Positions 1 to 64,000 of a stretch of 64,000 bases of DNA are shown here, one piece after another (position 1 is the stretch's first letter; every line of letters starts with the position of its first letter). The position numbers and the translations under genes were made by a program. The notes under the pieces are model-generated. The model did not search any database, was not told the origin of the DNA, and saw only the letters and a list, made by a program, of their open reading frames with translations. This DNA is from Streptomyces daqingensis. Lineage in GTDB: Bacteria > Actinomycetota > Actinomycetes > Streptomycetales > Streptomycetaceae. The stretch is from NCBI RefSeq assembly GCF_014645895.1, contig NZ_BMMP01000006.1, forward strand, positions 186,001 to 250,000, given 5' to 3'.

Positions 1-615
1 TCGCGCGCCAAGAGCAGGCTCGCCGCGGCGGCGGCAGCCCCGGCGCGCGCACGGCTCGCGCTGGCGTTCGCCCAGGACGCCGTCAGCGCGGCCCTGACCT
101 GTACGGCCGTACACGATGTGGCAGTTGTCACCAACGACGAGCAGGCGGCCGAGGAGCTGGCCGCTCTCGGGGCGCACATCGTGCCGGACGCCCCGGACGC
201 GGGCCTCAACCCCGCCCTGGCACACGGTGCCGCCGTCGTGCGCGGTATCCGCCCTGAAGCGCCGCTGGCGGCCCTCAACGCCGATCTGCCCGCGCTACGG
301 GCCCGCGAACTCGCACGTGTGCTTCAGGCCGCCGCGGAGGCCCCCCGCGCGTTCCTCGCGGACGCCGCCGGGACGGGCACCACGCTGCTCTCCGCCATGC
401 CGGGCCATGCGCTGCGCCCGCGGTTCGGGCCGCGTTCGCGCGCCGGGCATGCCGCTTCGGGGGCGTCGGAGCTGCTTCTGGCCGACGCGGACAGCGTGCG
501 GCAGGACGTCGACACGGAGGCCGACCTGGCCGCCGCGGTCGTTCTCGGCGTGGGCCCGCACACCGCCGGGGCGCTGTGCGGCGGCCCGGGGCCCACGCCC
601 GTCAACGCGGTGTGA
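1..615 (+). CDS. cofC: CofC/FbiD-type guanylyltransferase (F420 biosynthesis), 5' truncated
   Basis: The frame is open from base 1, so the start lies outside the window; about 204 residues remain. The visible protein begins with an AKSRLA segment, followed by AVVTNDEQAAEEL and LNADLPAL, as in the NTP-transferase fold of CofC/FbiD enzymes. These transfer GMP to 2-phospholactate or phosphoenolpyruvate to make the activated side chain used for coenzyme F420 assembly in the cytosol. The acidic LNADLPAL segment fits the metal/nucleotide site. The usual length is about 210-220 residues, so only a short N-terminus is missing. Which phosphoacid is the true substrate cannot be read from the sequence. 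Confidence 0.85.
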   Translation, partial: SRAKSRLAAAAAAPARARLALAFAQDAVSAALTCTAVHDVAVVTNDEQAAEELAALGAHIVPDAPDAGLNPALAHGAAVVRGIRPEAPLAALNADLPALRARELARVLQAAAEAPRAFLADAAGTGTTLLSAMPGHALRPRFGPRSRAGHAASGASELLLADADSVRQDVDTEADLAAAVVLGVGPHTAGALCGGPGPTPVNAV

Positions 616-638
616 GGGCACTGCCATAGGCTTCTGCC

Positions 639-842
639 ATGCAGGCAACCTCGTACACGTTCGACCCCGAGACGCGCAGCGGGAGCGTACTGCTCGATGA
701 CGGCACCCCTCTGCCGTTCGACGCCGCCGCGTTCGACGCCGGAGGGCTGCGCCTGCTGCGGTCCGGGCAGCGCGTACGCATCGAGGTCGAGGGGACCGGC
801 GAGGAGCGGCGCGTCACCTTCGTCACCTTGCAGACCCTCTGA
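639..842 (+). CDS. Small OB/cold-shock-like conserved protein
   Basis: A 67-residue protein starting at an ATG 23 bases after the cofC stop. It is predicted mostly beta, with GSVLLDDGTPLPF near the N-terminus, then LRLLRSGQRVRIEVEG and a final beta strand. The layout of short strands around a DDG turn recalls a cold-shock/OB fold, but the canonical RNP1 and RNP2 aromatic motifs of CspA are absent, so RNA binding is not supported. It is probably co-transcribed with cofC. The function is unknown; the OB-like assignment is an inference from the strand pattern. Confidence 0.6.
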   Translation: MQATSYTFDPETRSGSVLLDDGTPLPFDAAAFDAGGLRLLRSGQRVRIEVEGTGEERRVTFVTLQTL

Positions 843-954
843 CTCTGTGCATCGGTTCTCCCCCTGCGCCCGGCAGGCCGCCGGCAGGCCCGCCGGACCG
901 AGCCTCCGCGCGAAGTCCGCGGTCGCGGCGGTGCGTTAGCACCCCCGAACGCCC

Positions 955-990
955 GCCGGGCCGGACTCCCCGGCGGGAGTCCGGCCCGGC
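955..990. terminator. Bidirectional hairpin between the small protein gene and hupS
   Basis: A perfect 15-bp GC-rich stem (955-969 with 976-990) and a six-base loop lie between convergent genes, 20 bases past the hupS stop codon. There is no long U-tract, as is common in high-GC actinobacteria. Confidence 0.75.
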
Positions 991-1009
991 GTCGCGGGTC
1001 GAGTACAGC

Positions 1010-1663
1010 TCAGCGCTTGCGAGCGGTGGCCCTTTTGGCGGTGGACTTGCGGGCGGCGGTGCGGCGGCCCGGGGCCTTCCTGGCCGGCGCCTTCTTGGTG
1101 GTCGACTTCTTGCCCGTGGCCTTCTTGGCGGTCGACTTCTTCGCCGTGGACTTCTTCGCGGTGGACTTCTTCGCCGTCGCCTTCTTCGCCGCCGTCTTCT
1201 TCGCCGGCGTCCGCTTGGCGGTGGTCTTCGTCGCGGCCTTCTTCGCTCCGCCGCGCTGCGCCGTGCTCTTCTTCGCCGTCGTCTTCTTCGCTCCCGCGCG
1301 CTTCGTCGCGGCCTTCTTCGTGGAAGTTCCGCCCATCAGACTGCCCTTGGGGGCCTTCTTCACGGCGACATCGTTCTTCGGAAGCTTCTTCGCCCCGCTG
1401 ACCAGTTCCTTGAATCCGGCGCCGGCACGGAAGCGGGGCACCGAGGTCTTCCTCACCCGCACGCGCTCACCGGTCTGCGGGTTGCGGGCGTACCGCGCGG
1501 GGCGGTCCACCTTCTCGAAGGAGCCGAACCCGGTGACCGAGACCCGCTCCCCCGCCACAACGGAGCGGACGATCGCGTCCAGCACGACATCGACCGCTTC
1601 CGCGGCCTGCTGCCGTCCACCGAGCTTGTCCTGGATTGCTTCGACGAGCTGCGCCTTGTTCAC
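1010..1663 (-). CDS. hupS: HU-family nucleoid protein with long lysine-rich tail (HupS type)
   Basis: A 217-residue protein. Residues 1-92 form the HU fold (MNKAQLVEAIQDKLGG start, GFGSFEK, and the DNA-clamping RNPQTGE arm). The rest is a low-complexity KKA/KKST-rich tail like the histone-H1-like extension of Streptomyces HupS and mycobacterial HupB. It should bind and compact DNA non-specifically; in Streptomyces the tailed HU acts mainly in spores (family knowledge). The GTG start at 1663 is preceded by GAAGGGGAA. At the DNA level the tail contains 15-base near-repeats around 1127-1205, so its length may vary between strains. Confidence 0.93.
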   Translation of the reverse strand: MNKAQLVEAIQDKLGGRQQAAEAVDVVLDAIVRSVVAGERVSVTGFGSFEKVDRPARYARNPQTGERVRVRKTSVPRFRAGAGFKELVSGAKKLPKNDVAVKKAPKGSLMGGTSTKKAATKRAGAKKTTAKKSTAQRGGAKKAATKTTAKRTPAKKTAAKKATAKKSTAKKSTAKKSTAKKATGKKSTTKKAPARKAPGRRTAARKSTAKRATARKR

Positions 1664-1714
1664 GTCTTCCCCTTCGGAACTATTGCAGGAACGAATGTGT
1701 TCAAGCTTTTTCGC

Positions 1715-1743
1715 ACGCTAGGCAGATATATACCGCGAATCAA
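1715..1743 (-). promoter_or_regulatory. Predicted hupS promoter
   Basis: On the minus strand, TTGATT (1738-1743) and TAGCGT (1715-1720) are separated by 17 bases. This fits the Streptomyces housekeeping-sigma consensus and would give a 5' leader of about 45 bases before the GTG at 1663. Confidence 0.6.
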
Positions 1744-1788
1744 ACATGAAACGGGCGAATCACCCTTGTGCCGCAACGAACTCGCCCT

Positions 1789-2043
1789 TCATCGAGCTCC
1801 GTCAGCGCGCTTGCCTGCCTGTTCCTCGGGGAAGCGTCCCTCGTCGATATCCGTCATGAGACGGTCCACACGCCGCTCAGCGTCGGCGAGATCGTGCTTC
1901 GAGGCCGCGGTGATGACGAGCAGCTTGCGCGTCAGCGCCACCCGTACGCCCTCGGGGACTTGCAGTGAGCGCACTCTTGCGTGCGCCTCCTTCAAGCGGG
2001 CGGCGAGTCGGTCGTAGAGATCGAGTTGACCGTCGCGTTCCAT
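1789..2043 (-). CDS. Small conserved hypothetical protein
   Basis: An 84-residue, helix-rich, charged protein between hupS and leuD. The ATG at 2043 gives MERDGQLDLYDRLAARLKEA, and the tail reads DIDEGRFPEE. I cannot name a domain. It contains a long amphipathic helix (LYDRLAARLKEAHARVRSL), no membrane segment and no cysteine. Third-position GC is as high as in its neighbours, which supports a real gene. A hairpin at 2101-2129 separates it from leuD, so it probably has its own promoter. Confidence 0.6.
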   Translation of the reverse strand: MERDGQLDLYDRLAARLKEAHARVRSLQVPEGVRVALTRKLLVITAASKHDLADAERRVDRLMTDIDEGRFPEEQAGKRADGAR

Positions 2044-2100
2044 GCACCGATTGTGCCATCTGGGGTGAGTTGTCGCATAACGACTCCCCAACACACGGAG

Positions 2101-2129
2101 GCGCCCCCCGCCTTGCGGACGGGGGGCGC
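2101..2129 (-). terminator. leuCD terminator hairpin
   Basis: A 10-bp perfect stem (GCGCCCCCCG paired with CGGGGGGCGC) and a nine-base loop lie about 50 bases beyond the leuD stop. Confidence 0.65.
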
Positions 2130-2178
2130 GTGAGGCCCTGCTCTGGTGCGGGGCGCCCGGGCGCCGCTCAGGCTGCGT

Positions 2179-2772
2179 TCACAGCTGCTGCGTCAGGGGC
2201 TTGAAGGCGGGGCGACGGGTTTCGTAGGCCGCGATGGAGTCCTCGTCCTTCAGCGTCAGGCTGATGTCGTCGAGCCCTTCGAGCAGCCGCCAACGGGCGT
2301 TCTCGTCCAGGTCGAAACCCGCCTCGACGCCCGGCGCGAGCACCTTGCGCGCGACCAGGTCCACGGTCACCTCGACGCTCGGGTCCGACTCCGCCAGCTC
2401 CCAGAGCGCCTCCACGGTCGGCTGCGGCAGTACGACCGTGAGGAGGCCGTTCTTCAGGGAGTTGCCGCGAAAGATGTCCGCGAAGCGCGGGGAGATCACG
2501 GCCTTGAATCCGTAGTTCTGCAGCGCCCAGACGGCGTGCTCGCGCGAGGAGCCGGTGCCGAAGTCCTCGCCCGCGACGAGGACCGTACCGCCCTTGTACG
2601 CCTCGTCGTTCAGCACGAAGTCCGGGTTCTTGCGCCAGGCTTCGAAGAGTCCGTCCTCGAATCCGTCCCGCGTGACCTTCTTCAGCCAGTGGGCGGGGAT
2701 GATCTGGTCGGTGTCGACGTTGCTGCGGCGCAGCGGGACGACGCGTCCCGTGTGGGTCGTGAAGGCTTCCAT
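2179..2772 (-). CDS. leuD: 3-isopropylmalate dehydratase small subunit
   Basis: The 197-residue swivel-domain subunit of isopropylmalate isomerase, which converts 2- to 3-isopropylmalate in leucine synthesis. Diagnostic segments are the N-terminal [17 protein letters not shown] and [17 protein letters not shown] around residues 60-75, which form the substrate-recognition and phosphate-binding loop. The ATG at 2772 lies 13 bases after the leuC stop, so both are in one operon. Its length and the exact DTDQIIP spacing are typical of actinobacterial LeuD. Confidence 0.96.
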
Positions 2773-2785
2773 GGTGATCGTCTCC

Positions 2786-4210
2786 TCAGACGCCGGCGGG
2801 CTCGCGCACGTCGGACAGGTCGGCGGGCGAGGCGAGGTGGCCCAGCACCGCCGTCGCGGCGGCGACCTGCGGCGAGACCAGGTGCGTACGGCCGCCCTTG
2901 CCCTGCCTGCCCTCGAAGTTGCGGTTGGAGGTGGACGCGGCGCGCTCACCGGGCTGGAGCTGGTCGGGGTTCATGCCCAGGCACATGGAGCAGCCCGCGT
3001 GGCGCCACTCCGCCCCGGCCGCGGTGAAGACCTTGTCCAGCCCCTCCGCGACGGCCTGCAGCGCGACCCGTACGGAACCCGGGACGACCAGCATCCGCAT
3101 GCCGTCGGCGACTTGGCGTCCCTCCAGGACGGCGGCGGCCGAACGCAGGTCCTCGATACGGCCGTTGGTGCAGGAGCCGACGAAGACGGTGTCGACGGGG
3201 ACCTCGCGCAGCGGCTGCCCCGCCGTGAGCCCCATGTACTCCAGGGCCTTCTCGGCCGCGAGTTTCGCCCCTTCGTCCTCGAACGAGGCGGGGTCCGGGA
3301 CGGACTCGGACAGCGGCGCGCCCTGGCCCGGGTTCGTGCCCCATGTCACGAACGGCGCCAACTGCGTGGCGTCGATGACGACTTCGTGGTCGAAGACGGC
3401 GTCGTCGTCGGTGCGCAGCGTCTTCCAGTACTCGACGGCCGCGTCCCAGTCGGCGCCCTCCGGGGCGTGCTCGCGGCCCCGCACGTACTCGAACGTCGTC
3501 TCGTCCGGAGCGATCATCCCGGCGCGCGCGCCGGCCTCGATGGACATGTTGCAGATGGTCATCCGCGATTCCATCGACAGCTTCTCGATCGCCTCGCCGC
3601 GGTACTCGATGACGTAGCCCTGTCCGCCGCCGGTGCCGATCTTCGCGATGACGGCCAGGATCAGGTCCTTGGCGGTGACGTCGTCGGGCAGCTCGCCCGT
3701 GACCGTGATCGCCATCGTCCTGAACGGCGCCATCGGCAGCGTCTGGGTAGCCAGGACGTGCTCGACCTGGCTGGTGCCGATGCCGAACGCGAGGGCGCCG
3801 AACGCCCCGTGTGTCGAGGTGTGGGAGTCGCCGCAGACGACCGTCATGCCCGGCTGCGTCAGACCCAGCTGCGGGCCGACGACGTGCACGACGCCCTGCT
3901 CGTCGTCCCCGAGCGGGTGCAGGCGTACGCCGAAGTCCGCGCAGTTCTTGCGCAGGGTCTCCAGCTGCGTGCGGGAGACCGGGTCGGCGATCGGCTTGTC
4001 GATGTCGAGGGTCGGGGTGTTGTGGTCCTCGGTGGCGATGGTCAGGTCCGTACGGCGCACCCGGCGGCCGTTCTTGCGGAGCCCGTCGAAGGCCTGGGGG
4101 CTGGTCACCTCGTGCAGCAGGTGCAGGTCGATGTAGAGGAGGTCCGGCTCGCCTTCCGCGTGCCTGACGACATGGTCGCCCCAGACCTTCTCCGCGAGTG
4201 TCCGTCCCAT
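2786..4210 (-). CDS. leuC: 3-isopropylmalate dehydratase large subunit
   Basis: The 474-residue aconitase-family catalytic subunit carrying the [4Fe-4S] cluster. The cluster ligands are visible as VGSCTNG and GCSMCLG, together with [11 protein letters not shown], the usual substrate-site segment. It pairs with LeuD downstream. The ATG at 4210 is preceded by GGAGGGAAAGCG, a good ribosome site, and the protein starts [10 protein letters not shown] as usual. It is divergent from ndgR across 162 bases; in Streptomyces NdgR is known to bind this intergenic region and activate leuCD, which fits the layout. Confidence 0.97.
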
Positions 4211-4337
4211 CGCTTTCCCTCCGGCCGGCCGCGTCGCCGGCCACATGTCGAGATCCAGTGGCACACCGGGCCGGCGGTCCCCCCGGGCCCAGTGCGCTTC
4301 GCCCGTCCAGAGTGGCGGGTGGCGCCGAAAAAGGAAC

Positions 4338-4366
4338 TTGCGTTTCACACTCTGAGACGCGAGTAT
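4338..4366 (+). promoter_or_regulatory. Predicted ndgR promoter giving a leaderless transcript
   Basis: TTGCGT (4338-4343), a 17-base spacer and GAGTAT (4361-4366) sit six bases before the ATG at 4373. Transcription would begin at or next to the A of the start codon, and no Shine-Dalgarno lies between. This is an inference from spacing. Confidence 0.5.
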
Positions 4367-4372
4367 CGACGC

Positions 4373-5092
4373 ATGGACAACTCTAGCGGCGTCGGCGTTC
4401 TCGACAAGGCGGCTCTGGTGCTGAGCGCCTTGGAGTCCGGTCCGGCCACTCTCGCCGGGCTGGTCGGCGCGACCGGCCTCGCCCGGCCGACGGCTCACAG
4501 GCTCGCGGTGGCGCTGGAGCACCACCGCCTGGTCGCCCGCGACATACAGGGGCGTTTCATCCTCGGCCCGCGCCTCGGCGAGCTGGCCGCGGCCGCCGGG
4601 GAGGACCGCCTCCTCGCCTCCGCCGGCCCGGTGCTCACGCACCTGCGGGACGTGACGGGCGAGAGCGCGCAGCTCTACCGGCGCCAGGGCGACATGCGGA
4701 TCTGCGTGGCCGCGGCCGAGCGGCTGTCCGGACTGCGGGACACCGTGCCGGTCGGGTCGACGCTGCCGATGAAGGCGGGCTCCGCCGCGCAGATCCTCAT
4801 GGCGTGGGAGGAGCCGGAGCGCCTCCACCGCGGACTGCAGGGCGCCAGGTTCACGGCGACGGCACTCTCGGGCGTGCGGCGCCGCGGATGGGCGCAGTCC
4901 GTGGGCGAGCGCGAGCCGGGCGTCGCCTCGGTGTCCGCCCCGGTGCGCGGCCCGTCGAACCGCGTGGTCGCCGCCGTCTCTGTCTCCGGCCCGATAGAGC
5001 GCCTGACGCGGCACCCGGGGCGCATGCACGCGCAGGCGATCGTCGACGCGGCCGCTCGCCTCAGCGACGCACTGCGCAGGACGACGGGCTGA
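4373..5092 (+). CDS. ndgR: IclR-family regulator NdgR
   Basis: A 239-residue IclR-type regulator. Residues 5-60 hold the winged helix ([19 protein letters not shown]) and residues 70-235 the ligand-binding domain ([37 protein letters not shown]). Placement divergent to leuCD identifies it as NdgR/AreB, which regulates leucine and other amino-acid genes and responds to branched-chain amino-acid intermediates (family knowledge). The ATG at 4373 is chosen because a promoter-like element ends six bases upstream; the open frame extends much further upstream only because of GC bias opposite leuC. Confidence 0.93.
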
Positions 5093-5109
5093 GCGACGGC
5101 CCGGGGCCC

Positions 5110-5148
5110 GGCCCCGTGAGAGGGGAGGCCCGGCCACCTCTCGGGGCC
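5110..5148. terminator. Hairpin between ndgR and the DUF4188 gene
   Basis: GGCCCCG at 5110-5116 pairs with CGGGGCC at 5142-5148, and the stem continues with AGAGG/CCTCT after a two-base bulge. It lies between convergent genes. Confidence 0.6.
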
Positions 5149-5156
5149 GAGCCGTG

Positions 5157-5654
5157 TCACCCCTCGACGCGTCCGGACCACATCCGGTCCGCAGCCCGCT
5201 CCCCGCGTCTGCCCACCGGCTCGACGCCGTGCGCCGCCCCGAGACCGTACGGCGGCATGTTCACGTACACCGCCTCGTAACGACCCGCCGGGACGGCATA
5301 CGTCTCATGCCAGACGCCCACAGCAGCACCCCCGTCGCGCGCCCGGCGGTTGTACGCCGCCCACGCCGGCCGATGCTCCTTGTCCGCAGCCGACGCGTAC
5401 GCGAAGAGCGCCTCCTCGGACTTCCAGTACTGCCGGACGCTGAACTCGCGCAGCCCGCCGAGCTGTACGCGGAAGCCCAGCAGTCCGCTGGAGGCGTCCT
5501 TCGACAGCTCCTTGAGCATCCGCGGCATCGCCGTGAACACGGGCAGCCAACTCCGCACCGCCCACAGCTTGTTGATGCGCATCCCGACCAGGAACACGAC
5601 GATGTCGCCCTGGGCCGCCGCCGTCTTCCGTCCGTCCTGCACGTTCGCTGCCAT
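5157..5654 (-). CDS. DUF4188 domain protein
   Basis: A 165-residue protein with [19 protein letters not shown], then [28 protein letters not shown] and [21 protein letters not shown]. These are the recurrent segments of DUF4188 proteins, a ferredoxin-like fold related in outline to small heme-type monooxygenases. The biochemical role is unknown. It is read divergently from a MerR regulator across 117 bases holding two palindromes, so it is very likely the regulator's target. The ATG at 5654 has GAGGAG upstream. Confidence 0.8.
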
Positions 5655-5673
5655 GACGCACTCCTCAGCCTTA

Positions 5674-5713
5674 GATAGTCCCGCTATCCCTCTTGGATAG
5701 TGCTACTCTCCAA
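5674..5713. promoter_or_regulatory. Candidate MerR operator/promoter for the DUF4188 gene
   Basis: There are two inverted repeats: GATAG-N5-CTATC at 5674-5688, and a 21-base near-perfect palindrome at 5693-5713 (TTGGA.AGT...ACT.TCCAA on the minus strand). On the minus strand TTGGAG and GATAGC are 19 bases apart, the long spacer typical of MerR-activated promoters, with the palindrome inside it. Confidence 0.6.
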
Positions 5714-5771
5714 GAGAAATCGCAAGGGGACGTTCGGGCATCCATGAGCACGAGGAGGGGAACGGCACGGA

Positions 5772-6419
5772 ATGCGCCTGGCAGAACTGAGTGAACGCAG
5801 CGGCATCAGCACGGCGACGGTGAAGTACTACCTGCGCGAGGGCCTGCTACCGCCGGGCCGCCGCGTCTCGGCCACCCAGGCCGAGTACGACGAGTCGCAC
5901 CTGCGGCGCCTGCGGCTCATCCGCGCCCTCGTCCAGGTCGGACGCCTCCCCGTCGCGACAGTCCGCGACGTACTGAAGAACGTCGACGACACATCGCTGA
6001 GCCAGCACAGCCGCATCGGCTCGGCCGTGTGGGCGCTGCCGCACGACAGCGAGCCCGCGGAGGGCGACGCGGAGACCGCGGAGGCGGAGCGCACTTCGCA
6101 AGCACTGCTGACGGAACTGGGATGGGGGTTCTCGCAGTCGGCCGGGGCCGAGTCCCCGGCGTACCGGACGCTGGTCGGCGCGATCTCGGCCCTCCGGCGC
6201 CTCGGCTATCCGTGCGGCACGGAGAACCTGCTGCCGTACGCCCGGGCGGCGGCTCAGGTGGCTCAGAGCGACCTGGAGCTGGTCGCGAGCTACGACGACG
6301 CGGAAGAGCAGATCGAGGCGGCGGTGGCCTGCACCGTGCTGTACGAACCGGTGCTGCTGAGCCTGAGGCGACTGGCGGAGGCGGAGGAGTCCGACAGGCG
6401 CTTCGGGGTGGGGAGTTGA
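5772..6419 (+). CDS. MerR-family transcriptional regulator
   Basis: A 215-residue protein. Residues 1-70 are a MerR winged helix (MRLAELSERSGISTATVKYY, then LREGLLPPGRRVSATQAEYD, and LRRLRLIRALVQVGRLPVAT). The C-terminal 140 residues are helical and carry no obvious metal-binding cysteines, so a metal sensor is unlikely and the effector is unknown. It is divergent from the DUF4188 gene with palindromic sites in between, suggesting autoregulation and control of that gene. AGGAGG near 5752-5757 is the ribosome site. Confidence 0.88.
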   Translation: MRLAELSERSGISTATVKYYLREGLLPPGRRVSATQAEYDESHLRRLRLIRALVQVGRLPVATVRDVLKNVDDTSLSQHSRIGSAVWALPHDSEPAEGDAETAEAERTSQALLTELGWGFSQSAGAESPAYRTLVGAISALRRLGYPCGTENLLPYARAAAQVAQSDLELVASYDDAEEQIEAAVACTVLYEPVLLSLRRLAEAEESDRRFGVGS

Positions 6420-6463
6420 GGCACGTACAACGCCGGCCGGACCGCTGCCGCCGCAGGCGCAGA

Positions 6464-6491
6464 AAAGCCCCCCGGTCTCCCGGAGGGCTTT
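6464..6491. terminator. Hairpin between the MerR gene and the tRNA cluster
   Basis: AAAGCCC-C-CCGG pairs with CCGG-A-GGGCTTT around a short loop. A-rich and T-rich flanks allow it to act in both directions. Confidence 0.7.
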
Positions 6492-6501
6492 CCCGATCGA
6501 G

Positions 6502-6574
6502 TACCCCCGACCGGATTCGAACCGGCGCTACCGCCTTGAGAGGGCGGCGTGCTAGGCCGCTACACAACGGGGGC
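6502..6574 (-). tRNA. tRNA-Glu (CTC)
   Basis: A 73-base cloverleaf: acceptor GCCCCCG/CGGGGGT, anticodon loop CTCTCAA giving anticodon CTC, and T-loop GGTTCGAATCC. No CCA is encoded. It is identical in sequence to the copy at 6606-6678. Confidence 0.95.
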
Positions 6575-6605
6575 CTCTCTGCGATCCGCAACGATCACGG
6601 ACCAG

Positions 6606-6678
6606 TACCCCCGACCGGATTCGAACCGGCGCTACCGCCTTGAGAGGGCGGCGTGCTAGGCCGCTACACAACGGGGGC
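6606..6678 (-). tRNA. tRNA-Glu (CTC), second copy
   Basis: A second identical 73-base tRNA-Glu gene 31 bases away, a tandem duplication. Both probably come from one precursor transcript together with tRNA-Gln, ending at the hairpin at 6464-6491. Confidence 0.95.
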
Positions 6679-6728
6679 CTCGATCTTGCCAACTTGCAGC
6701 TTATGAAGCTTGCTTCACCAAGATCGCG

Positions 6729-6800
6729 CTGGGCTACCAGGACTCGAACCTAGACTAACTGAACCAGAATCAGTCGTGCTGCCAATTACACCATAGCCCA
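6729..6800 (-). tRNA. tRNA-Gln (CTG)
   Basis: A 72-base cloverleaf: acceptor TGGGCTA/TAGCCCA, anticodon loop TTCTGGT giving CTG, and T-arm GGTTCGAGTCC. It is the first gene of the Gln-Glu-Glu cluster, read leftward. Confidence 0.94.
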
Positions 6801-6985
6801 CCAAAACGCAACCCCCTGCGGGGATCTTGTCCGGGTGTCCGCCGTACGGTCGGGCCTTTCGGCCTCGCCCCGTTCGGCGACAGGAAGAACAGTACCTGAT
6901 CGGGGACCGAGCTCCAAAACGGGTTCCGCGCCTCGCACCACCCGCTCCGAGGCAGCCGTGGCCCGCCTCACAAGGCCGCCGGAGC

Positions 6986-7195
6986 TCAGCCCGCCACGCG
7001 ACCGGGACCGCCCGCGGAACCCCGCTTCAGGCCGCTGACGAACGTGTCCCACGCGCCGGGAGCGAGCGCGAGCGCGGGGCCGGTTTCCCGCTTCGAGTCC
7101 CGGACGCGGACGGCGCCGGGAGCGACCGCGACCTCGACGCAGTCGCCGCCACTCGCGTCGCTGTAGGTGCTCTTGCGCCAAGCCGGCTCAGTCAT
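6986..7195 (-). CDS. DUF397 domain protein
   Basis: A 69-residue protein with the DUF397 signature WRKSTYSDASGGDCVEVA followed by VRDSKRETGPALAL and WDTFVSGLK. It overlaps the upstream XRE-type regulator gene by eight bases (ATG inside the end of that gene), so the two are translationally coupled. DUF397 proteins pair with DUF5753 XRE regulators across Streptomyces; some pairs behave like toxin-antitoxin or regulatory modules (family knowledge). No enzymatic motif is visible. Confidence 0.88.
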   Translation of the reverse strand: MTEPAWRKSTYSDASGGDCVEVAVAPGAVRVRDSKRETGPALALAPGAWDTFVSGLKRGSAGGPGRVAG

Positions 7196-8009
7196 CGGCC
7201 TCCGCCAACTGCTCAATCAGCTCAAGGGACTCTCTCGGACGAAGAGCTTGCCGACTGATCATGGCACATCGCCGCACATATGAACCCACTTCTTTCGGGT
7301 CGGAAACCAGAGTGCTCTTGCCGTTGGCCTCGAAGTAGGCGAGGCGCTCATTCTCCGGCGTCTCGATGAGCTTCAGTGGCCCGAAGAGCCCAGCATGATC
7401 GCCGCAATTCATCGGCATGATCTGCACATTGACGTTGGGCAACTCCGCACACGACAGGATGTGCTCGTACTGCCGCTTCATCACCTCCCTGCCTCCCAAC
7501 TGCCGTCGCAGAACTGTCTCTTCGAGGATCACGTCGACCACGCACACCGGTCGGCGTTCGAGCAGGCGGGCCCGCTCCACGCGCGCCGCGGACAGCTGCT
7601 GCACCTCCTCCTCATCCAACGGAGGGAACCCGGTGCGAAGGAGAGCGCGGGCGTAATCCTCGGACTGCAAGAGCCCTTCGACTACCTGAGTGCAGAAGGA
7701 AGTCACACTCAACGCCTCCTGCTCCAACTGGACGAAGCCCTGGAAGTGTTCGGGATACCGCTCCAGGCGCAGGTACTTGCTCGCGGCGCGGAGGACGCCG
7801 CCGGCGTCGAGGGCTTTCTCCGCCGCTGCCACGAACTCGTCCGTCGCGGGTTTGGCGCCTGTCTCCACCGCGCTCACCGCCGCACCCGTGTAACTCATGC
7901 GCGCGCCCAGATCGTTCTGGGACAGGCCCGCCGAACTGCGCAGCAGGCGCAGCACTTCGGCGAAGTACTGGCCGGCTGGAGAAGCGACCTTCCTGCCCTG
8001 GGTCATCAC
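7188..8009 (-). CDS. XRE-family regulator with DUF5753 domain
   Basis: A 273-residue protein. Residues 15-70 form a Cro/C1 helix-turn-helix (LRLLRSSAGLSQNDLGARM then AVSAVETG). Residues 90-265 form the DUF5753 domain (GLLQSEDYARALL, EETVLRRQLGG, NVQIMPMNCGDHAGLFGP). This is the partner and likely regulator of the overlapping DUF397 gene. GTG at 8009 and ATG at 8006 share one GAAGGGG ribosome site, so the exact start is uncertain by one codon. A divergently read histidine-kinase-like ATPase gene lies next to it. Confidence 0.9.
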   Translation of the reverse strand: MMTQGRKVASPAGQYFAEVLRLLRSSAGLSQNDLGARMSYTGAAVSAVETGAKPATDEFVAAAEKALDAGGVLRAASKYLRLERYPEHFQGFVQLEQEALSVTSFCTQVVEGLLQSEDYARALLRTGFPPLDEEEVQQLSAARVERARLLERRPVCVVDVILEETVLRRQLGGREVMKRQYEHILSCAELPNVNVQIMPMNCGDHAGLFGPLKLIETPENERLAYFEANGKSTLVSDPKEVGSYVRRCAMISRQALRPRESLELIEQLAEADD

Positions 8010-8128
8010 GCCACCACCCCTTCAACTCGGCTCAACGGGCTTCAACTTCGCGAGACCGAAGGTCACCGTCCACCGCTGTCGACATGCGATCACTACCGAA
8101 AGTAGTCGTGCGGGTCGACTCTGGTCAC

Positions 8129-8602
8129 ATGAACCCGGAGAATTATGAGGCCGCCCCCGCACTCGCTTCCGTCGTCTGGTGGCGGAGGTTCCCGTCCGTG
8201 ACGGGTTCGGCCCCGGCAGCGCGGCGGGCAACGCACGCGGCGCTGGCCGGATGGGGCGTCGAGGGTTGCGGGGTCGGCCACTCGGCGCTCGTCGCGTCGG
8301 AGTTGATGACGAACGCGGTACGGCACGGTCATGTGCCAGGACGTCTGGTCGAGTTGCGGCTGACGTACGACCTTGAGAAAGCCCTCACTGTGGAGGTCTC
8401 CGACGCCGGAGACGGGCGTCCGCCTCCGGAGGCCGGGCACACGGTCGACGTCGGCCTGGCCGAGTCAGGACGCGGGCTGACGCTCGTCGCCGCCTTTGCG
8501 GAAGCATGGGGTGTGGCGGACAGGGCGGTCGGCAAGACGGTCTGGGCCCGTCTGCTGGTCGGTCCGGCGTGGGCCCGTCACGACGGTCGCCCTCGCCTGT
8601 GA
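8129..8602 (+). CDS. HATPase_c anti-sigma-factor-like ATP-binding protein
   Basis: A GHKL ATPase of about 157 residues with N-box ELMTNAVRHGH, G1 box VSDAGDGRPP and G2 box ESGRGLTLVAAFAEAWGV. It has no histidine-acceptor or membrane segment, like RsbW/SpoIIAB-type serine kinases that are abundant in Streptomyces. It may inhibit a sigma factor or phosphorylate a STAS partner, but neither partner is nearby. The start at 8129 is a choice; an in-frame ATG at 8084 is also possible, and neither has a convincing ribosome site. Confidence 0.82.
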   Translation: MNPENYEAAPALASVVWWRRFPSVTGSAPAARRATHAALAGWGVEGCGVGHSALVASELMTNAVRHGHVPGRLVELRLTYDLEKALTVEVSDAGDGRPPPEAGHTVDVGLAESGRGLTLVAAFAEAWGVADRAVGKTVWARLLVGPAWARHDGRPRL

Positions 8603-8665
8603 CTGCCCAGTCGGCCCCGGGTGAATTCGATTGCTCCGGTCCCGTCCCGCTGCCAGTGTCTCTGC

Positions 8666-9505
8666 ATGCCTGCCTTCTCAGCACATGACGGGACCGAGCT
8701 CGCCTGCCACGTGTCCGGAGAGGGCCCTGCCCTGGTCTGTCTGCCCGGTGGGCCGACGGACTCCGCGTACCTGGGCGACCTGGGCGGCCTGTCCGCGCGC
8801 CGCCAGCTGATCAGGCTGGACCTGCGGGGTACCGGCCGCTCCGCGACGCCCGAGGACACCGCTTCCTACCGCTGCGACCGGCTCATCGACGACGTGGAGG
8901 CGTTGCGGGACCACCTCGGTCTGGCCCGAATCGACCTGCTCGCCCACTGCGCCGGGGCGAACCTGGCGACGCTGTACGCGAGTCGGCATCCGGAACGCAT
9001 CGGCAAGCTGGTGCTGGTCACGCCGAGCGTCAGAGCGGTCGGCCTCGCGATCACCGGAGAGCTGCGGCGGGAGGCCGCACAGCTCCGCAAGGACGAACCG
9101 TGGTTTCCGGCGGCTTTCGCAGCCCTGGAGACGATCACGCAGGGGAAGGCCACGGACGCTGACTGGCAGGCCATCGCCCCCTTCTCCTACGGCCGTTGGG
9201 ACAAGACGGCGCAAGCACATCAGGCTGCCGGCGACGAACGGATGAACATGGAGGTCGTGGCCGCCTTCGGCGCCGAAGGCGCCTTCGACCCGGACGCCAC
9301 CCGCTCCGCGCTCACCCGGTTCGCGGCACCCGTGCTCGTACTCGCCGGGGAGGTCGATCCCGGCGCTCCCCCTCGCACGATGGCCGAGTTCGCAGCACTG
9401 TTTCCGAACGCGGAGCTGATCGTCCAGCCTGCGGCCGGACACCACCCATGGCTCGACGACGCCGACAGGTTCGTTTCCGCGATCGCGACGTTCCTCGACG
9501 GGTGA
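8666..9505 (+). CDS. Alpha/beta hydrolase with cysteine at the nucleophile elbow
   Basis: A 279-residue alpha/beta hydrolase fold protein. The oxyanion region is VCLPGGPTDSAYLG, the nucleophile elbow reads LLAHCAGAN (residues about 92-100), the acid is in LAGEVDPGAPP and the histidine in AAGHHPWLDD. The elbow carries Cys where Ser is usual. The PGGP start resembles proline iminopeptidase-like and lactonase-like hydrolases, but the substrate is unknown. The ATG at 8666 is preferred since homologous folds begin just before the first strand. Confidence 0.85.
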   Translation: MPAFSAHDGTELACHVSGEGPALVCLPGGPTDSAYLGDLGGLSARRQLIRLDLRGTGRSATPEDTASYRCDRLIDDVEALRDHLGLARIDLLAHCAGANLATLYASRHPERIGKLVLVTPSVRAVGLAITGELRREAAQLRKDEPWFPAAFAALETITQGKATDADWQAIAPFSYGRWDKTAQAHQAAGDERMNMEVVAAFGAEGAFDPDATRSALTRFAAPVLVLAGEVDPGAPPRTMAEFAALFPNAELIVQPAAGHHPWLDDADRFVSAIATFLDG

Positions 9506-9651
9506 GCCCTCTCCCCCGCTGCTGATGCGGGCAGCCGTGCCACCGTCACCCCCCACCCCGGCCCACAGCACGCCGCTGAGGGCTACTTCGTCCCTGACGA
9601 GCCGCTTCTGCGGACGCTCCCCCGGCGCCCAGTCGCCCCGTGGAACGCCGC

Positions 9652-9681
9652 CGGGCCCACCGGTGTTCGCCGGCGGGCCCG
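9652..9681. terminator. Hairpin between the hydrolase gene and gltX
   Basis: A 12-bp stem with one A-C mismatch (CGGGCCCACCGG with CCGGCGGGCCCG) and a six-base loop lies between convergent genes, 22 bases after the gltX stop. Confidence 0.65.
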
Positions 9682-9702
9682 TGCGTTTCGGACGGGGCGT
9701 GC

Positions 9703-11268
9703 CTACTGCTGGGCGTCCAGCTTCGCCAGCGCCGCGTCGACGCGGGCCAACGTCCGCTCCCGGCCGAGGACTTCGAGGGACTCGAAGAGGGGAAGGCCGA
9801 CCGTGCGCCCCGTGACGGCGACGCGGACCGGGGCCTGGGCCTTGCCCAGCTTCAGGCCGTGCTCCTCACCCGCGGCGAGGACGGCCTCCTTCAGCGCCTC
9901 GGCCTTCCAGTCGGCCTCGGCGAGCTTCGTACGGGCTGTGCGCAGCAGGTTCTCCGCGCCCGGCTTCATCGCCTTCGTCCAGGACGCGTCGTCCGCGACG
10001 GGCTCGTCCAGGAAGAGGAAGTCGACGTTGGCGGTGATGTCGGAGAGGACCGTGAGGCGCGTCTGGGCCAGCGGAGCCAGCTCTTCGAACGCCGCCCGGT
10101 CGAAGGCCTCCGGCGCCCACGGGGCGTAGGGCGCGCGCAGCCACGGCTCGCACGCCGTGATGAACTCGTCGAGCGGGAGTTCGCGGAGGTGCGTGGCGTT
10201 GATCGCCTCGCACTTCTTCAGGTCGAAGCGGGCCGGGTTGGCGTTGACGTCGGTGATCTCGAAGGCGGCGATCATCTCGTCGAGGGTGAAGATGTCGCGG
10301 TCCTCGGCGATCGACCAGCCCAGCAGCGAAAGGTAGTTGAGCAGGCCCTGCGGCAGGAAGCCGCGCTCCCGGTAGAGGTTGAGCGAGGCCTGCGGGTCGC
10401 GCTTGGAGAGCTTCTTGTTGCCCTCGCCCATGACGTACGGGAGGTGCCCGAACGCGGGGGTCGTGCCGTTGCCGACGCCGATCTGCGCCAGGGCGCGGTA
10501 GAGGGCGATCTGGCGCGGGGTCGACGAGAGCAGGTCCTCGCCGCGCAGTACGTGCGTGATCTCCATCAGCGCGTCGTCGACGGGGTTGACGAGCGTGTAG
10601 AGCGGGGCTCCGTTGGCGCGGACGATGCCGTAGTCGGTGACGTTCTCCGGGGCGAACGTCAGCTCGCCGCGGACGAGGTCGGTGAAGGTGATCGTCTCGT
10701 CCGGCATGCGGAAGCGCACGATGTGGCTGCGCCCCTCCGCCTCGTACGCGGCGATCTGCTCGGGGGTGAGGTCGCGGCACTTGCCGTCGTAGCCGGAGGG
10801 CCGCCCGGCCTTGCGGGCGGCGTCGCGGCGCTCCTCCAGCTCGTCCGCCGTGCAGTAGCAGGGGTAGGCGTAGCCGTGTTCCTGGAGCTTCGCCGCGATG
10901 TCGGCGTAGATCTCCATGCGCTGCGACTGGCGGTACGGGCCGTGCGGGCCTCCCCCTGGGCCTGCGGCCCGGGCGGTACCCCCAGGGCCGCCGGACGCCT
11001 CGTCGAACGGCGCGGGGCCCTCGTCCCAGTCGATGCCGAGCCAGCGCATGGCGTCCAGCAGCTGCTCGTAGGACTCCTCGGAGTCCCTCGCCGCGTCGGT
11101 GTCCTCGATGCGGAAGACGAGAGTGCCGCCGTGGTGGCGTGCGAACGCCCAGTTGAACAGGGCGGTGCGGATGAGCCCGACGTGGGGGTTGCCCGTCGGG
11201 GAGGGACAGAACCGTACGCGGACGTCCTTCGGGTCGACCGTGGACGGGGTCGCGGTCGCGTCAGTCAC
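9703..11268 (-). CDS. gltX: Glutamyl-tRNA synthetase
   Basis: A 521-residue class I synthetase that charges tRNA-Glu (and, in actinobacteria lacking GlnRS, tRNA-Gln for later amidation). The HIGH-type motif is [12 protein letters not shown] (residues 21-32) and the KMSKS-type motif is KLSKRDPQ. It is longer than the usual 490-500 residues because of a Gly/Pro-rich insert, [19 protein letters not shown], near residue 100 just before GPYRQSQR; this insert is encoded by a palindromic repeat (see 10952-10979). The start overlaps the upstream gene's stop by eight bases. Confidence 0.96.
10952..10979. repeat. 28-base palindromic repeat inside gltX
   Basis: The core TGGGCCTGCGGCCCGGG can form a hairpin. 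A second copy at 44511-44538, in the opposite orientation, matches 26 of 28 bases. Here it lies inside the gltX frame and encodes most of a Gly/Ala/Pro-rich insert. Confidence 0.8.
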
Positions 11269-12043
11269 GCTTGACCACCTTGTTGGTGAGAGTGCCGATG
11301 CCTTCGATGGTGACGGCGACCTCGTCGCCGATGTTCAGGGGGCCCACACCCGCTGGGGTGCCGGTCAGGATCACGTCGCCCGGAAGCAGGGTCATGGCCT
11401 CGGTGATGTGGACGACCAGGTCCTCGACGGAGCGGACCATCTCGCTCGTCCGGCCGAGCTGCCGCTGGTCGCCGTTGACGGTGCACATCACGCCCAGGTC
11501 GGAGGCGTCCAGCTCGGTCTCGACCCAGGGGCCGAGCGGGCAGGAGGTGTCGAAGCCCTTCGCCCGCGCCCACTGCGACTCGGCGCGCTGCACGTCGCGG
11601 GCCGTGACGTCGTTGCCGCAGGTGTAGCCGAGGATGACGTCCTTGACGCGCTCCCGGGGGACGTCCTTGCACAACCGCCCGATGACGACGGCCAGTTCGG
11701 CCTCGTAGTGCACCTCGGACGAGAAGGACGGGTACGCGATCGGGTCGTGGGGGCCGCACACCGAGGTGGAGGGCTTGAAGAAGACGACCGGGGTGTCGGG
11801 GACCTCGTTGCCCAGTTCCTTGGCGTGCTCGGCGTAGTTGCGGCCGATGGCGACGACCTTGTTGGGCAGCACCGGCGGCAGCAGCCGCACCTTGCCCATG
11901 GGGAGTTTCTGGCCCGAGCGCTCGAACTCCGCGAAGGGGTGGCCCTTGATGATGTCGAGGACGGGGCCGCCTTCGGTCTCCGCGTCCCCTTCCACGACGC
12001 CGAAGGCGACGTTTCCGTCGAGGGAGAATCTTGCGATGCGCAC
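11261..12043 (-). CDS. Fumarylacetoacetate hydrolase family protein
   Basis: A 260-residue FAH-fold enzyme: N-terminal lid [13 protein letters not shown], then [15 protein letters not shown], the metal-binding [13 protein letters not shown] (two acidic ligands), [11 protein letters not shown], and [13 protein letters not shown] at the C-terminus. The family covers acylpyruvases, oxaloacetate decarboxylases and 2-hydroxyhepta-dienedioate isomerases, so the substrate is open. It is the first gene of an operon with gltX (eight-base overlap), an arrangement conserved in streptomycetes. Confidence 0.9.
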
Positions 12044-12251
12044 GGGTTCGGGTGTCCTTCAGGTGAGGCGTGGGTGACGACGCTCCAGCGTATGCCACGC
12101 GGCAGGGGCCGGTCCCCGCCCCCCGGGCGCGCGTGCGGGGCGGCTCCGGGCGGTGCCCGGCCCGGCCCGATGCGGTGAGGCGGGCACAATCGCGGGGAGG
12201 ACGACGCGTCGTCCCTCGGACTGTACGGAGCGAGCGGAAGCGGGGGAAAGC

Positions 12252-12812
12252 ATGGCGGAGGGAACACGGAACGGGCGGAGCGGAGCGTTGTGGGTCTGGC
12301 TGGCCCCGAGCCTCCTGATGCTGTGCGGCATGGCGGCGTGGGGCGCGCTGCGGTACCCGTACCTGCCCGGCCGGGTGCCGTCGCACGTGGGTCCGGGCGG
12401 CGTCGACGCGTGGACGGACAAGACCCTCCTGGCCGCGTTCGTCCCCGTCCTCGTCTACGCCGGCCTCACGGCCGCCCTCGCCGGCAGCGCGGCGCTCTCG
12501 GCCCGCATCACGCCGCTGGACGAGCTGGCCCGCCCCCAGGGCCGCTGGCCCGCGGTGGCGAACTCGCTGACGAACCGTCCGGCGAGCGCCACGTCCGCCC
12601 GCCGTACCGCCAGAGCGCTGCTGATGATGAACGCGCTGTACGGGGTCGCCCTCGTGCCGCTGTGCTGGGTCCAGTGGCGCACGGCGGAGACGGCCGCGAT
12701 ACCGGGATGGGTGCTGCCCGCCACACTGGCTCTCCTCGTTCTGGGTCTCGTGCCGCTGGGCGACGCGTGGCGGCGGGACGCCGCGGAGAAGAAGGCCCTG
12801 AAGGCCGCCTGA
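12252..12812 (+). CDS. DUF1648-type integral membrane protein
   Basis: A 186-residue protein with four predicted membrane helices (around residues 12-32, 57-80, 121-140 and 151-172). Between the first two helices is RYPYLPGRVPSHVGPGGVDAW, which matches the DUF1648 pattern of a P-x-H-x-G loop. The ATG at 12252 is preceded by GGGGGAAAG. The C-terminus is cytosolic and lysine-rich. Function unknown; related domains occur in SdpI-like immunity and growth-regulator proteins, but nothing here supports that role. Confidence 0.78.
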   Translation: MAEGTRNGRSGALWVWLAPSLLMLCGMAAWGALRYPYLPGRVPSHVGPGGVDAWTDKTLLAAFVPVLVYAGLTAALAGSAALSARITPLDELARPQGRWPAVANSLTNRPASATSARRTARALLMMNALYGVALVPLCWVQWRTAETAAIPGWVLPATLALLVLGLVPLGDAWRRDAAEKKALKAA

Positions 12813-12892
12813 GCGCCGCAGGACGCCCCGCGCCGTGCCGGGTTGGCGGGGCATGCCGCGAGTGCGTGCCGGGGCCCGGGCTCCCGCAGACG

Positions 12893-12931
12893 AACGACGA
12901 AGAGCCGGACCCCGTCCGGCTCTTCGTCGTT
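12893..12931. terminator. Strong bidirectional terminator
   Basis: A perfect 18-bp stem (12893-12910 with 12914-12931) around CCC sits between the convergent membrane-protein gene and the cvnD gene. The arms begin AACGACGAAGAG and end CTCTTCGTCGTT. Confidence 0.85.
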
Positions 12932-12959
12932 GCGGCGACTCCGCGTGCTGCCCGGCCGC

Positions 12960-13544
12960 TCAGCGCAGGCGGGCCATCAGTGCGTGCTCGACCAGAGTGA
13001 TCAGCGCGCTCTTCGCGTCCGAGCGGTGGCGCGCGTCGGTGGTGATGATCGGCGCGTCCGGGCCGATCTGCAGCGCTTCGCGGACCTCTTCCGGGGTATA
13101 CGGCTGGTGGCCGTCGAAGCCGTTCAGCGCGATCACGAAGGGGAGGCCGGAGTTCTCGAAGTAGTCGACCGCGGGGAAGCAGTCCGCGAGTCGGCGGGTG
13201 TCGACCAGCACGACGGCACCGATCGCACCGCGCACCAGGTCGTCCCACATGAACCAGAAACGGTCCTGCCCCGGCGTACCGAACAGGTACAGGATCAGGT
13301 CCTGGTCGAGAGTGATGCGGCCGAAGTCCATGGCCACCGTGGTGGTGGTCTTGTCACCGGTGTGGGTCAGGTCGTCGATCCCGGCGGAGGCCGAGGTCAT
13401 CACGGCTTCCGTGCGCAGCGGATTGATCTCCGACACGGCACCCACGAAGGTCGTCTTGCCCACACCGAAACCACCGGCGACCACGATTTTCGCGGAAGTG
13501 GTGGAACGGGCAGCAGCGCCGCCGCTAGAGCTTCCGAAGTCCAC
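12960..13544 (-). CDS. cvnD: Conservon GTPase CvnD (first conservon)
   Basis: A 194-residue Ras-like small GTPase: P-loop GGFGVGKTTFVGA (residues about 26-38), switch region with DFGRI, G3 LFGTPGQDRFWFMWDD, and NGFDGHQ in place of the usual NKxD. CvnD proteins are thought to act in a membrane-associated complex with CvnA, CvnB and CvnC, in a manner likened to eukaryotic G-protein systems (family knowledge). The start overlaps the cvnC end by 20 bases. About 395 bases of the gene are almost identical to the second conservon's cvnD. Confidence 0.95.
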   Translation of the reverse strand: MDFGSSSGGAAARSTTSAKIVVAGGFGVGKTTFVGAVSEINPLRTEAVMTSASAGIDDLTHTGDKTTTTVAMDFGRITLDQDLILYLFGTPGQDRFWFMWDDLVRGAIGAVVLVDTRRLADCFPAVDYFENSGLPFVIALNGFDGHQPYTPEEVREALQIGPDAPIITTDARHRSDAKSALITLVEHALMARLR

Positions 13545-14181
13545 TGAGCACCCTTTCGAGCAGTGTCACGTCTGGCTGGCCGTCGGCGTCGGTGTCCTCG
13601 CCGCCGGGCTGGTGGATGGCGACGAGTCCGGCCTCCGCCAGGTCGGCGACGAGGATACGGGCGACGCCAAGGGGAATGGAGAGAAGTGCCGAGATCTCAG
13701 CTACCGATTTGATCTCATAGCACAGCCGGCAGATCCGCTGATGCTCCGGCAACTGGCCCTGCAGTCGGGCCGGTTCAGCAGAAGTATGCACCAGAGCCTC
13801 GATGGCGAGCTGGTAGCGGGGCCTGGTACGGCCACCGGTCATGGCGTACGGGCGCACCAGCGGCTGCTGCTCGGTGCGGCCGTTGTGGCTCCCCGCGTCG
13901 CTGCGCGGGGCGGGCTGCACAGGCTGGATGCGGGGTGGCGGGCCCTGGTCGTACTGCCCCCCGCCGTACGACTGCTCGCGACGGCCGCCGTACAGCCCCT
14001 CGTCGAACTGCGGCGGCTCCTGCCGCTGCGGGGGCGGCTGCTGCCGGCGCGGAGGCTGAGGCTCGTCGCGTGAGTGGGCGCCCACGTGCCTGCTGGGCGT
14101 CGAGGGGAAGTTGAACCGCTTCGGGCGCGCGTTCTCATGACCACTGCCGTACGACGACGGGCCGCCTGGGGGCATTGTCAC
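13525..14181 (-). CDS. cvnC: Conservon protein CvnC (DUF742), long N-terminus
   Basis: A 218-residue protein. The last 120 residues are the DUF742 domain (RPYAMTGGRTRPRYQLAIEA, LPEHQRICRLCYEIKSVAE, IPLGVARILVADLAEAG), a winged-helix-like fold. The first 95 residues are a Pro/Gln-rich disordered extension absent from the paralogue at 18746-19156. GTG at 14181 and ATG at 14175 both follow GGAGGAGGAAAC, so the start is uncertain by two codons. It is part of the cvnABCD operon. Confidence 0.93.
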   Translation of the reverse strand: MTMPPGGPSSYGSGHENARPKRFNFPSTPSRHVGAHSRDEPQPPRRQQPPPQRQEPPQFDEGLYGGRREQSYGGGQYDQGPPPRIQPVQPAPRSDAGSHNGRTEQQPLVRPYAMTGGRTRPRYQLAIEALVHTSAEPARLQGQLPEHQRICRLCYEIKSVAEISALLSIPLGVARILVADLAEAGLVAIHQPGGEDTDADGQPDVTLLERVLSGLRKL

Positions 14182-14312
14182 GTTTCCTCCTCCGACTCAC
14201 GGACGTGCTTGCCACATCATTCCGCCTGCTCCAGCTCGTTGAGTGAGCGCCGCATCCCCAGCACCTTATGGCGCGGAGGCGCAACGCGCACTGCCTGACT
14301 ACTGGTTGAGAA

Positions 14313-14735
14313 TCAGTTGAGCAGGCTGCCTTGCAGTTCAGCACGGAGGTCCGGGGTGAGAACCGTACCCGCGCGATCGACGAGAAGTGCCATCTCGTAG
14401 CCGACCAGACCGATGTCGGCGTCGGGATGGGCGAGGACCGCCAGGGCGGAGCCGTCGGAGATGGACATGATGAAAAGGAATCCCCTCTCCATCTCCACCA
14501 CTGTCTGGTTCACCATGCCGCCCTCGAAGATGCGGGAGGCTCCGGCGGTGAGCGAGGTCAGCCCGGAGGCGACCGCGGCCAACTGGTCGGCGCGGTCGCG
14601 CGGGAAGCCCTCGGACATCGCGAGCAGTAGCCCGTCCGCGGAGACCACAACCGTGTGGGAAACACCGGGGGTGCTGTCCACGAAGTTGGTGATCAACCAG
14701 TTCAGGTTCTGCGCCGCCTGGCTCATCGGGCTCAC
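14313..14735 (-). CDS. cvnB: Conservon roadblock/LC7 protein CvnB
   Basis: A roadblock/LC7-domain protein of 137-140 residues (NLNWLITNFVDSTPGVSHTV, LLLAMSEGFPRDRADQLAAV, GYEMALLVDRAG). Roadblock proteins bind small GTPases such as CvnD. I chose the GTG at 14735, one base after the cvnA stop, because AGGAG lies seven bases before it; the ATG at 14726 (MSQAAQNLNW) is the alternative. The arrangement implies tight translational coupling to cvnA. Confidence 0.94.
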   Translation of the reverse strand: MSPMSQAAQNLNWLITNFVDSTPGVSHTVVVSADGLLLAMSEGFPRDRADQLAAVASGLTSLTAGASRIFEGGMVNQTVVEMERGFLFIMSISDGSALAVLAHPDADIGLVGYEMALLVDRAGTVLTPDLRAELQGSLLN

Positions 14736-14736
14736 A

Positions 14737-17700
14737 CTAACGCTCCTGATCGTAGGTGCTGCCGGGGCCGAAGCCCTGTCGGTCATTGTGGGGGCCGTCA
14801 CCCGCACCGCGCCCTCTGCGGACGCCCCGGTGCAGGTTACTCAGCCTGCCACGGACGTCCTCCGGCGCACGGGAGACCGCGGGGCCTCCCTGCATGGGTG
14901 CTTCGGCTGTGCCCTCGACCAGGTTGGCCCTGGGCACCCGCCTGGGAAGGCCGGATGAAGTGGTACCACCGGACTGCGGTTCGCGCAGCCGGCCCGCACG
15001 GTTCCAGCGCTCGTCGTTGGGCGACTGCCAACTCCCGGAGGATTCCGTTTGACGCTGGGGTTCCTGGTGTTGCGCCTTGGGTCCACCCGCCTGCCCCTGC
15101 CGCGCCGTCTCTCGGCGCGGCAGACCTGCGCCGGTAGTGGAGCGGTAGTCGCTCGGGCCGGGACCCGGCCGGTCGAAGCCTACGCCGTTGCTGCCGTTCC
15201 CGTGAACGCCGGGTGCGGATTCCGCTTGTGGCTCCCCGGGAACGAGACGGTCATCTGCGGACGGCCCCGTTCCGGGCCCGGGCTCCGGCGGCTCGTGCTG
15301 CCCGTACGCCGGCTGCCACCCGGGATCGGCCTGCCGGCCGCCGAACTCGGGCCGGCCGTACGGCTGTTGCTCGTACCCGGAGGGCGCGGGCCGCAGCGGG
15401 CGGGGGTCACCGGCCGGACGCTCCTCCAAGCCGTCTCCCGGACCCGCGCGGTGCCGGCCCGGACGCTCCCGGAGGCCGTCGTGGCCGCCGGCTCCCGGCA
15501 GGGACGGGCCCAGGGGGTCGAGCGCGGAGACGTCGTCGGGGATCTCGTAGGAGCCGTCGTCGAAGCCGAGTTCGGCCGCGGAGCGGGCCCCCGTCAGTTC
15601 TCCCTGCTGCTGCCGGGGAGGCTGGGGACGCTCCGGCATGATCCGGGAGACGCTGAAGTCCTCGAAGGCGTCCTCCTCGCCTCCGCCGCCACGGGTGATG
15701 GCCTCGGGAAGCATCACCAGGCACGTCGTGCCCGCCTGTTCACCGGAGGGCCGCAGCTGGACGCGGATGCCGTGCCGGTCGGCGAGGCGGCCGACCACGA
15801 ACAGGCCCATGCGCTTGGCCAGACTGGCGTCCACCGTGGGCGGGTTGGCCAGCTTGTGGTTGATGTCGGCGAAGTCCTCGGCGGTCAGGCCGATGCCCTT
15901 GTCGTGGATCTCGACGACGACGCGGCCGTCGGGCAGCCGGGTCGCCGTGACGTGCACCTTCGTCTGCGGCGACGAGAACGTGGTGGCGTTCTCCAGGAGT
16001 TCGGCCAGCAGGTGCACGAGGTCGTTGACGACCTGGCCGTGGATCTCGCTCTCCGGGATGCCCGAGAGCTCGATGCGCTCGTAGTGCTCCACCTCGGACG
16101 AGGCGGCCCGCAGGATGTCGACGAGCGGGACGGGCTCGTTCCAGCGGCGGCCGGGCTCCTCGCCGGCGAGGACGAGGAGGTTCTCTCCGTTGCGCCGCAT
16201 ACGGGTGGCCAGATGGTCGAGGCGGAAGAGGCTCTCTAGCTGATCCGGGTCGGCCTCGTTGTTCTCCAGGTCGGAGATCAGGCCCAGTTGGCGCTCGATG
16301 AGGCCCTGGTTGCGGCTGGAGAGGTTCGTGAAGATCGCATTGACGTTTCCTCGCAGCAGCGCCTGCTCGGCCGCGAGACGCACGGCCTCGCGGTGCACCT
16401 GGTCGAAGGCCCGCGCGACCTCGCCGATCTCGTCCCGGCTGTCGATCGGGATGGGCGCGACCCTCGTGTCGACCCGTCCCGGATCCGTACGGGAGAGCTG
16501 GTCGACGAGCGAGGGAAGCCGCTCCTCGGCGATGCCGAACGCGGCGGTGCGCAGGTTGCGCATGCCGCGGCTCATCGAGCGGGCCATCATGCCCGCGACG
16601 ACGAAGGCGAGAAGCAGCGAGACCAGCACGATGAGCGCGTTGACGAAGGCGTCCTGCCGCGCGTCGGAGGAGATCTGCTCGGTCTCCTCCACCGCCTGGT
16701 CGGCGAGCTGCTTCTCCACGGCGCGGTAGGCGTCGAACTTGAGGGTGCTGGAGGCGAACCAGCTCTTCGCGGTGATGCCCTTGGCCTTCAGCGCCCGGGC
16801 GCCGGAACCGGAGACGATGGCCGGTATCGCCTTCTCCGCGGGCGGCGGCGGTACGTACTGCCCGCCCGCTGCCTGCACCTTCGCCTTCTGGACCGCCGCG
16901 AGCTTCTTGCCCTTGGCCTCGGCGCGGGCCTTCTCGCGCTTGAGCAGCGCGATGTCCTCGGGGCGCCCGCCGCCGACGTACTCCTCCATGGCGATGCGCT
17001 CGAGGTAGGCGTAGGAGGTCAGAGCGGTGAACTGCCGCTTCCGGTCGGTCTTCGACGGCCCGGGGCGCACCAGGATGTGCATGGCGATGGAGCGCTCCAG
17101 GGACTGCGCCGCCTTGCCCAGGGAGATCGAGTAGACGGTGCGCCCGTAGGAGGTGATGTTGCCCGTGCCGAAGCCGAGTTCGTTGGCGAACTCCATCAGC
17201 GGGTGCTGGATCGTGACGTAGCCCTCTTCGGTGCGCACGCCGCTCAGACGATCGGTGTACGCCGCCCTGCGGAGCTCGCCCAGCTTGGGCTCCACCTTGC
17301 GGAAGACAGCCAGCCGGCGCTTCAGCCCGGGCTTGTCCGGCATCGCCGTCACGGCGCGGTCGAAGCCCTCCTTGGCGCGGTCGGTGACGGCGCGTACGCG
17401 CTCGACTGACGGATCGTTCCGGCGGCCCGCGAGCAGGGGCGCCACGGTGCGGTCGCGCTCGTCGATGAGGGCGTTGCCGTAGGTGGCGGCCGCGCGCACG
17501 AGCTCGGCGGTGCGCTGCGCCTCGTCCGCCTCGTTCCAGGTCTCGACGGAGTCCTGGACCCGGAAACCGCCGAAGACCAGGCCGACGATCACGGGAATGA
17601 GGAGGATCGCGTTGAGGCGGGTTCTCACGCGCCAGTTCCGGACCGCCAGCCGGCTGCCGTTGCCGCCGCCGGCAGGCAGTCCGGTGCTCGCCGCACCCAG

Positions 17701-17772
17701 GGACGGCGGTGTGAAGTTGCCCCGGGACTCCTGGCTCGCCCGTGTCGCAGCGCCCGTCTTGCTTCGCCTCAC
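14737..17772 (-). CDS. cvnA: Conservon sensor kinase CvnA with nitrate-sensing-type domain (first conservon)
   Basis: About 1011 residues: a cytosolic N-terminus, membrane helix ILLIPVIVGLVFGGF near residue 60, an extracytoplasmic helical NIT-type sensor region, a second helix NALIVLVSLLLAFVVAGMMA near 385, HAMP, then a helical segment LDHLATRMRRNGENLLVL and an HATPase domain with LLENATTFSSP (N-box) and DKGIGLTAED. The last 280 residues are Pro/Gly-rich and disordered, ending QER. The GTG at 17772 is preferred to the ATG at 17808 because AGGAG lies just upstream of the former. The ligand is unknown. Confidence 0.93.
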   Translation of the reverse strand: MRRSKTGAATRASQESRGNFTPPSLGAASTGLPAGGGNGSRLAVRNWRVRTRLNAILLIPVIVGLVFGGFRVQDSVETWNEADEAQRTAELVRAAATYGNALIDERDRTVAPLLAGRRNDPSVERVRAVTDRAKEGFDRAVTAMPDKPGLKRRLAVFRKVEPKLGELRRAAYTDRLSGVRTEEGYVTIQHPLMEFANELGFGTGNITSYGRTVYSISLGKAAQSLERSIAMHILVRPGPSKTDRKRQFTALTSYAYLERIAMEEYVGGGRPEDIALLKREKARAEAKGKKLAAVQKAKVQAAGGQYVPPPPAEKAIPAIVSGSGARALKAKGITAKSWFASSTLKFDAYRAVEKQLADQAVEETEQISSDARQDAFVNALIVLVSLLLAFVVAGMMARSMSRGMRNLRTAAFGIAEERLPSLVDQLSRTDPGRVDTRVAPIPIDSRDEIGEVARAFDQVHREAVRLAAEQALLRGNVNAIFTNLSSRNQGLIERQLGLISDLENNEADPDQLESLFRLDHLATRMRRNGENLLVLAGEEPGRRWNEPVPLVDILRAASSEVEHYERIELSGIPESEIHGQVVNDLVHLLAELLENATTFSSPQTKVHVTATRLPDGRVVVEIHDKGIGLTAEDFADINHKLANPPTVDASLAKRMGLFVVGRLADRHGIRVQLRPSGEQAGTTCLVMLPEAITRGGGGEEDAFEDFSVSRIMPERPQPPRQQQGELTGARSAAELGFDDGSYEIPDDVSALDPLGPSLPGAGGHDGLRERPGRHRAGPGDGLEERPAGDPRPLRPAPSGYEQQPYGRPEFGGRQADPGWQPAYGQHEPPEPGPGTGPSADDRLVPGEPQAESAPGVHGNGSNGVGFDRPGPGPSDYRSTTGAGLPRRETARQGQAGGPKAQHQEPQRQTESSGSWQSPNDERWNRAGRLREPQSGGTTSSGLPRRVPRANLVEGTAEAPMQGGPAVSRAPEDVRGRLSNLHRGVRRGRGAGDGPHNDRQGFGPGSTYDQER

Positions 17773-18147
17773 GCGACTCCTCACCTCTTGGACCCGGCTG
17801 TCCGACATCGGCCGTTACGCGGATCCCGTCGTGCCACTCGCTACTGCTGAGTTCAGCGCATTTCAGCACGTCAGAACAGAGCGAGCCAAACAGTTGGTCG
17901 AGGCGGGAACGAGTCAGTGAGAGGCCCTTAAAAAGGGGCAGAAAGCGACAGTCACGACATCGCGGGCAAGTTTTGTGAGCAGAGTGAAGTTTTCTGCTCG
18001 CCAGCAGTGTTCACGAAGCCGTAATTCACTGTCGAAACGTTATGAATTCGGGCCCGGGCATGGCGAAGAACACAGCCGGACGCTGCGGGCAGCGTTACCG
18101 GCTGTGTCATCAACTCGACGTACGGTGCGTCTAGTTGGCTCCGCTGT
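17773..18147. other. Intergenic region between the two conservons
   Basis: These 375 bases hold no convincing gene. They contain the cvn2 terminator hairpin (18070-18107) and, nearer cvnA, relatively AT-rich DNA with a GCTGA-AC-TCAGC inverted repeat around 17850, where the promoter of the first conservon should lie. The terminator means the two conservons are transcribed separately. Confidence 0.6.
18070..18107 (-). terminator. Terminator of the second conservon
   Basis: ACACAGCCGG at 18070-18079 pairs with CCGGCTGTGT at 18098-18107 (10 bp), about 40 bases after the cvnD stop. Confidence 0.7.
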
Positions 18148-18765
18148 TCACTTCAGGCGGGCGAGCAGCGCGTGCTCGACCAGAGTGATCAGCGCACTCT
18201 TCGCCTCGGCGCGGTGCCGGGCGTCGGTGACGATGATCGGCGCGTCCGGGCCGATCTGCAGCGCCTCACGGACCTCCTCCGGCCCGTAGGGCTGGTGGCC
18301 GTCGAAGCCGTTCAGCGCGATCACGAAGGGGAGGCCGGAGTTCTCGAAGTAGTCGACCGCGGGGAAGCAGTCCGCGAGTCGGCGGGTGTCGACCAGCACG
18401 ACGGCACCGATCGCACCGCGCACCAAGTCGTCCCACATGAACCAGAAACGGTCCTGCCCCGGCGTACCGAACAGGTACAGGATCAGGTCGTCGTCGAGAG
18501 TGATGCGGCCGAAGTCCATGGCCACCGTGGTGGTGGTCTTGCCGCCGGTGTGGGTCAGGTCGTCGATCCCGGCGGAGGCCGAGGTCATCACGGCTTCCGT
18601 ACGGAGCGGATTGATCTCCGACACGGCACCCACGAAGGTCGTCTTGCCCACACCGAAACCACCGGCGACCACGATTTTCGCGGAGGTCGTCGAACGGGCC
18701 GCCGCAGGGGCTCCGTAACCCATCGTCTGCCCCGTCGTCTGCGGGCTAGAGCTTGCGAAGTCCAC
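18148..18765 (-). CDS. cvnD: Conservon GTPase CvnD (second conservon)
   Basis: A 205-residue Ras-like GTPase with P-loop GGFGVGKTTFVGA, LFGTPGQDRFWFMWDD and NGFDGHQPYG. The N-terminal 30 residues differ from the first conservon's protein, but the core is nearly identical in both protein and DNA. It overlaps cvnC by 20 bases and is the last gene of its operon, followed by the hairpin at 18070-18107. Confidence 0.95.
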   Translation of the reverse strand: MDFASSSPQTTGQTMGYGAPAAARSTTSAKIVVAGGFGVGKTTFVGAVSEINPLRTEAVMTSASAGIDDLTHTGGKTTTTVAMDFGRITLDDDLILYLFGTPGQDRFWFMWDDLVRGAIGAVVLVDTRRLADCFPAVDYFENSGLPFVIALNGFDGHQPYGPEEVREALQIGPDAPIIVTDARHRAEAKSALITLVEHALLARLK

Positions 18766-19156
18766 TGAGCACCCTTTCGAGCAAGGTCACATCCGGAGCG
18801 CCACCAGGTTCGGAACCGCCGCCGGGCTGATGGATGGCCACCATGCCGGCCTCGGCGAGGTCGGCGACCAGGATCCGGGCCACGCCGAGCGGTATCGCGA
18901 GCAGGGCGGAGACCTCCGCCACCGACTTGACCTCACGGCACAGATGGCAGATCCGCTGGTGCTCGGGGAGCAGACCCTGCAGCTGCATCGGGTCGGCGCT
19001 CGTGCTCACCAACGCCTCGATCGCAAGCTGGTAGCGCGGCCTTGTACGGCCGCCCGTCATGGCATAAGGGCGCACCAGCGGCTGGTCGCCCTCACCTCCG
19101 TACGGTGCGTGCTGGTATGGGGCACCGTACGGGCCGGGCGTGGCTGGCGGGGTCAT
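18746..19156 (-). CDS. cvnC: Conservon protein CvnC (DUF742), short form
   Basis: A 136-residue DUF742 protein (RPYAMTGGRTRPRYQLAIEA, LPEHQRICHLCREVKSVAE, IPLGVARILVADLAEAGMVA). It has only a 25-residue Pro/Tyr-rich leader, in contrast to the 95-residue extension of the first conservon's copy. The start codon at 19156 follows GGAGC. Confidence 0.94.
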   Translation of the reverse strand: MTPPATPGPYGAPYQHAPYGGEGDQPLVRPYAMTGGRTRPRYQLAIEALVSTSADPMQLQGLLPEHQRICHLCREVKSVAEVSALLAIPLGVARILVADLAEAGMVAIHQPGGGSEPGGAPDVTLLERVLSGLRKL

Positions 19157-19227
19157 GGCTCCTCCGAGCGAGGCATGAGGTCGGGTCGGCTAACGGTCTG
19201 AGGTGGCACATGATGCTGCGGTTCGGA

Positions 19228-19650
19228 TCAGTTGAGGATGCTCCCCTGAAGTTCAGCGCGCACGTCAGGGGTGAGGACTGTTCCCGCACGGTCGACCAGC
19301 AAGGCCATCTCGTAACCGACGAGACCGATGTCGGCCTCGGGGTGTGCGAGGACGGCGAGAGAGGAGCCGTCCGAGATGGACATGATGAAGAGGAACCCCC
19401 GTTCCATCTCCACCACGGTCTGGTTGACGGGACCCCCCTCGAAGATGCGTGAGGCGCCCGCGGTCAGTGAGGTCAGCCCGGAGGCGACCGCCGCCAACTG
19501 GTCGGCGCGGTCGCGCGGGAAGCCCTCGGACATGGCCAGAAGGAGGCCGTCCGCGGAGACCACCACCGTGTGCGACACACCTGGGGTGTTGTCCACGAAG
19601 TTGGTGATCAACCAGTTCAGATTCTGCGCCGCCTGGCTCATCGGACTCAA
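19228..19650 (-). CDS. cvnB: Conservon roadblock/LC7 protein CvnB
   Basis: A 140-residue roadblock/LC7 protein, nearly identical in sequence to the first conservon's CvnB but with many synonymous DNA differences. A TTG start at 19650 directly abuts the cvnA stop and has AGGAG six bases upstream; the ATG at 19641 is the alternative. The same architecture is seen in the other conservon, supporting coupled translation. Confidence 0.93.
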   Translation of the reverse strand: MSPMSQAAQNLNWLITNFVDNTPGVSHTVVVSADGLLLAMSEGFPRDRADQLAAVASGLTSLTAGASRIFEGGPVNQTVVEMERGFLFIMSISDGSSLAVLAHPEADIGLVGYEMALLVDRAGTVLTPDVRAELQGSILN

Positions 19651-22600
19651 CTAACGCTCCTGCTGGTAAGTGGGGCCAATGCCGCGGCCGTTCGTCGTAC
19701 CGGCCTGCCGGCCCTGCTGGATGCCGCGGCGTAGGTTGGTCAGCCGGCCACGGACGTCGTCAGGGGCGCGGGAGACCTGGGGACCGGATTGGGCGGAGGA
19801 CTGCTGCTGCGCGGTACCCGCGACAAGGTTGGCGCGGGGCACGCGACGCGGCAGACCCGAAGTGGTGACTCCCCCGGCGGCGGGCTGGCGGACCTGTTCG
19901 GCCTTGCGCCAGCGCTCGTCGTTGGGAGAGGCACCCCAGTACGCACCCGGGTCGGCGCTGCTGTGCGCTTCCCCGGTCGCGTGGGCGGAGTTCGCAGACG
20001 CGCTCTCGGCGGTGCCCCGAGCGGTCTGACGCTGCGGCATCGGCGGCACGGCGGAGGCCGGCTGGCCGGGCCGTGGTGCGGGTGCCTGGTGCGAGGGTTC
20101 CGTCGCCCCCTCGTTCCTGTCCCCGCGGGGAGCGGGGGGAGGCGCCGAGGAAGCGGCACGGAACCAGTTGGACTCGATGGCCTCGAAGATCGGCGTGGGT
20201 GCGTCGGCGGCTGCCGGCGGCACCGCGGGTATGCCGAAGTCCGGGTCGTAGGCGGGCGCCTGCTCGTTCTGCGACCGGTCGGGCTGTGCGTGCTCGCCGG
20301 TGTCCTGCGGGCTCTGGCCCTGCTGCTCCCTGCCGGGAGCGGCACCCTGGCCGCCGCTGGAAGCGCCGGTGAACCCGGGACGGGCGAACTCTCCGGTGTC
20401 CGAGACGTCGGAGTCGTCGTGCCCGCGCGGGCCGTCCTCGCCGGAACCCGAAGGGGACGCCCAGCTGGGACGCTGGCTCCACTCCTCGGGACGGGCGAAC
20501 TGCCCCGTCTCGGCGGGCGACGGCGGACGCTGGAACTCACCCGTGCCCGAAGGCTGCGGGGGACGCGCGAACGGGCTCGCCTCGGAAGGCTGCGGCGGGC
20601 GGGCGAACTGGCCCGTGTCCGAGGGCGGCAGGGGGCGCTCGCCGGTGTCCTGGTTGGGCTGCGGCGGGGCGGCGTACTCGCCCGAGGCCTGGTTGCCCTC
20701 CCAGCTCTGCCAGTCGTCCGGCCTGCTGAACTCGCCCGTGTCGCCCGGGCCGCGCTGGCCACCGGGGCCTCCCGGACCACCGGGACCCGACGGGCTCGCG
20801 TTGCCGCCGGTCAGCTGACCGGCCGGGCCGGGACGCTGAGGCAGCGGCGGAACCTGGCGGTTGAGCGGCGGAGCGGCGGGCGGGCCGCTGCGCGGCTTGC
20901 CGTTGCCCGCACCGCTGTCGCTGAAGAAGTCGTTCGCCGGAGCGCCGTTGTCGCCCGGTCCGGTTCCGGCGCCCACGGGGGCTCCCCCGCCGGGCAGTTC
21001 GGGGCGGGCCTCGCCGCCGCCGACGGGACGCGCCTGCCCCATCTTGGCACCGGGGCCGCCGCTCGGGCCGCGCTGCAGCGCGGCGGCGAGGCCGGTGCCC
21101 TTGGGCGCCGCGGCGGCCGCCGACTTGGCCTTGCCGGGCTGCGGCGGCTGGGCGCCGCCCTGCGCGACGTCGACGGGAAGCATGACCAGCGCGGTCGTTC
21201 CGCCGGAGTCCGAGGGGCGCAGCTGGATGCGGATGCCGTGACGCAGCGAGAGGCGGCCGACCACGAACAGGCCCATGCGGCGGGAGACCGAGACGTCCAC
21301 CGTCGGGGGGCTGGCCAGCCGCTCGTTGATCGCGGAGAGGTCCTCCGGCGAGAGGCCGATGCCGGTGTCGTGGATCTCCACCAGCACCCGGCCGTCGGGC
21401 AGGGCGTGGCCGGTGACCTTGACCTTCGTCTGCGGCGAGGAGAACGACGTCGCGTTCTCCAGCAGCTCGGCCAGGAGGTGCACGAGGTCGTTGACGACGC
21501 GGCCGGCGACCTCCGTGGCGGGCACGGAGTTCAGCTCGATGCGCTCGTACTGCTCCACCTCGGACGCGGCCGCGCGGAGGACGTCCACGAGCGGGACGGG
21601 CCTGGTCCAGCGGCGGCCCGGCTCCTCACCCGCGAGGACGAGGAGGTTCTCGCCGTTGCGGCGCATACGCGTCGCGAGGTGGTCCAGCTTGAACAGCGAC
21701 GAGAGCTGGTCCGGGTCGGCCTCGCGGGACTCCAGTTCGGAGATCAGCGAGAGCTGGCGCTGGATGAGGCCCTGGCTGCGGCGCGAGAGGTTGGTGAACA
21801 TCGCGTTGACGTTGCCCCGGAGCAGTGCCTGCTCGCCCGCGAGCCGGACGGCTTCGCGGTGGACGTCGTCGAACGCGGAGGCCACACGGCCGATCTCGTC
21901 CCGGCTGTGCACACCCACGGACTCGACAGAGGTGTCGACGTCCTGGGGCTCGGCCTCGGACATCTGCTTGACCAGCTCGGGAAGGCGCTTGCGGGCGACG
22001 TCCTGAGCGGTGTCCTGGAGCCTGCGCAGCGAGCGGACCATGGAGCGGGCCACCACGAACGCGCCGACGAGCGATATGCCGAGGACGAGCAGGATGATCG
22101 CGCCGTTGATGATGGCCTCGCGCTGCGCGGCGGAGCGCAGTTCGCGAGCCTGCTGCTCCAGCTGCGAGAGGAGCGCCGACTCGATCTTGGCCATCTCGTC
22201 GATCTTGGAGCGGTCCTGGTCGTACCAGTCGGGGTACGAGCGGGTCTCGCTCTTGATGCCGTCGGGGTTGTTCAGCACGCGGTCGCGGTACTTGTCCGCC
22301 AGCGTGATGTTGACGACGCCGCCGTCGAGGGGCTTCGTCAGCTCGACGGCGCGCTCGTCGCCGTAGATCTTGGTGAAGCTGTCCAGCGAGGCGTCCTCGC
22401 TGTCGGCGGCGGTCTTGCCGAACAGCCGGTCGCTCTCGGAGAGCTCGGGACCGCCCTTGCGGGCGAGGCCCGCGGAGATGATCGCCCGCTGGATGGAGGC
22501 GTGCTCCTTGGCGGTGGAGAACGCCGCCAGCGCGCGCGTGCTCTGGATCATCTCGGAGTTGTTGGAGGCCTGCGCCATGTCCTGCGACAGGGACAGCAGC

Positions 22601-23283
22601 GAATCGATCAGCTGGTTGTAGCTGTTGACCGTCTGCGAGACCGAGTCCTCGTTGTCGTAGGCCCGGTCGCGGACGTCCTTGATCGCCGTCACCTGGCGGG
22701 TGATGTCGAGGACGGTCGACTGGACGCCCGCCATCACCTGGTCGGTGCCCTCGATGTCGGCCGTCGCTTCCTTGAACGCGCGGAAGGACTGGTCCGTCTT
22801 CTGCCGGGGCCCGACGACCGTGTCGTCCTTCTGGTTGCCCGTGGCGATCAGGGGGCCGGCCGAGCGGTCGCGCTCCTCCTGGAGAGCGGAGGCGAGTTCG
22901 GTCGCCTGCTCCGTCATCTCCGTGAGCAGCTTCATGTTCTCGAGCTGGTCGACCTTGCCCAGCGAGTCCTGGATGCGCAGGGCTCCCAGAGTCGTGGCCG
23001 CGACGACGGGAAGCGCGAGCAGCGAGACGAGGCGCGTGCTGATCCGCCAGTTGCGCAGCGCGACCCGGGACCCGGGCCCGGGAGGCGTTCTGACGCGCTC
23101 GGGGGCGGATCCCTCACTGCCCGTACCGCTGCCCGAACGGTTCGTCGCCGCGCTGTCGTCCTCGTGCACGGCGGCCGTGGGGCCGGTCTGCTGGGCGCGC
23201 TGGGGCGAGGTGCCGCGGTCGGTCATTCCGCGCGGCTCCACGTCCCCCGCTGCGCTGCCATCCCTCTTGAAACGTCCCTGCAC
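19651..23283 (-). CDS. cvnA: Conservon sensor kinase CvnA with long disordered tail (second conservon)
   Basis: About 1210 residues from a GTG at 23283. It has a membrane helix near residue 90 (LVSLLALPVVAATTLGALR), an extracytoplasmic helical sensor domain (residues about 110-360) and a second helix IINGAIILLVLGISLVGAFV. HAMP follows, then LDHLATRMRRNGENLLVL and an HATPase domain (LLENATSFSSP, DTGIGLSPED). The final 450 residues are Pro/Gly/Ser-rich and contain about six copies of a TG[EQ]FxRP motif, ending QQER. The start is uncertain because the frame is open further upstream. Confidence 0.92.
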   Translation of the reverse strand: MQGRFKRDGSAAGDVEPRGMTDRGTSPQRAQQTGPTAAVHEDDSAATNRSGSGTGSEGSAPERVRTPPGPGSRVALRNWRISTRLVSLLALPVVAATTLGALRIQDSLGKVDQLENMKLLTEMTEQATELASALQEERDRSAGPLIATGNQKDDTVVGPRQKTDQSFRAFKEATADIEGTDQVMAGVQSTVLDITRQVTAIKDVRDRAYDNEDSVSQTVNSYNQLIDSLLSLSQDMAQASNNSEMIQSTRALAAFSTAKEHASIQRAIISAGLARKGGPELSESDRLFGKTAADSEDASLDSFTKIYGDERAVELTKPLDGGVVNITLADKYRDRVLNNPDGIKSETRSYPDWYDQDRSKIDEMAKIESALLSQLEQQARELRSAAQREAIINGAIILLVLGISLVGAFVVARSMVRSLRRLQDTAQDVARKRLPELVKQMSEAEPQDVDTSVESVGVHSRDEIGRVASAFDDVHREAVRLAGEQALLRGNVNAMFTNLSRRSQGLIQRQLSLISELESREADPDQLSSLFKLDHLATRMRRNGENLLVLAGEEPGRRWTRPVPLVDVLRAAASEVEQYERIELNSVPATEVAGRVVNDLVHLLAELLENATSFSSPQTKVKVTGHALPDGRVLVEIHDTGIGLSPEDLSAINERLASPPTVDVSVSRRMGLFVVGRLSLRHGIRIQLRPSDSGGTTALVMLPVDVAQGGAQPPQPGKAKSAAAAAPKGTGLAAALQRGPSGGPGAKMGQARPVGGGEARPELPGGGAPVGAGTGPGDNGAPANDFFSDSGAGNGKPRSGPPAAPPLNRQVPPLPQRPGPAGQLTGGNASPSGPGGPGGPGGQRGPGDTGEFSRPDDWQSWEGNQASGEYAAPPQPNQDTGERPLPPSDTGQFARPPQPSEASPFARPPQPSGTGEFQRPPSPAETGQFARPEEWSQRPSWASPSGSGEDGPRGHDDSDVSDTGEFARPGFTGASSGGQGAAPGREQQGQSPQDTGEHAQPDRSQNEQAPAYDPDFGIPAVPPAAADAPTPIFEAIESNWFRAASSAPPPAPRGDRNEGATEPSHQAPAPRPGQPASAVPPMPQRQTARGTAESASANSAHATGEAHSSADPGAYWGASPNDERWRKAEQVRQPAAGGVTTSGLPRRVPRANLVAGTAQQQSSAQSGPQVSRAPDDVRGRLTNLRRGIQQGRQAGTTNGRGIGPTYQQER

Positions 23284-23830
23284 TAGCGTCGCAACCTCTG
23301 GACCAGGCGCCCCTCCGCTTGGGACGGCGGGACGGTATCGAGTCTTGGGGGTCCCAAGGCCCCCCTGGCGGTCGTGAGTGACCGGCGCGCGTCCCCTGAC
23401 CGCCGCGCGGCGCTGCTCTGCGCCCCTGCGCGCCGGTTGTTTCCCGCGGCGGTCCGTGGAATTCCAGCACAGTGCCGGATCTCCAACAAGGCCTGTGGAA
23501 AACCCGGATGGAGATGTGACGCTGCGCCGATGTTCCGTCACTTCTTGTGGAACGCACTTTTCGTGATTCCGGACTTTTCAACGGCAGATCGTAAAGGTTC
23601 TGCGACGGGTCTGCACCGGCCCGGGACCACGAAACTCCTTTTCCGACCCCGATGTCCGCTTCGGCGGTTCTCAACTTCCGTCCCCTGTGCCCTTTTTGCC
23701 CCTGCTCCGGTGAGGAAACTCACACGCTCCGCATTGCCTGCGTCACGCACTGGAGGTAATCCGGGAACTTAAGCTGGTTTACAGAATGCGTTGTAACGAC
23801 AACTGATGGAAAGTTGAGAGGTACGGTCGA
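23284..23830. other. Long intergenic region upstream of cvnA and the small peptide gene
   Basis: These 547 bases hold no convincing gene and are less GC-rich than the flanks. They contain a CTTGGG-GGT-CCCAAG hairpin at 23344-23358 in the presumed 5' leader of cvnA, several AT-rich patches at 23555-23650 (probable cvnA promoter area), and GTTGT-AACG-ACAAC at 23790-23803 just upstream of the peptide gene. Confidence 0.55.
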
Positions 23831-24019
23831 GTGAAGACCACCCTTATCACGCGCAACACGGCCAACCCGCGCCGGACCACCCTGGCCAGCCTCCAGGACG
23901 CGGACGAGCTGACCACCGAGGCCGTCGCCGCGGAGGCGCTGGACGCGGACTTCGGGGAACTGCCCGCGCAGACGGCGAACCCGCAGCGCACGGTACTGGA
24001 GGACGCCCCCGTCGCCTGA
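23831..24019 (+). CDS. 62-residue peptide of unknown function with an internal repeat
   Basis: The GTG start at 23831 is preceded by GAGAGG at good spacing. The protein is hydrophilic, lacks Cys and Trp, and contains TANPRRTTL near the N-terminus and TANPQRTVL near the C-terminus, separated by an acidic alanine-rich segment (ADELTTEAVAAEALDADFGE). A strong terminator follows at 24046-24081, so it is an independent transcription unit. No maturation enzyme is adjacent, so a RiPP precursor is not supported. I do not recognise the family. Confidence 0.6.
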   Translation: MKTTLITRNTANPRRTTLASLQDADELTTEAVAAEALDADFGELPAQTANPQRTVLEDAPVA

Positions 24020-24045
24020 AGCGGCCCCCGGCGCGGCGAACATCA

Positions 24046-24081
24046 GGACGCCCCCCGTGAGTTCACCGGGGGGCGTCCTTT
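24046..24081. terminator. Terminator between the small peptide gene and accE
   Basis: An 11-bp stem, GGACGCCCCCC with GGGGGGCGTCC, has an inner GTGA/TCAC stem and is followed by TTT on the + strand. It lies between convergent genes. Confidence 0.85.
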
Positions 24082-24130
24082 CGCGTCTCTCGCTCGCAGG
24101 CGGCTCTCAGCGGCCCGCAGGGGCGCTTTC

Positions 24131-24385
24131 TCAGCCCTGCCAGCTGTGCGGGGCGCGGAACCCGCGGGCGCGCTCCAGGCGCCTCCAGCCGGCCTTGCTG
24201 CGGCCTGCCTCGCGGGGGGCCGGGATCGCCGAGTGGCGCGCCGTGGCCGCGGCACGGGCGAGCAACAGGGCCGTGACGGCGGCCAGTTCCTCCTCGTTCG
24301 CGTGTCCCTTCTCGACGCGCACCAGACGGGCGGCGTCGGCGCGGAGGGCGGCTTCGGCGGTGCGCGTTCTGTCGCTGGTCTTCAT
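24131..24385 (-). CDS. accE: Acyl-CoA carboxylase epsilon subunit
   Basis: An 84-residue protein: VRVEKGHANEEELAAVTAL LLARAA (split here for readability), then GWRRLERARGFRAPHSWQG at the C-terminus. The VEKGxAxxEELAA core and the ...SW end are the marks of the actinobacterial epsilon subunit, which binds the beta subunit and stimulates carboxylation. The N-terminal 20 residues (MKTSDRTRTAEAALRADAAR) make it longer than most family members. It lies 68 bases after accB, in the same operon. The ATG at 24385 is chosen since the frame upstream is a shadow of accB. Confidence 0.85.
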   Translation of the reverse strand: MKTSDRTRTAEAALRADAARLVRVEKGHANEEELAAVTALLLARAAATARHSAIPAPREAGRSKAGWRRLERARGFRAPHSWQG

Positions 24386-24453
24386 CGGCTGTCGCTTCCC
24401 TTGCTGACGGACTCGGCTGAGATCCTGCTGCGGACTCTGCTGACTCTGCGGGC

Positions 24454-26067
24454 TCACTGGGGCGGGTTGCCGTGCTTGCGCGACGGCAGGTCTGCGTGCT
24501 TGCTGCGGAGCATCTGGAGGGACCGGACGAGGACCTCGCGCGTCTCCGCGGGGTCGATCACGTCGTCCACCAGGCCGCGTTCGGCGGCGTAGTACGGGTG
24601 CATCAGCTCGGCCTTGTACTCCTTGACCATCCGCGCGCGCATGGCCTCGGGATCGTCCGCACCGTTGATCTGCCTGCGGAAGATGACGTTCGCCGCACCC
24701 TCGGCCCCCATGACCGCGATCTCGTTCGTCGGCCACGCGAACGTCAGGTCGGCGCCGATGGACTGGGAGTCCATGACGATGTACGCGCCGCCGTATGCCT
24801 TGCGCAGCACCACCGAGATGCGGGGCACGGTCGCGTTGCAGTACGCGTAGAGCAGCTTGGCGCCGTGCCGGATGATGCCGCCGTGCTCCTGGTCCACGCC
24901 GGGCAGGAAGCCCGGGACGTCCAGCAGCGTGAGGATGGGGATGTTGAAGGCGTCGCACATCTGGACGAAGCGGGCGCCCTTCTCGGACGCCTCGATGTCC
25001 AGCACGCCCGCCAGCGACTGCGGCTGGTTGGCGATGATGCCGACGACCTGACCGTCCATCCGCGCCAGGCACACGATGAGGTTGGTGGCCCAGCGCTCGT
25101 GGATCTCCAGCAGATCGCCGTCGTCGACGATCTCCTCGATCACCTTGCGCATGTCGTACGGGCGGTTGCCGTCCGCGGGCACCAGGTCCAGCAGTGCCTC
25201 GCCGCGCCGGTCGACGGGGTCGTGGCACTCCTCGACGGGCGGGTTCTCGCGGTTGTTGCTCGGCAGCATCGACAGCAGGTAGCGCACCTCTTCGAGGCAG
25301 GACTGCTCGTCGTCGTACGCGAAGTGGGCCACGCCGGAGGTCCCGGCGTGCACGTCCGCGCCGCCGAGGCCGTTCTGGGAGACCTGCGCGCCGGTGACCG
25401 CCTGGACCACGTCGGGTCCGGTGATGAACATCTGCGAGGTGTCGCGGACCATGAAGACGAAGTCCGTGAGCGCCGGCGAGTAGGCGGCGCCGCCGGCGCA
25501 CGGGCCGAGCATCACGGAGATCTGCGGGATGACTCCCGAGGCCTTGGTGTTGCGCTGGAAGATCCCGCCGTACCCGGCGAGCGCCGAGACGCCCTCCTGG
25601 ATACGCGCTCCCGCACCGTCGTTGAGGGAGATCAGGGGCGCTCCGGCGGAGATCGCCATGTCCATGATCTTGTGGATCTTCGTGGCGTGCGCCTCACCCA
25701 GCGCACCGCCGAAGATGCGGAAGTCGTGCGCGTAGACGAAGACCGTGCGGCCGTGCACGAGGCCCCATCCGGTGACGACGCCGTCGGTGTAGGGCTTCTT
25801 CTCCTCAAGGCCGAACCCGGTGGCACGGTGCCGCCGCAGCGGCTCCACCTCGCGGAACGTCCCCTCGTCCAGGAGGAGTTCGATCCGCTCCCGGACGGTC
25901 AGCTTGCCCTTCGCGTGCTGAGCCTCGGTCGCCCTCTCGCTGGGGCCCTGGCGGGCGCGCTCCCGCAAAGCGTGCAGTTCGGCCACGCGTCCGCGGGCGT
26001 CCTGGGCGGGGGCTTCCCCCGATACGGGATCCGCGGCCTGCTGCGAGGACTGGGGCTGATCGGTCAT
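24454..26067 (-). CDS. accB: Acyl-CoA carboxylase beta (carboxyltransferase) subunit, AccB type
   Basis: A 537-residue carboxyltransferase: N-half crotonase fold with GGARIQEGV-like loop (NDGAGARIQEGVSALAGYG) and FVMVRDTSQMFITGPDVV, C-half with DVPGFLPGVDQEHGGIIRHG. The substrate-specificity segment reads GGAYIVMDSQ; propionyl-specific PccB enzymes have Asp where this has Ile, so an AccB enzyme accepting acetyl-, propionyl- and butyryl-CoA is expected. It supplies malonyl- and methylmalonyl-CoA for fatty acids and polyketides, together with AccE and a biotinylated alpha subunit encoded elsewhere. Confidence 0.95.
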   Translation of the reverse strand: MTDQPQSSQQAADPVSGEAPAQDARGRVAELHALRERARQGPSERATEAQHAKGKLTVRERIELLLDEGTFREVEPLRRHRATGFGLEEKKPYTDGVVTGWGLVHGRTVFVYAHDFRIFGGALGEAHATKIHKIMDMAISAGAPLISLNDGAGARIQEGVSALAGYGGIFQRNTKASGVIPQISVMLGPCAGGAAYSPALTDFVFMVRDTSQMFITGPDVVQAVTGAQVSQNGLGGADVHAGTSGVAHFAYDDEQSCLEEVRYLLSMLPSNNRENPPVEECHDPVDRRGEALLDLVPADGNRPYDMRKVIEEIVDDGDLLEIHERWATNLIVCLARMDGQVVGIIANQPQSLAGVLDIEASEKGARFVQMCDAFNIPILTLLDVPGFLPGVDQEHGGIIRHGAKLLYAYCNATVPRISVVLRKAYGGAYIVMDSQSIGADLTFAWPTNEIAVMGAEGAANVIFRRQINGADDPEAMRARMVKEYKAELMHPYYAAERGLVDDVIDPAETREVLVRSLQMLRSKHADLPSRKHGNPPQ

Positions 26068-26202
26068 GTATAGACCCTACGAAACGCCGAGCCGATTCTT
26101 CCTCGTCAGATTCAGACAGTGTCCAAGGCCGATTCATGGTCGCGCTGGACAGAACTGCGCCTTCACATCACGTCCAAACAGGGAAGTCTCACACCGGACG
26201 CG

Positions 26203-26233
26203 CGCGTGGCTGTGGGGTTCCCACAGCCACGCG
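26203..26233. terminator. Terminator after the lyase gene
   Basis: A perfect 14-bp stem (CGCGTGGCTGTGGG with CCCACAGCCACGCG) and a three-base loop, about 75 bases past the lyase stop and upstream of accB. Confidence 0.75.
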
Positions 26234-26308
26234 TCAGCAATTTGTCGGTGTCCTGTCAGGCGCTCGGGAGGTACGGGCCCCGGGCCGTCCCGCCCCTCGC
26301 GTCCCAGC

Positions 26309-28729
26309 TCAGCGCAGCAGCACCGTACAGCTCAGAGTGGCTCCCGCCGTGCCCGGAGTCACGCGCAGCCGGAGGCCGCCGCCCCCTCGGGAGGGCTCCA
26401 GAACCTCGATCCCCTCGTCGGCGTCCGGCACTTCGCGCACCCTCCTGTGCCAGGTCAGCTCGAACGGCTCCCCCGTTCTGGCGGGTTCCGACACATGCAG
26501 CCGCGCGGTGCGTCCTTCCCGCCGTATCAGGACGCTCGACGGAGCTCCCGCCGAGAGGGCGCCCGCCCTGCCCGCCTCCCAGAAGTTGGCGGCCGACAGT
26601 CCGAGGCTCCTGATCGTGACGGCCTGCTGCGCGGCGGAGTTGGCGTCGACGGTGAGCCAGCGGGGGTGCGCGGCACGGGCGGCGACCTCGTGCGCGCCCG
26701 CACCGGGCATCAACAGGTAGACGTAGCCGGCGTCCTGAGGGTCGGTGCCGTGGCTCGTCCACAGGGTCAGGTAGCGGCGGGTGACCGGATCGGTGACGCT
26801 GCCCTCGTTGATGTCGGACCAGGCGCCGTCGCGGTCCTCGCACTTCACGCGCAGCGCCGTCCGGTCCGGCCAGATCCAGCCGCCGTGACCCGCCAGATGC
26901 GCCCAGCCGGCGTGCCGGAGAGTGCGCGTGCGGCCGGGACCGGGCACGAAGCGCCGGCCGTCCACCGTCAGCGCTGCGCCGCCGCGCTCCCCGAGGTTGC
27001 GGTTGTCGAAGACGGTCCCCACGTCCGTGCCGTCCTCGCAGCCGATGCCCGCACCGAGGCAGACGACCGCGTCGTCCGCGAAGAACCAGGACTTGCGCGC
27101 GGTCAGCGTGCTCTCCAGGCCCCGCACGTGCTGGCCGGCAGCCGCGTAGTGCCCGTCGGTGGCGCCTCCCGCCCAGCGTGCGTCGGGTTTCGGCTCGCCC
27201 CATTCGCCGCCCGCGTTGTCGGGCAGTCTCTTGGCCGAGACGGTCGTGCCCGGCAGCCGGTAGAAGTCGACGGTGGGCCAGAAGTCGTCCGTGTACTGGC
27301 CGAGAGTGCTCGGGCCGCCCCACCAGTAGAGCATCCCGGCGCCCGTGTGCCATCCGCGTGGATTCTCCCCGTTGCCCGCCTCGTAGTAGGCGATCCGGTC
27401 CGAGGCCATCGAGAGGTTCGCGCACCAGCCCGGCCGGCGGTGCACCGCGCGCGCCATGGCCGGAAACAGCCGGTGCCCCACGGGCTCGGGTGCCGCTTCC
27501 CCGCCCTCCTCGCCGGCCACCGCGTGCAGCCGGGCGAGGTCGGCGACGTCGAACTGCGGGTCGGTCAGCACGGGGAGTTCGGTGTCGCGCTCGATCCAGC
27601 CCCGCACCATCGCGTTCCAGCGGCGCCGCTCGGCCTCGCTCGCTCCCCCGGCCAACAGCGCGACGGCGGCGACGAGTTGGTGCCCCCTCGTGTGGTCGCT
27701 CTGCCGGATGCCCTTCGTGTCCTGCTTGAGGATGCCGCGGGAGATCGCCCTGCCGCTGACGCTGTCCATCATCAGCCCGTCGTGCAGCAGCGGGGCGTAC
27801 GCGTTCTCCACGCTGTCGAGGATGATCTGCCGCGCCGGATCGGTGACCTCCCAGCTCGTGCCGTCCAGCAGCGTGAACAGCCTCCCCAGCCCGTCCAGCA
27901 GCACGTACCCGTAGGTGCCGGAGTAGGCGACCCAGGTGTGCTGGACGAAGGAGCCGTCGGCGTAGAGGCCGTCCCCCTCCGTGACGTAGGGGAAGACGGG
28001 CGAGAGCGACGAGGAGGCCAGCGCGATCTTCTCCGGGGCCTCGCCGAGGACCCCGCGCACCGCGTAGACGCGGCAGAAGTCGACGCGGTTCGCACCGGTC
28101 GAAGTGCCCGTGTACTCGTCGAAGACGGACTCGGGGAGGAAGTGGTCGACGGCCGCGAGGTAGGCGGCCCGCTCGGACGCCTCTATCTCGTCGTAGAGCA
28201 TCGCGACGATGTCCAGGAGCAGCCGGGGGCTGCCTATCTGCCACTCCCACCAGTTGCCGTACGGCTCGGTGCCCGCGCGGTAGATCCGCTCGTGCACGTG
28301 GGCGAGACCCGAGATGACGGCGTCGAGCAGCGCGGCGTCACCTGTGCAGCCGGTGCCGGGCTGGACGTAGCCCAGCGCCATCGTCTCCAGCCGCTGGTAG
28401 GACTGCGTGATCCCGGAAGGCGGGTCGAACGGGTAGCCGGGGAAGAGCGAGTCGTCGGTGGGCTCCATCTCGGCCCGCAGCGCGAGGGCTTGCTCTCCCG
28501 TCTCCGCGAGACGGGAGGCGTACGGCTCGGCGTCCGGGTCGAAGCCGCTGCCGAGGGCCAGGTCGAGCCAGCGGCGCCGCAGCGCGGCGAAGTCGTCGGC
28601 CGCGGCGGCCGGACGGCCGCGCGGGATCTTGGTCGAGGCGGAGGCGGTGCCCTCTGCTGTGAGGGTGAGGGCACTCGCGGCGGAGGCGGCCAGAAAGGTG
28701 CGTCTGGGCCAGTTCGGCGTGGGCGGCAC
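26309..28729 (-). CDS. Secreted polysaccharide lyase family 8 (hyaluronate/chondroitin/xanthan lyase type)
   Basis: About 806 residues from a GTG at 28729 with GAGAGGGG eight bases upstream. The N-terminus has a twin-arginine signal (NWPRRTFLAASAASAL). The alpha-toroid domain contains FVQHTWVAYSGTYGYVLL with the catalytic His and Tyr of PL8; SMASDRIAYYEAGNGENPRGW and GMLYWWGG follow, then a beta-sandwich domain. It should cleave uronic-acid polysaccharides outside the cell by beta-elimination. Substrate is not decided by the motifs. It is divergent from a P450 gene across 221 bases and probably accessory here. Confidence 0.9.
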   Translation of the reverse strand: MPPTPNWPRRTFLAASAASALTLTAEGTASASTKIPRGRPAAAADDFAALRRRWLDLALGSGFDPDAEPYASRLAETGEQALALRAEMEPTDDSLFPGYPFDPPSGITQSYQRLETMALGYVQPGTGCTGDAALLDAVISGLAHVHERIYRAGTEPYGNWWEWQIGSPRLLLDIVAMLYDEIEASERAAYLAAVDHFLPESVFDEYTGTSTGANRVDFCRVYAVRGVLGEAPEKIALASSSLSPVFPYVTEGDGLYADGSFVQHTWVAYSGTYGYVLLDGLGRLFTLLDGTSWEVTDPARQIILDSVENAYAPLLHDGLMMDSVSGRAISRGILKQDTKGIRQSDHTRGHQLVAAVALLAGGASEAERRRWNAMVRGWIERDTELPVLTDPQFDVADLARLHAVAGEEGGEAAPEPVGHRLFPAMARAVHRRPGWCANLSMASDRIAYYEAGNGENPRGWHTGAGMLYWWGGPSTLGQYTDDFWPTVDFYRLPGTTVSAKRLPDNAGGEWGEPKPDARWAGGATDGHYAAAGQHVRGLESTLTARKSWFFADDAVVCLGAGIGCEDGTDVGTVFDNRNLGERGGAALTVDGRRFVPGPGRTRTLRHAGWAHLAGHGGWIWPDRTALRVKCEDRDGAWSDINEGSVTDPVTRRYLTLWTSHGTDPQDAGYVYLLMPGAGAHEVAARAAHPRWLTVDANSAAQQAVTIRSLGLSAANFWEAGRAGALSAGAPSSVLIRREGRTARLHVSEPARTGEPFELTWHRRVREVPDADEGIEVLEPSRGGGGLRLRVTPGTAGATLSCTVLLR

Positions 28730-28950
28730 GGGAAGGACCCCTCTCGAAGTGGCATAGACCTCTTTGAGCGTCTTTGGGTGTCTAGCAGTGCGGGGACGCC
28801 GCGGCAATGGGCGCCGCAGGACCGCCGGGCGGCCGTCCGCGGCCTCGGCGTAGGCCCTGCCAGGCGCTCAACTCCCTTGCGGGGCGAGGACGCAGAGCGG
28901 ATATTGCATCTCGGCCCATCCCGCGCACACGGCCGGACAGGAGTCGCACC

Positions 28951-30180
28951 ATGACCGACGCACCCGAGCCACCGCACCGTATGGACCCCTCAGGAGCCGC
29001 GCAGCACGCGGCCAGCCGCCGGCTGCGGGACAGGTGTCCCGCAGCGCCGGTCCTGCTCCCGGGGGACGTCGAGGCGGTGGCCGTCACCGGGCACGACGAG
29101 CTCAAGGAGCTGCTCTCCCATCCCGGAGTCGCCAAGAACGCACGCCACTTCACGGCCCTGTGGGAAGGCCGGATACCGGAGGGCTGGCCGCTGTCCGTCT
29201 ACGCCACCGTCGAGGGGATGACGACCGCGGACGGCCCCGACCACCGGAGGCTTCGGGGGCTCGTCGCGAGGTCGTTCACGCCGCGCCGAGTGGAGGGCCT
29301 GCGCCCGCAAGTGGAGCAGCTGACCGCCGAACTGCTCGACGGATTAACGGAGTTCACTGAGCCGGACGGCACGGTCGACCTGCGGGAGCACTTCGCCTAT
29401 CCGCTCCCCATGAACGTCATCTGCGCGCTCCTCGGGGTGGACGGTGATTCGCGCGACCGTCTGCACCGGCTCTTCCGCGTCCTGCTCAGCACGGATTCGG
29501 CGCCCGCGCAGATCGTCGAGGCCAACAGGGAGACGGCCGGCGTCTTCGCGCGCGTCGTGGCCGCACACCGCGCCGAGCCGCGGGACGACCTCACGAGCGC
29601 CCTCGTCGCCGCCCGCGACGAGGACGGGGACCGGCTGAGCGAGCGGGAGCTTGCGGGCACACTGCTGCTGCTCACGGTCGCGGGCCACGAGACGACGATG
29701 AGCCTGATCACCAACGCCGTGCGGGCCCTGTGCACCCACCGCGAGCAGCTCGACGCCGTGCTGGCGGGCGCGGCCACATGGCAGGCCGTCGTCGAGGAGA
29801 CCCTCCGCTACGACGGGCCCATCGGCTTCTTCCCGTTCCGCTACCCCACCAGCGACATCTCCCTGGCCGGGACCGTCATCCCTCAGGGGACACCGGTCCT
29901 CGCCGGCTATCTGGGGGCCGGACGCGACCCCCGTGCGCACGGCGCCGACGCCGACCGCTTCGACGTCACCCGCACGCCCGCCGCGCACCTCTCCTTCGGC
30001 CACGGCGCCCACTTCTGCATCGGCGCGCCCCTGGCCAGGATGGAGGCCGCGATCGCTCTCGAAGCACTCTTCGCGCGCCGCCCACGGCTCCGACTGGCGG
30101 TACCGGACGAGGAGTTGCCGCCCCGGCCCAGCCTCGTGGGCAACAGCCGCAGCGTGCTGCCGGTACGGCTGGACGGCTGA
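28951..30180 (+). CDS. Cytochrome P450
   Basis: A 409-residue soluble P450: I-helix VAGHETTMSL, ExxR EETLR, and heme loop FGHGAHFCIGAPLARME with the axial Cys. The ATG at 28951 is preceded by a GGAG-type site (GGACAGGAG). Codon 132 (29344-29346) is TTA, the rare leucine codon read by bldA tRNA, so translation may be developmentally timed. No ferredoxin or ferredoxin reductase is next to it and the substrate is unknown. It has a terminator shared with cimA at 30216-30252. Confidence 0.93.
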   Translation: MTDAPEPPHRMDPSGAAQHAASRRLRDRCPAAPVLLPGDVEAVAVTGHDELKELLSHPGVAKNARHFTALWEGRIPEGWPLSVYATVEGMTTADGPDHRRLRGLVARSFTPRRVEGLRPQVEQLTAELLDGLTEFTEPDGTVDLREHFAYPLPMNVICALLGVDGDSRDRLHRLFRVLLSTDSAPAQIVEANRETAGVFARVVAAHRAEPRDDLTSALVAARDEDGDRLSERELAGTLLLLTVAGHETTMSLITNAVRALCTHREQLDAVLAGAATWQAVVEETLRYDGPIGFFPFRYPTSDISLAGTVIPQGTPVLAGYLGAGRDPRAHGADADRFDVTRTPAAHLSFGHGAHFCIGAPLARMEAAIALEALFARRPRLRLAVPDEELPPRPSLVGNSRSVLPVRLDG

Positions 30181-30215
30181 CGGGCCGGACGCGGTCGCCC
30201 GCGACGAGGCGGGAC

Positions 30216-30252
30216 GGCGCCGGGCCGGGGAGCCCCGTCCCGGCCCGGCGCC
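30216..30252. terminator. Hairpin between P450 and cimA
   Basis: A perfect 14-bp stem (GGCGCCGGGCCGGG with CCCGGCCCGGCGCC) lies between convergent genes. Confidence 0.75.
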
Positions 30253-30266
30253 GCGGGTCCGGTCGT

Positions 30267-31877
30267 CTACTCGTGGGGCTCCACCCCGGCTCGCAGCAGG
30301 CCGTACGTGTAGGCGTCGTCGAGCGCCTGCCAGGAGGCCGCGATGATGTTGCCCGCGACGCCGACGGTCGACCACTCGGCTCCCCCGTCGCTCATCGAGA
30401 CCAGCACGCGCGTCGTCGAGTCGGTGCCGTGCGCGCCCTCCAGGATGCGGACCTTGTAGTCGACGAGGGAGAGCTTGGCCAGCTCCGGGTGGAGCCGCTC
30501 CAGCCCGCGGCGCAGCGCGCGGTCCAGCGCGTTGACGGGCCCGTTGCCCTCGCCGGTGGCGACGATCCGCTCGCCCTTAGCCCACAGCTTGACCGTCGCC
30601 TCGTTGGCCTGGTCGCCGTCGGGGCGCTGCTCCACGATGGTGCGCCAGGACTCGAGCCGGAAGAAGCGCCGCGAGCGGCCGTCCACCTCGTCGCGGAGCA
30701 GCAGCTCGAACGAGGCGTCGGCGGCCTCGTAGGTGTAGCCCTTCAGCTCCTGCTCCTTGACGCGCTCGACGATCCGGCCGACGAGGTCGCGGTCGCCCTC
30801 CAGGTCGTAACCGAGCTCCCGGCCCTTCAGCTCGACGGACGCGCGGCCCGCCATGTCCGAGACGAGCATCCGCATGGTGTTGCCCACGCGCTCCGGGTCG
30901 ATGTGCTGGTACAGATCCGGGTCGACCTTGATCGCGGAGGCGTGGAGGCCCGCCTTGTGCGCGAAGGCGGAGGTGCCGACGTACGGCTCGTGCGTGGAGG
31001 GGGTCAGGTTGACGACCTCGGCGATCGCGTGCGAGATCCGGGTCATCTCCTCCAGCGCGCCGGCCGGCAGCACCTGCTTGCCGTACTTGAGCTGCAGGGC
31101 GGCGGTGACGGGGAAGAGATTGGCGTTGCCCACCCGCTCCCCGTAGCCGTTCGCCGTGCACTGCACGTGCGTGGCGCCGCCGTCGACCGCGGCGAGCGTG
31201 TTGGCGACGGCGCAGCCCGTGTCGTCCTGCGCGTGGATGCCGAGGCGCGCTCCCGTGTCGGCGAGGACGGTGCGGACGACGGCGTGGATCTGCGCGGGCA
31301 GCATCCCGCCGTTGGTGTCGCACAGCACGACGACGTCGGCCCCCGCCTCGTGGGCGGCGCTGACGACCTGCTTCGCGTACCGGGCGTCCGCGTGGTAGCC
31401 GTCGAAGAAGTGCTCGCAGTCCACGAAGACGCGGCGCCCCTGCTCGCGCAGGTACGTCACGGTGTCGCGGACCATCGCCAGGTTCTCCTCCAGCGTGGTG
31501 CGCAGCGCCAGCTCGACGTGCCGGTCGTGGGACTTGGCGACGAGCGTCACCACGGGCGCACCCGACTCGGCCAGGGCCCTGACCTGCGGGTCGTCCGCTG
31601 CCCGCACGCCTGCCTTGCGGGTCGAGCCGAAGGCCACGAGCTGCGCGTTCCGGAAGTCGATCTCCCTGCGGGCGCGCTCGAAGAACTCGGTGTCGCGCGG
31701 GTTGGCACCCGGCCATCCGCCCTCGATGAAGCCGACGCCGAACTCGTCGAGGTGACGGGCGATCGTCAGCTTGTCGGCGACGGTGAGGTTGATGCCCTCA
31801 CGCTGGGCCCCGTCGCGGAGGGTGGTGTCGAAGATGTGGAAACTGTCGTCCGGAGTGGCCGGGGCGTCGGTGGTCAT
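30267..31877 (-). CDS. cimA: Citramalate synthase (2-isopropylmalate synthase family)
   Basis: A 536-residue protein with the HMGL-like catalytic barrel (FDTTLRDGAQREGI at residues 13-26; CTANGYGERVGNANL) and a C-terminal LeuA-type regulatory domain from about residue 400. It condenses pyruvate and acetyl-CoA to (R)-citramalate, a threonine-independent route to 2-oxobutyrate for isoleucine. The usual metal-ligand HxHND motif reads HAQDD here. The ATG at 31877 is chosen; AGGAG lies 11 bases upstream. Leu versus Ile pathway assignment rests on similarity and gene context (ilvE, leuB nearby). Confidence 0.88.
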   Translation of the reverse strand: MTTDAPATPDDSFHIFDTTLRDGAQREGINLTVADKLTIARHLDEFGVGFIEGGWPGANPRDTEFFERARREIDFRNAQLVAFGSTRKAGVRAADDPQVRALAESGAPVVTLVAKSHDRHVELALRTTLEENLAMVRDTVTYLREQGRRVFVDCEHFFDGYHADARYAKQVVSAAHEAGADVVVLCDTNGGMLPAQIHAVVRTVLADTGARLGIHAQDDTGCAVANTLAAVDGGATHVQCTANGYGERVGNANLFPVTAALQLKYGKQVLPAGALEEMTRISHAIAEVVNLTPSTHEPYVGTSAFAHKAGLHASAIKVDPDLYQHIDPERVGNTMRMLVSDMAGRASVELKGRELGYDLEGDRDLVGRIVERVKEQELKGYTYEAADASFELLLRDEVDGRSRRFFRLESWRTIVEQRPDGDQANEATVKLWAKGERIVATGEGNGPVNALDRALRRGLERLHPELAKLSLVDYKVRILEGAHGTDSTTRVLVSMSDGGAEWSTVGVAGNIIAASWQALDDAYTYGLLRAGVEPHE

Positions 31878-31992
31878 GGCTGTTGTGGCTCCTGAAGGAT
31901 GAGCGAGATCCGGAATGCCTGGCTCTGCTTGTCCCGCGTTACTCCTGGTTCCGCGTCGCGCTGCCGCTTCCGGCGGGGTGGTCCGGAAAACG

Positions 31993-32018
31993 AAAAAACC
32001 TCTCGCGGGTGCGAGAGG
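31993..32018 (-). terminator. Candidate attenuator terminator upstream of cimA
   Basis: On the minus strand CCTCTCGC pairs with GCGAGAGG around ACCC and is followed by TTTTTT, a textbook intrinsic terminator, rare in this GC-rich window. It lies 116 bases before the cimA start and downstream of a short frame with two Ile codons, so it probably controls read-through into cimA. Confidence 0.75.
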
Positions 32019-32081
32019 TCTGCGCGCGGGTCTGGGACACGGTGGCCGCCACCGCACAGGGGGTCTGGGTGCGGCAGTCGG

Positions 32082-32117
32082 TCACTGAGGACCGGCGCGC
32101 CTGCTGCCGATAATCAT
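32082..32117 (-). CDS. Candidate cimA leader peptide with tandem Ile codons
   Basis: An ATG at 32117 opens an 11-residue frame, MIIGSRRAGPQ, ending at TGA (32082-32084). An in-frame GTG at 32132 would lengthen it to 16 residues. The two consecutive Ile codons (ATT ATC) and the U-rich terminator 63 bases downstream fit attenuation by charged tRNA-Ile. No good ribosome site is seen, so a leaderless message is possible. This is an inference; the promoter is not obvious. Confidence 0.45.
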   Translation of the reverse strand: MIIGSRRAGPQ

Positions 32118-32215
32118 GGCGAACGAGGACACGTCGGCGAGTCTTGCACAGACCCGCCTCGGGCACGTAAAGCGTCTCACCATGCGGAAAGCGGGACGGA
32201 GCCGTCACCGGGGAG

Positions 32216-32240
32216 CGGTGGCGGGCGCCGCCCGCCACCG
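32216..32240. terminator. Secondary hairpin downstream of ilvE
   Basis: A 10-bp stem, CGGTGGCGGG with CCCGCCACCG, and a five-base loop, between ilvE and the cimA leader. Confidence 0.5.
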
Positions 32241-32281
32241 CATCGTCCCGCTCAGCGGGCTCCGTCGCTCCGGTGGCCCCG

Positions 32282-32320
32282 CCCTCGCGGCCTTGGCCGG
32301 GGACACAGGGGCCGCGAGGG
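32282..32320 (-). terminator. ilvE terminator
   Basis: An 11-bp stem, CCCTCGCGGCC (32282-32292) with GGCCGCGAGGG (32310-32320), begins two bases after the ilvE stop codon. Confidence 0.7.
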
Positions 32321-32322
32321 TG

Positions 32323-33426
<1,104 letters not shown>

Positions 33427-33738
33427 GATGAGCGCGTCCTTCACTGTGTGTCGTGGCGGACCGCGCTCCCGTTCGCCCTCAGTTGCCAGGACGTCCGAGC
33501 TTTCCCTGATGTGCCGGCCCCCACGTTCCGATTATCACGCGAAGGCCCGAGGGTGAGTCCGGGTGGGCGGCCCCTGAATGGATGGTGGCACCCCGACCCC
33601 CGCGTAGCACAGCGGCCGGGCGACGCATGCCCGGCCGATTGTCACCGCCGCGCGTACGCAGCCGCTACCGGCCGGGGGTTACCGGCGCCGGCGGTGACGG
33701 GACCCCGCCCCGGTGGTCCGGGGCGGGTGCCGGCGGGC
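33427..33738. other. Intergenic region between leuB and ilvE
   Basis: These 312 bases hold no gene. They contain the leuB terminator (33704-33727), a second GC-rich hairpin around 33660-33700 and, near 33530-33540 on the minus strand, TGATAAT, a possible extended -10 element for ilvE about 105 bases before its start. Confidence 0.5.
33704..33727 (-). terminator. leuB terminator
   Basis: A 10-bp perfect stem (CCCGCCCCGG with CCGGGGCGGG) and a TGGT loop, 12 bases after the leuB stop. Confidence 0.75.
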
Positions 33739-34776
33739 TCAGCCGGCTACTCGTACGGCCAGTGCGTCGCCGATCTCGTCCGTCGTGCGGGCGGCGGCAC
33801 GCCCGGCCAGGTCGGCGGCGACGGCGTCCTCGACGCGGACGGCCTCCGCCTCCATGCCCAGGTGCCGCAGCAGCAGGGCGACGGAGAGCACCGTGGCCGT
33901 GGGGTCGGCCTTGCCGGTGCCGGCGATGTCGGGTGCGGAGCCGTGCACGGGCTCGAACATGGAGGGGTACTCGCCGGAGGGGTTGATGTTCCCGGAGGCG
34001 GCGAGGCCGATGCCCCCGCTCACGGCTGCGGCGAGGTCGGTGATGATGTCACCGAAGAGGTTGTCGGTGACGATCACGTCGAAGCGTGCGGGATCGTTCA
34101 CGAGGAAGATCGTGGCCGCGTCGACGTGCAGGTAGTCGGTGGTGACCTCGGGGTACTCCCGGCCCACCCTGTCGAAGGTGTTCTTCCACAGGTGGCCCGC
34201 GTGCACCAGCACGTTGTTCTTGTGCACGAGCGTCAGCTTCTTGCGGGGGCGTGCCTGGGCGCGCTCGTACGCGTCGCGCACGACACGCTCGACCCCGTAG
34301 GCGGTGTTCACGCTGACCTCGTTGGCCACCTCGGCGGGCGTGCCGGTGCGGATGCTTCCGCCGTTGCCGACGTACGGGCCCTCGGTGCCCTCGCGGACGA
34401 CGACGAAGTCGATGTCCGGACGGCCGGCCAGCGGCGTCTCCGTGTTCGGGAAGAGCTTTGAGGGGCGCAGGTTGACGTAGTGGTCGAAGGCGAAGCGCAG
34501 CTTGAGGAGGAGCCCGCGCTCCAGCACCCCGGAGGGCACCCCGGGGTCGCCGATGGCGCCGAGGAGGATCGCGTCGTGCTGCTTGAGCTGCTCGAGCTCG
34601 GCGTCCGTCAGCGTCTCGCCCGTGGCGTGCCACCGCTTGGCGCCCAGGTCGTAGGGCTTGGTCTCGAGCTTCACGTCCTGAGGGAGCACGGCTGTCAGGA
34701 CCTTCAGGCCCTGGGCCACGACTTCCTGGCCGATTCCGTCACCGGGGATCACTGCGAGGCTGATGGTGCGAGACAT
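33739..34776 (-). CDS. leuB: 3-isopropylmalate dehydrogenase
   Basis: A 345-residue beta-decarboxylating dehydrogenase that oxidises 3-isopropylmalate with NAD+ in leucine synthesis. Visible segments are [14 protein letters not shown] at the N-terminus, [13 protein letters not shown], the substrate/metal segment [20 protein letters not shown], and [20 protein letters not shown] for NAD binding. The ATG at 34776 follows GGGTCGCTGCC, with no strong ribosome site; the frame continues upstream only through GC bias. LeuC and LeuD of the same pathway lie 30 kb away in this window. Confidence 0.96.
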
Positions 34777-34921
34777 GGCAGCGACCCTAGTGGTTGTCCC
34801 AGAGCATGACACGTGCCGTCCATATCGCGGACGGGGGTCCGCGTCCCCGCAGGTGGACGGAGGCCGTGCGAGCCCGTCGTGCGCCTCGACACCGCACCGG
34901 CTGGAGGCGGTCGGGACTCGG

Positions 34922-34949
34922 GCGGACAGCTGCGGACAGCTGCGGACAG
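34922..34949. repeat. Tandem 10-base repeat, three units
   Basis: The unit GCGGACAGCT occurs about 2.8 times in a row just upstream of leuB and beside the terminator of the 43-residue gene. It is probably slippage-derived. Confidence 0.8.
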
Positions 34950-35003
34950 ACGAACGGCGGCGGGGCGGCTCGGTCACGCCGTGCCGCCCCGCCGCCGTTC
35001 GTC
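34949..35003 (-). terminator. Long-stem terminator of the 43-residue gene
   Basis: A perfect 21-bp stem (34949-34969 with 34983-35003) and a 13-base loop; the 5' arm overlaps the stop codon of the small gene by two bases. Confidence 0.8.
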
Positions 35004-35133
35004 AGTGGCCGGTCGAACCGCCGTTGTCGCGACGGTCGAGCGCGCGCTGGAGGGCGGCGGCGGCGTTCTTGCGGTCGGCGTCGCGCTTCGTACGGGCGGC
35101 GTGCCGCATGCGGCGGCGGGCAGTCTCATCCAT
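35002..35133 (-). CDS. 43-residue basic protein, unknown function
   Basis: The ATG at 35133 has AGAAGGAG nine bases upstream, one of the best ribosome sites in the window. The product MDETARRRMRHAARTKRDAD... is very rich in Arg, Ala and Asp, predicted to be one continuous amphipathic helix with no hydrophobic stretch, and ends GGSTGH. A strong terminator begins at the stop. These signals support a real gene. I do not recognise a family; nucleic-acid binding is possible from the charge alone. Confidence 0.65.
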   Translation of the reverse strand: MDETARRRMRHAARTKRDADRKNAAAALQRALDRRDNGGSTGH

Positions 35134-35380
35134 GATCAGCAACTCCTTCTGCACAGAAAGATCGAAGAAGAGTGGGGTCGATAGACGCCGGAAGGGGCGG
35201 GGGCCTGAGGTGCAGCAGGGGTCGCCTGCGCGGAAGCACCGCAGCCTCATCCGCCGGTCGCTGGATGAGCGAGACGTTCGGCTTCTACAAAGGTAGAGGT
35301 GGCGGGCAGTGTTGTCTCGCCAAATAGTTGGTCTTCCTAGTATCTGAGACGAACACCACTCGGTTCAGGCCACGAGGACG

Positions 35381-36175
35381 TTACGGAAGTCGCGCGAGGA
35401 GCGCGGGCAGCTCACCTAGGCCAGTGATGCGCCTGGTCACGGCGGTGACGCCCGGGGCCGCCGGGGGTCCCTCCCCCGCGTCCCCCAGTGTCCCCGGCGC
35501 CTCGCCGGCCTCCGCCGCCACCCCTGTGACGCCGGTGGCGGGCGAAGCGCCGGGCGCCCCCGTGCGGTCGAGCCACACGCCGTGCAGCCCGGCCTCGCTC
35601 GCCGCGCAGGCGTCGATGTCGTATCTGTCCCCGACGTAGGCGACTTCCCGAGGCGGAAGGCCGAGCGCCGCGCAGCCGGCACGGAACGCCTCGGGAGCGG
35701 GCTTGGCGTGGCCGATTCCGTCCGCGCACAGCAGCGTCTCCATCCGCTCCCGGATGCCCAGACGCCGCAGCTTGCGCTCCTGCACGGCAGCGGACGAGTT
35801 GGAGAGCACCCCGTGCCTGTAGCGGGGCGTGAGCGCGTCCAGCGCGGGGACGGCGTCGGGGAAGAGCGTCCAGGCCTGCTCGTACAGCGCGACGTACCGT
35901 CCGAACCAGGCGTCGGCCTCGGCGTCGGGGAGGGGCGTGCCGAGGAAGGCACGGGCCCGCTCCCTGCGGTGCTCCAGGAAACCGAGCTCTCCGCTGACGA
36001 AGCGTGCGAACTGCTCCTCCATCACCTCGCGCCAGCGTGCGAGAGCGGCCTCCGGCGAGGGGTGGCGTGCGAGCAGCCGTTCCGCCTCGATGTGGCGCAG
36101 GGCTCCGGCACGGTCCGAGCCGGTGTAGTCGAAGAGGGTGTCGTCGACGTCCCACAGCACGGCGCGGATCGGCAT
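35381..36175 (-). CDS. HAD-superfamily hydrolase
   Basis: A 264-residue haloacid-dehalogenase-like phosphatase: motif I LWDVDDTLFDY (nucleophile Asp), motif II GVLSNSSA, motif III Lys in HAKPAPEAF, motif IV VGDRYDIDACAA. The C2-less cap is helical. Between LDRTG and RRITGLGELPALL there is a low-complexity Ala/Gly/Pro insert of about 40 residues. Likely substrates are small phosphorylated metabolites (YjjG/phosphoglycolate type), not determinable here. No ribosome site precedes the ATG, so it may be leaderless. Confidence 0.88.
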   Translation of the reverse strand: MPIRAVLWDVDDTLFDYTGSDRAGALRHIEAERLLARHPSPEAALARWREVMEEQFARFVSGELGFLEHRRERARAFLGTPLPDAEADAWFGRYVALYEQAWTLFPDAVPALDALTPRYRHGVLSNSSAAVQERKLRRLGIRERMETLLCADGIGHAKPAPEAFRAGCAALGLPPREVAYVGDRYDIDACAASEAGLHGVWLDRTGAPGASPATGVTGVAAEAGEAPGTLGDAGEGPPAAPGVTAVTRRITGLGELPALLARLP

Positions 36176-36244
36176 GTGCCGGACGGTACCAGGCAGTTGG
36201 CGGCCGTACTGGCAGTCGCCGGCGGCCCTGCCGGGCGCCGACGC

Positions 36245-36290
36245 GGCGGCCCCGGCGTCCTCCTGCTGGGAGGTGGACGCCGGGGCCGCC
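36245..36290. terminator. Hairpin between pruA and the HAD gene
   Basis: A perfect 16-bp stem (36245-36260 with 36275-36290) around a 14-base loop. Confidence 0.7.
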
Positions 36291-36302
36291 GGGGAAGGGC
36301 GC

Positions 36303-36324
36303 GGCCGCGGAACGCTCCGCGGCC
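36303..36324 (-). terminator. pruA-proximal hairpin
   Basis: A nine-bp stem GGCCGCGGA with TCCGCGGCC and a four-base loop, starting seven bases after the pruA stop. Confidence 0.65.
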
Positions 36325-36331
36325 GGAGGGC

Positions 36332-37963
<1,632 letters not shown>

Positions 37964-38006
37964 GGCGGCCGTGTCTCCTTCACTGTCAGTGCTTTCTTTC
38001 AGCCGG

Positions 38007-38933
38007 TCAGCTGCGGGTGGCGAGCGAGCGGAGGAAGAAGCCGAGATTGGCCGGGCGCTCCGCGAGGCGCCGCATGAAGTATGCGTACCAGTCCGTTCCG
38101 TAGGGGACGTATACGCGCACCCGGTGGCCCTCGTCGGCCAGTCGCTGCTGCTCGGCGTCCCGGATGCCGTAGAGCATCTGGAACTCGAACTCGTCGTGCT
38201 TGCGCCCGAGCCGCCGTGCCAGTTCCTGCGCTATGGCGACCATCCGCGGGTCGTGCGATCCGACCATGGGATAGCCCTTGCCGGACATCAGGATCTTCAG
38301 GCAGCGGACGTACGCGCGGTCCACGTCCGCCTTCTTCTGGTAGGCGACCGCGGCCGGCTCGTCGTACGCCCCCTTCACCAACCGTACGCGCGAGCCCTCT
38401 CCGCTGAGGGCGAGAGCGTCCTCCTCGGTGCGGTGGAGGCAGGACTGCAGGACGGCGCCCGTCTGGGGGTGGCCGGCACGCAGTTCGGCCAGGACGGCGA
38501 GAGTGGAGTCGACCGTGTGGTGCGCCTCCATGTCCAGCGTCACCGTGGTCCCCGCCTCGGCGGCGGCCTCGACGACGGGCCGGACGTTCGCCAGGGCGAC
38601 GTCGTGCCCTCCGGGCAGGGCCTGCCCGAACGCGGACAGCTTCACCGACATCTCCGCCCGGGGCCCCAGGCCCACGTCGCCGAGGGCCTGGGCGAGGGCG
38701 AGGTACGCGTCGCGGTTGCGGAGCGCCTCCGTGCGGTCGGTGGTGTCCTCGCCGAGGTGGTCGAGGGTGACCTGGAGTCCGCGGCCGGTCAGCGTCCGTA
38801 CTGCGTCGAGGCACGGGTCGAGCTGCTCACCGGCCACGAAACGGTCCACCACGGGACGGGTGACCGGCGCCGACGAGACGAGACGGCGGATGCCGTCGCT
38901 GCGCGAGGCGGCGAGGAGCACTGGTCCGAACAC
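38007..38933 (-). CDS. putA: Proline dehydrogenase (monofunctional)
   Basis: A 308-residue flavin-dependent (beta/alpha)8 barrel that oxidises proline to pyrroline-5-carboxylate at the membrane surface. Visible are RLVKGAYDEPAA and FEFQMLYGIRDAEQQRL, then VYVPYGTDWYAYFMRRLAER, which carries the substrate-binding YxxxRRLxE pattern. The GTG at 38933 (VFGPVLLAASRS) with GGAGG five bases before it is preferred; GTG codons at 38939 and 38945 are alternatives. First gene of the putA-pruA operon, divergent from the regulator at 39195. Confidence 0.95.
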   Translation of the reverse strand: MFGPVLLAASRSDGIRRLVSSAPVTRPVVDRFVAGEQLDPCLDAVRTLTGRGLQVTLDHLGEDTTDRTEALRNRDAYLALAQALGDVGLGPRAEMSVKLSAFGQALPGGHDVALANVRPVVEAAAEAGTTVTLDMEAHHTVDSTLAVLAELRAGHPQTGAVLQSCLHRTEEDALALSGEGSRVRLVKGAYDEPAAVAYQKKADVDRAYVRCLKILMSGKGYPMVGSHDPRMVAIAQELARRLGRKHDEFEFQMLYGIRDAEQQRLADEGHRVRVYVPYGTDWYAYFMRRLAERPANLGFFLRSLATRS

Positions 38934-39051
38934 GGGCACCTCCACTGGCGTTCTTGTGCACGCTCCTGGCGTCCGTGGCAGGCCGCGGGCACGGCGGGCC
39001 GGGGCGTCGGAGCCACCCTGAATCTAAGGATCGCGCTGAGCCGACGCCATC

Positions 39052-39092
39052 GACAGCTGTCACGCATCCGTGTCCCAGATCTCAGACATCTG
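39052..39092. promoter_or_regulatory. Inverted repeats in the putA/pruR intergenic region
   Basis: GACAGCTGTC at 39052-39061 is a perfect 10-base palindrome and CAGAT-N7-ATCTG at 39076-39092 a second dyad. Both lie between the divergent putA-pruA operon and its likely regulator and could be operators. Confidence 0.4.
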
Positions 39093-39194
39093 TACGAGAA
39101 TGGGGGGACCGCCCGCGGGGAGGCGGCGCACGGGGCGGACCGCCGACGCGGCGGGGCCAGGGGCACGGGCAGATGAACAGCGGAGCGGACGGAC

Positions 39195-40508
39195 ATGCGC
39201 GAGGACTACCAGGCGCTCATCGACGAGGTCTCCGCCCTGCTCGGCACCCCCGCCACCCTTGAGGGTCGCGACTTCGCGCTGATCGCCTTCGGCGCGCACG
39301 AGAGCCACGGCGAGGGCGGCGAGCCCGCCCTCGACCCCGTACGGACCCGCTCGATCCTCGGACGCGGCTCGACCGCCGAGGTGCGGGCGTGGTTCGAGAG
39401 CTTCGGCATCACGAAGGCGACCGAGCCCGTCCGCATCCACCCGGAGCCGTCGGCGGGCGTCGTGCACGGCCGGATCTGCCTGCCCGTGCGGTACGGGGGC
39501 GTCGCCCACGGCTACATCTGGCTGATCGACGACGGCCGGCTCGACCTGGCCGACCCGCGGATGACGCCGGCCATGGCGGTGGCGGCGCGCATAGGCGAAC
39601 TGCTGGCGGCGGAGGCCCGCACGGAGGCGCGCACCGGCGAGCTGCTGCGGGCCTTGCTCCTCGGCGGCGCGGAGACGCCGGGCCGCGGCGCGGGGTCCGG
39701 TGGTGCGGGGCAGGGGCACGGCCCCGCGCTGAGCGCGGAGGAGAGCGCCGCTGCCGCCGCCGAACTGCGGGAGCTGATGGGGTCGGCGGCCTCCGGCCCG
39801 CTGGCGCTGCTGGCGGTGGCACCCTGGCGTACGGACGGTACGGCCGCGCCTGACCCCGGAGCCGCGCACGTACCGCCCCATGTGATGGCACGGTGCGTGC
39901 TCCCCACCGTGGCCGGGCCGTCCGGGCGGCGCGGCCGGGAAAGCGGGGCAGCGTCACGGGCGGGGGCACCGTCCGGGTCCGGTGGCGGGGGCCCGCTCTC
40001 CGGACCCGTCCTGGCCGCTGTCGTGCGGCTGCGCTCGGTGCAGAGCAGCGATCCCGCGCGTACCGCGGCGGGCCGGCTGCTCCGCGTCCCGCGCCCGCCG
40101 GCCGCCGCCGGTGTGAGCGCACCGCGCCGCGGCCTCGACGAGCTGCTGCCCGCGTGGCGTGAGGCGGTCGCCGCGGCGCGCGCCGCACGGGCGGAGGCGC
40201 GGCTCGGGCCCGTGGCCGAGTGGGACGCGATAGGCCCGTACCGGCTGCTGACCGGGCTGGCGCCGGAAGCCGCCGGGGAACCCTCCGTGCAGGCCCTGCT
40301 GAGCCCCGCGCACGCCGAACTGGCCCGTACGGCCGAGGTGTTCCTCGACCACGCCGGGCAGGCGGGCCGTACGGCCTCAGTGCTCGGGATCCACCGGCAG
40401 ACGCTCTACTACCGGCTCGCGCGCATCGAGGCGCTCACGGCCCTCGACCTCGACGACGGCGCGTCACGCCTGCTGCTGCACATGGCTCTGAAAGCGGCGC
40501 GGCTGTAG
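39195..40508 (+). CDS. pruR: PucR-family regulator of proline catabolism
   Basis: A 437-residue protein. The N-terminal 150 residues form a sensory region (MREDYQALIDEVSALLGTPA, GRICLPVRYGGVAHGYIWL), the middle contains two low-complexity stretches, and the C-terminal 65 residues are the PucR helix-turn-helix (AEVFLDHAGQAGRTASVLGI, then HRQTLYYRLARIEAL). PucR-type regulators next to proline catabolic genes respond to proline or its products (family knowledge). Divergent to putA-pruA with dyads between. ATG start with GGAGCGGAC upstream. Confidence 0.9.
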   Translation: MREDYQALIDEVSALLGTPATLEGRDFALIAFGAHESHGEGGEPALDPVRTRSILGRGSTAEVRAWFESFGITKATEPVRIHPEPSAGVVHGRICLPVRYGGVAHGYIWLIDDGRLDLADPRMTPAMAVAARIGELLAAEARTEARTGELLRALLLGGAETPGRGAGSGGAGQGHGPALSAEESAAAAAELRELMGSAASGPLALLAVAPWRTDGTAAPDPGAAHVPPHVMARCVLPTVAGPSGRRGRESGAASRAGAPSGSGGGGPLSGPVLAAVVRLRSVQSSDPARTAAGRLLRVPRPPAAAGVSAPRRGLDELLPAWREAVAAARAARAEARLGPVAEWDAIGPYRLLTGLAPEAAGEPSVQALLSPAHAELARTAEVFLDHAGQAGRTASVLGIHRQTLYYRLARIEALTALDLDDGASRLLLHMALKAARL

Positions 40509-40630
40509 GGGAGCGCGCTCGCCCGCTTCGGGCACGGGCTGAGCAGACGGCCTGTGCGAAGCGCCCGTCACCGGTACGCTGCCGCGACCAGAAATGTTGT
40601 GTCCACGACAACACTCACGGAGAGGCCTTC

Positions 40631-41194
40631 ATGAAGAAGCGAACCGGCATCCTGCTGGGCATGGTCCTGGTAGCGGGGGCGGTGGCGCCGGTGGCGGCGT
40701 CCGCCGCGGAGCCGCAGGCGACGAACTTCCAGCTCCCCTTCACCTGCGGTGACTCCTGGCGGCTCGACACGTGGGGCCACAACCCCGCGCTGGACATGGT
40801 CCGCGAACCGGACCAGCACGGCACCGAGGGCGCCCCGCTGCTGGCAGCGGAGGCCGGCACCGTCAACATGTCGTTCTGGCACGACAACGCCGGCAACGTC
40901 GTCCAGATCAACCACGGCGGCGGCTACCACACCACGTACATCCACATGGAGTCCCGGGCCGTCAACGTAGGCGACACCGTCGCCCAGGGCCAGCAGATCG
41001 GCGCCGTCGGACGGACGGGCGCAGGGGCGAACGACCACCCCCACCTCCATTTCGAGCTCGGCGTCGACGCCAACGGCGACGGGGAGGCCTCCTGGGGCAA
41101 GGCGGACTCCGAGCGGGTCAACGCCTCGTTCAACGGGACCGAGTACGCCGGAGCCAGCCAGACCTGGCGGAACGTCGCGAGCAACAACTGCTGA
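40631..41194 (+). CDS. Secreted M23-family peptidase-like protein
   Basis: A 187-residue exported protein: Sec signal peptide residues 1-26 (MKKRTGILLGMVLVAGAVAP, ASAA cleavage), then a LytM/M23 domain. Zinc ligands are visible as WGHNPALDM (first His and Asp) and HPHLHFELG (HxH). These enzymes cut Gly-rich or peptide cross-links of peptidoglycan, and small ones in Streptomyces often act as autolysins or inhibitors. No SH3b or LysM anchor is present. The ATG is preceded by ACGGAGAGG. Confidence 0.88.
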   Translation: MKKRTGILLGMVLVAGAVAPVAASAAEPQATNFQLPFTCGDSWRLDTWGHNPALDMVREPDQHGTEGAPLLAAEAGTVNMSFWHDNAGNVVQINHGGGYHTTYIHMESRAVNVGDTVAQGQQIGAVGRTGAGANDHPHLHFELGVDANGDGEASWGKADSERVNASFNGTEYAGASQTWRNVASNNC

Positions 41195-41365
41195 CTCTCC
41201 CGCAGTGGGACGGCCCGCCGCCTCGACCGCGTCCCGGACCCGTTCCGGGTCACCGGTCCGCGCGGCGTGCGGGCCGTCCGCCGCTGCGGGCACGCGCACG
41301 GCGGACGTGGGGCGGGGCTGAAAAACCGGGGGCGCGCGACGGGGCCGGTGCGTAGTTTCGCCACC

Positions 41366-42157
41366 ATGACGGACACGGGCGATGCGCTGCGGGCGGTCTA
41401 CGACGAGCGGATCCGGGGCGGGCCCCATGAGCCGCTGCCCGGCGTCGTCTACGAGCGCGACGGCCCCGTGCTCCGTTCGGTCGGCCAGTTCCGCGGCTTC
41501 GTCTTCCCTCCCCGCGACACGGGTGTGCGCGGTGCCGCGCTGGACCGCCTCATCGCCCGGCAGCGCGACCGCTTCGCGGAACGCGGCGAGGCCGTCGAGT
41601 GGCGCAGCCACGAGCACGACGAGCCGCCCGAACTGCCCGGACGCCTGCTGGCCGCCGGCTTCACGCCCGAGCAGCGGCGGACGGTCCTCCTCGCCCGCAC
41701 CTCCGAGATCGCGCAGGAACCGGATCTCCCGGAAGGGGTCGTGGTGCGCCGGGTCACCGGTGAGCGCGACATGCGCCGTATCGCGGAGATGCAGTCCGAG
41801 GTCTGGGGCGGCGACCTGAGCTGGCTGGCCGGCGTGCTGACCGGGCGGACGGCGGCCGCTCCGGAGGAGACGGTCGTACTGACGGCGGAGGCGGCCGGAC
41901 GGGTCGTCTGCACGGCGTGGACGTTCCTCAGTCTGGAGGGCGGTCACGCGGGCCTGCGCGGCGGCACGACCCTGCCCGGCTGGCGGGGCCGGGGCATCTA
42001 CAGGAGCCTCGTCGCCCTCCGGGCGAAGGCGGCGGCCGACCGCGGTGTGCCGTACCTGCACGTGGAGGCCACCGCCGACAGCCGCCCGGTGCTGGCGCGG
42101 CTCGGCTTCCACGCCGTCACGACGATGACGCCGTACGTGTGGACGCCGGAGAGCTGA
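41366..42157 (+). CDS. GNAT-family N-acetyltransferase
   Basis: A 263-residue protein. The C-terminal half is a GNAT domain: VVRRVTGERDMRRIAEMQSE, GGTTLPGWRGRGIYRSLVAL (acetyl-CoA pyrophosphate loop R/Q-x-x-G-x-G/A), and YLHVEATADSRPVLARLGFH. The N-terminal 120 residues have no recognised motif. The acceptor is unknown. The ATG at 41366 was chosen; the open frame begins about 100 bases further upstream without a ribosome site. Confidence 0.85.
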   Translation: MTDTGDALRAVYDERIRGGPHEPLPGVVYERDGPVLRSVGQFRGFVFPPRDTGVRGAALDRLIARQRDRFAERGEAVEWRSHEHDEPPELPGRLLAAGFTPEQRRTVLLARTSEIAQEPDLPEGVVVRRVTGERDMRRIAEMQSEVWGGDLSWLAGVLTGRTAAAPEETVVLTAEAAGRVVCTAWTFLSLEGGHAGLRGGTTLPGWRGRGIYRSLVALRAKAAADRGVPYLHVEATADSRPVLARLGFHAVTTMTPYVWTPES

Positions 42158-42209
42158 GCCGTCCGGCCGCGCGCCCTGCGAGTGACAGGGCGGACGGGCC
42201 GCCGAGCTC

Positions 42210-42716
42210 TCAGGCTCCGACGGTGCCGTCGATGGCCTCGCGCAGGAAGTCCGCGTGGCCGTTGTGCCGGGCGTACTCGTGGATCAGGTGGAGCATGACG
42301 ATCCGCAGCGAGACGTCCTCGCCCCACCTCGGCTGGTGCGCAGTCACGTCGAGCGACGCGGCCTCCCGTTCGATGCGGCGGGCGTGCCCGACCTCGGCCC
42401 GCCAGGCGTCGAAGACCTCGGCGCGCGTGGAGCCGCTCGCGTCGTACGCCTGCTGGAAGTCGCCCTCCTCCGACCAGAGGAGAGGGATGTCCTCGCCGTT
42501 GACCGTCCGCCGGAACCAGGCGCGCTCGACCTCCGCCATGTGCCGGACCAGGCCGAGCAGCGACAGCGACGAGGGCGGCATCGACCGGCGGCGCAGCTGC
42601 TCGTCCGTGAGGCCCTCGCACTTCCACTCGAGCGTCGCCCGGTGGAAGTCGAGGTAGACGCGCAGGCTCTCGCGCTCACCGCCCGTGAGGGGTGGCGTGG
42701 GACGTTCGACGGGCAC
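42210..42716 (-). CDS. DinB/DUF664-like four-helix protein
   Basis: A 168-residue helical protein with SLRVYLDFHRATLEWKCEGL near residue 20, LGLVRHMAEVERAWFRR and LRIVMLHLIHEYARHNGHAD. The three His residues (FHRATL, VRHMAEVE, EYARHNGHAD) sit at the metal-site positions of DinB-like folds related to bacillithiol/mycothiol transferases. Actinobacterial members may use mycothiol, but activity is not demonstrated. Convergent with the GNAT gene. Confidence 0.85.
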   Translation of the reverse strand: MPVERPTPPLTGGERESLRVYLDFHRATLEWKCEGLTDEQLRRRSMPPSSLSLLGLVRHMAEVERAWFRRTVNGEDIPLLWSEEGDFQQAYDASGSTRAEVFDAWRAEVGHARRIEREAASLDVTAHQPRWGEDVSLRIVMLHLIHEYARHNGHADFLREAIDGTVGA

Positions 42717-42815
42717 CGCGGTTCCTCATCTCTGTCTAGCGTGCGGGGTTCCGGCCCGGCCGCCCGGGCGCTGCCTCCGCTCCCCCGCCTGCCGGGCGGG
42801 CGGCGGGAACGGGCT

Positions 42816-42846
42816 GTGCCCGGACCGCGATGAGCGGTCCGGGCAC
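42816..42846 (-). terminator. serA terminator
   Basis: A perfect 13-bp stem, GTGCCCGGACCGC (42816-42828) with GCGGTCCGGGCAC (42834-42846), about 60 bases past the serA stop. Confidence 0.75.
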
Positions 42847-42883
42847 TGCGCTGCCGGAGCGGACGCGCGTCAGGCTGTGCCGC

Positions 42884-42921
42884 TCAGTCGGTGAGGTCCA
42901 CGTCAGTCGGTGAGGTCCACG
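42884..42921. repeat. Tandem 19-base duplication at the serA stop codon
   Basis: The 19-mer TCAGTCGGTGAGGTCCACG occurs twice in immediate tandem (42884-42902 and 42903-42921). On the minus strand it spans the final codons and TGA of serA, repeated once downstream. Confidence 0.9.
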
Positions 42922-44492
42922 CTGCGGGCCGACGTCGCACCGATCTCGCCCTTGATCTCCGCGAGCACCGGGGCGGGGATGTTGTCGTCGACGGTCAGCG
43001 CGACCAGCGCGTCGCCGCCCGCCGTGGCGCGGCCGACCTGCATGCCGGCGATGTTGATGCCGGCCTCGCCGAGGATGCGTCCGACGGTGCCGACGACGCC
43101 CGGGCGGTCGGCGTAGCGGAAGAAGGCCATGTGCTCCGCGAGCGCAAGGTCCACGTCGTGCTCGCCGACGGCGACGATCTTCTGCAGATGCTTGGGCCCG
43201 GCCAGGGTGCCGGAGACCGAGACCTCCTCGCCGCTGCTGAGCGTGCCCCGCACGGTGACCACGTTGCGGTGCTCGGGCGACTCGCTGGAGGTGGTGAGCC
43301 GCACCTCGACGCCGCGCTCCTGCGCGAAGAGCGGCGCGTTGACGTAACTGACCGTGTCGTCGACGACGTCCTCGAAGACGCCCTTCAGCGCGGAGAGTTC
43401 GAGGACCTTCACGTCGTGCTGCGTGATCTCGCCGTACACCTCGACGTCCAGCCGCACCGCGACCTCTCCCGCGAGGGCGGTGAAGATCCGGCCGAGGCCC
43501 TCGGCCAGCGGCAGCGCCGGGCGCACGTCCTCGGCGATGACGCCGCCCTGGACGTTGACGGCGTCCGGCACGAGCTCGCCGGCCAGAGCGAGCCGCACGG
43601 ACCTGGCGACGGCGATGCCCGCCTTCTCCTGGGCCTCGCCGGTGGAGGCGCCCAGATGCGGCGTGCACACGACCTGGTCGAACTCGAAGAGCGGGGAGTC
43701 GGTGCACGGCTCGCTGGCGTAGACGTCCAGGCCCGCGCCCGCCACGCGCCCTTCCTTCAGCGCGGAGGCCAGCGCCGCCTCGTCGACGATGCCGCCGCGG
43801 GCCGCGTTGATGACGCGCACGCCCGGCTTGACCTTGTGCAGGGCGTCGTCGCCGATCAGGCCGAGGGTCTCGGGCGTCTTGGGGAGGTGGACGGTGATGA
43901 AGTCCGAGGTCTCCAGCAGCTCGTCCAGGGAGAGCAGCTTCACGCCCATCTGCGCGGCGCGGGCAGGCTGCACGAACGGGTCGTACGCGACGACCTTCAT
44001 CCCGAACGCGGACATCCGCTGCGCGACCAGCACGCCGATGCGGCCGAGGCCCACGACGCCGAGCGTCTTCTCGCTCAGCTCGACGCCCGTGTACTTGCTC
44101 CGCTTCCACTCCCCGTTCTTCAGGGCCGAGTTGGCCTGCGGGATGTTCCGCGCGCTGGCGATCAGGAGGCCGCAGGCGAGCTCGGCGGCGGTGACGATGT
44201 TGGACGTGGGCGCGTTGACGACCATGACGCCGGCCTTCGTGGCGGCGGGTACGTCGACGTTGTCGAGCCCGACACCCGCCCGGGCCACCACCTTGAGCTT
44301 GCGGGCCGCGGCGACGGCCTCCGCGTCCACCTTCGTGGCGGAGCGCACGAGGATCGCGTCGACGTCGGCGATGGCGGTGAGGAGTTCGTCCCGGTCGGCT
44401 CCGTTGCAGCTGCGGATCTCGAAGTCCGGTCCGAGAGCGTCGACGGTGGCGGGCGAGAGCTCTTCGGCGATCAGTACTACGGGCTTGCTCAC
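42903..44492 (-). CDS. serA: D-3-phosphoglycerate dehydrogenase
   Basis: A 529-residue, long-form PGDH, first step of serine synthesis. The Rossmann domain has VVGLGRIGVLVAQRM, the catalytic Arg is in INAARGGIVDEAAL, Glu in DVYASEPCTDS and His in TPHLGASTGEA. After residue 320 come the allosteric substrate-binding domain and a C-terminal ACT domain (FFRYADRPGVVGTVGRILGE). Serine feedback is expected from the ACT domain. GTG start at 44492 with GGAG five bases upstream. The stop codon lies in a tandem duplication. Confidence 0.97.
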   Translation of the reverse strand: MSKPVVLIAEELSPATVDALGPDFEIRSCNGADRDELLTAIADVDAILVRSATKVDAEAVAAARKLKVVARAGVGLDNVDVPAATKAGVMVVNAPTSNIVTAAELACGLLIASARNIPQANSALKNGEWKRSKYTGVELSEKTLGVVGLGRIGVLVAQRMSAFGMKVVAYDPFVQPARAAQMGVKLLSLDELLETSDFITVHLPKTPETLGLIGDDALHKVKPGVRVINAARGGIVDEAALASALKEGRVAGAGLDVYASEPCTDSPLFEFDQVVCTPHLGASTGEAQEKAGIAVARSVRLALAGELVPDAVNVQGGVIAEDVRPALPLAEGLGRIFTALAGEVAVRLDVEVYGEITQHDVKVLELSALKGVFEDVVDDTVSYVNAPLFAQERGVEVRLTTSSESPEHRNVVTVRGTLSSGEEVSVSGTLAGPKHLQKIVAVGEHDVDLALAEHMAFFRYADRPGVVGTVGRILGEAGINIAGMQVGRATAGGDALVALTVDDNIPAPVLAEIKGEIGATSARSVDLTD

Positions 44493-44904
44493 GTGGTCTC
44501 CAGTCTGGGCGTACCTCCCGGGCCGAAGGCCCAGGGGGCGGGTCGTCCTCACCGCGGGCAGGCGGCGGGGAACCACGGCCGCGTCCCGGCGGCCGTAGAC
44601 GGTGGAGGGGGTCATCCCCGCGGGCGCAGGGCAGACGCACGACGCTGTGAGCCTGTGGCGCGCTTGGCTTGTGCCTGCAGTGTAGCCAGCCACGCCAGGT
44701 GGGGGCTTCCCCTCCCGGTAATCGATCATCGTCCTGACCGGCCGCCGGCGCGACGGGGTCTCAGCAGCCGGGACGCGTGCCGCACCTCCCGGCGCTCCCC
44801 TGCTCCGGCGCCCCGGAGGCGGCGGCGCTGGTCGTGGGGCGCGGGCGCGGAGAGGTCCGCTCCCAGGGGCGCCGGGAGATCGTTCCTGCGCCCCCTGTGC
44901 GCCT
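44493..44904. other. Intergenic region between serA and the GH3 gene
   Basis: These 412 bases hold no supported gene. They contain the serA 5' region with a palindromic repeat at 44511-44538, a GC-rich 44540-44640 stretch, a lower-GC patch near 44670-44700 (probable serA promoter area) and the 3' flank of the GH3 gene. Confidence 0.5.
44511..44538. repeat. 28-base palindromic repeat upstream of serA
   Basis: The reverse complement of this element matches 26 of 28 bases of the element inside gltX at 10952-10979. Here it lies 19 bases upstream of the serA start codon, in the untranslated leader, where the hairpin could influence translation. Confidence 0.8.
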
Positions 44905-47508
44905 TCACGCCTCCGTTCGTACGGGTACGGTCACCTCCCCCCTCACGTCGCGGCTGGAATGCGCGGCCAGCAGGCGGTACTCGCCCGCGGGGGTCCGCCA
45001 GCCGCACGCCGCCTCGTCCCACACCTCGAAGGCCCGTGGGGCGACGCGCACGGAGGCGGTCGCCGTCGCACCCGGTGCCGCTTCGACGACGGTGAACCCG
45101 GCGAGCCAGCGCAGCGGCCGGCGCGGGCTCGCCCCGGACGGCCCGGCAGCGGCGCGCGGGGCCTCCAGGTAGAGCTGCACGACCTCGCGGGAGGGGCGCA
45201 CGCCGGTGTTCCGCACCGGCACCGTCACCTTCAGCGGTTCGCCCGCCCGCCAGGGGCCGGCTCGCGGCGGGCCGTACGACCAGTCCGCGTAGCCGAGCCC
45301 GAAGCCGAAGTCGCGGGCGGGCGTACGGGCAAGGCGGTCCCAGCCGCGGTGGCCGACGTCGAGGTCCTCGGCGTAGTCGATGACCCCGTCGCGCGGCACG
45401 CCGTCCGACACGGGCACGTCGCCGTGGGACGCGGGGAGCGTCCAGGGCAGCCGTCCGGAGGGCTCGGCCGCACCCGTCAGCACGTCGGCGAGCGAGGCGC
45501 CCGCCTCCTGGCCGGGCAGCCACCACCACAGCGTCGCCGGAGCGCCGTCCGGCGAGTCCAGCCACGGCAGCAGCACGGGCGCGCCCGCGTTCACCACGGC
45601 CACGGTGCGCGGATTGGCCGCAGCGACCCGTTCCACCAACTCGCACTGACGTCCCGGGAGTTCGAGGCTCTCCCGGTCCCAGCCCTCCGACTCGGTCTCG
45701 TGGTTGGTGCCGACGACCACGACGGCGACGTCCGCCTCACCGGCCGCCCGCACGGCCTCGGCGATCTCCTCGCCGTCTCCCGGCCCGGGCGGAAGATGGC
45801 GCAGCTCCACGCGCGCGAAGCGGCCGAACGGCCCGGCGTCGACGGCCTGCACCGTCGCGGTGAGGGACAACCGCCTTCCACCGCACGGCACTTGCACTGT
45901 CCGCACGTAGCCGCGCGGGTGGTTCGCCGACGAGTCGAGCAGGGCTTCCTTCCCCACGCGGTGCGTGCTCTCGCTGAGCACGGACCCGTCGATCTCGATC
46001 CGGTGCGCTCCCGCCGGAGCGGCCTCCAGCAGATGCTCTCCCGCTTCGCGGAGACCGATCCGGGCCTCGACGTGTACGGAGACCGCCTCCGCGGGCAGCC
46101 CGCGCACCACACCGTCCCAGGGCAGAGGCAGAGTGCGCGTCTCCAACTGCCGCTCACCCGGGCCGAGTACGGTCAGCGCGACCTGGCCTCCGTCCACGTG
46201 TGCCGCCTCCATGAGAGGCGCGTGGCTCAGGGTGCGGCCGCCGCGGTGCGCGGTGACGGCGGCGGACGGGAACGCCTCACGCAGGGCGTCGAGCGGGCGG
46301 CTGACATACGGCGCCGTGACGTGCGCGCTGCCGCCGCCCTGCACGAACGGCTCCAGGGCGTTGGCGCCGATCAGAGCGATGCGGGAGGTGGAGGGCGGGA
46401 GGGGCAGCAGTCCGTCGTTGCGCAGCACCACGGTCGCCCGGGCCGCCGCGCGGCGCAGTACGGCGCGGGTGGCGGGCTCGTCCCCCGAGGCGGCCTCCAA
46501 CCTCCTCCCGCCGGACGGGAGTTCACCACCGGGGCGACCGGCTGAGAGGTCCGCCGCTGGAGCCTGCGGGGAGGTCTCCGTCCCTGAGAGGGCGGCGAGC
46601 CGGAGGATGCGCCGCACCTTGTCGTCGACGTCCTCCAGCGGAACCTCACCGGCACGCACGGCCTCCCGCAGCGCCGTCCCCCAGGGCCCGCCCGGGCCCG
46701 GCATGACCAGGTCCAGTCCGTTGCGCGCCGAGGCGGCGGTGCTGTTCGTCGCCATCCAGTCGCTCACCACGACACCGTCGAACTCCCATTCCTCCTTGAG
46801 GAGTTCGCGCAGCAGCCACCGGTGCTCCGTGGCCGGGGCGGAGTCCGCCGGCTCTCCGGGCCCCTCGCTTTCCGGCCCCCGCCCGACCGTGAGTCCGTTG
46901 TAGGCCGCCATGAGCATCCACACGCCCGCGTCCTTCACGACCCTCTCGAACGGCGCCAGATACACCTCGCGGAGCGCGCGGACGCTCAACCGCGAGTGGT
47001 AGACGGTCCGTTGCGTCTCGGAGTCGTTGGCGACGAAGTGCTTCACGCAGGCGCCCACCCCGTTCCGCTGGAGGGCCCTGACGTACGCGACGGCCAGCCG
47101 TCCGCTGAGCAGCGGGTCCTCGGAGAAGCATTCGAAGTGCCGTCCCCCCAGGGGCGTCCGCTGCAGGTTGACCACCGGCGCGAGCACGACGTCCGCGCTC
47201 TTGGCTCGAGCCTCCGCCGCCATGAGCGCGCCCAGCTCGTCCAGCAGGCCCTCGTCCCACGTCGCGGCGAGCGCCGAGGGCGCGGGGAGCTGCGCCGAGG
47301 TCGTGGGCGCCGTGCCGCGGCCACGCACACCGATCGGCCCGTCGGAGACGGTCAGGGGGCGGAGGCCCACCGCGGGGAGCGGCGGCAGCGTCCATGCCGT
47401 GGCGCCCGTGACGACGCGTACGCGTTCCTCGACGCCCAGCCGGGACACCAGTTCCCCGAGCCGGGCGTCGGAGAGTCCGCCGGGGGCGTGCCGTCCCACG
47501 CCGGTCAT
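44905..47508 (-). CDS. Glycoside hydrolase family 3 beta-glycosidase
   Basis: About 867 residues from an ATG at 47508 with GGAGGAGAAGGA just upstream. GH3 (beta/alpha)8 domain: VNLQRTPLGGRHFECFSEDP, KHFVANDSETQRT, and nucleophile Asp in GVVVSDWMATN. The second domain contains GTNHETESEGWDRESLELPG. An internal PA14-like insert and a fibronectin-III C-terminal domain complete the architecture of bacterial beta-glucosidases. No signal peptide, so probably cytosolic. Specific sugar is unknown. Divergent from a GlxA-type regulator across 175 bases. Confidence 0.92.
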   Translation of the reverse strand: MTGVGRHAPGGLSDARLGELVSRLGVEERVRVVTGATAWTLPPLPAVGLRPLTVSDGPIGVRGRGTAPTTSAQLPAPSALAATWDEGLLDELGALMAAEARAKSADVVLAPVVNLQRTPLGGRHFECFSEDPLLSGRLAVAYVRALQRNGVGACVKHFVANDSETQRTVYHSRLSVRALREVYLAPFERVVKDAGVWMLMAAYNGLTVGRGPESEGPGEPADSAPATEHRWLLRELLKEEWEFDGVVVSDWMATNSTAASARNGLDLVMPGPGGPWGTALREAVRAGEVPLEDVDDKVRRILRLAALSGTETSPQAPAADLSAGRPGGELPSGGRRLEAASGDEPATRAVLRRAAARATVVLRNDGLLPLPPSTSRIALIGANALEPFVQGGGSAHVTAPYVSRPLDALREAFPSAAVTAHRGGRTLSHAPLMEAAHVDGGQVALTVLGPGERQLETRTLPLPWDGVVRGLPAEAVSVHVEARIGLREAGEHLLEAAPAGAHRIEIDGSVLSESTHRVGKEALLDSSANHPRGYVRTVQVPCGGRRLSLTATVQAVDAGPFGRFARVELRHLPPGPGDGEEIAEAVRAAGEADVAVVVVGTNHETESEGWDRESLELPGRQCELVERVAAANPRTVAVVNAGAPVLLPWLDSPDGAPATLWWWLPGQEAGASLADVLTGAAEPSGRLPWTLPASHGDVPVSDGVPRDGVIDYAEDLDVGHRGWDRLARTPARDFGFGLGYADWSYGPPRAGPWRAGEPLKVTVPVRNTGVRPSREVVQLYLEAPRAAAGPSGASPRRPLRWLAGFTVVEAAPGATATASVRVAPRAFEVWDEAACGWRTPAGEYRLLAAHSSRDVRGEVTVPVRTEA

Positions 47509-47683
47509 TCCTTCTCCTCCTCGGACGTCGTCGCGGCGTACGGCCGCCTCCCCGCGCACATCCTCCCCAGGCGTGCCGCCGTGAATCCCGACGGCTCCGG
47601 GCGGCGGCCCGCTCGGGCGGCGGCGGGGCATGGCAGGAAGGGTGGGAACCTCGTCATTGCGGACATCGGAGGCCGGCTGAAGA

Positions 47684-48673
47684 ATGAGCACCGTGACCGG
47701 GGAGCCCCGAAGAGGCAGCGCAGACGTCCTGGTGGTCCTCTTCGACGGCGTGCACAGCCTCGACGTCACGGGCCCCGTCGAAGTCTTCGCCGGAGCATGC
47801 GACGCCGCCGGGGACCCCGCCGCCTACCGGCTGCGCACGGCCTCACCGGACGGCGGCCCTGTGCGCACCTCCAGCGGCCTCACCCTCGTCCCGGACCTCC
47901 GCCTCGACGACGCCGGGGCGCCGCACACGCTGCTGGTGCCGGGCGGACGGGGCACACGGGAGCCGGACCCGCGGCTGCTCGAATGGCTGCGCGCGCGAGC
48001 CCCCGGAGCCCGGCGCCTGGTCTCCGTCTGCACCGGCGCGATGCTCCTCGCCGAGGCGGGTCTGCTGCGCGGACGCCGGGCGACCACCCACTGGGCGTAC
48101 AGCGGCTCGCTCGCCCGCCGCCACCCGGAGACCGAGGTCGACCCGGACCCGATCTACATCCGCGACGGCAACGTCTCCACCTCGGCCGGGGTGACCGCGG
48201 GCATCGACCTGGCTCTCGCGCTGGTCGAGGAGGACCTCGGACGGGAGGTGGCGCTCGAGGTGGCCCGCCGTCTGGTGGTCTTCCTCCACCGTCCGGGCAA
48301 CCAGGCGCAGTTCAGCGCCCAGCTGGCCGCGCAGACCGCCCGGCGGGAGCCGCTGCGCGAACTCCAGCAGTGGATCGTCGAGCATCCCGAGGATGACCTG
48401 TCCGTCACCGCGCTCGCGCGCCGAGTGCGGCTCTCGCCACGGCACTTCGCACGCGTCTTCCAGGAGGAGACCGGCACGACGCCGGGACGCTACGTCGACC
48501 GGGTCCGCCTGGCCCAGGCGCGCAGGCTTCTGGAGGAGAGCTCGCGGAGCATCGCGGAGATCTCCCGCGCCTGCGGTTACGGCACCCCGGAAGGGATGCG
48601 CCGCGCCTTCGTGAAGGGCCTGGGGTCGGCCCCTGCCGACTACCGGCGCCGCTTCCGGCCCCCGGACGGCTGA
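47684..48673 (+). CDS. GlxA-type AraC regulator (DJ-1/PfpI plus AraC)
   Basis: A 329-residue protein. Residues 12-180 are a DJ-1/PfpI-like domain (DVLVVLFDGVHSLDVTGPVE, LVSVCTGAMLLAEAGLL with the conserved Cys, TSAGVTAGIDLALALVEED). Residues 225-325 hold two AraC helix-turn-helices (LSVTALARRVRLSPRHFARV, SIAEISRACGYGTPEGMRRA). It is divergent to the GH3 gene, which may be its target, but this is inference only. The ligand of such regulators is usually unknown. Confidence 0.92.
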   Translation: MSTVTGEPRRGSADVLVVLFDGVHSLDVTGPVEVFAGACDAAGDPAAYRLRTASPDGGPVRTSSGLTLVPDLRLDDAGAPHTLLVPGGRGTREPDPRLLEWLRARAPGARRLVSVCTGAMLLAEAGLLRGRRATTHWAYSGSLARRHPETEVDPDPIYIRDGNVSTSAGVTAGIDLALALVEEDLGREVALEVARRLVVFLHRPGNQAQFSAQLAAQTARREPLRELQQWIVEHPEDDLSVTALARRVRLSPRHFARVFQEETGTTPGRYVDRVRLAQARRLLEESSRSIAEISRACGYGTPEGMRRAFVKGLGSAPADYRRRFRPPDG

Positions 48674-48689
48674 CCTGACCGGCCGGCGA

Positions 48690-48711
48690 CCCGCCGGAGG
48701 CACCCGGCGGG
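48690..48711. terminator. Hairpin between the GlxA gene and the phosphatase gene
   Basis: An eight-base stem, CCCGCCGG with CCGGCGGG, between convergent genes. It is short and has no U-tract. Confidence 0.4.
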
Positions 48712-48737
48712 GGCCGGGTTCGGAGCCCGGGCCTGGC

Positions 48738-49358
48738 TCAGACGCCGTCCTCCCGCGGAGATCCCGTCCTGCGCAGCTCCGCGGGCAGATGCTCCATGTC
48801 GCCGTGGACGATCAGGCAGGCGGGGCGGCCCGGCGTGTAGCGGATGACGGTCAGCGCGGCGTTCGCGTGGTCGAGCCCGAACCACCGCCACGCGGGCGCG
48901 TCCAGAGCGTCCCGCACGAACCAGCCGACCAGGAAGTTGTGCGTGACGATCAGCTCGTGGCACGGCTCGGCCCCGTCCGCCGGCCCCGCGAACTGCTCCA
49001 GGGCCCGGGGCGCGAGAGTCCGCCCGGCCTCGCGCTCGGAAGCGGGGAGGCGCGCGAGCCGGCTGAGCACGAACTCGGCCGACTCCGGAGGCAGTTCGTC
49101 CGGAGTCGGTACGTACGGAAGGTAGTCGCCGGCCACCTCCGTCTCACGCAGCGGCACGTCACCGAGCCGGCTGCCGACGAGCCGGGCGGTCTCCCGCGCA
49201 CGCGGCAGCGGGCCGTGCCACACCGTCGTCAGCGGCCGGCCGCGGAGCCGGTCGCCGAGCAGCACGGCCTGACGGCGGCCCGCGTCCGTCAGCGTTCCGC
49301 CGCCGGACGCCTCGCCGTGCCGCGCGAGGTACAGGTAGCGGGTCGCGGATCCGGTCAT
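48738..49358 (-). CDS. Histidine phosphatase family protein
   Basis: A 206-residue phosphoglycerate-mutase-like protein: LYLARHGEASGGGTLTDAG with the catalytic RHG at residues 13-15, WHGPLPRARETARLVG, and the second His in LIVTHNFLVGWFV. These enzymes remove phosphate from diverse metabolites. It lies near ilvC with no operonic link and is part of the insertion between serA and ilvC. The ATG at 49358 is chosen from the conserved beta-strand start. Confidence 0.9.
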   Translation of the reverse strand: MTGSATRYLYLARHGEASGGGTLTDAGRRQAVLLGDRLRGRPLTTVWHGPLPRARETARLVGSRLGDVPLRETEVAGDYLPYVPTPDELPPESAEFVLSRLARLPASEREAGRTLAPRALEQFAGPADGAEPCHELIVTHNFLVGWFVRDALDAPAWRWFGLDHANAALTVIRYTPGRPACLIVHGDMEHLPAELRRTGSPREDGV

Positions 49359-49404
49359 ACGCGTGCGGACTCCTTCGGCGCGGCGGGCGGGACGGCAGCA
49401 CGAC

Positions 49405-49442
49405 GGGGCCGCCGCGCTCCCTCGCGGAAGCGGGACGGCCCC
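49405..49442 (-). terminator. Probable ilvC terminator
   Basis: GGGGCCG (49405-49411) pairs with CGGCCCC (49436-49442) and encloses an inner CCGCG/CGCGG stem, about 50 bases past the ilvC stop. Confidence 0.5.
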
Positions 49443-49492
49443 GGGTGCGGCTCAGCGGGCGGTGAGCGCCCCGGCGCTCACCACGGGGAGGT

Positions 49493-50536
<1,044 letters not shown>

Positions 50537-50549
50537 TCAAAGGGGGGGT

Positions 50550-50581
50550 GCTCCGCCCAACCTATTGCGGCCGGGCGGAGC
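50550..50581 (-). terminator. Intercistronic hairpin between ilvN and ilvC
   Basis: A nine-bp stem, GCTCCGCCC with GGGCGGAGC, has a 14-base loop and no U-tract. It may be a partial terminator or an mRNA processing/stability element rather than a full stop. Confidence 0.5.
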
Positions 50582-50608
50582 GGTGAGGGAGGGGTCGCCG
50601 CCGCCCCG

Positions 50609-51133
50609 TCAGGCGGAGCGGTCGAGGGCGCGCAGGCTCCGGTCGGTGATGGAGCGCGATCCGCGCCCGACGGCGATGGTCCCCGACTGCACCAGCTCCT
50701 TGATGCCGTACGGCTCCAGCATCTTGAGCATGGCGTCGAGCTTGTCGCTGCTGCCGGTGGCTTCGATGGTGACGGCCTCCGGCGAGACATCCACGGTCTT
50801 GGCGCGGAAGAGGGACACGATCTCGACGATCTGGGAGCGGGTCTCGTTGTCGGCCCGGACCTTCACCAGAACGAGTTCACGCTGGACGGCCGAAGCCGGG
50901 TCCAGCTCAACGATCTTGAGAACGTTGACGAGTTTGTTGAGCTGCTTGGTGACCTGCTCCAGCGGCAGGTCCTCCACGTTCACCACGATCGTGATGCGGG
51001 AGATCTCGGGATGCTCGGTCACGCCCACGGCGAGCGAGTCGATGTTGAAGCCGCGGCGGGAGAACAGCGAGGCGATCCGGGCCAGGATGCCCGGGGTGTT
51101 CTCCACCAGGACGGAGAGTGTGTGCTTGGACAT
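50609..51133 (-). CDS. ilvN: Acetolactate synthase small (regulatory) subunit
   Basis: A 174-residue ACT-domain subunit: KHTLSVLVENTPGILARIAS at the N-terminus, LFSRRGFNIDSLAVGVTEHP, and a C-terminal domain ending SITDRSLRALDRSA. It binds valine and activates and feedback-regulates IlvB. It follows ilvB by 24 bases, so both are made together. Confidence 0.96.
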   Translation of the reverse strand: MSKHTLSVLVENTPGILARIASLFSRRGFNIDSLAVGVTEHPEISRITIVVNVEDLPLEQVTKQLNKLVNVLKIVELDPASAVQRELVLVKVRADNETRSQIVEIVSLFRAKTVDVSPEAVTIEATGSSDKLDAMLKMLEPYGIKELVQSGTIAVGRGSRSITDRSLRALDRSA

Positions 51134-51157
51134 TCCTCTGGTTCCTCTTCCCTGGCC

Positions 51158-53050
51158 TCAGTCGTCGCTGTCGCCGAAGTCGGGGCGCACTCCGCGCGCC
51201 GCCATGACCTCGTCGTTGGAGGTGCCTGCCGCGACCATCGGCCAGACCATCGCGTCCTCGTGGACGATGAAGTCGATGACGACAGGACGGTCGTTGATGG
51301 CGTTGGCCTTCTCGATCACCGAGTCCAGCTCCTCGGGGTCCTCGCAGCGGATGCCGACGCAGCCCATCGCCTCGGCCAGCTTCACGAAGTCGGGGCAGCG
51401 GGTGCCCCTGCCCGCCGGCTCCCCGGCGGATCCCGGCGCCGCGGAGCCGGAGTGCAGCTTCGTGTTGGAGTAGCGCTGGTTGTAGAAGAGCGTCTGCCAC
51501 TGGCGGACCATGCCGAGCGCGCCGTTGTTGATGATCGCGACCTTGATGGGGACGCCGTTGAGTGCCGCCGTCGCCAGCTCCTGGTTCGTCATCTGGAAGC
51601 AGCCGTCGCCGTCGATCGCCCAGACCGTGCTCTCCGGCCTGCCCACCTTGGCGCCGAGCGCTGCGGGGACCGCGTAGCCCATGGTGCCCAGGCCGCCGGA
51701 GTTGAGCCACGTCGCCGGCTTCTCGTAGTCGATGAAGTGGGCGGCCCACATCTGGTGCTGCCCCACGCCCGCCGCGAAGACGGTGCCTTCCGGAGCCAGC
51801 CGGCCGATGCGCTGGATGACCTGCTGCGGGGACAGGGAGCCGTCCTCCGGCAGGTCGTAGCCGAGCGGGTAGGTCTCCCGCCAGCGGTTCAGCTGCGTCC
51901 ACCAGTCCGTGTATCCGGCGCGGGCGGCCGCGTACGCGTCGGTGCCGCCCGCGGGAGCCGCCGCCCCCAGCTCGGCCTGGACGGCGACCACGAGGTCGGC
52001 GATGACCTCGCGGGCGTCACCGACGATCGGGACGTCCGCCGCGCGGTTCTTGCCGATCTCCGCCGGGTCGATGTCCGCGTGGACGATCTTCGCCATGGGC
52101 GCGAAGGAGTCCAGCTTGCCGGTCACGCGGTCGTCGAAGCGCGCGCCGAGGGCGACGATCAGGTCCGCCTTCTGCAGCGAGGTGACGGCCGCGACGCTGC
52201 CGTGCATGCCGGGCATGCCCAGATGCTGCGGGTGACTGTCGGGGAACGAGCCGATCGCCATCAGCGTGGTCGTCACCGGTGTCTTCGTCAGCTCGGCGAG
52301 GATGCGCAGCTCCGCGGCGGCCTGCGCCTTGATGACGCCGCCGCCGACGTAGAGCACCGGACGCCGGGCCTCCGCGAGGAGCTTCGCCGCCTCCCGGATC
52401 TGCTTGGCGTGCGGCTTGGTCACCGGACGGTAGCCGGGCAGGTCCGCGACGGGAGGCCAGCTGAACGTCGTACGGCCCTGCAGCGCGTCCTTGGCGATGT
52501 CGACGACGACCGGTCCGGGACGCCCCGTGGAGGCGATGTGGAACGCCTCGGCGATGGTGCGCGGGATCTCGTCCGGGTCGGTGACCAGGAAGTTGTGCTT
52601 CGTGACGGGCATGGAGATGCCGCAGATGTCGGCTTCCTGGAAGGCGTCCGTGCCGATGGCGCCGGAGGCGACCTGGCCGGTGATCGCGACCAGCGGCACC
52701 GAGTCCATGTGCGCGTCTGCGAGAGGGGTGACGAGGTTGGTCGCGCCCGGGCCGGACGTCGCCATGCAGACGCCGACCTTGCCCGTGGCCTGCGCGTACC
52801 CGGTGGCCGCGTGGCCCGCGCCCTGCTCGTGCCGCACCAGCACGTGCCGGACCCGGGCGGAGTCCATCATCGGGTCGTAGGCCGGGAGAATCGCACCGCC
52901 GGGGATGCCGAATACCGTGTCGGTACCGGACTCCTCGAGAGAACGGATGAGGGACTGGGCGCCGGTCATCTCGACGGGCGCAGCCTGCTGCTGTCCGACG
53001 GTACGGGCCCGCGGCTGCGGTTTCGGGGCCCCGGTGGCCTGCTCGGTCAT
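51158..53050 (-). CDS. ilvB: Acetolactate synthase large (catalytic) subunit
   Basis: A 630-residue thiamine-pyrophosphate enzyme: catalytic Glu in [17 protein letters not shown]-binding core, and the TPP motif [15 protein letters not shown] with the metal segment [12 protein letters not shown]. The substrate-gating segment AYDPMMDS is near residue 55. A short Gly/Pro/Ala-rich stretch ([16 protein letters not shown]) interrupts the C-terminal domain around residue 540. First gene of ilvBNC; ATG at 53050 follows GAGAAGAGATCACCG. A leader peptide and terminator precede it. Confidence 0.97.
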
Positions 53051-53151
53051 CGGTGATCTCTTCTCAGAGGTGAGGGTTGACGCTCGGTTCGTGCTGTGGG
53101 TGCGTGAGGTCGGTGCGTGGACGGAGCCTGAGGCTCCGGTGCATGTGCAAC

Positions 53152-53185
53152 AAAAAACCCCTCGTGCCGTGAGGCAAGCGAGGGG
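53152..53185 (-). terminator. ilvB attenuator terminator
   Basis: On the minus strand CCCCTCG pairs with CGAGGGG, with an inner TGCC/GGCA stem and a two-base bulge, then TTTTTTG. This U-rich terminator lies about 100 bases before ilvB and just after the leader peptide frame, the classic attenuator arrangement. Confidence 0.88.
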
Positions 53186-53204
53186 GAGCGCGTCGCTGAG
53201 AGCG

Positions 53205-53227
53205 CCAGGTCGGTGATGCGGACCTGG
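53205..53227 (-). promoter_or_regulatory. Pause hairpin after the ilvB leader peptide
   Basis: CCAGGTC (53221-53227 on the minus strand) pairs with GACCTGG (53205-53211) directly after the leader stop codon, where a polymerase-pausing hairpin is expected in attenuation. Confidence 0.65.
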
Positions 53228-53269
53228 TCAGGCGACGCGCTTTCCAAGTACGAGAATTCGGGTGCGCAT
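53228..53269 (-). CDS. ilvB operon leader peptide
   Basis: A 13-residue frame, MRTRILVLGKRVA, ending TGA at 53228-53230. It contains Ile-Leu-Val-Leu in a row, coded by ATT, CTC, GTA and CTT, three of which are rare in this GC-rich genome. Ribosome stalling on scarce charged Ile, Leu or Val tRNA would favour read-through of the terminator downstream. The start lies about seven bases after the predicted -10 element, so the message is probably leaderless. Leader peptides of this type precede ilvB in other actinobacteria (family knowledge). Confidence 0.9.
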   Translation of the reverse strand: MRTRILVLGKRVA

Positions 53270-53276
53270 GGCACAG

Positions 53277-53306
53277 ACCTTCCCCCCGGCACACATTCCG
53301 TGTCAA
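53277..53306 (-). promoter_or_regulatory. Predicted ilvB operon promoter
   Basis: TTGACA (53301-53306) and GAAGGT (53277-53282) are 18 bases apart on the minus strand. The -35 overlaps the TGA stop codon of the upstream GGDEF gene. Confidence 0.75.
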
Positions 53307-56300
53307 GTGGGTGGGACGCGCGTCTCAGCATGCGAACAGGGCGTCGAGGGAGGTGCGGCGCCTTCCGCCCCGTCCCGCGAGCCGCCCGGCACGAGCCACG
53401 GGGGCATCGTCTCCCGGCGGTCCTGCATCCGTACGGGCAGGGCACCCGCGACCACCACCGAGCGGCTCCCGCGCCGCTGCTCCTCGACCGTACGTCCGGC
53501 CGCCGCCGCGGCCGCCAGGCCCCTGCCGCCCCCGGCGAGGCCGCCCCGGGCCCCCGTCGCGCCTCCCGCCCGCACCCCGCCCGTGCGTCCGCGGCCGGCG
53601 CCGCGCGGCCTGGGGAGCTCGGGCAGGGCATAGCTGCCGCGCGACAGGGCGTGGCGCAGGCGGTGTTCGTCCAGCGGGCCGGAGAAGAGGGCGCCCTGGC
53701 CGTGGGTGCATCCCATCTCCCGCAGCCTGACGGCCTGTTCGGGCAGGTCGACGCCCTCGGCGACCGTCGTGAGACCGAGATCACCGGCCATGCGGAGCAG
53801 CCCGGTGGTGATCTTCCGCTGGCGTGGCGATTCGGCGAGGCCGTCCACGAGTACGCGGTCGAGCCGCACCATGTCCACGGGCAGCCGCCGCAGCGCCGAG
53901 ACGGCGAGCGGACCGCCTCCGAAGCCGTCGAGGGAGATGCTCGCTCCTAGGCGGCGCAGCGCGCTCAGGGCCTTCTCCAGCTCATCGAGCGAGACGCGCC
54001 GGTCGGTGTCGGAGAGCTCCACGATCAGCGATCCGGCCTGCAGTTCGTACCGGCTGAGCAGGCTCTCGACGGAGCTGACGCTCACCGACCCGTCGGTGAG
54101 TCGGCTCGCTGGGAGCCGCACCGACACGGGCACGGGGAATCCGGCGAGATGCCGGGCGTGGGCCTGCTGCACGGCCTGCTCCAGCAGCCACCGGCTCACC
54201 TCGGCGACCCGCTCGGTGGCCGTCTCCTCCGCCTCGCGGAGCCTGCCGCCGGAGCGGCCCGGTAAGGGAGGACCGCTGGCCGCTTCCGCCGCGGGGGGAG
54301 GTACGGCACCGCCCCCAGCGCGCAGGAACTCGGCCGGCGTGAAGAGCATGCCCTGAGCGGAGCCCCAGCGCGGCTGCGCCGTGACGGCGGTGACCTTTCC
54401 GCTGGACAGCTCGACGACGGGCTGGTGGAGGAGCGTGAACTCGCCGTCCCGCAGGGCCGCACGCAGCCGCGTGGAGAGCTGGGCGCGCTTGCCGCTGCCC
54501 TGCTGCCGCTGGGTCTGCATGTGCGGCGAGTACAGCTCGACCCGGGCCTTGCCGGCCTGCTTGGCGCGGTACATCGCGAGGTCGGCGTTGCGCATCAGGG
54601 CCGTCGGGGTGATGTCCGGCTCCGCGAAGGCGATCCCGATGGACGCGGCGACGTGGACCTCCTTGCCCTCGACGCGGTACGGCTCGGAGAGCGTCAGGCG
54701 CAGCCGGTCGGCGATCTCGTGGATGCGCAGCTCGCGTTCGGCGTCGGCGTGGGTGCTGGGGTTGCCGTCCCCGAGGATGAGGACCGCGAACTCGTCGCCG
54801 CCCAGCCGCGCGGCCGTGTCCCCGGCGCGCACCGACTCCTGGAGGCGCCGGGCGGCGGCCACGAGGAGTTCGTCGCCGGCCTGGTGGCCGATGGTGTCGT
54901 TGACCGCCTTGAAGCCGTCCAGGTCGATGTAGAGCACGGCGTGCTCGCTGTCGCCGCCGCGCCGGCCGACGAGGGCCTTGCGCACGCGTTCCGTGAACAG
55001 CGCGCGGTTCGGCAGGTCGGTGAGCGGGTCGTGCGACGCGTTGTGCTGCAACTGCGCCTGGAGCCGCACCCGTTCGGTCACGTCGCGGCTGTTGAAGATG
55101 AGGCCGCTGCGGTAGCGGTTGACCGTCGACTCGACGTTCAGCCAGTGCCCGTCGCCGTGCCGGAAGCGGCACTCGATCCTCGTCGACGCGTCCTGCTCCG
55201 GGGACGAGGCGAGGAAGCGGCGCAGCTCGTGCAGGACGCGGGCGAGGTCCTCGGGGTGGATGAGGGACGCGAGTTCGGAGCCGATGAGGGCGTCGCCGTC
55301 CCTGCCGTAGACGCCCGTCGCCGCGGGCGACACGTAGCGCAGCACCCCGGTCGGCGAGGCGATCATGATGACGTCGCTGGAGCCCTGGACGAGGGAGCGG
55401 AAGTGGCTCTCCTTCTGGGCCAGTTCCTGGGTGAGGCTGATGTTGTCCAGCAGCATGATCCCCTGCCGGACGAGCAGAGCCAGCACGACGGTGCATGCCG
55501 TGAACAGGACGACACCGTCGATCTCCCGGCCCGCCACCGCGTTGTACAGGATGCCCAACGTGCAGACTGCGGCGGCCAGATAGGGCGTGAGAGCCGCGAG
55601 CGAACCCGCGATGGGGCGGCTCGGGCAGTCACGGACCGTCTCCCACTCCGCTCTTTCGGAGCGGGTTCCGGCGGGGCCCCGGCCGCCGCCCTCGGCGACG
55701 CGGCCGCGGGCCCGTCCGCCCTGGGGCGCTTCGGTCTCGCCGCGGCCCACCCACGGCGCGTACGCGAGCAGGAGGGAACCCGCGAACCAGCCGGCGTCGA
55801 GCAACTGCCCCGAGGTGTAGTGCTCCTGGAGCAGCGGCGAACTGAACAGCGCGTCGCACAGCACCGTCAGGGCGAGCGCGCCGATGGCGGTGTTGATGGC
55901 GGAGCGGTACGCGGCGGAGCGCTTGAAGTGCAGGCCGAGCACCATGCTCACGAGCACGATGTCCAGCAGCGGGTAGGCGAGGCTGAGCGCGGCGCGCGCC
56001 ACGGAGTCGCCCTCCCAGTACGCGGTGTGGGCGAGCGCCAGCGACCACGAGATGGTGAGCAGCGAACCGCCGATGAGCCAGGAGTCGAGCCCCAGGCAGA
56101 CCCAGCCGGCGCGGGTGACCGGCCTCTTGGCCAGCACCAGCAGGCCGATGATGGCGGGCGGTGCGAAGAGCAGGAAGCAGTAGTCGGCGACGGACGGGCG
56201 CGGCACCGGCTGGTGCAGCACCACCTCGTACCACCCCCAGACGGCGTTGCCCGCCGCCGCCATCAGGGACGAGAGGCCGAACAGAAGCCAGGCGGGGCCC

Positions 56301-56716
56301 AGTTGCGTGCCCCGGTGCGCACGGGCGTACCAGAAGCACGAGACCGCCGCGAGCACGCCGGCGGCGCTGAGCCCGAAGTCCCCCATGACGAGCGCCACTT
56401 GGTGCGAGCCCCAGCCGAGTGCCGCCCCGACGGCGTATCCGCCGCAGAGGGTCACGAGCACGAACTGCGGGAGGAGACCCGCTCCGCCACCGCGGCCCGC
56501 ACGCGCCTTCGCGCCGGCCTCAGTACCCGCCCCCGCGTCTCCGGCGGCAGCCGCGGGACGGACCGGGGCGCCCGCAGCCGCGGCTCCCTCGGGACTGCCG
56601 GCTTCGCGCGGGCCGCGGCCGCCGACGAGTCGCGGTGCCTGCGGCGCGTACGCCGGGGTGCATGAACGCGCCGCGACGAGCGGGCCCTTCCCCGGGGCCG
56701 CGCCGCCGGCGCTCAC
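53303..56716 (-). CDS. Membrane GGDEF/EAL cyclic-di-GMP protein with degenerate EAL
   Basis: About 1137 residues from a GTG at 56716 with GGAGGG upstream. Order: a disordered N-terminus (80 residues), eight or so membrane helices (80-400) forming a sensor block, a PAS domain, GGDEF and EAL domains. GGDEF is intact (RLGGDEFAVLI) with an upstream inhibitory RAGD motif. The EAL part lacks key residues: VTAVTAQPRW in place of EALxRW, LDGFGGG in place of DDFGTG, but AEGV and GQG are kept. It is likely a cyclase with a non-catalytic EAL. Confidence 0.92.
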   Translation of the reverse strand: MSAGGAAPGKGPLVAARSCTPAYAPQAPRLVGGRGPREAGSPEGAAAAGAPVRPAAAAGDAGAGTEAGAKARAGRGGGAGLLPQFVLVTLCGGYAVGAALGWGSHQVALVMGDFGLSAAGVLAAVSCFWYARAHRGTQLGPAWLLFGLSSLMAAAGNAVWGWYEVVLHQPVPRPSVADYCFLLFAPPAIIGLLVLAKRPVTRAGWVCLGLDSWLIGGSLLTISWSLALAHTAYWEGDSVARAALSLAYPLLDIVLVSMVLGLHFKRSAAYRSAINTAIGALALTVLCDALFSSPLLQEHYTSGQLLDAGWFAGSLLLAYAPWVGRGETEAPQGGRARGRVAEGGGRGPAGTRSERAEWETVRDCPSRPIAGSLAALTPYLAAAVCTLGILYNAVAGREIDGVVLFTACTVVLALLVRQGIMLLDNISLTQELAQKESHFRSLVQGSSDVIMIASPTGVLRYVSPAATGVYGRDGDALIGSELASLIHPEDLARVLHELRRFLASSPEQDASTRIECRFRHGDGHWLNVESTVNRYRSGLIFNSRDVTERVRLQAQLQHNASHDPLTDLPNRALFTERVRKALVGRRGGDSEHAVLYIDLDGFKAVNDTIGHQAGDELLVAAARRLQESVRAGDTAARLGGDEFAVLILGDGNPSTHADAERELRIHEIADRLRLTLSEPYRVEGKEVHVAASIGIAFAEPDITPTALMRNADLAMYRAKQAGKARVELYSPHMQTQRQQGSGKRAQLSTRLRAALRDGEFTLLHQPVVELSSGKVTAVTAQPRWGSAQGMLFTPAEFLRAGGGAVPPPAAEAASGPPLPGRSGGRLREAEETATERVAEVSRWLLEQAVQQAHARHLAGFPVPVSVRLPASRLTDGSVSVSSVESLLSRYELQAGSLIVELSDTDRRVSLDELEKALSALRRLGASISLDGFGGGPLAVSALRRLPVDMVRLDRVLVDGLAESPRQRKITTGLLRMAGDLGLTTVAEGVDLPEQAVRLREMGCTHGQGALFSGPLDEHRLRHALSRGSYALPELPRPRGAGRGRTGGVRAGGATGARGGLAGGGRGLAAAAAAGRTVEEQRRGSRSVVVAGALPVRMQDRRETMPPWLVPGGSRDGAEGAAPPSTPCSHAETRVPPT

Positions 56717-57129
56717 GACGCCCTCCGTGCACCCGCGGGCCCTTCGTGGCTCCGCTTCCGGCCGGCACCCTGCCCGCGCCCTGAAACGCCGGTGCGGGCG
56801 CCCTCGTTGAGGTTCTCTCGAAGAGAAGTGGTCTGTGGGGTCCGCTGTCGTGCACACCGGCAGTTCGTCAATTGGCTGCGCATCCGCCCGTCGCCCCCTC
56901 GTGTCCGGGTTCGCCCCCTCTCGGACGATACACCAAACCGTCACAGAGGGACATAGTGCAGATACAGAACGTGACGACCTGCGGCTTTGTGGACACAGCC
57001 AGCGTTCGTACGCATCCGGAGAGTGTTCTCCCCCGGTTTCAGGGCCCCTTGGGAAGCTCCCCGCACCGGCCCGGAGTCACGCCGGGCGCCGCCTCAGGCT
57101 CCCCCGGCGCCCCTCCGGCACCCTCCGCG
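56717..57129. other. Intergenic region upstream of the GGDEF gene
   Basis: These 413 bases hold no supported gene. They contain the promoter area of the GGDEF/EAL gene, AT-richer DNA near 56930-57010, and the hairpin at 57084-57112 after the hydroxyacid dehydrogenase gene. Confidence 0.5.
57084..57112 (-). terminator. Hairpin downstream of the hydroxyacid dehydrogenase gene
   Basis: GGGCGCC (57084-57090) pairs with GGCGCCC (57106-57112) about 20 bases beyond the stop. Confidence 0.5.
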
Positions 57130-58089
57130 TCACCCGGCGACGGCGACGGTGTGCTCCAGCGGTTCACCGGCGGCCCAGAGGTTCAGCTGGCTGCTCAACA
57201 GCCGCTTGGCGCGCGGCAGGAAGGCCGAGGTGGGACCGCCGACGTGCGGCGTGATCAAGGTGTTGGAGGCGTGCCAGAGCGGGTGCCCGGCGGGCAGGGG
57301 CTCCGGGTCGGTGACGTCGAGCGCGGCACGCAGACGTCCCGAACTCAGCTCCGCCAGCAGGGAGTCGGTGTCCACCACGCCTCCCCGGGCCACGTTCACC
57401 AGCAGGGCGCCGTCTTTCATGCGGGAGAGGAATCCGGCGTCCGCGAGGCCGCGGGTCTCGTCGGTGAGCGGGGTGCAGAGGATCACCACGTCCGCCTGCG
57501 GCAGCAGCTCCGGGAGGCTCCCCAGCGCGTGAACGGGCCCGCGCGCGACGGAGCGTGCGCTGCGCGCCACCCGCAGCACCTCCGCCACCTCGAACGGGAC
57601 GAGCCGCTCCTCGACTGCCGCGCCGATGGCGCCGTGTCCGACGATGAGGACGGCCTTGTCGGCGAGCGCCTCGTGGACGCCGGGCTGCCACTCCTCCGCG
57701 TCCTGCGCCCGTACGAACCGGGGCAGTTCGCGCAGGGCCGCGAGCGTGAGGGCGAGGGCCAGCTCGGCGGTTGAGGCGTCGTGCACCCCCTTGGCGTTGC
57801 ACAGCAGCGTCCCGGCGGGAAGGTCCGGGACGGCGTCGACGACGTGGTCTATGCCCGCCGTGAGGGTCTGGACGACGCTCAGGCCCGTCATCTGCGGCAG
57901 CGGCCGCACCGAGACCGCCTTGCCCTTCATGTAGGGGACGACGTAGAAGCCGCAGTCCGCGGGGTCGGCGGGGAACTCCTCGTCGCCGTCCCAGAAGTGG
58001 TACGTGAGGGTGTCCGGCAGCCCGTCGATCTGTGCGGGCGGAATGGGCAGCCAGACGTCTGTCGCGGTGGTTGTCGGTGAGGATGCCAT
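57130..58089 (-). CDS. D-isomer-specific 2-hydroxyacid dehydrogenase
   Basis: A 319-residue NAD(P)-dependent dehydrogenase: GHGAIGAAVEERL cofactor loop, catalytic Arg in NVARGGVVDTDSLL, Glu in VTDPEPLPAGHPLW and His in ITPHVGGPTS. The N-terminal domain holds VVQTLTAGIDHV. It resembles glyoxylate/hydroxypyruvate reductases, although the substrate is not determined. Divergent from the aldo/keto reductase gene across 104 bases. Confidence 0.93.
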   Translation of the reverse strand: MASSPTTTATDVWLPIPPAQIDGLPDTLTYHFWDGDEEFPADPADCGFYVVPYMKGKAVSVRPLPQMTGLSVVQTLTAGIDHVVDAVPDLPAGTLLCNAKGVHDASTAELALALTLAALRELPRFVRAQDAEEWQPGVHEALADKAVLIVGHGAIGAAVEERLVPFEVAEVLRVARSARSVARGPVHALGSLPELLPQADVVILCTPLTDETRGLADAGFLSRMKDGALLVNVARGGVVDTDSLLAELSSGRLRAALDVTDPEPLPAGHPLWHASNTLITPHVGGPTSAFLPRAKRLLSSQLNLWAAGEPLEHTVAVAG

Positions 58090-58193
58090 GGTCAGAGGCT
58101 AGATGCTGACCCCCGGGCGGGGACCGGAGCCTCTGCGGAGGCTGTCGGGGGCAGGCGCTAGTTTGGGGGCCCGGCAGAGGGGAGTCCGTCCAA

Positions 58194-59201
58194 GTGGAGC
58201 GCAGGACAATCGGTGCGGCAGCGCTCGAAGTGGGTGCGATCGGGCTCGGCTGCATGCCGATGACCTGGGCGTACTCCACGTCCGAGCAGCGCGGCGAGGA
58301 GTCACTGCGCACGGTGCACACCGCCCTGGACCGCGGCATGACGCTGCTGGACACGGCCGACATGTACGGCCCGTTCACCAATGAGCTGCTGATCGGCCGC
58401 GCCCTCAAGGAGCGCCGGCACGACGCCTTCGTCTCCACCAAATGCGGGCTGCTCGTGGGCGAGCAGCACATCGTCGCCAACGGCCGCCCCGGCTACGTCA
58501 GAAGGGCCTGCGACGCGTCGCTGCGGCGCCTCCAGACGGACGTCATCGACCTCTACCAGCTCCACAGGGCCGACCCGGAAGTGCCCGTGGAGGAGACGTG
58601 GGGCGCCATGGCGGAGCTCGTCACGGCGGGCAAGGTGCGCGCGCTCGGCTTCTGCGCGGTGGGGGCCCGGGCCGACCACCGCAGCCGCGGCAAGGGCCGC
58701 GGCATACACGAGCCGACGATCAGGCAGCTGGAGCGCGTTCAGCAGGTCTTCCCCGTGAGCGGCGTGCAGGCCGAGCTCTCGGTCTGGTCGCGGGAGGCGC
58801 TCGGGACGCTGCTGCCCTGGTGCACGGCGCGCGGTGTGGGATTCATCGCGGCGATGCCCCTCGGGAACGGCTACCTGAGCGGGACGCTCACCACCGGCGG
58901 CGGGTTCGAGCCCGACGACGTACGCGCGCGGCACCCCCGCTTCACCGCCGAGATGATGGCCGCGAACCAGCCGGTCGTGGCCGGCCTCCGCCGGGTCGCG
59001 GAGCGCCACGGAGGCGGTGTCACTCCCGCGCAGGTGGCTCTGGCCTGGCTGCTCTCCCTCGGACGGACCGTGGTTCCCGTGCCGGGCACCAAGAAGGAGC
59101 GCTGGGCCCTGGAGAACAGCCGGGCGGCCGACCTCGTGCTCACCCCTGGGGACATGGCGGAGCTGGGTTCGCTGCCCACGGCGAAGGGCTCCTGGGAGTA
59201 G
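58194..59201 (+). CDS. Aldo/keto reductase
   Basis: A 335-residue NADPH-dependent (beta/alpha)8 oxidoreductase: LGLGCMPMTW-like start (IGLGCMPMTWAYS), catalytic DTADMYG (Asp, Tyr), Lys in VSTKCGLL and His in YQLHRADP. The cofactor segment is VPGTKKERWALENSRAADL. It belongs to the group close to YhdN and pyridoxal reductases; substrate unknown. GTG start at 58194 with GGGGAG upstream. Confidence 0.93.
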   Translation: MERRTIGAAALEVGAIGLGCMPMTWAYSTSEQRGEESLRTVHTALDRGMTLLDTADMYGPFTNELLIGRALKERRHDAFVSTKCGLLVGEQHIVANGRPGYVRRACDASLRRLQTDVIDLYQLHRADPEVPVEETWGAMAELVTAGKVRALGFCAVGARADHRSRGKGRGIHEPTIRQLERVQQVFPVSGVQAELSVWSREALGTLLPWCTARGVGFIAAMPLGNGYLSGTLTTGGGFEPDDVRARHPRFTAEMMAANQPVVAGLRRVAERHGGGVTPAQVALAWLLSLGRTVVPVPGTKKERWALENSRAADLVLTPGDMAELGSLPTAKGSWE

Positions 59202-59397
59202 CCGTCCCTGGCCGCGGCTTCCGGACGCAGCCGCCGGTGCGCGCCTTGCCGGCCCGCGCCGGGCGGCGCACGTCCGGGGATCGCGCGGAGTGCGCGGGAA
59301 AGCGGTATGGCGCCCACGGCGGGGCACGGATGTGGTGTGCTGAGCGAGCTGATCAGATGTGACGGGAGCAGTCACCGAACCGGGAGGCACCGAGACC

Positions 59398-60555
59398 GTG
59401 CGAAGCCGTAATCTGCCGTCCGCAGCCGTCGCGGGGCTCGCGCTCATGGCCGTCCTGGCGTCGGGCTGCTCCGACGGCTCCGGCACTCCGTCGAAGGAGC
59501 GCTCCTCCTCCGCGCCGTCGAGCAAGGAGCCCGCACCGGACGGCACGGCGTCCGGCGCGCCCGCGAAGGGCTCGGTGAAGGTGGAGCGCACGGTCGCCAC
59601 CGGTCTGAAGGCTCCCTGGGGACTGGCGCCGCTGGAAGGCGGCGACCTGCTGGTCTCCACCCGCGACCTCGGCAGGATCTACCGGATCGACGGCCGCAGC
59701 GGGAAGAAGACCGAACTCGGCACCGTGCCGGGCGTAGCGGCGGGAGGCGAGGGCGGCCTGCTGGGCATCGCGGTTCCGCCGGACAACGCCGAGACCGTCT
59801 ACGCCTACCTGACCACCGAGTCCGACAACCGCATCGTGCGGATGCTCTACGACCCCGACAAGCCCCAGGGCGACCAGCTCGGTGCCCCCGACACGATCAT
59901 CAAGGGCATCCCCAAGGGCCAGATCCACAACGGCGGCCGGATCGCGTTCGGCCCGGACAAGATGCTGTACGCGGGCACCGGGGAGTCCGGCGAGGGCGGG
60001 CTCTCCCAGGACAAGAAGTCGCTGGGCGGCAAGATCCTCCGGATGACCCCGGACGGGCAGCCCCCCGGCCAGGGCAACCCCGACACGGACTCCGTCGTCT
60101 ACTCGTGGGGCCACCGCAACGTCCAGGGCCTGGACTGGGACGACGAGAAGCGGCTGTGGGCCAGCGAGTTCGGCCAGAACACGTGGGACGAACTGAACCT
60201 CATCCGGCCGGGTCAGAACTACGGCTGGCCGGACGCCGAGGGCAAGACCGGCGGGTCGGGGTTCGTCGACCCGGTCGAGCAGTGGAGGACCGCGGACGCC
60301 TCCCCCAGCGGCGCCGCCGTCGCGGAGGGCTCGGTGTGGATGGCGGGGCTCCGCGGCGAGCGTCTGTGGCGCATCCCGCTGAAGGGCACGGAGCCCGCGG
60401 CGAAGCCGCAGTCGTTCCTCGACGGCAAGTACGGGCGGCTCCGTACGGTCGTCTCGGACGGCAAGGACGGGCTGTGGCTCGTCACGAGCGAGACGGACGG
60501 CAGGGGCACGCCCGAAAAGGGCGATGACCGTATCCTGAAGCTGAAGGTGAGCTGA
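59398..60555 (+). CDS. Lipoprotein glucose/sorbosone dehydrogenase-like (PQQ beta-propeller)
   Basis: A 385-residue lipoprotein: signal AGLALMAVLASGC with a lipobox Cys near residue 22, then a Ser/Pro linker and a six-bladed beta-propeller (LKAPWGLAPLEGGDLLVSTR, QIHNGGRIAFGPDKMLYAGT, SWGHRNVQGLDWD, SEFGQNTWDELNLIRPGQN). PQQ-dependent sugar dehydrogenases of this family oxidise aldoses at the cell surface, but PQQ binding is not shown. GTG at 59398 with GGGAGG upstream is preferred. Confidence 0.9.
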   Translation: MRSRNLPSAAVAGLALMAVLASGCSDGSGTPSKERSSSAPSSKEPAPDGTASGAPAKGSVKVERTVATGLKAPWGLAPLEGGDLLVSTRDLGRIYRIDGRSGKKTELGTVPGVAAGGEGGLLGIAVPPDNAETVYAYLTTESDNRIVRMLYDPDKPQGDQLGAPDTIIKGIPKGQIHNGGRIAFGPDKMLYAGTGESGEGGLSQDKKSLGGKILRMTPDGQPPGQGNPDTDSVVYSWGHRNVQGLDWDDEKRLWASEFGQNTWDELNLIRPGQNYGWPDAEGKTGGSGFVDPVEQWRTADASPSGAAVAEGSVWMAGLRGERLWRIPLKGTEPAAKPQSFLDGKYGRLRTVVSDGKDGLWLVTSETDGRGTPEKGDDRILKLKVS

Positions 60556-60623
60556 GGCGCTTCGTCCGGATCCCGCGGGCCGCGACGCGGCACGTGGAGC
60601 GGCGCCCGGCCGAGCGGAGGCCC

Positions 60624-60824
60624 ATGTTCAACCTGATCGAGGAGCTTTTCTCGCCGGGACGCCGGCACACCGACGACGAACGCAGGCGGCAGGAGCACAC
60701 CCGGGTCGAACAGGGCAGCGACGATCCGGGCCGGGGTCCGGTCGACCTCACCTCAGGGCAGGTCGTGATCCGCCCTCCGGGGCAACGGCCGCCGACGGAG
60801 CACGACGAGAACGGGAGCCACTGA
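60624..60824 (+). CDS. DUF6191-like small protein
   Basis: A 66-residue protein: MFNLIEELFSPGRRHTDDER, then a charged helix and DPGRGPVDLTSGQVVIRPP. Its sequence is similar to the next gene's (both share a helix ending in EHT and the core GPVDLxSGxxVI). The stop codon overlaps the next start in TGATG, so they are coupled. An in-frame GTG at 60594 is an alternative start without a ribosome site. The function is unknown. Confidence 0.75.
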   Translation: MFNLIEELFSPGRRHTDDERRRQEHTRVEQGSDDPGRGPVDLTSGQVVIRPPGQRPPTEHDENGSH

Positions 60825-61063
60825 TGGACATCGCCGGCAACGTCTTCCTCCCCGGCCAGCAGTACCTGGAGCAGGAGAAGCAGCGCCTGGAGCACACGTA
60901 TGTGCTGGAGGGCACGCACCAGCCGGGCTGCGGTCCGGTCGACCTCGGCTCCGGCAGGATCGTCATCGCTCTGGAGGACCAGCACGCCGTGCTGCCCGCA
61001 CGTCCGAAGACGGCGGACGAGGCGGACGCGGACGGCCCTGACGACGACGGCCTGCCGGACTGA
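60824..61063 (+). CDS. DUF6191-like small protein, paralogue
   Basis: A 79-residue protein beginning MDIAGNVFLPGQQYLEQEKQ, sharing a QRLEHTYVLEGTHQPGCGPV core with the previous gene and ending in an acidic Asp-rich tail. It starts one base inside the stop of the previous gene. Both are probably soluble. No known domain assignment beyond DUF6191-like. The pair probably arose by tandem duplication. Confidence 0.75.
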   Translation: MDIAGNVFLPGQQYLEQEKQRLEHTYVLEGTHQPGCGPVDLGSGRIVIALEDQHAVLPARPKTADEADADGPDDDGLPD

Positions 61064-61128
61064 CGCTCACCGCCGGGCCTGCCGGCTCAGCACCCGTCGA
61101 TCCGCCGGGAGTTACGGCCCGGCCCTTG

Positions 61129-64000
61129 TCAGCCCGCCGCCGGTGAGGCGTCCTCGCTGAGGAGCCGCAGCCGGTGAGCCATGGCCGCCGCCTCTCCGCG
61201 GCCGGCCACCCCGAGCTTCGCCAGGATGTTGGAGACGTGCACGCTCGCCGTCTTGGGCGAGATGAACAGCTCTTCCGCGATCTGCCTGTTGCTGCGTCCG
61301 GCGGCGACGAGCCGGAGCACGTCCTTTTCACGCCGCGTCAGCCCGAACGCCTCCGCCGCCTGCCCGCGCCCCTCCGGGGAGCCGCCCGTGCCGCCCGTCC
61401 GCGAGGCGGACTCGGGCGCGGCAGCCGGTCCCGCGGACACGGGAACGGGACGCGCAGGCACGCCGTCGCCCGCGCCCGGACCGCCGGCCTGCAACGGCAA
61501 CCTCGCGCGTACCGCCAGCTGTTCGGCCTCCCTTCGCAGCGGCGCCGCACCGAGCCGCACGGCCTCCGCGTGGGCCGCCGCCAGCAGGTCCCGCGCGCGG
61601 TCACGGTCCGCTCGCGCATCGGCCCTGCCGGTCCGCGCCAGGCCCTCGTCGCCCTGCGCCGGGACGCTCAGCAGCGATTCCGCCCAGCGCTGCCGCGCCT
61701 GCGCCAGCTGGTACGGACGCTCCTGCACCGCGAACGCCTCCACCGCGGCCTCCCACGCGGCCGGATCGCTCTGCCCGTGCGCACGGCCGAGCTCCGCCCG
61801 TACCAGCAGGGAGTAGGCCTGCCAGACGGGCGCGGGATGCGCCAGGCGGCGCACCGCCGTCGCCAGCGCTGCCAGGGTTTCTGACCGCCCTTCCTCGGCG
61901 GCGGGCAGGCCCCGGACCGTCGACTCGTGCACCGCCGCCGCGTGCAGCAGCGGCCACGCGTAGCGGTGTGTCCCCGGCGGGAAGCCCGCCTCCAGAGCAG
62001 CGTCCAACTCCGCCCGTGCGGCGCCGGGTTCGCCGCGTTCGGCGGCCAGCACCAGCGCGCCGTGGCGCAGTTGCACAGCGATGTACGGCGACGCGGCGAA
62101 GCTGCCCATCACCTCGCGGGCAGTGCCGAGAGCCGCCTCCGCCGCGACCGGCTCGCCCCGCCCCAGCAGGAACTGGACCTTGAGCAGGGCCGCCCAGCCA
62201 CGGCTGTCCACGGTGCGGGCCGTGGCCGCGGCCTCGTCGCTGAGCCGGGCCGCCTCCGTCCAGTCGCCCAGGGCGAAGAGCGATTCGGCCTGGCAGATGA
62301 GGGCGACGGAGCACTGCCCGGGCCGCCCGTGGGCCACGGCCACCTCGACGGCGCGCGCCGCCTCCACGACCGCCTCGCTGGAGCGTCCCATCGCCTCCAG
62401 TTCGGTGGCGATGTTGATGTCGGCGCGGCCGACGACCCCGAACGCGCCTGCCTGCAGCGCCTGTTCGCGTGCCCGCCGCATCTCGGCGATGCCCGCGTCG
62501 AGATCGCCCGAGTCAGCCGTCAGTATGCCGAGGGTGGTGCGCGCCTGCAGCTCGATGGTGGTCGCCCCGACGACCCGCGCCAGTTCGACCGCGCGGACCG
62601 CGGCGCCCATGGCCTCCGCGCCGGGCCGGTGCATCATGCCCCAGCCCGCCGCGCACGCGAGCACCTCCGCGTGCACGGCCGAGGGGGCCAGCCCGCGTAC
62701 CAGGTCCTGGGCGCGGGCGATCTCGTCCCAGCCGTCTCCGCGGCCCGACGCCTCGACGAGCTTGGCGCGCTGGACCCAGAACCAGGCGGCGCGCAGCGGC
62801 TCCTCGCCCTTTTCGAGCAGGTCGAGGGCGCGCTTCGTCAGCGCGTAGGCGCGTTCGACGTCCCCGCCGGTGCGGGCGGCCACGACCGCCTCGGCCAGTA
62901 CGTCCATGAACTTCAGCGACTCGGAGCCCGGTTCGTCCGCACAGCCCGGATACACCTCGGCCTCGTCTACGGGACGCAGCCCCTCCCGGACCTCCGCCGG
63001 GACCTCGTGCCACAACTCGACGGCGCGCTCCAGCAGTTGGTGCTGCTCCGAGAAGGCGTGGCGGCGACGCGCCTCGACGGCCGCGGCGAGCACGACGGGC
63101 AGCGCGCGGGAGGCGTCCCGGCCGTGGTACCAGTGGTGCGCCAGACGCGTGGTGCACTGCTCCGCCCGTACGAGGCCGGGCTCCCCTTCGAGGGCCTCCG
63201 CGTACCGGCGGTTGAGGGCGACGCCCTCGCCGGGCAGCAGGTCCTCGCTGACGGCCTCCCGCAGCAACGCGTGCCGGAACCGGTAGCCGTCCCCGTCGGC
63301 GGTGGGCTGCAGGACGTTCGCACCGACGGCGAGCCGCAGCGCCTCCAGCAGTTCCTCCTCCGGCATCCCGCACACGGCGGCCAGCAGCGCGTGCTCGACG
63401 GCCGTCCCCGCCTGCGCGGCCGTCCGCAGCACGCGCTGGACCTGCTCCGGCAGCCCCTCGACACGGACGAGCAGCAGGTCGCGGAGGGAGTCGCTGATGC
63501 CGCAGGTCGCGCAGTTGGCCGTGAGCTCCTCGACGAAGAACGGGTTGCCCTCCGAGCGTTCGAAGATGATCCGGGCCTGCTCGGGGTCGGGCTCGGAGAC
63601 CCCCTGGATGGCCGCTATCTGGGCGTGCACCTCCGTGCGGCTCAGCCTGGGCAGCTCGATGCGCCGCACCGTGCGCAGCCTGTCGACCTCGGCGAGGAAG
63701 GGGCGCAGCGGATGGCGGCGGTGGATGTCGTCGGCACGGTAGCTCGCGAGCACGAGCAGCCGCGACGTCTGCACCGAACGGTAGAGGTAGCCGAGCAGTT
63801 CACGCGTCGAGCGGTCCGCCCAGTGCAGGTCCTCGAGGAGCAGTACGACGGTACGGCCCGTGGCCAGGCGCTCCAGCAGCTGCGCTGTCAGCTCGAAGAG
63901 CCGGGCGCGGCCGTCCTCCTCGTCCCACGCCTCGGCCTGGGCCGCCGCCGGAGAGCCCGGTGGCGGAGCCAGATCGGGGAGCAGCCGTGCCAGCTCCGCC
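61129..64000 (-). CDS. Large ATP-binding LuxR-family regulator, 5' truncated by window end
   Basis: The last 956 residues of a LAL-type regulator. At the window end the Walker B segment TVVLLLEDLHWADRS is visible, so the P-loop and N-terminus lie beyond 64000. A long helical TPR-like sensor middle (residues about 220-840) precedes a LuxR helix-turn-helix at the C-terminus (FGLTRREKDVLRLVAAGRSN, RQIAEELFISPKTASVHVSN). Such regulators usually control carbohydrate or antibiotic pathways; nothing here names the target. A short spacer separates it from the convergent small genes. Confidence 0.92.
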   Translation of the reverse strand, partial: AELARLLPDLAPPPGSPAAAQAEAWDEEDGRARLFELTAQLLERLATGRTVVLLLEDLHWADRSTRELLGYLYRSVQTSRLLVLASYRADDIHRRHPLRPFLAEVDRLRTVRRIELPRLSRTEVHAQIAAIQGVSEPDPEQARIIFERSEGNPFFVEELTANCATCGISDSLRDLLLVRVEGLPEQVQRVLRTAAQAGTAVEHALLAAVCGMPEEELLEALRLAVGANVLQPTADGDGYRFRHALLREAVSEDLLPGEGVALNRRYAEALEGEPGLVRAEQCTTRLAHHWYHGRDASRALPVVLAAAVEARRRHAFSEQHQLLERAVELWHEVPAEVREGLRPVDEAEVYPGCADEPGSESLKFMDVLAEAVVAARTGGDVERAYALTKRALDLLEKGEEPLRAAWFWVQRAKLVEASGRGDGWDEIARAQDLVRGLAPSAVHAEVLACAAGWGMMHRPGAEAMGAAVRAVELARVVGATTIELQARTTLGILTADSGDLDAGIAEMRRAREQALQAGAFGVVGRADINIATELEAMGRSSEAVVEAARAVEVAVAHGRPGQCSVALICQAESLFALGDWTEAARLSDEAAATARTVDSRGWAALLKVQFLLGRGEPVAAEAALGTAREVMGSFAASPYIAVQLRHGALVLAAERGEPGAARAELDAALEAGFPPGTHRYAWPLLHAAAVHESTVRGLPAAEEGRSETLAALATAVRRLAHPAPVWQAYSLLVRAELGRAHGQSDPAAWEAAVEAFAVQERPYQLAQARQRWAESLLSVPAQGDEGLARTGRADARADRDRARDLLAAAHAEAVRLGAAPLRREAEQLAVRARLPLQAGGPGAGDGVPARPVPVSAGPAAAPESASRTGGTGGSPEGRGQAAEAFGLTRREKDVLRLVAAGRSNRQIAEELFISPKTASVHVSNILAKLGVAGRGEAAAMAHRLRLLSEDASPAAG

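Follow-up and report, generated by a model that had tools for sequence, protein, structure and literature searches.

Short palindromic elements dispersed in Streptomyces, with in-frame copies in gltX and other conserved genes

A short GC-rich hairpin lies in frame within the glutamyl-tRNA synthetase (GluRS) gene gltX and, in inverted orientation, in the leader of serA. We consider it probable that these two copies belong to a dispersed Streptomyces hairpin family that enters new sites by replacing roughly 5 nt at the target and is tolerated in genes as a loop. The stretch of DNA analyzed here, referred to as the window, covers 64,000 nucleotides and is part of a 6.5-Mb Streptomyces-like genome (G000). 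The features concerned are the following.

9703..11268, minus strand: gltX, glutamyl-tRNA synthetase; intact ORF, 521 aa, GTG start
10950..10985, minus strand: palindromic element, gltX copy, CTGGGGGTACCGCCCGGGCCGCAGGCCCAGGGGGAG; CM R1, 63 bits
44505..44540, plus strand: palindromic element, serA-leader copy, CTGGGCGTACCTCCCGGGCCGAAGGCCCAGGGGGCG; CM R1, 58.8 bits
44490..44504, minus strand: serA start codon GTG (44490-44492), with a ribosome-binding GGAG separating it from the element; from sequence and leader alignment
G000:C1:257079-257114: third strong copy, with a called ORF starting 29 bp downstream
G000:C7:61033-61068: weaker copy within metG
G000:C2:467701-467737: weaker copy within an acyl-CoA dehydrogenase gene

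The window copies in gltX and in the serA leader

A preliminary description of this DNA had reported a 28-base palindrome at 10952-10979 and an inverted copy at 44511-44538. We recovered both, with 26 of 28 positions identical. The element is thus real, but it measures 35 to 36 nt (10950-10985), and what it forms is an imperfect hairpin, not a perfect palindrome. The match itself extends over 34 nt, with positions 10952-10985 aligning to 44505-44538 on the opposite strand at 3 mismatches, and among the matches listed from an all-against-all comparison of the window this was the sole inverted 34-mer pair with no more than 3 mismatches. A 34-nt match with 3 mismatches did not occur in any of 100 dinucleotide shuffles, and five simulated third-order Markov windows contained no repeat pairs of whatever kind.

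A search of the genome returned one match, making gltX the sole GluRS gene found in G000. The closest GluRS with a known structure, 3pny (M. tuberculosis-type; E = 9.7e-161, phmmer), has a short loop and a chain without the insert. The element encodes about 12 residues, corresponding to GluRS residues 95-106. In an AlphaFold2 model of the protein (mean pLDDT, 87.8), residues 89-105, spanning nearly the whole insert, were modelled as disordered with pLDDT values below 50. The insert is thus predicted to be a disordered loop, in line with the tolerated surface loop that had been proposed. We think it unlikely that the element serves any function in GluRS.

The insert was present in only 2 of the 111 GluRS genes examined, those of G000 and of its sister genome G257 (L070), whose copies are identical over 36 bp, while 106 of the 111 genes share a common 25-residue spacing in this region; the insert is therefore not universal among actinobacterial GluRS sequences. 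The closest GluRS from a named species, that of S. nanshensis (L231; about 89 to 91% identical), is among those having a longer loop without the element, together with G025 (both FDxxSG) and S. gossypii (FDAAAG). Since these three carry a similar extension, the Phe-Asp-x-x-Ser-Gly stretch beside the repeat does not belong to the element; in some relatives the loop had thus lengthened already. We also observed that the short Gly/Ser-rich loop at this site in S. nanshensis resembles the inner part of the element, as do Gly/Ser-rich loops at the insertion sites in deoC and the alcohol dehydrogenase gene of G000 (L335 and L330). To judge from their sequences, these loops may have been left behind when older copies were deleted. 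In the 80 named loci no family copies lay near gltX, and these loci were usable for the gltX comparison only; 30-nt matches in a conserved gltX segment (L241 and L042) were discarded as chance.

Two further observations concern the surroundings of gltX. Three tRNA genes lie nearby (6502-6574, 6606-6678 and 6729-6800), two of them in near-identical 104-bp tandem units (window positions 6494-6652). In addition, positions 12966-16173 and 18154-21639 are long, nearly identical and collinear, offset by about 5.2 kb, and represent an operon duplication with a small GTPase-like gene (conservon-like) among its members.

In the serA leader, G257 has a diverged copy in the equivalent place (L379/L115). 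A copy of a different subfamily replaces TGCG at nearly the same place in G018 (L382), and the 12 other relatives compared lack the element. The G018 copy is an independent one, and the leader a possible hot spot. The leader copies (serA and L002) may affect expression. Most Streptomyces examined have a conserved GC-rich inverted repeat (cggccgtcgggacggccgtccgc) before serA (L380-L392), which is altered in G000 and G257.

The family and its functional interpretation

Alignment of the copies revealed a common frame, TGGGGG(C/T)ACCnCCC-(variable stem-loop)-GGGGGAG, in which the ends are fixed and the middle varies. The elements are GC-rich and 27 to 38 nt long. The claim that the two window copies stood for a dispersed family was borne out: G000 has one more strong copy, its third, besides several that are diverged, and in G257 over 20 matches scored above 31 bits. 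Because a strict subfamily pattern matched just 3 of 296 genomes, the general frame was used instead; it occurred in 74 of 121 Streptomyces genomes, reaching its highest copy number (101) in the single contig of G113. The same search with a reversed pattern gave one hit in total. One could imagine that a GC-rich genome, where Gly/Pro loops are common, produced similar GC-rich loops in gltX and ahead of serA by chance. We give this reading practically no weight, as it is refuted by the shuffles, by the near-zero reversed control over the 121 genomes and by exact copies of a 32-nt core at three loci in G257. The earlier interpretation thus largely holds and is supported. What goes beyond it is the genus-wide extent of the family, its many subfamilies, its in-frame presence in many core genes and the insertion by exchange of about 5 nt.

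Although the middle of the element varies, its two outer stem pairs were paired in 80.5% of cases, against a mean of 60% and a maximum of 70% in shuffles that dealt the arms at random, a comparison that is indicative only, since the members are related. About 73 copies were intergenic and 51 lay in ORFs as called by a crude gene caller. This retained complementarity would be compatible with a DNA or RNA site, such as a terminator, a binding site or a translation attenuator, that selection has multiplied, and so would two G000 copies that lie directly ahead of genes, in their leaders (serA and L002), and the independent serA-leader copy of G018. However, many copies lie in unrelated coding genes in either orientation. 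Intrinsic terminators consist of a GC hairpin followed by a U run, whereas no run of T was seen after either arm, be it in the sequence flanking the two window copies or in the family copies listed. An Rfam search returned tRNAs only and left the family unmatched, and the RNA fold z-scores of the single window copies were ordinary, no better than those of shuffles. An RNA role is therefore unsupported by these tests, and we regard a selected functional site as an improbable explanation for the family.

In-frame insertions and exchange of target nucleotides

A copy lies in frame in 14 conserved genes whose orthologues lack it, namely gltX and the genes of 13 further filled/empty sets. The latter include metG and the acyl-CoA dehydrogenase gene in G000; ileS, thrC, deoC, an alcohol dehydrogenase gene and a WYL regulator gene in G257; and six genes in other Streptomyces, among them those for an HpcH-type aldolase and an AhpD-like protein and four others. 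The orthologues were element-free and the frame was preserved in all 13 sets. Both orientations occur, with antisense copies in thrC and the acyl-CoA dehydrogenase gene. Many of the copies sit at Asp-Gly or Glu-Gly turns (for example, LADGTP becomes LGGGTARAGGSGGGTE), and the translated inserts are rich in Gly, Pro, Ala and Ser. In the genome G132, the element splits and frameshifts the Y1 transposase gene of an IS200-like element, which is present there in two diverged copies.

L180, about 1744: Y1 gene disrupted by a copy (G132)
L184, about 1738: Y1 gene disrupted by a copy (G132)

The frame is therefore not kept where it does not matter. Consistently, element lengths of 2 mod 3 (32 or 35 nt) were found in 13 of 20 confident gene copies, while the intergenic figure was 22 of 73 (P = 0.008, with crude gene/intergenic calls and with two orthologous gltX copies among the 20), as expected if frame-breaking insertions in genes are lost. 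Within genes, only frame-preserving insertions would survive, and the intact state of single-copy essential genes suggests that the peptide insert is tolerated as a disordered loop.

The preliminary description had called the element mobile-looking, and this impression is sustained, as a reading of sequence comparisons, by the presence and absence of copies across genomes. In genes, elements of 32 to 37 nt caused a net gain of 27, 30 or 33 nt, always below the element length. Exactly 5 nt of target were missing in 11 of 16 filled/empty comparisons and 3, 4 or 6 nt were replaced in the other five, with the qualification that some empty sites come from diverged relatives and that later indels can blur the count of replaced nucleotides. 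The right junction was CG^G in 11 of the 16 (CGACG^G, GGACG^G, GCACG^G, CAGCG^G, TGGCG^G and shorter forms). Target nucleotides were replaced and no target duplication was seen in any of the 16 comparisons. For gltX, the empty site was inferred from G025, whose loop is similar, not identical, and the count against S. nanshensis is 11 nt; a target duplication considered at this site (GCC or GGCCC) was dropped, since the other empty sites show replacement. Between strains of one species, we saw no insertion difference.

The same exchange was found outside genes. Two copies of another repeat in G113 differ by a 31-nt element that replaces GCACG, and in nested copies of that genome CAGCG is replaced. 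The loss of 5 nt is therefore not merely an effect of the reading frame. In G113, the element also lands in a second, larger family of palindromic repeats, GTTGTGGGCA...TGGGCACAAC (L278-L306; for example, L298, 1229-1310), with some copies nested two or three deep.

Candidate routes of spread and relation to known repeats

Copies would thus enter new sites by taking the place of some 5 target nucleotides, most often a stretch that ends in CG and has G next to it. While the exchange itself is read from the filled/empty comparisons, we can only infer what performs it. The most likely mover would be a trans-acting activity that acts on hairpins, perhaps on single-stranded DNA, and that is distinct from Y1/RAYT enzymes. 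No transposase or mobile carrier was identified for the family, the transposase search having covered Y1 only.

In several respects the elements resemble REPs, being short, imperfect, high-copy hairpins found in both orientations, with a conserved, strand-asymmetric head and a complementary variable stem. REPs are moved by Y1 RAYTs (PMC2817692) and carry GTAG or CGTC tags (PMC3733652). The Streptomyces elements, in contrast, have the head TGGGGGYACC and the tail GGGGGAG, without a GTAG or CGTC head, and are frequently intragenic and in frame. Moreover, matches to PF01797 are absent from the copy-rich genomes G113 (101 copies), G114 and G144, as well as from G257 and G161; the single Y1 gene of G000 is not flanked by the element; and the two Y1 genes of G132 are themselves broken by copies. 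Mobilization of a REP by a REP-associated Y1 tyrosine transposase is thus largely refuted, and we consider it highly improbable.

The elements could also spread without any transposase, if template switching, microhomology-mediated repair or gene conversion copied the hairpin to other positions and a few nucleotides were lost there. Replacement of the target instead of its duplication, the variable size of the exchange (3 to 6 nt), nesting within other palindromes and the failure to find a carrier element all agree with such a route. However, the common 5-nt size and the CG^G junction suggest an activity that recognizes sequence, and full-length intact copies lie at non-homologous sites, so that we regard this route as possible but rather unlikely. 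Returning to a trans-acting mover, we tentatively propose, as an idea with somewhat less than an even chance of being right, that the family represents an as yet undescribed, minimal class of mobile DNA: a hairpin of 27 to 38 nt that a non-Y1 enzyme inserts by a precise 5-nt exchange at CG^G, repeatedly adding loops of 9 to 11 codons to essential enzymes. If true, the frame-fitting lengths after exchange would make the element a natural in-frame peptide inserter.

Most coding palindromes described so far come from Rickettsiales, with later examples from some mitochondria. The nearest precedent is the Rickettsia palindromic element (RPE), which is found in frame within conserved genes and also in intergenic regions (PMC2229807, PMC10969869). 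RPEs and the palindromic elements of Wolbachia share with the Streptomyces family the occurrence of palindromes both in frame and between genes, as well as tolerance by the host protein. RPEs are, however, 105 to 146 bp or more in length and reside in intracellular Rickettsiales, whereas the Streptomyces elements, at 27 to 38 nt, have about a quarter of that size, are GC-rich, occur in a free-living host and exchange about 5 nt of target. Size sets the family apart from RPEs, and its distribution and composition make homology unlikely. MITEs such as ERIC, RUP, Correia and YPAL are likewise small, dispersed and presumably moved in trans. They usually duplicate their target, and YPAL prefers targets with dyad symmetry (PMC2229807), which some Streptomyces copies recall by sitting in palindromes. 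Unlike the Streptomyces family, which replaces its target, MITEs are mostly 100 to 200 bp long and are accompanied by target duplication. Neither sequence fragments nor topics led us to a description of the family in the open-access literature, to which the search was confined, and its novelty is therefore provisional.

Coding palindromes in free-living, industrially used Streptomyces provide many independent natural insertion experiments, and the affected core enzymes, including the products of gltX, metG, ileS and thrC, are well studied. The family also explains odd Gly/Pro-rich loops among annotated Streptomyces proteins, and its signature of about 5 exchanged nucleotides, no duplication and no Y1 enzyme points to an undescribed route of spread for tiny hairpins.

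Among 148 genomes of the class, the pattern was found only in Streptomyces (g1) and in one other genus (g8), a sign that the family passed from one actinobacterial genus to another or is common to both. The g8 member (L275) is 27 nt long and lies close to where a gene for a luciferase-like oxidoreductase starts; relative to what we take to be the empty form, it appears to replace ATG.
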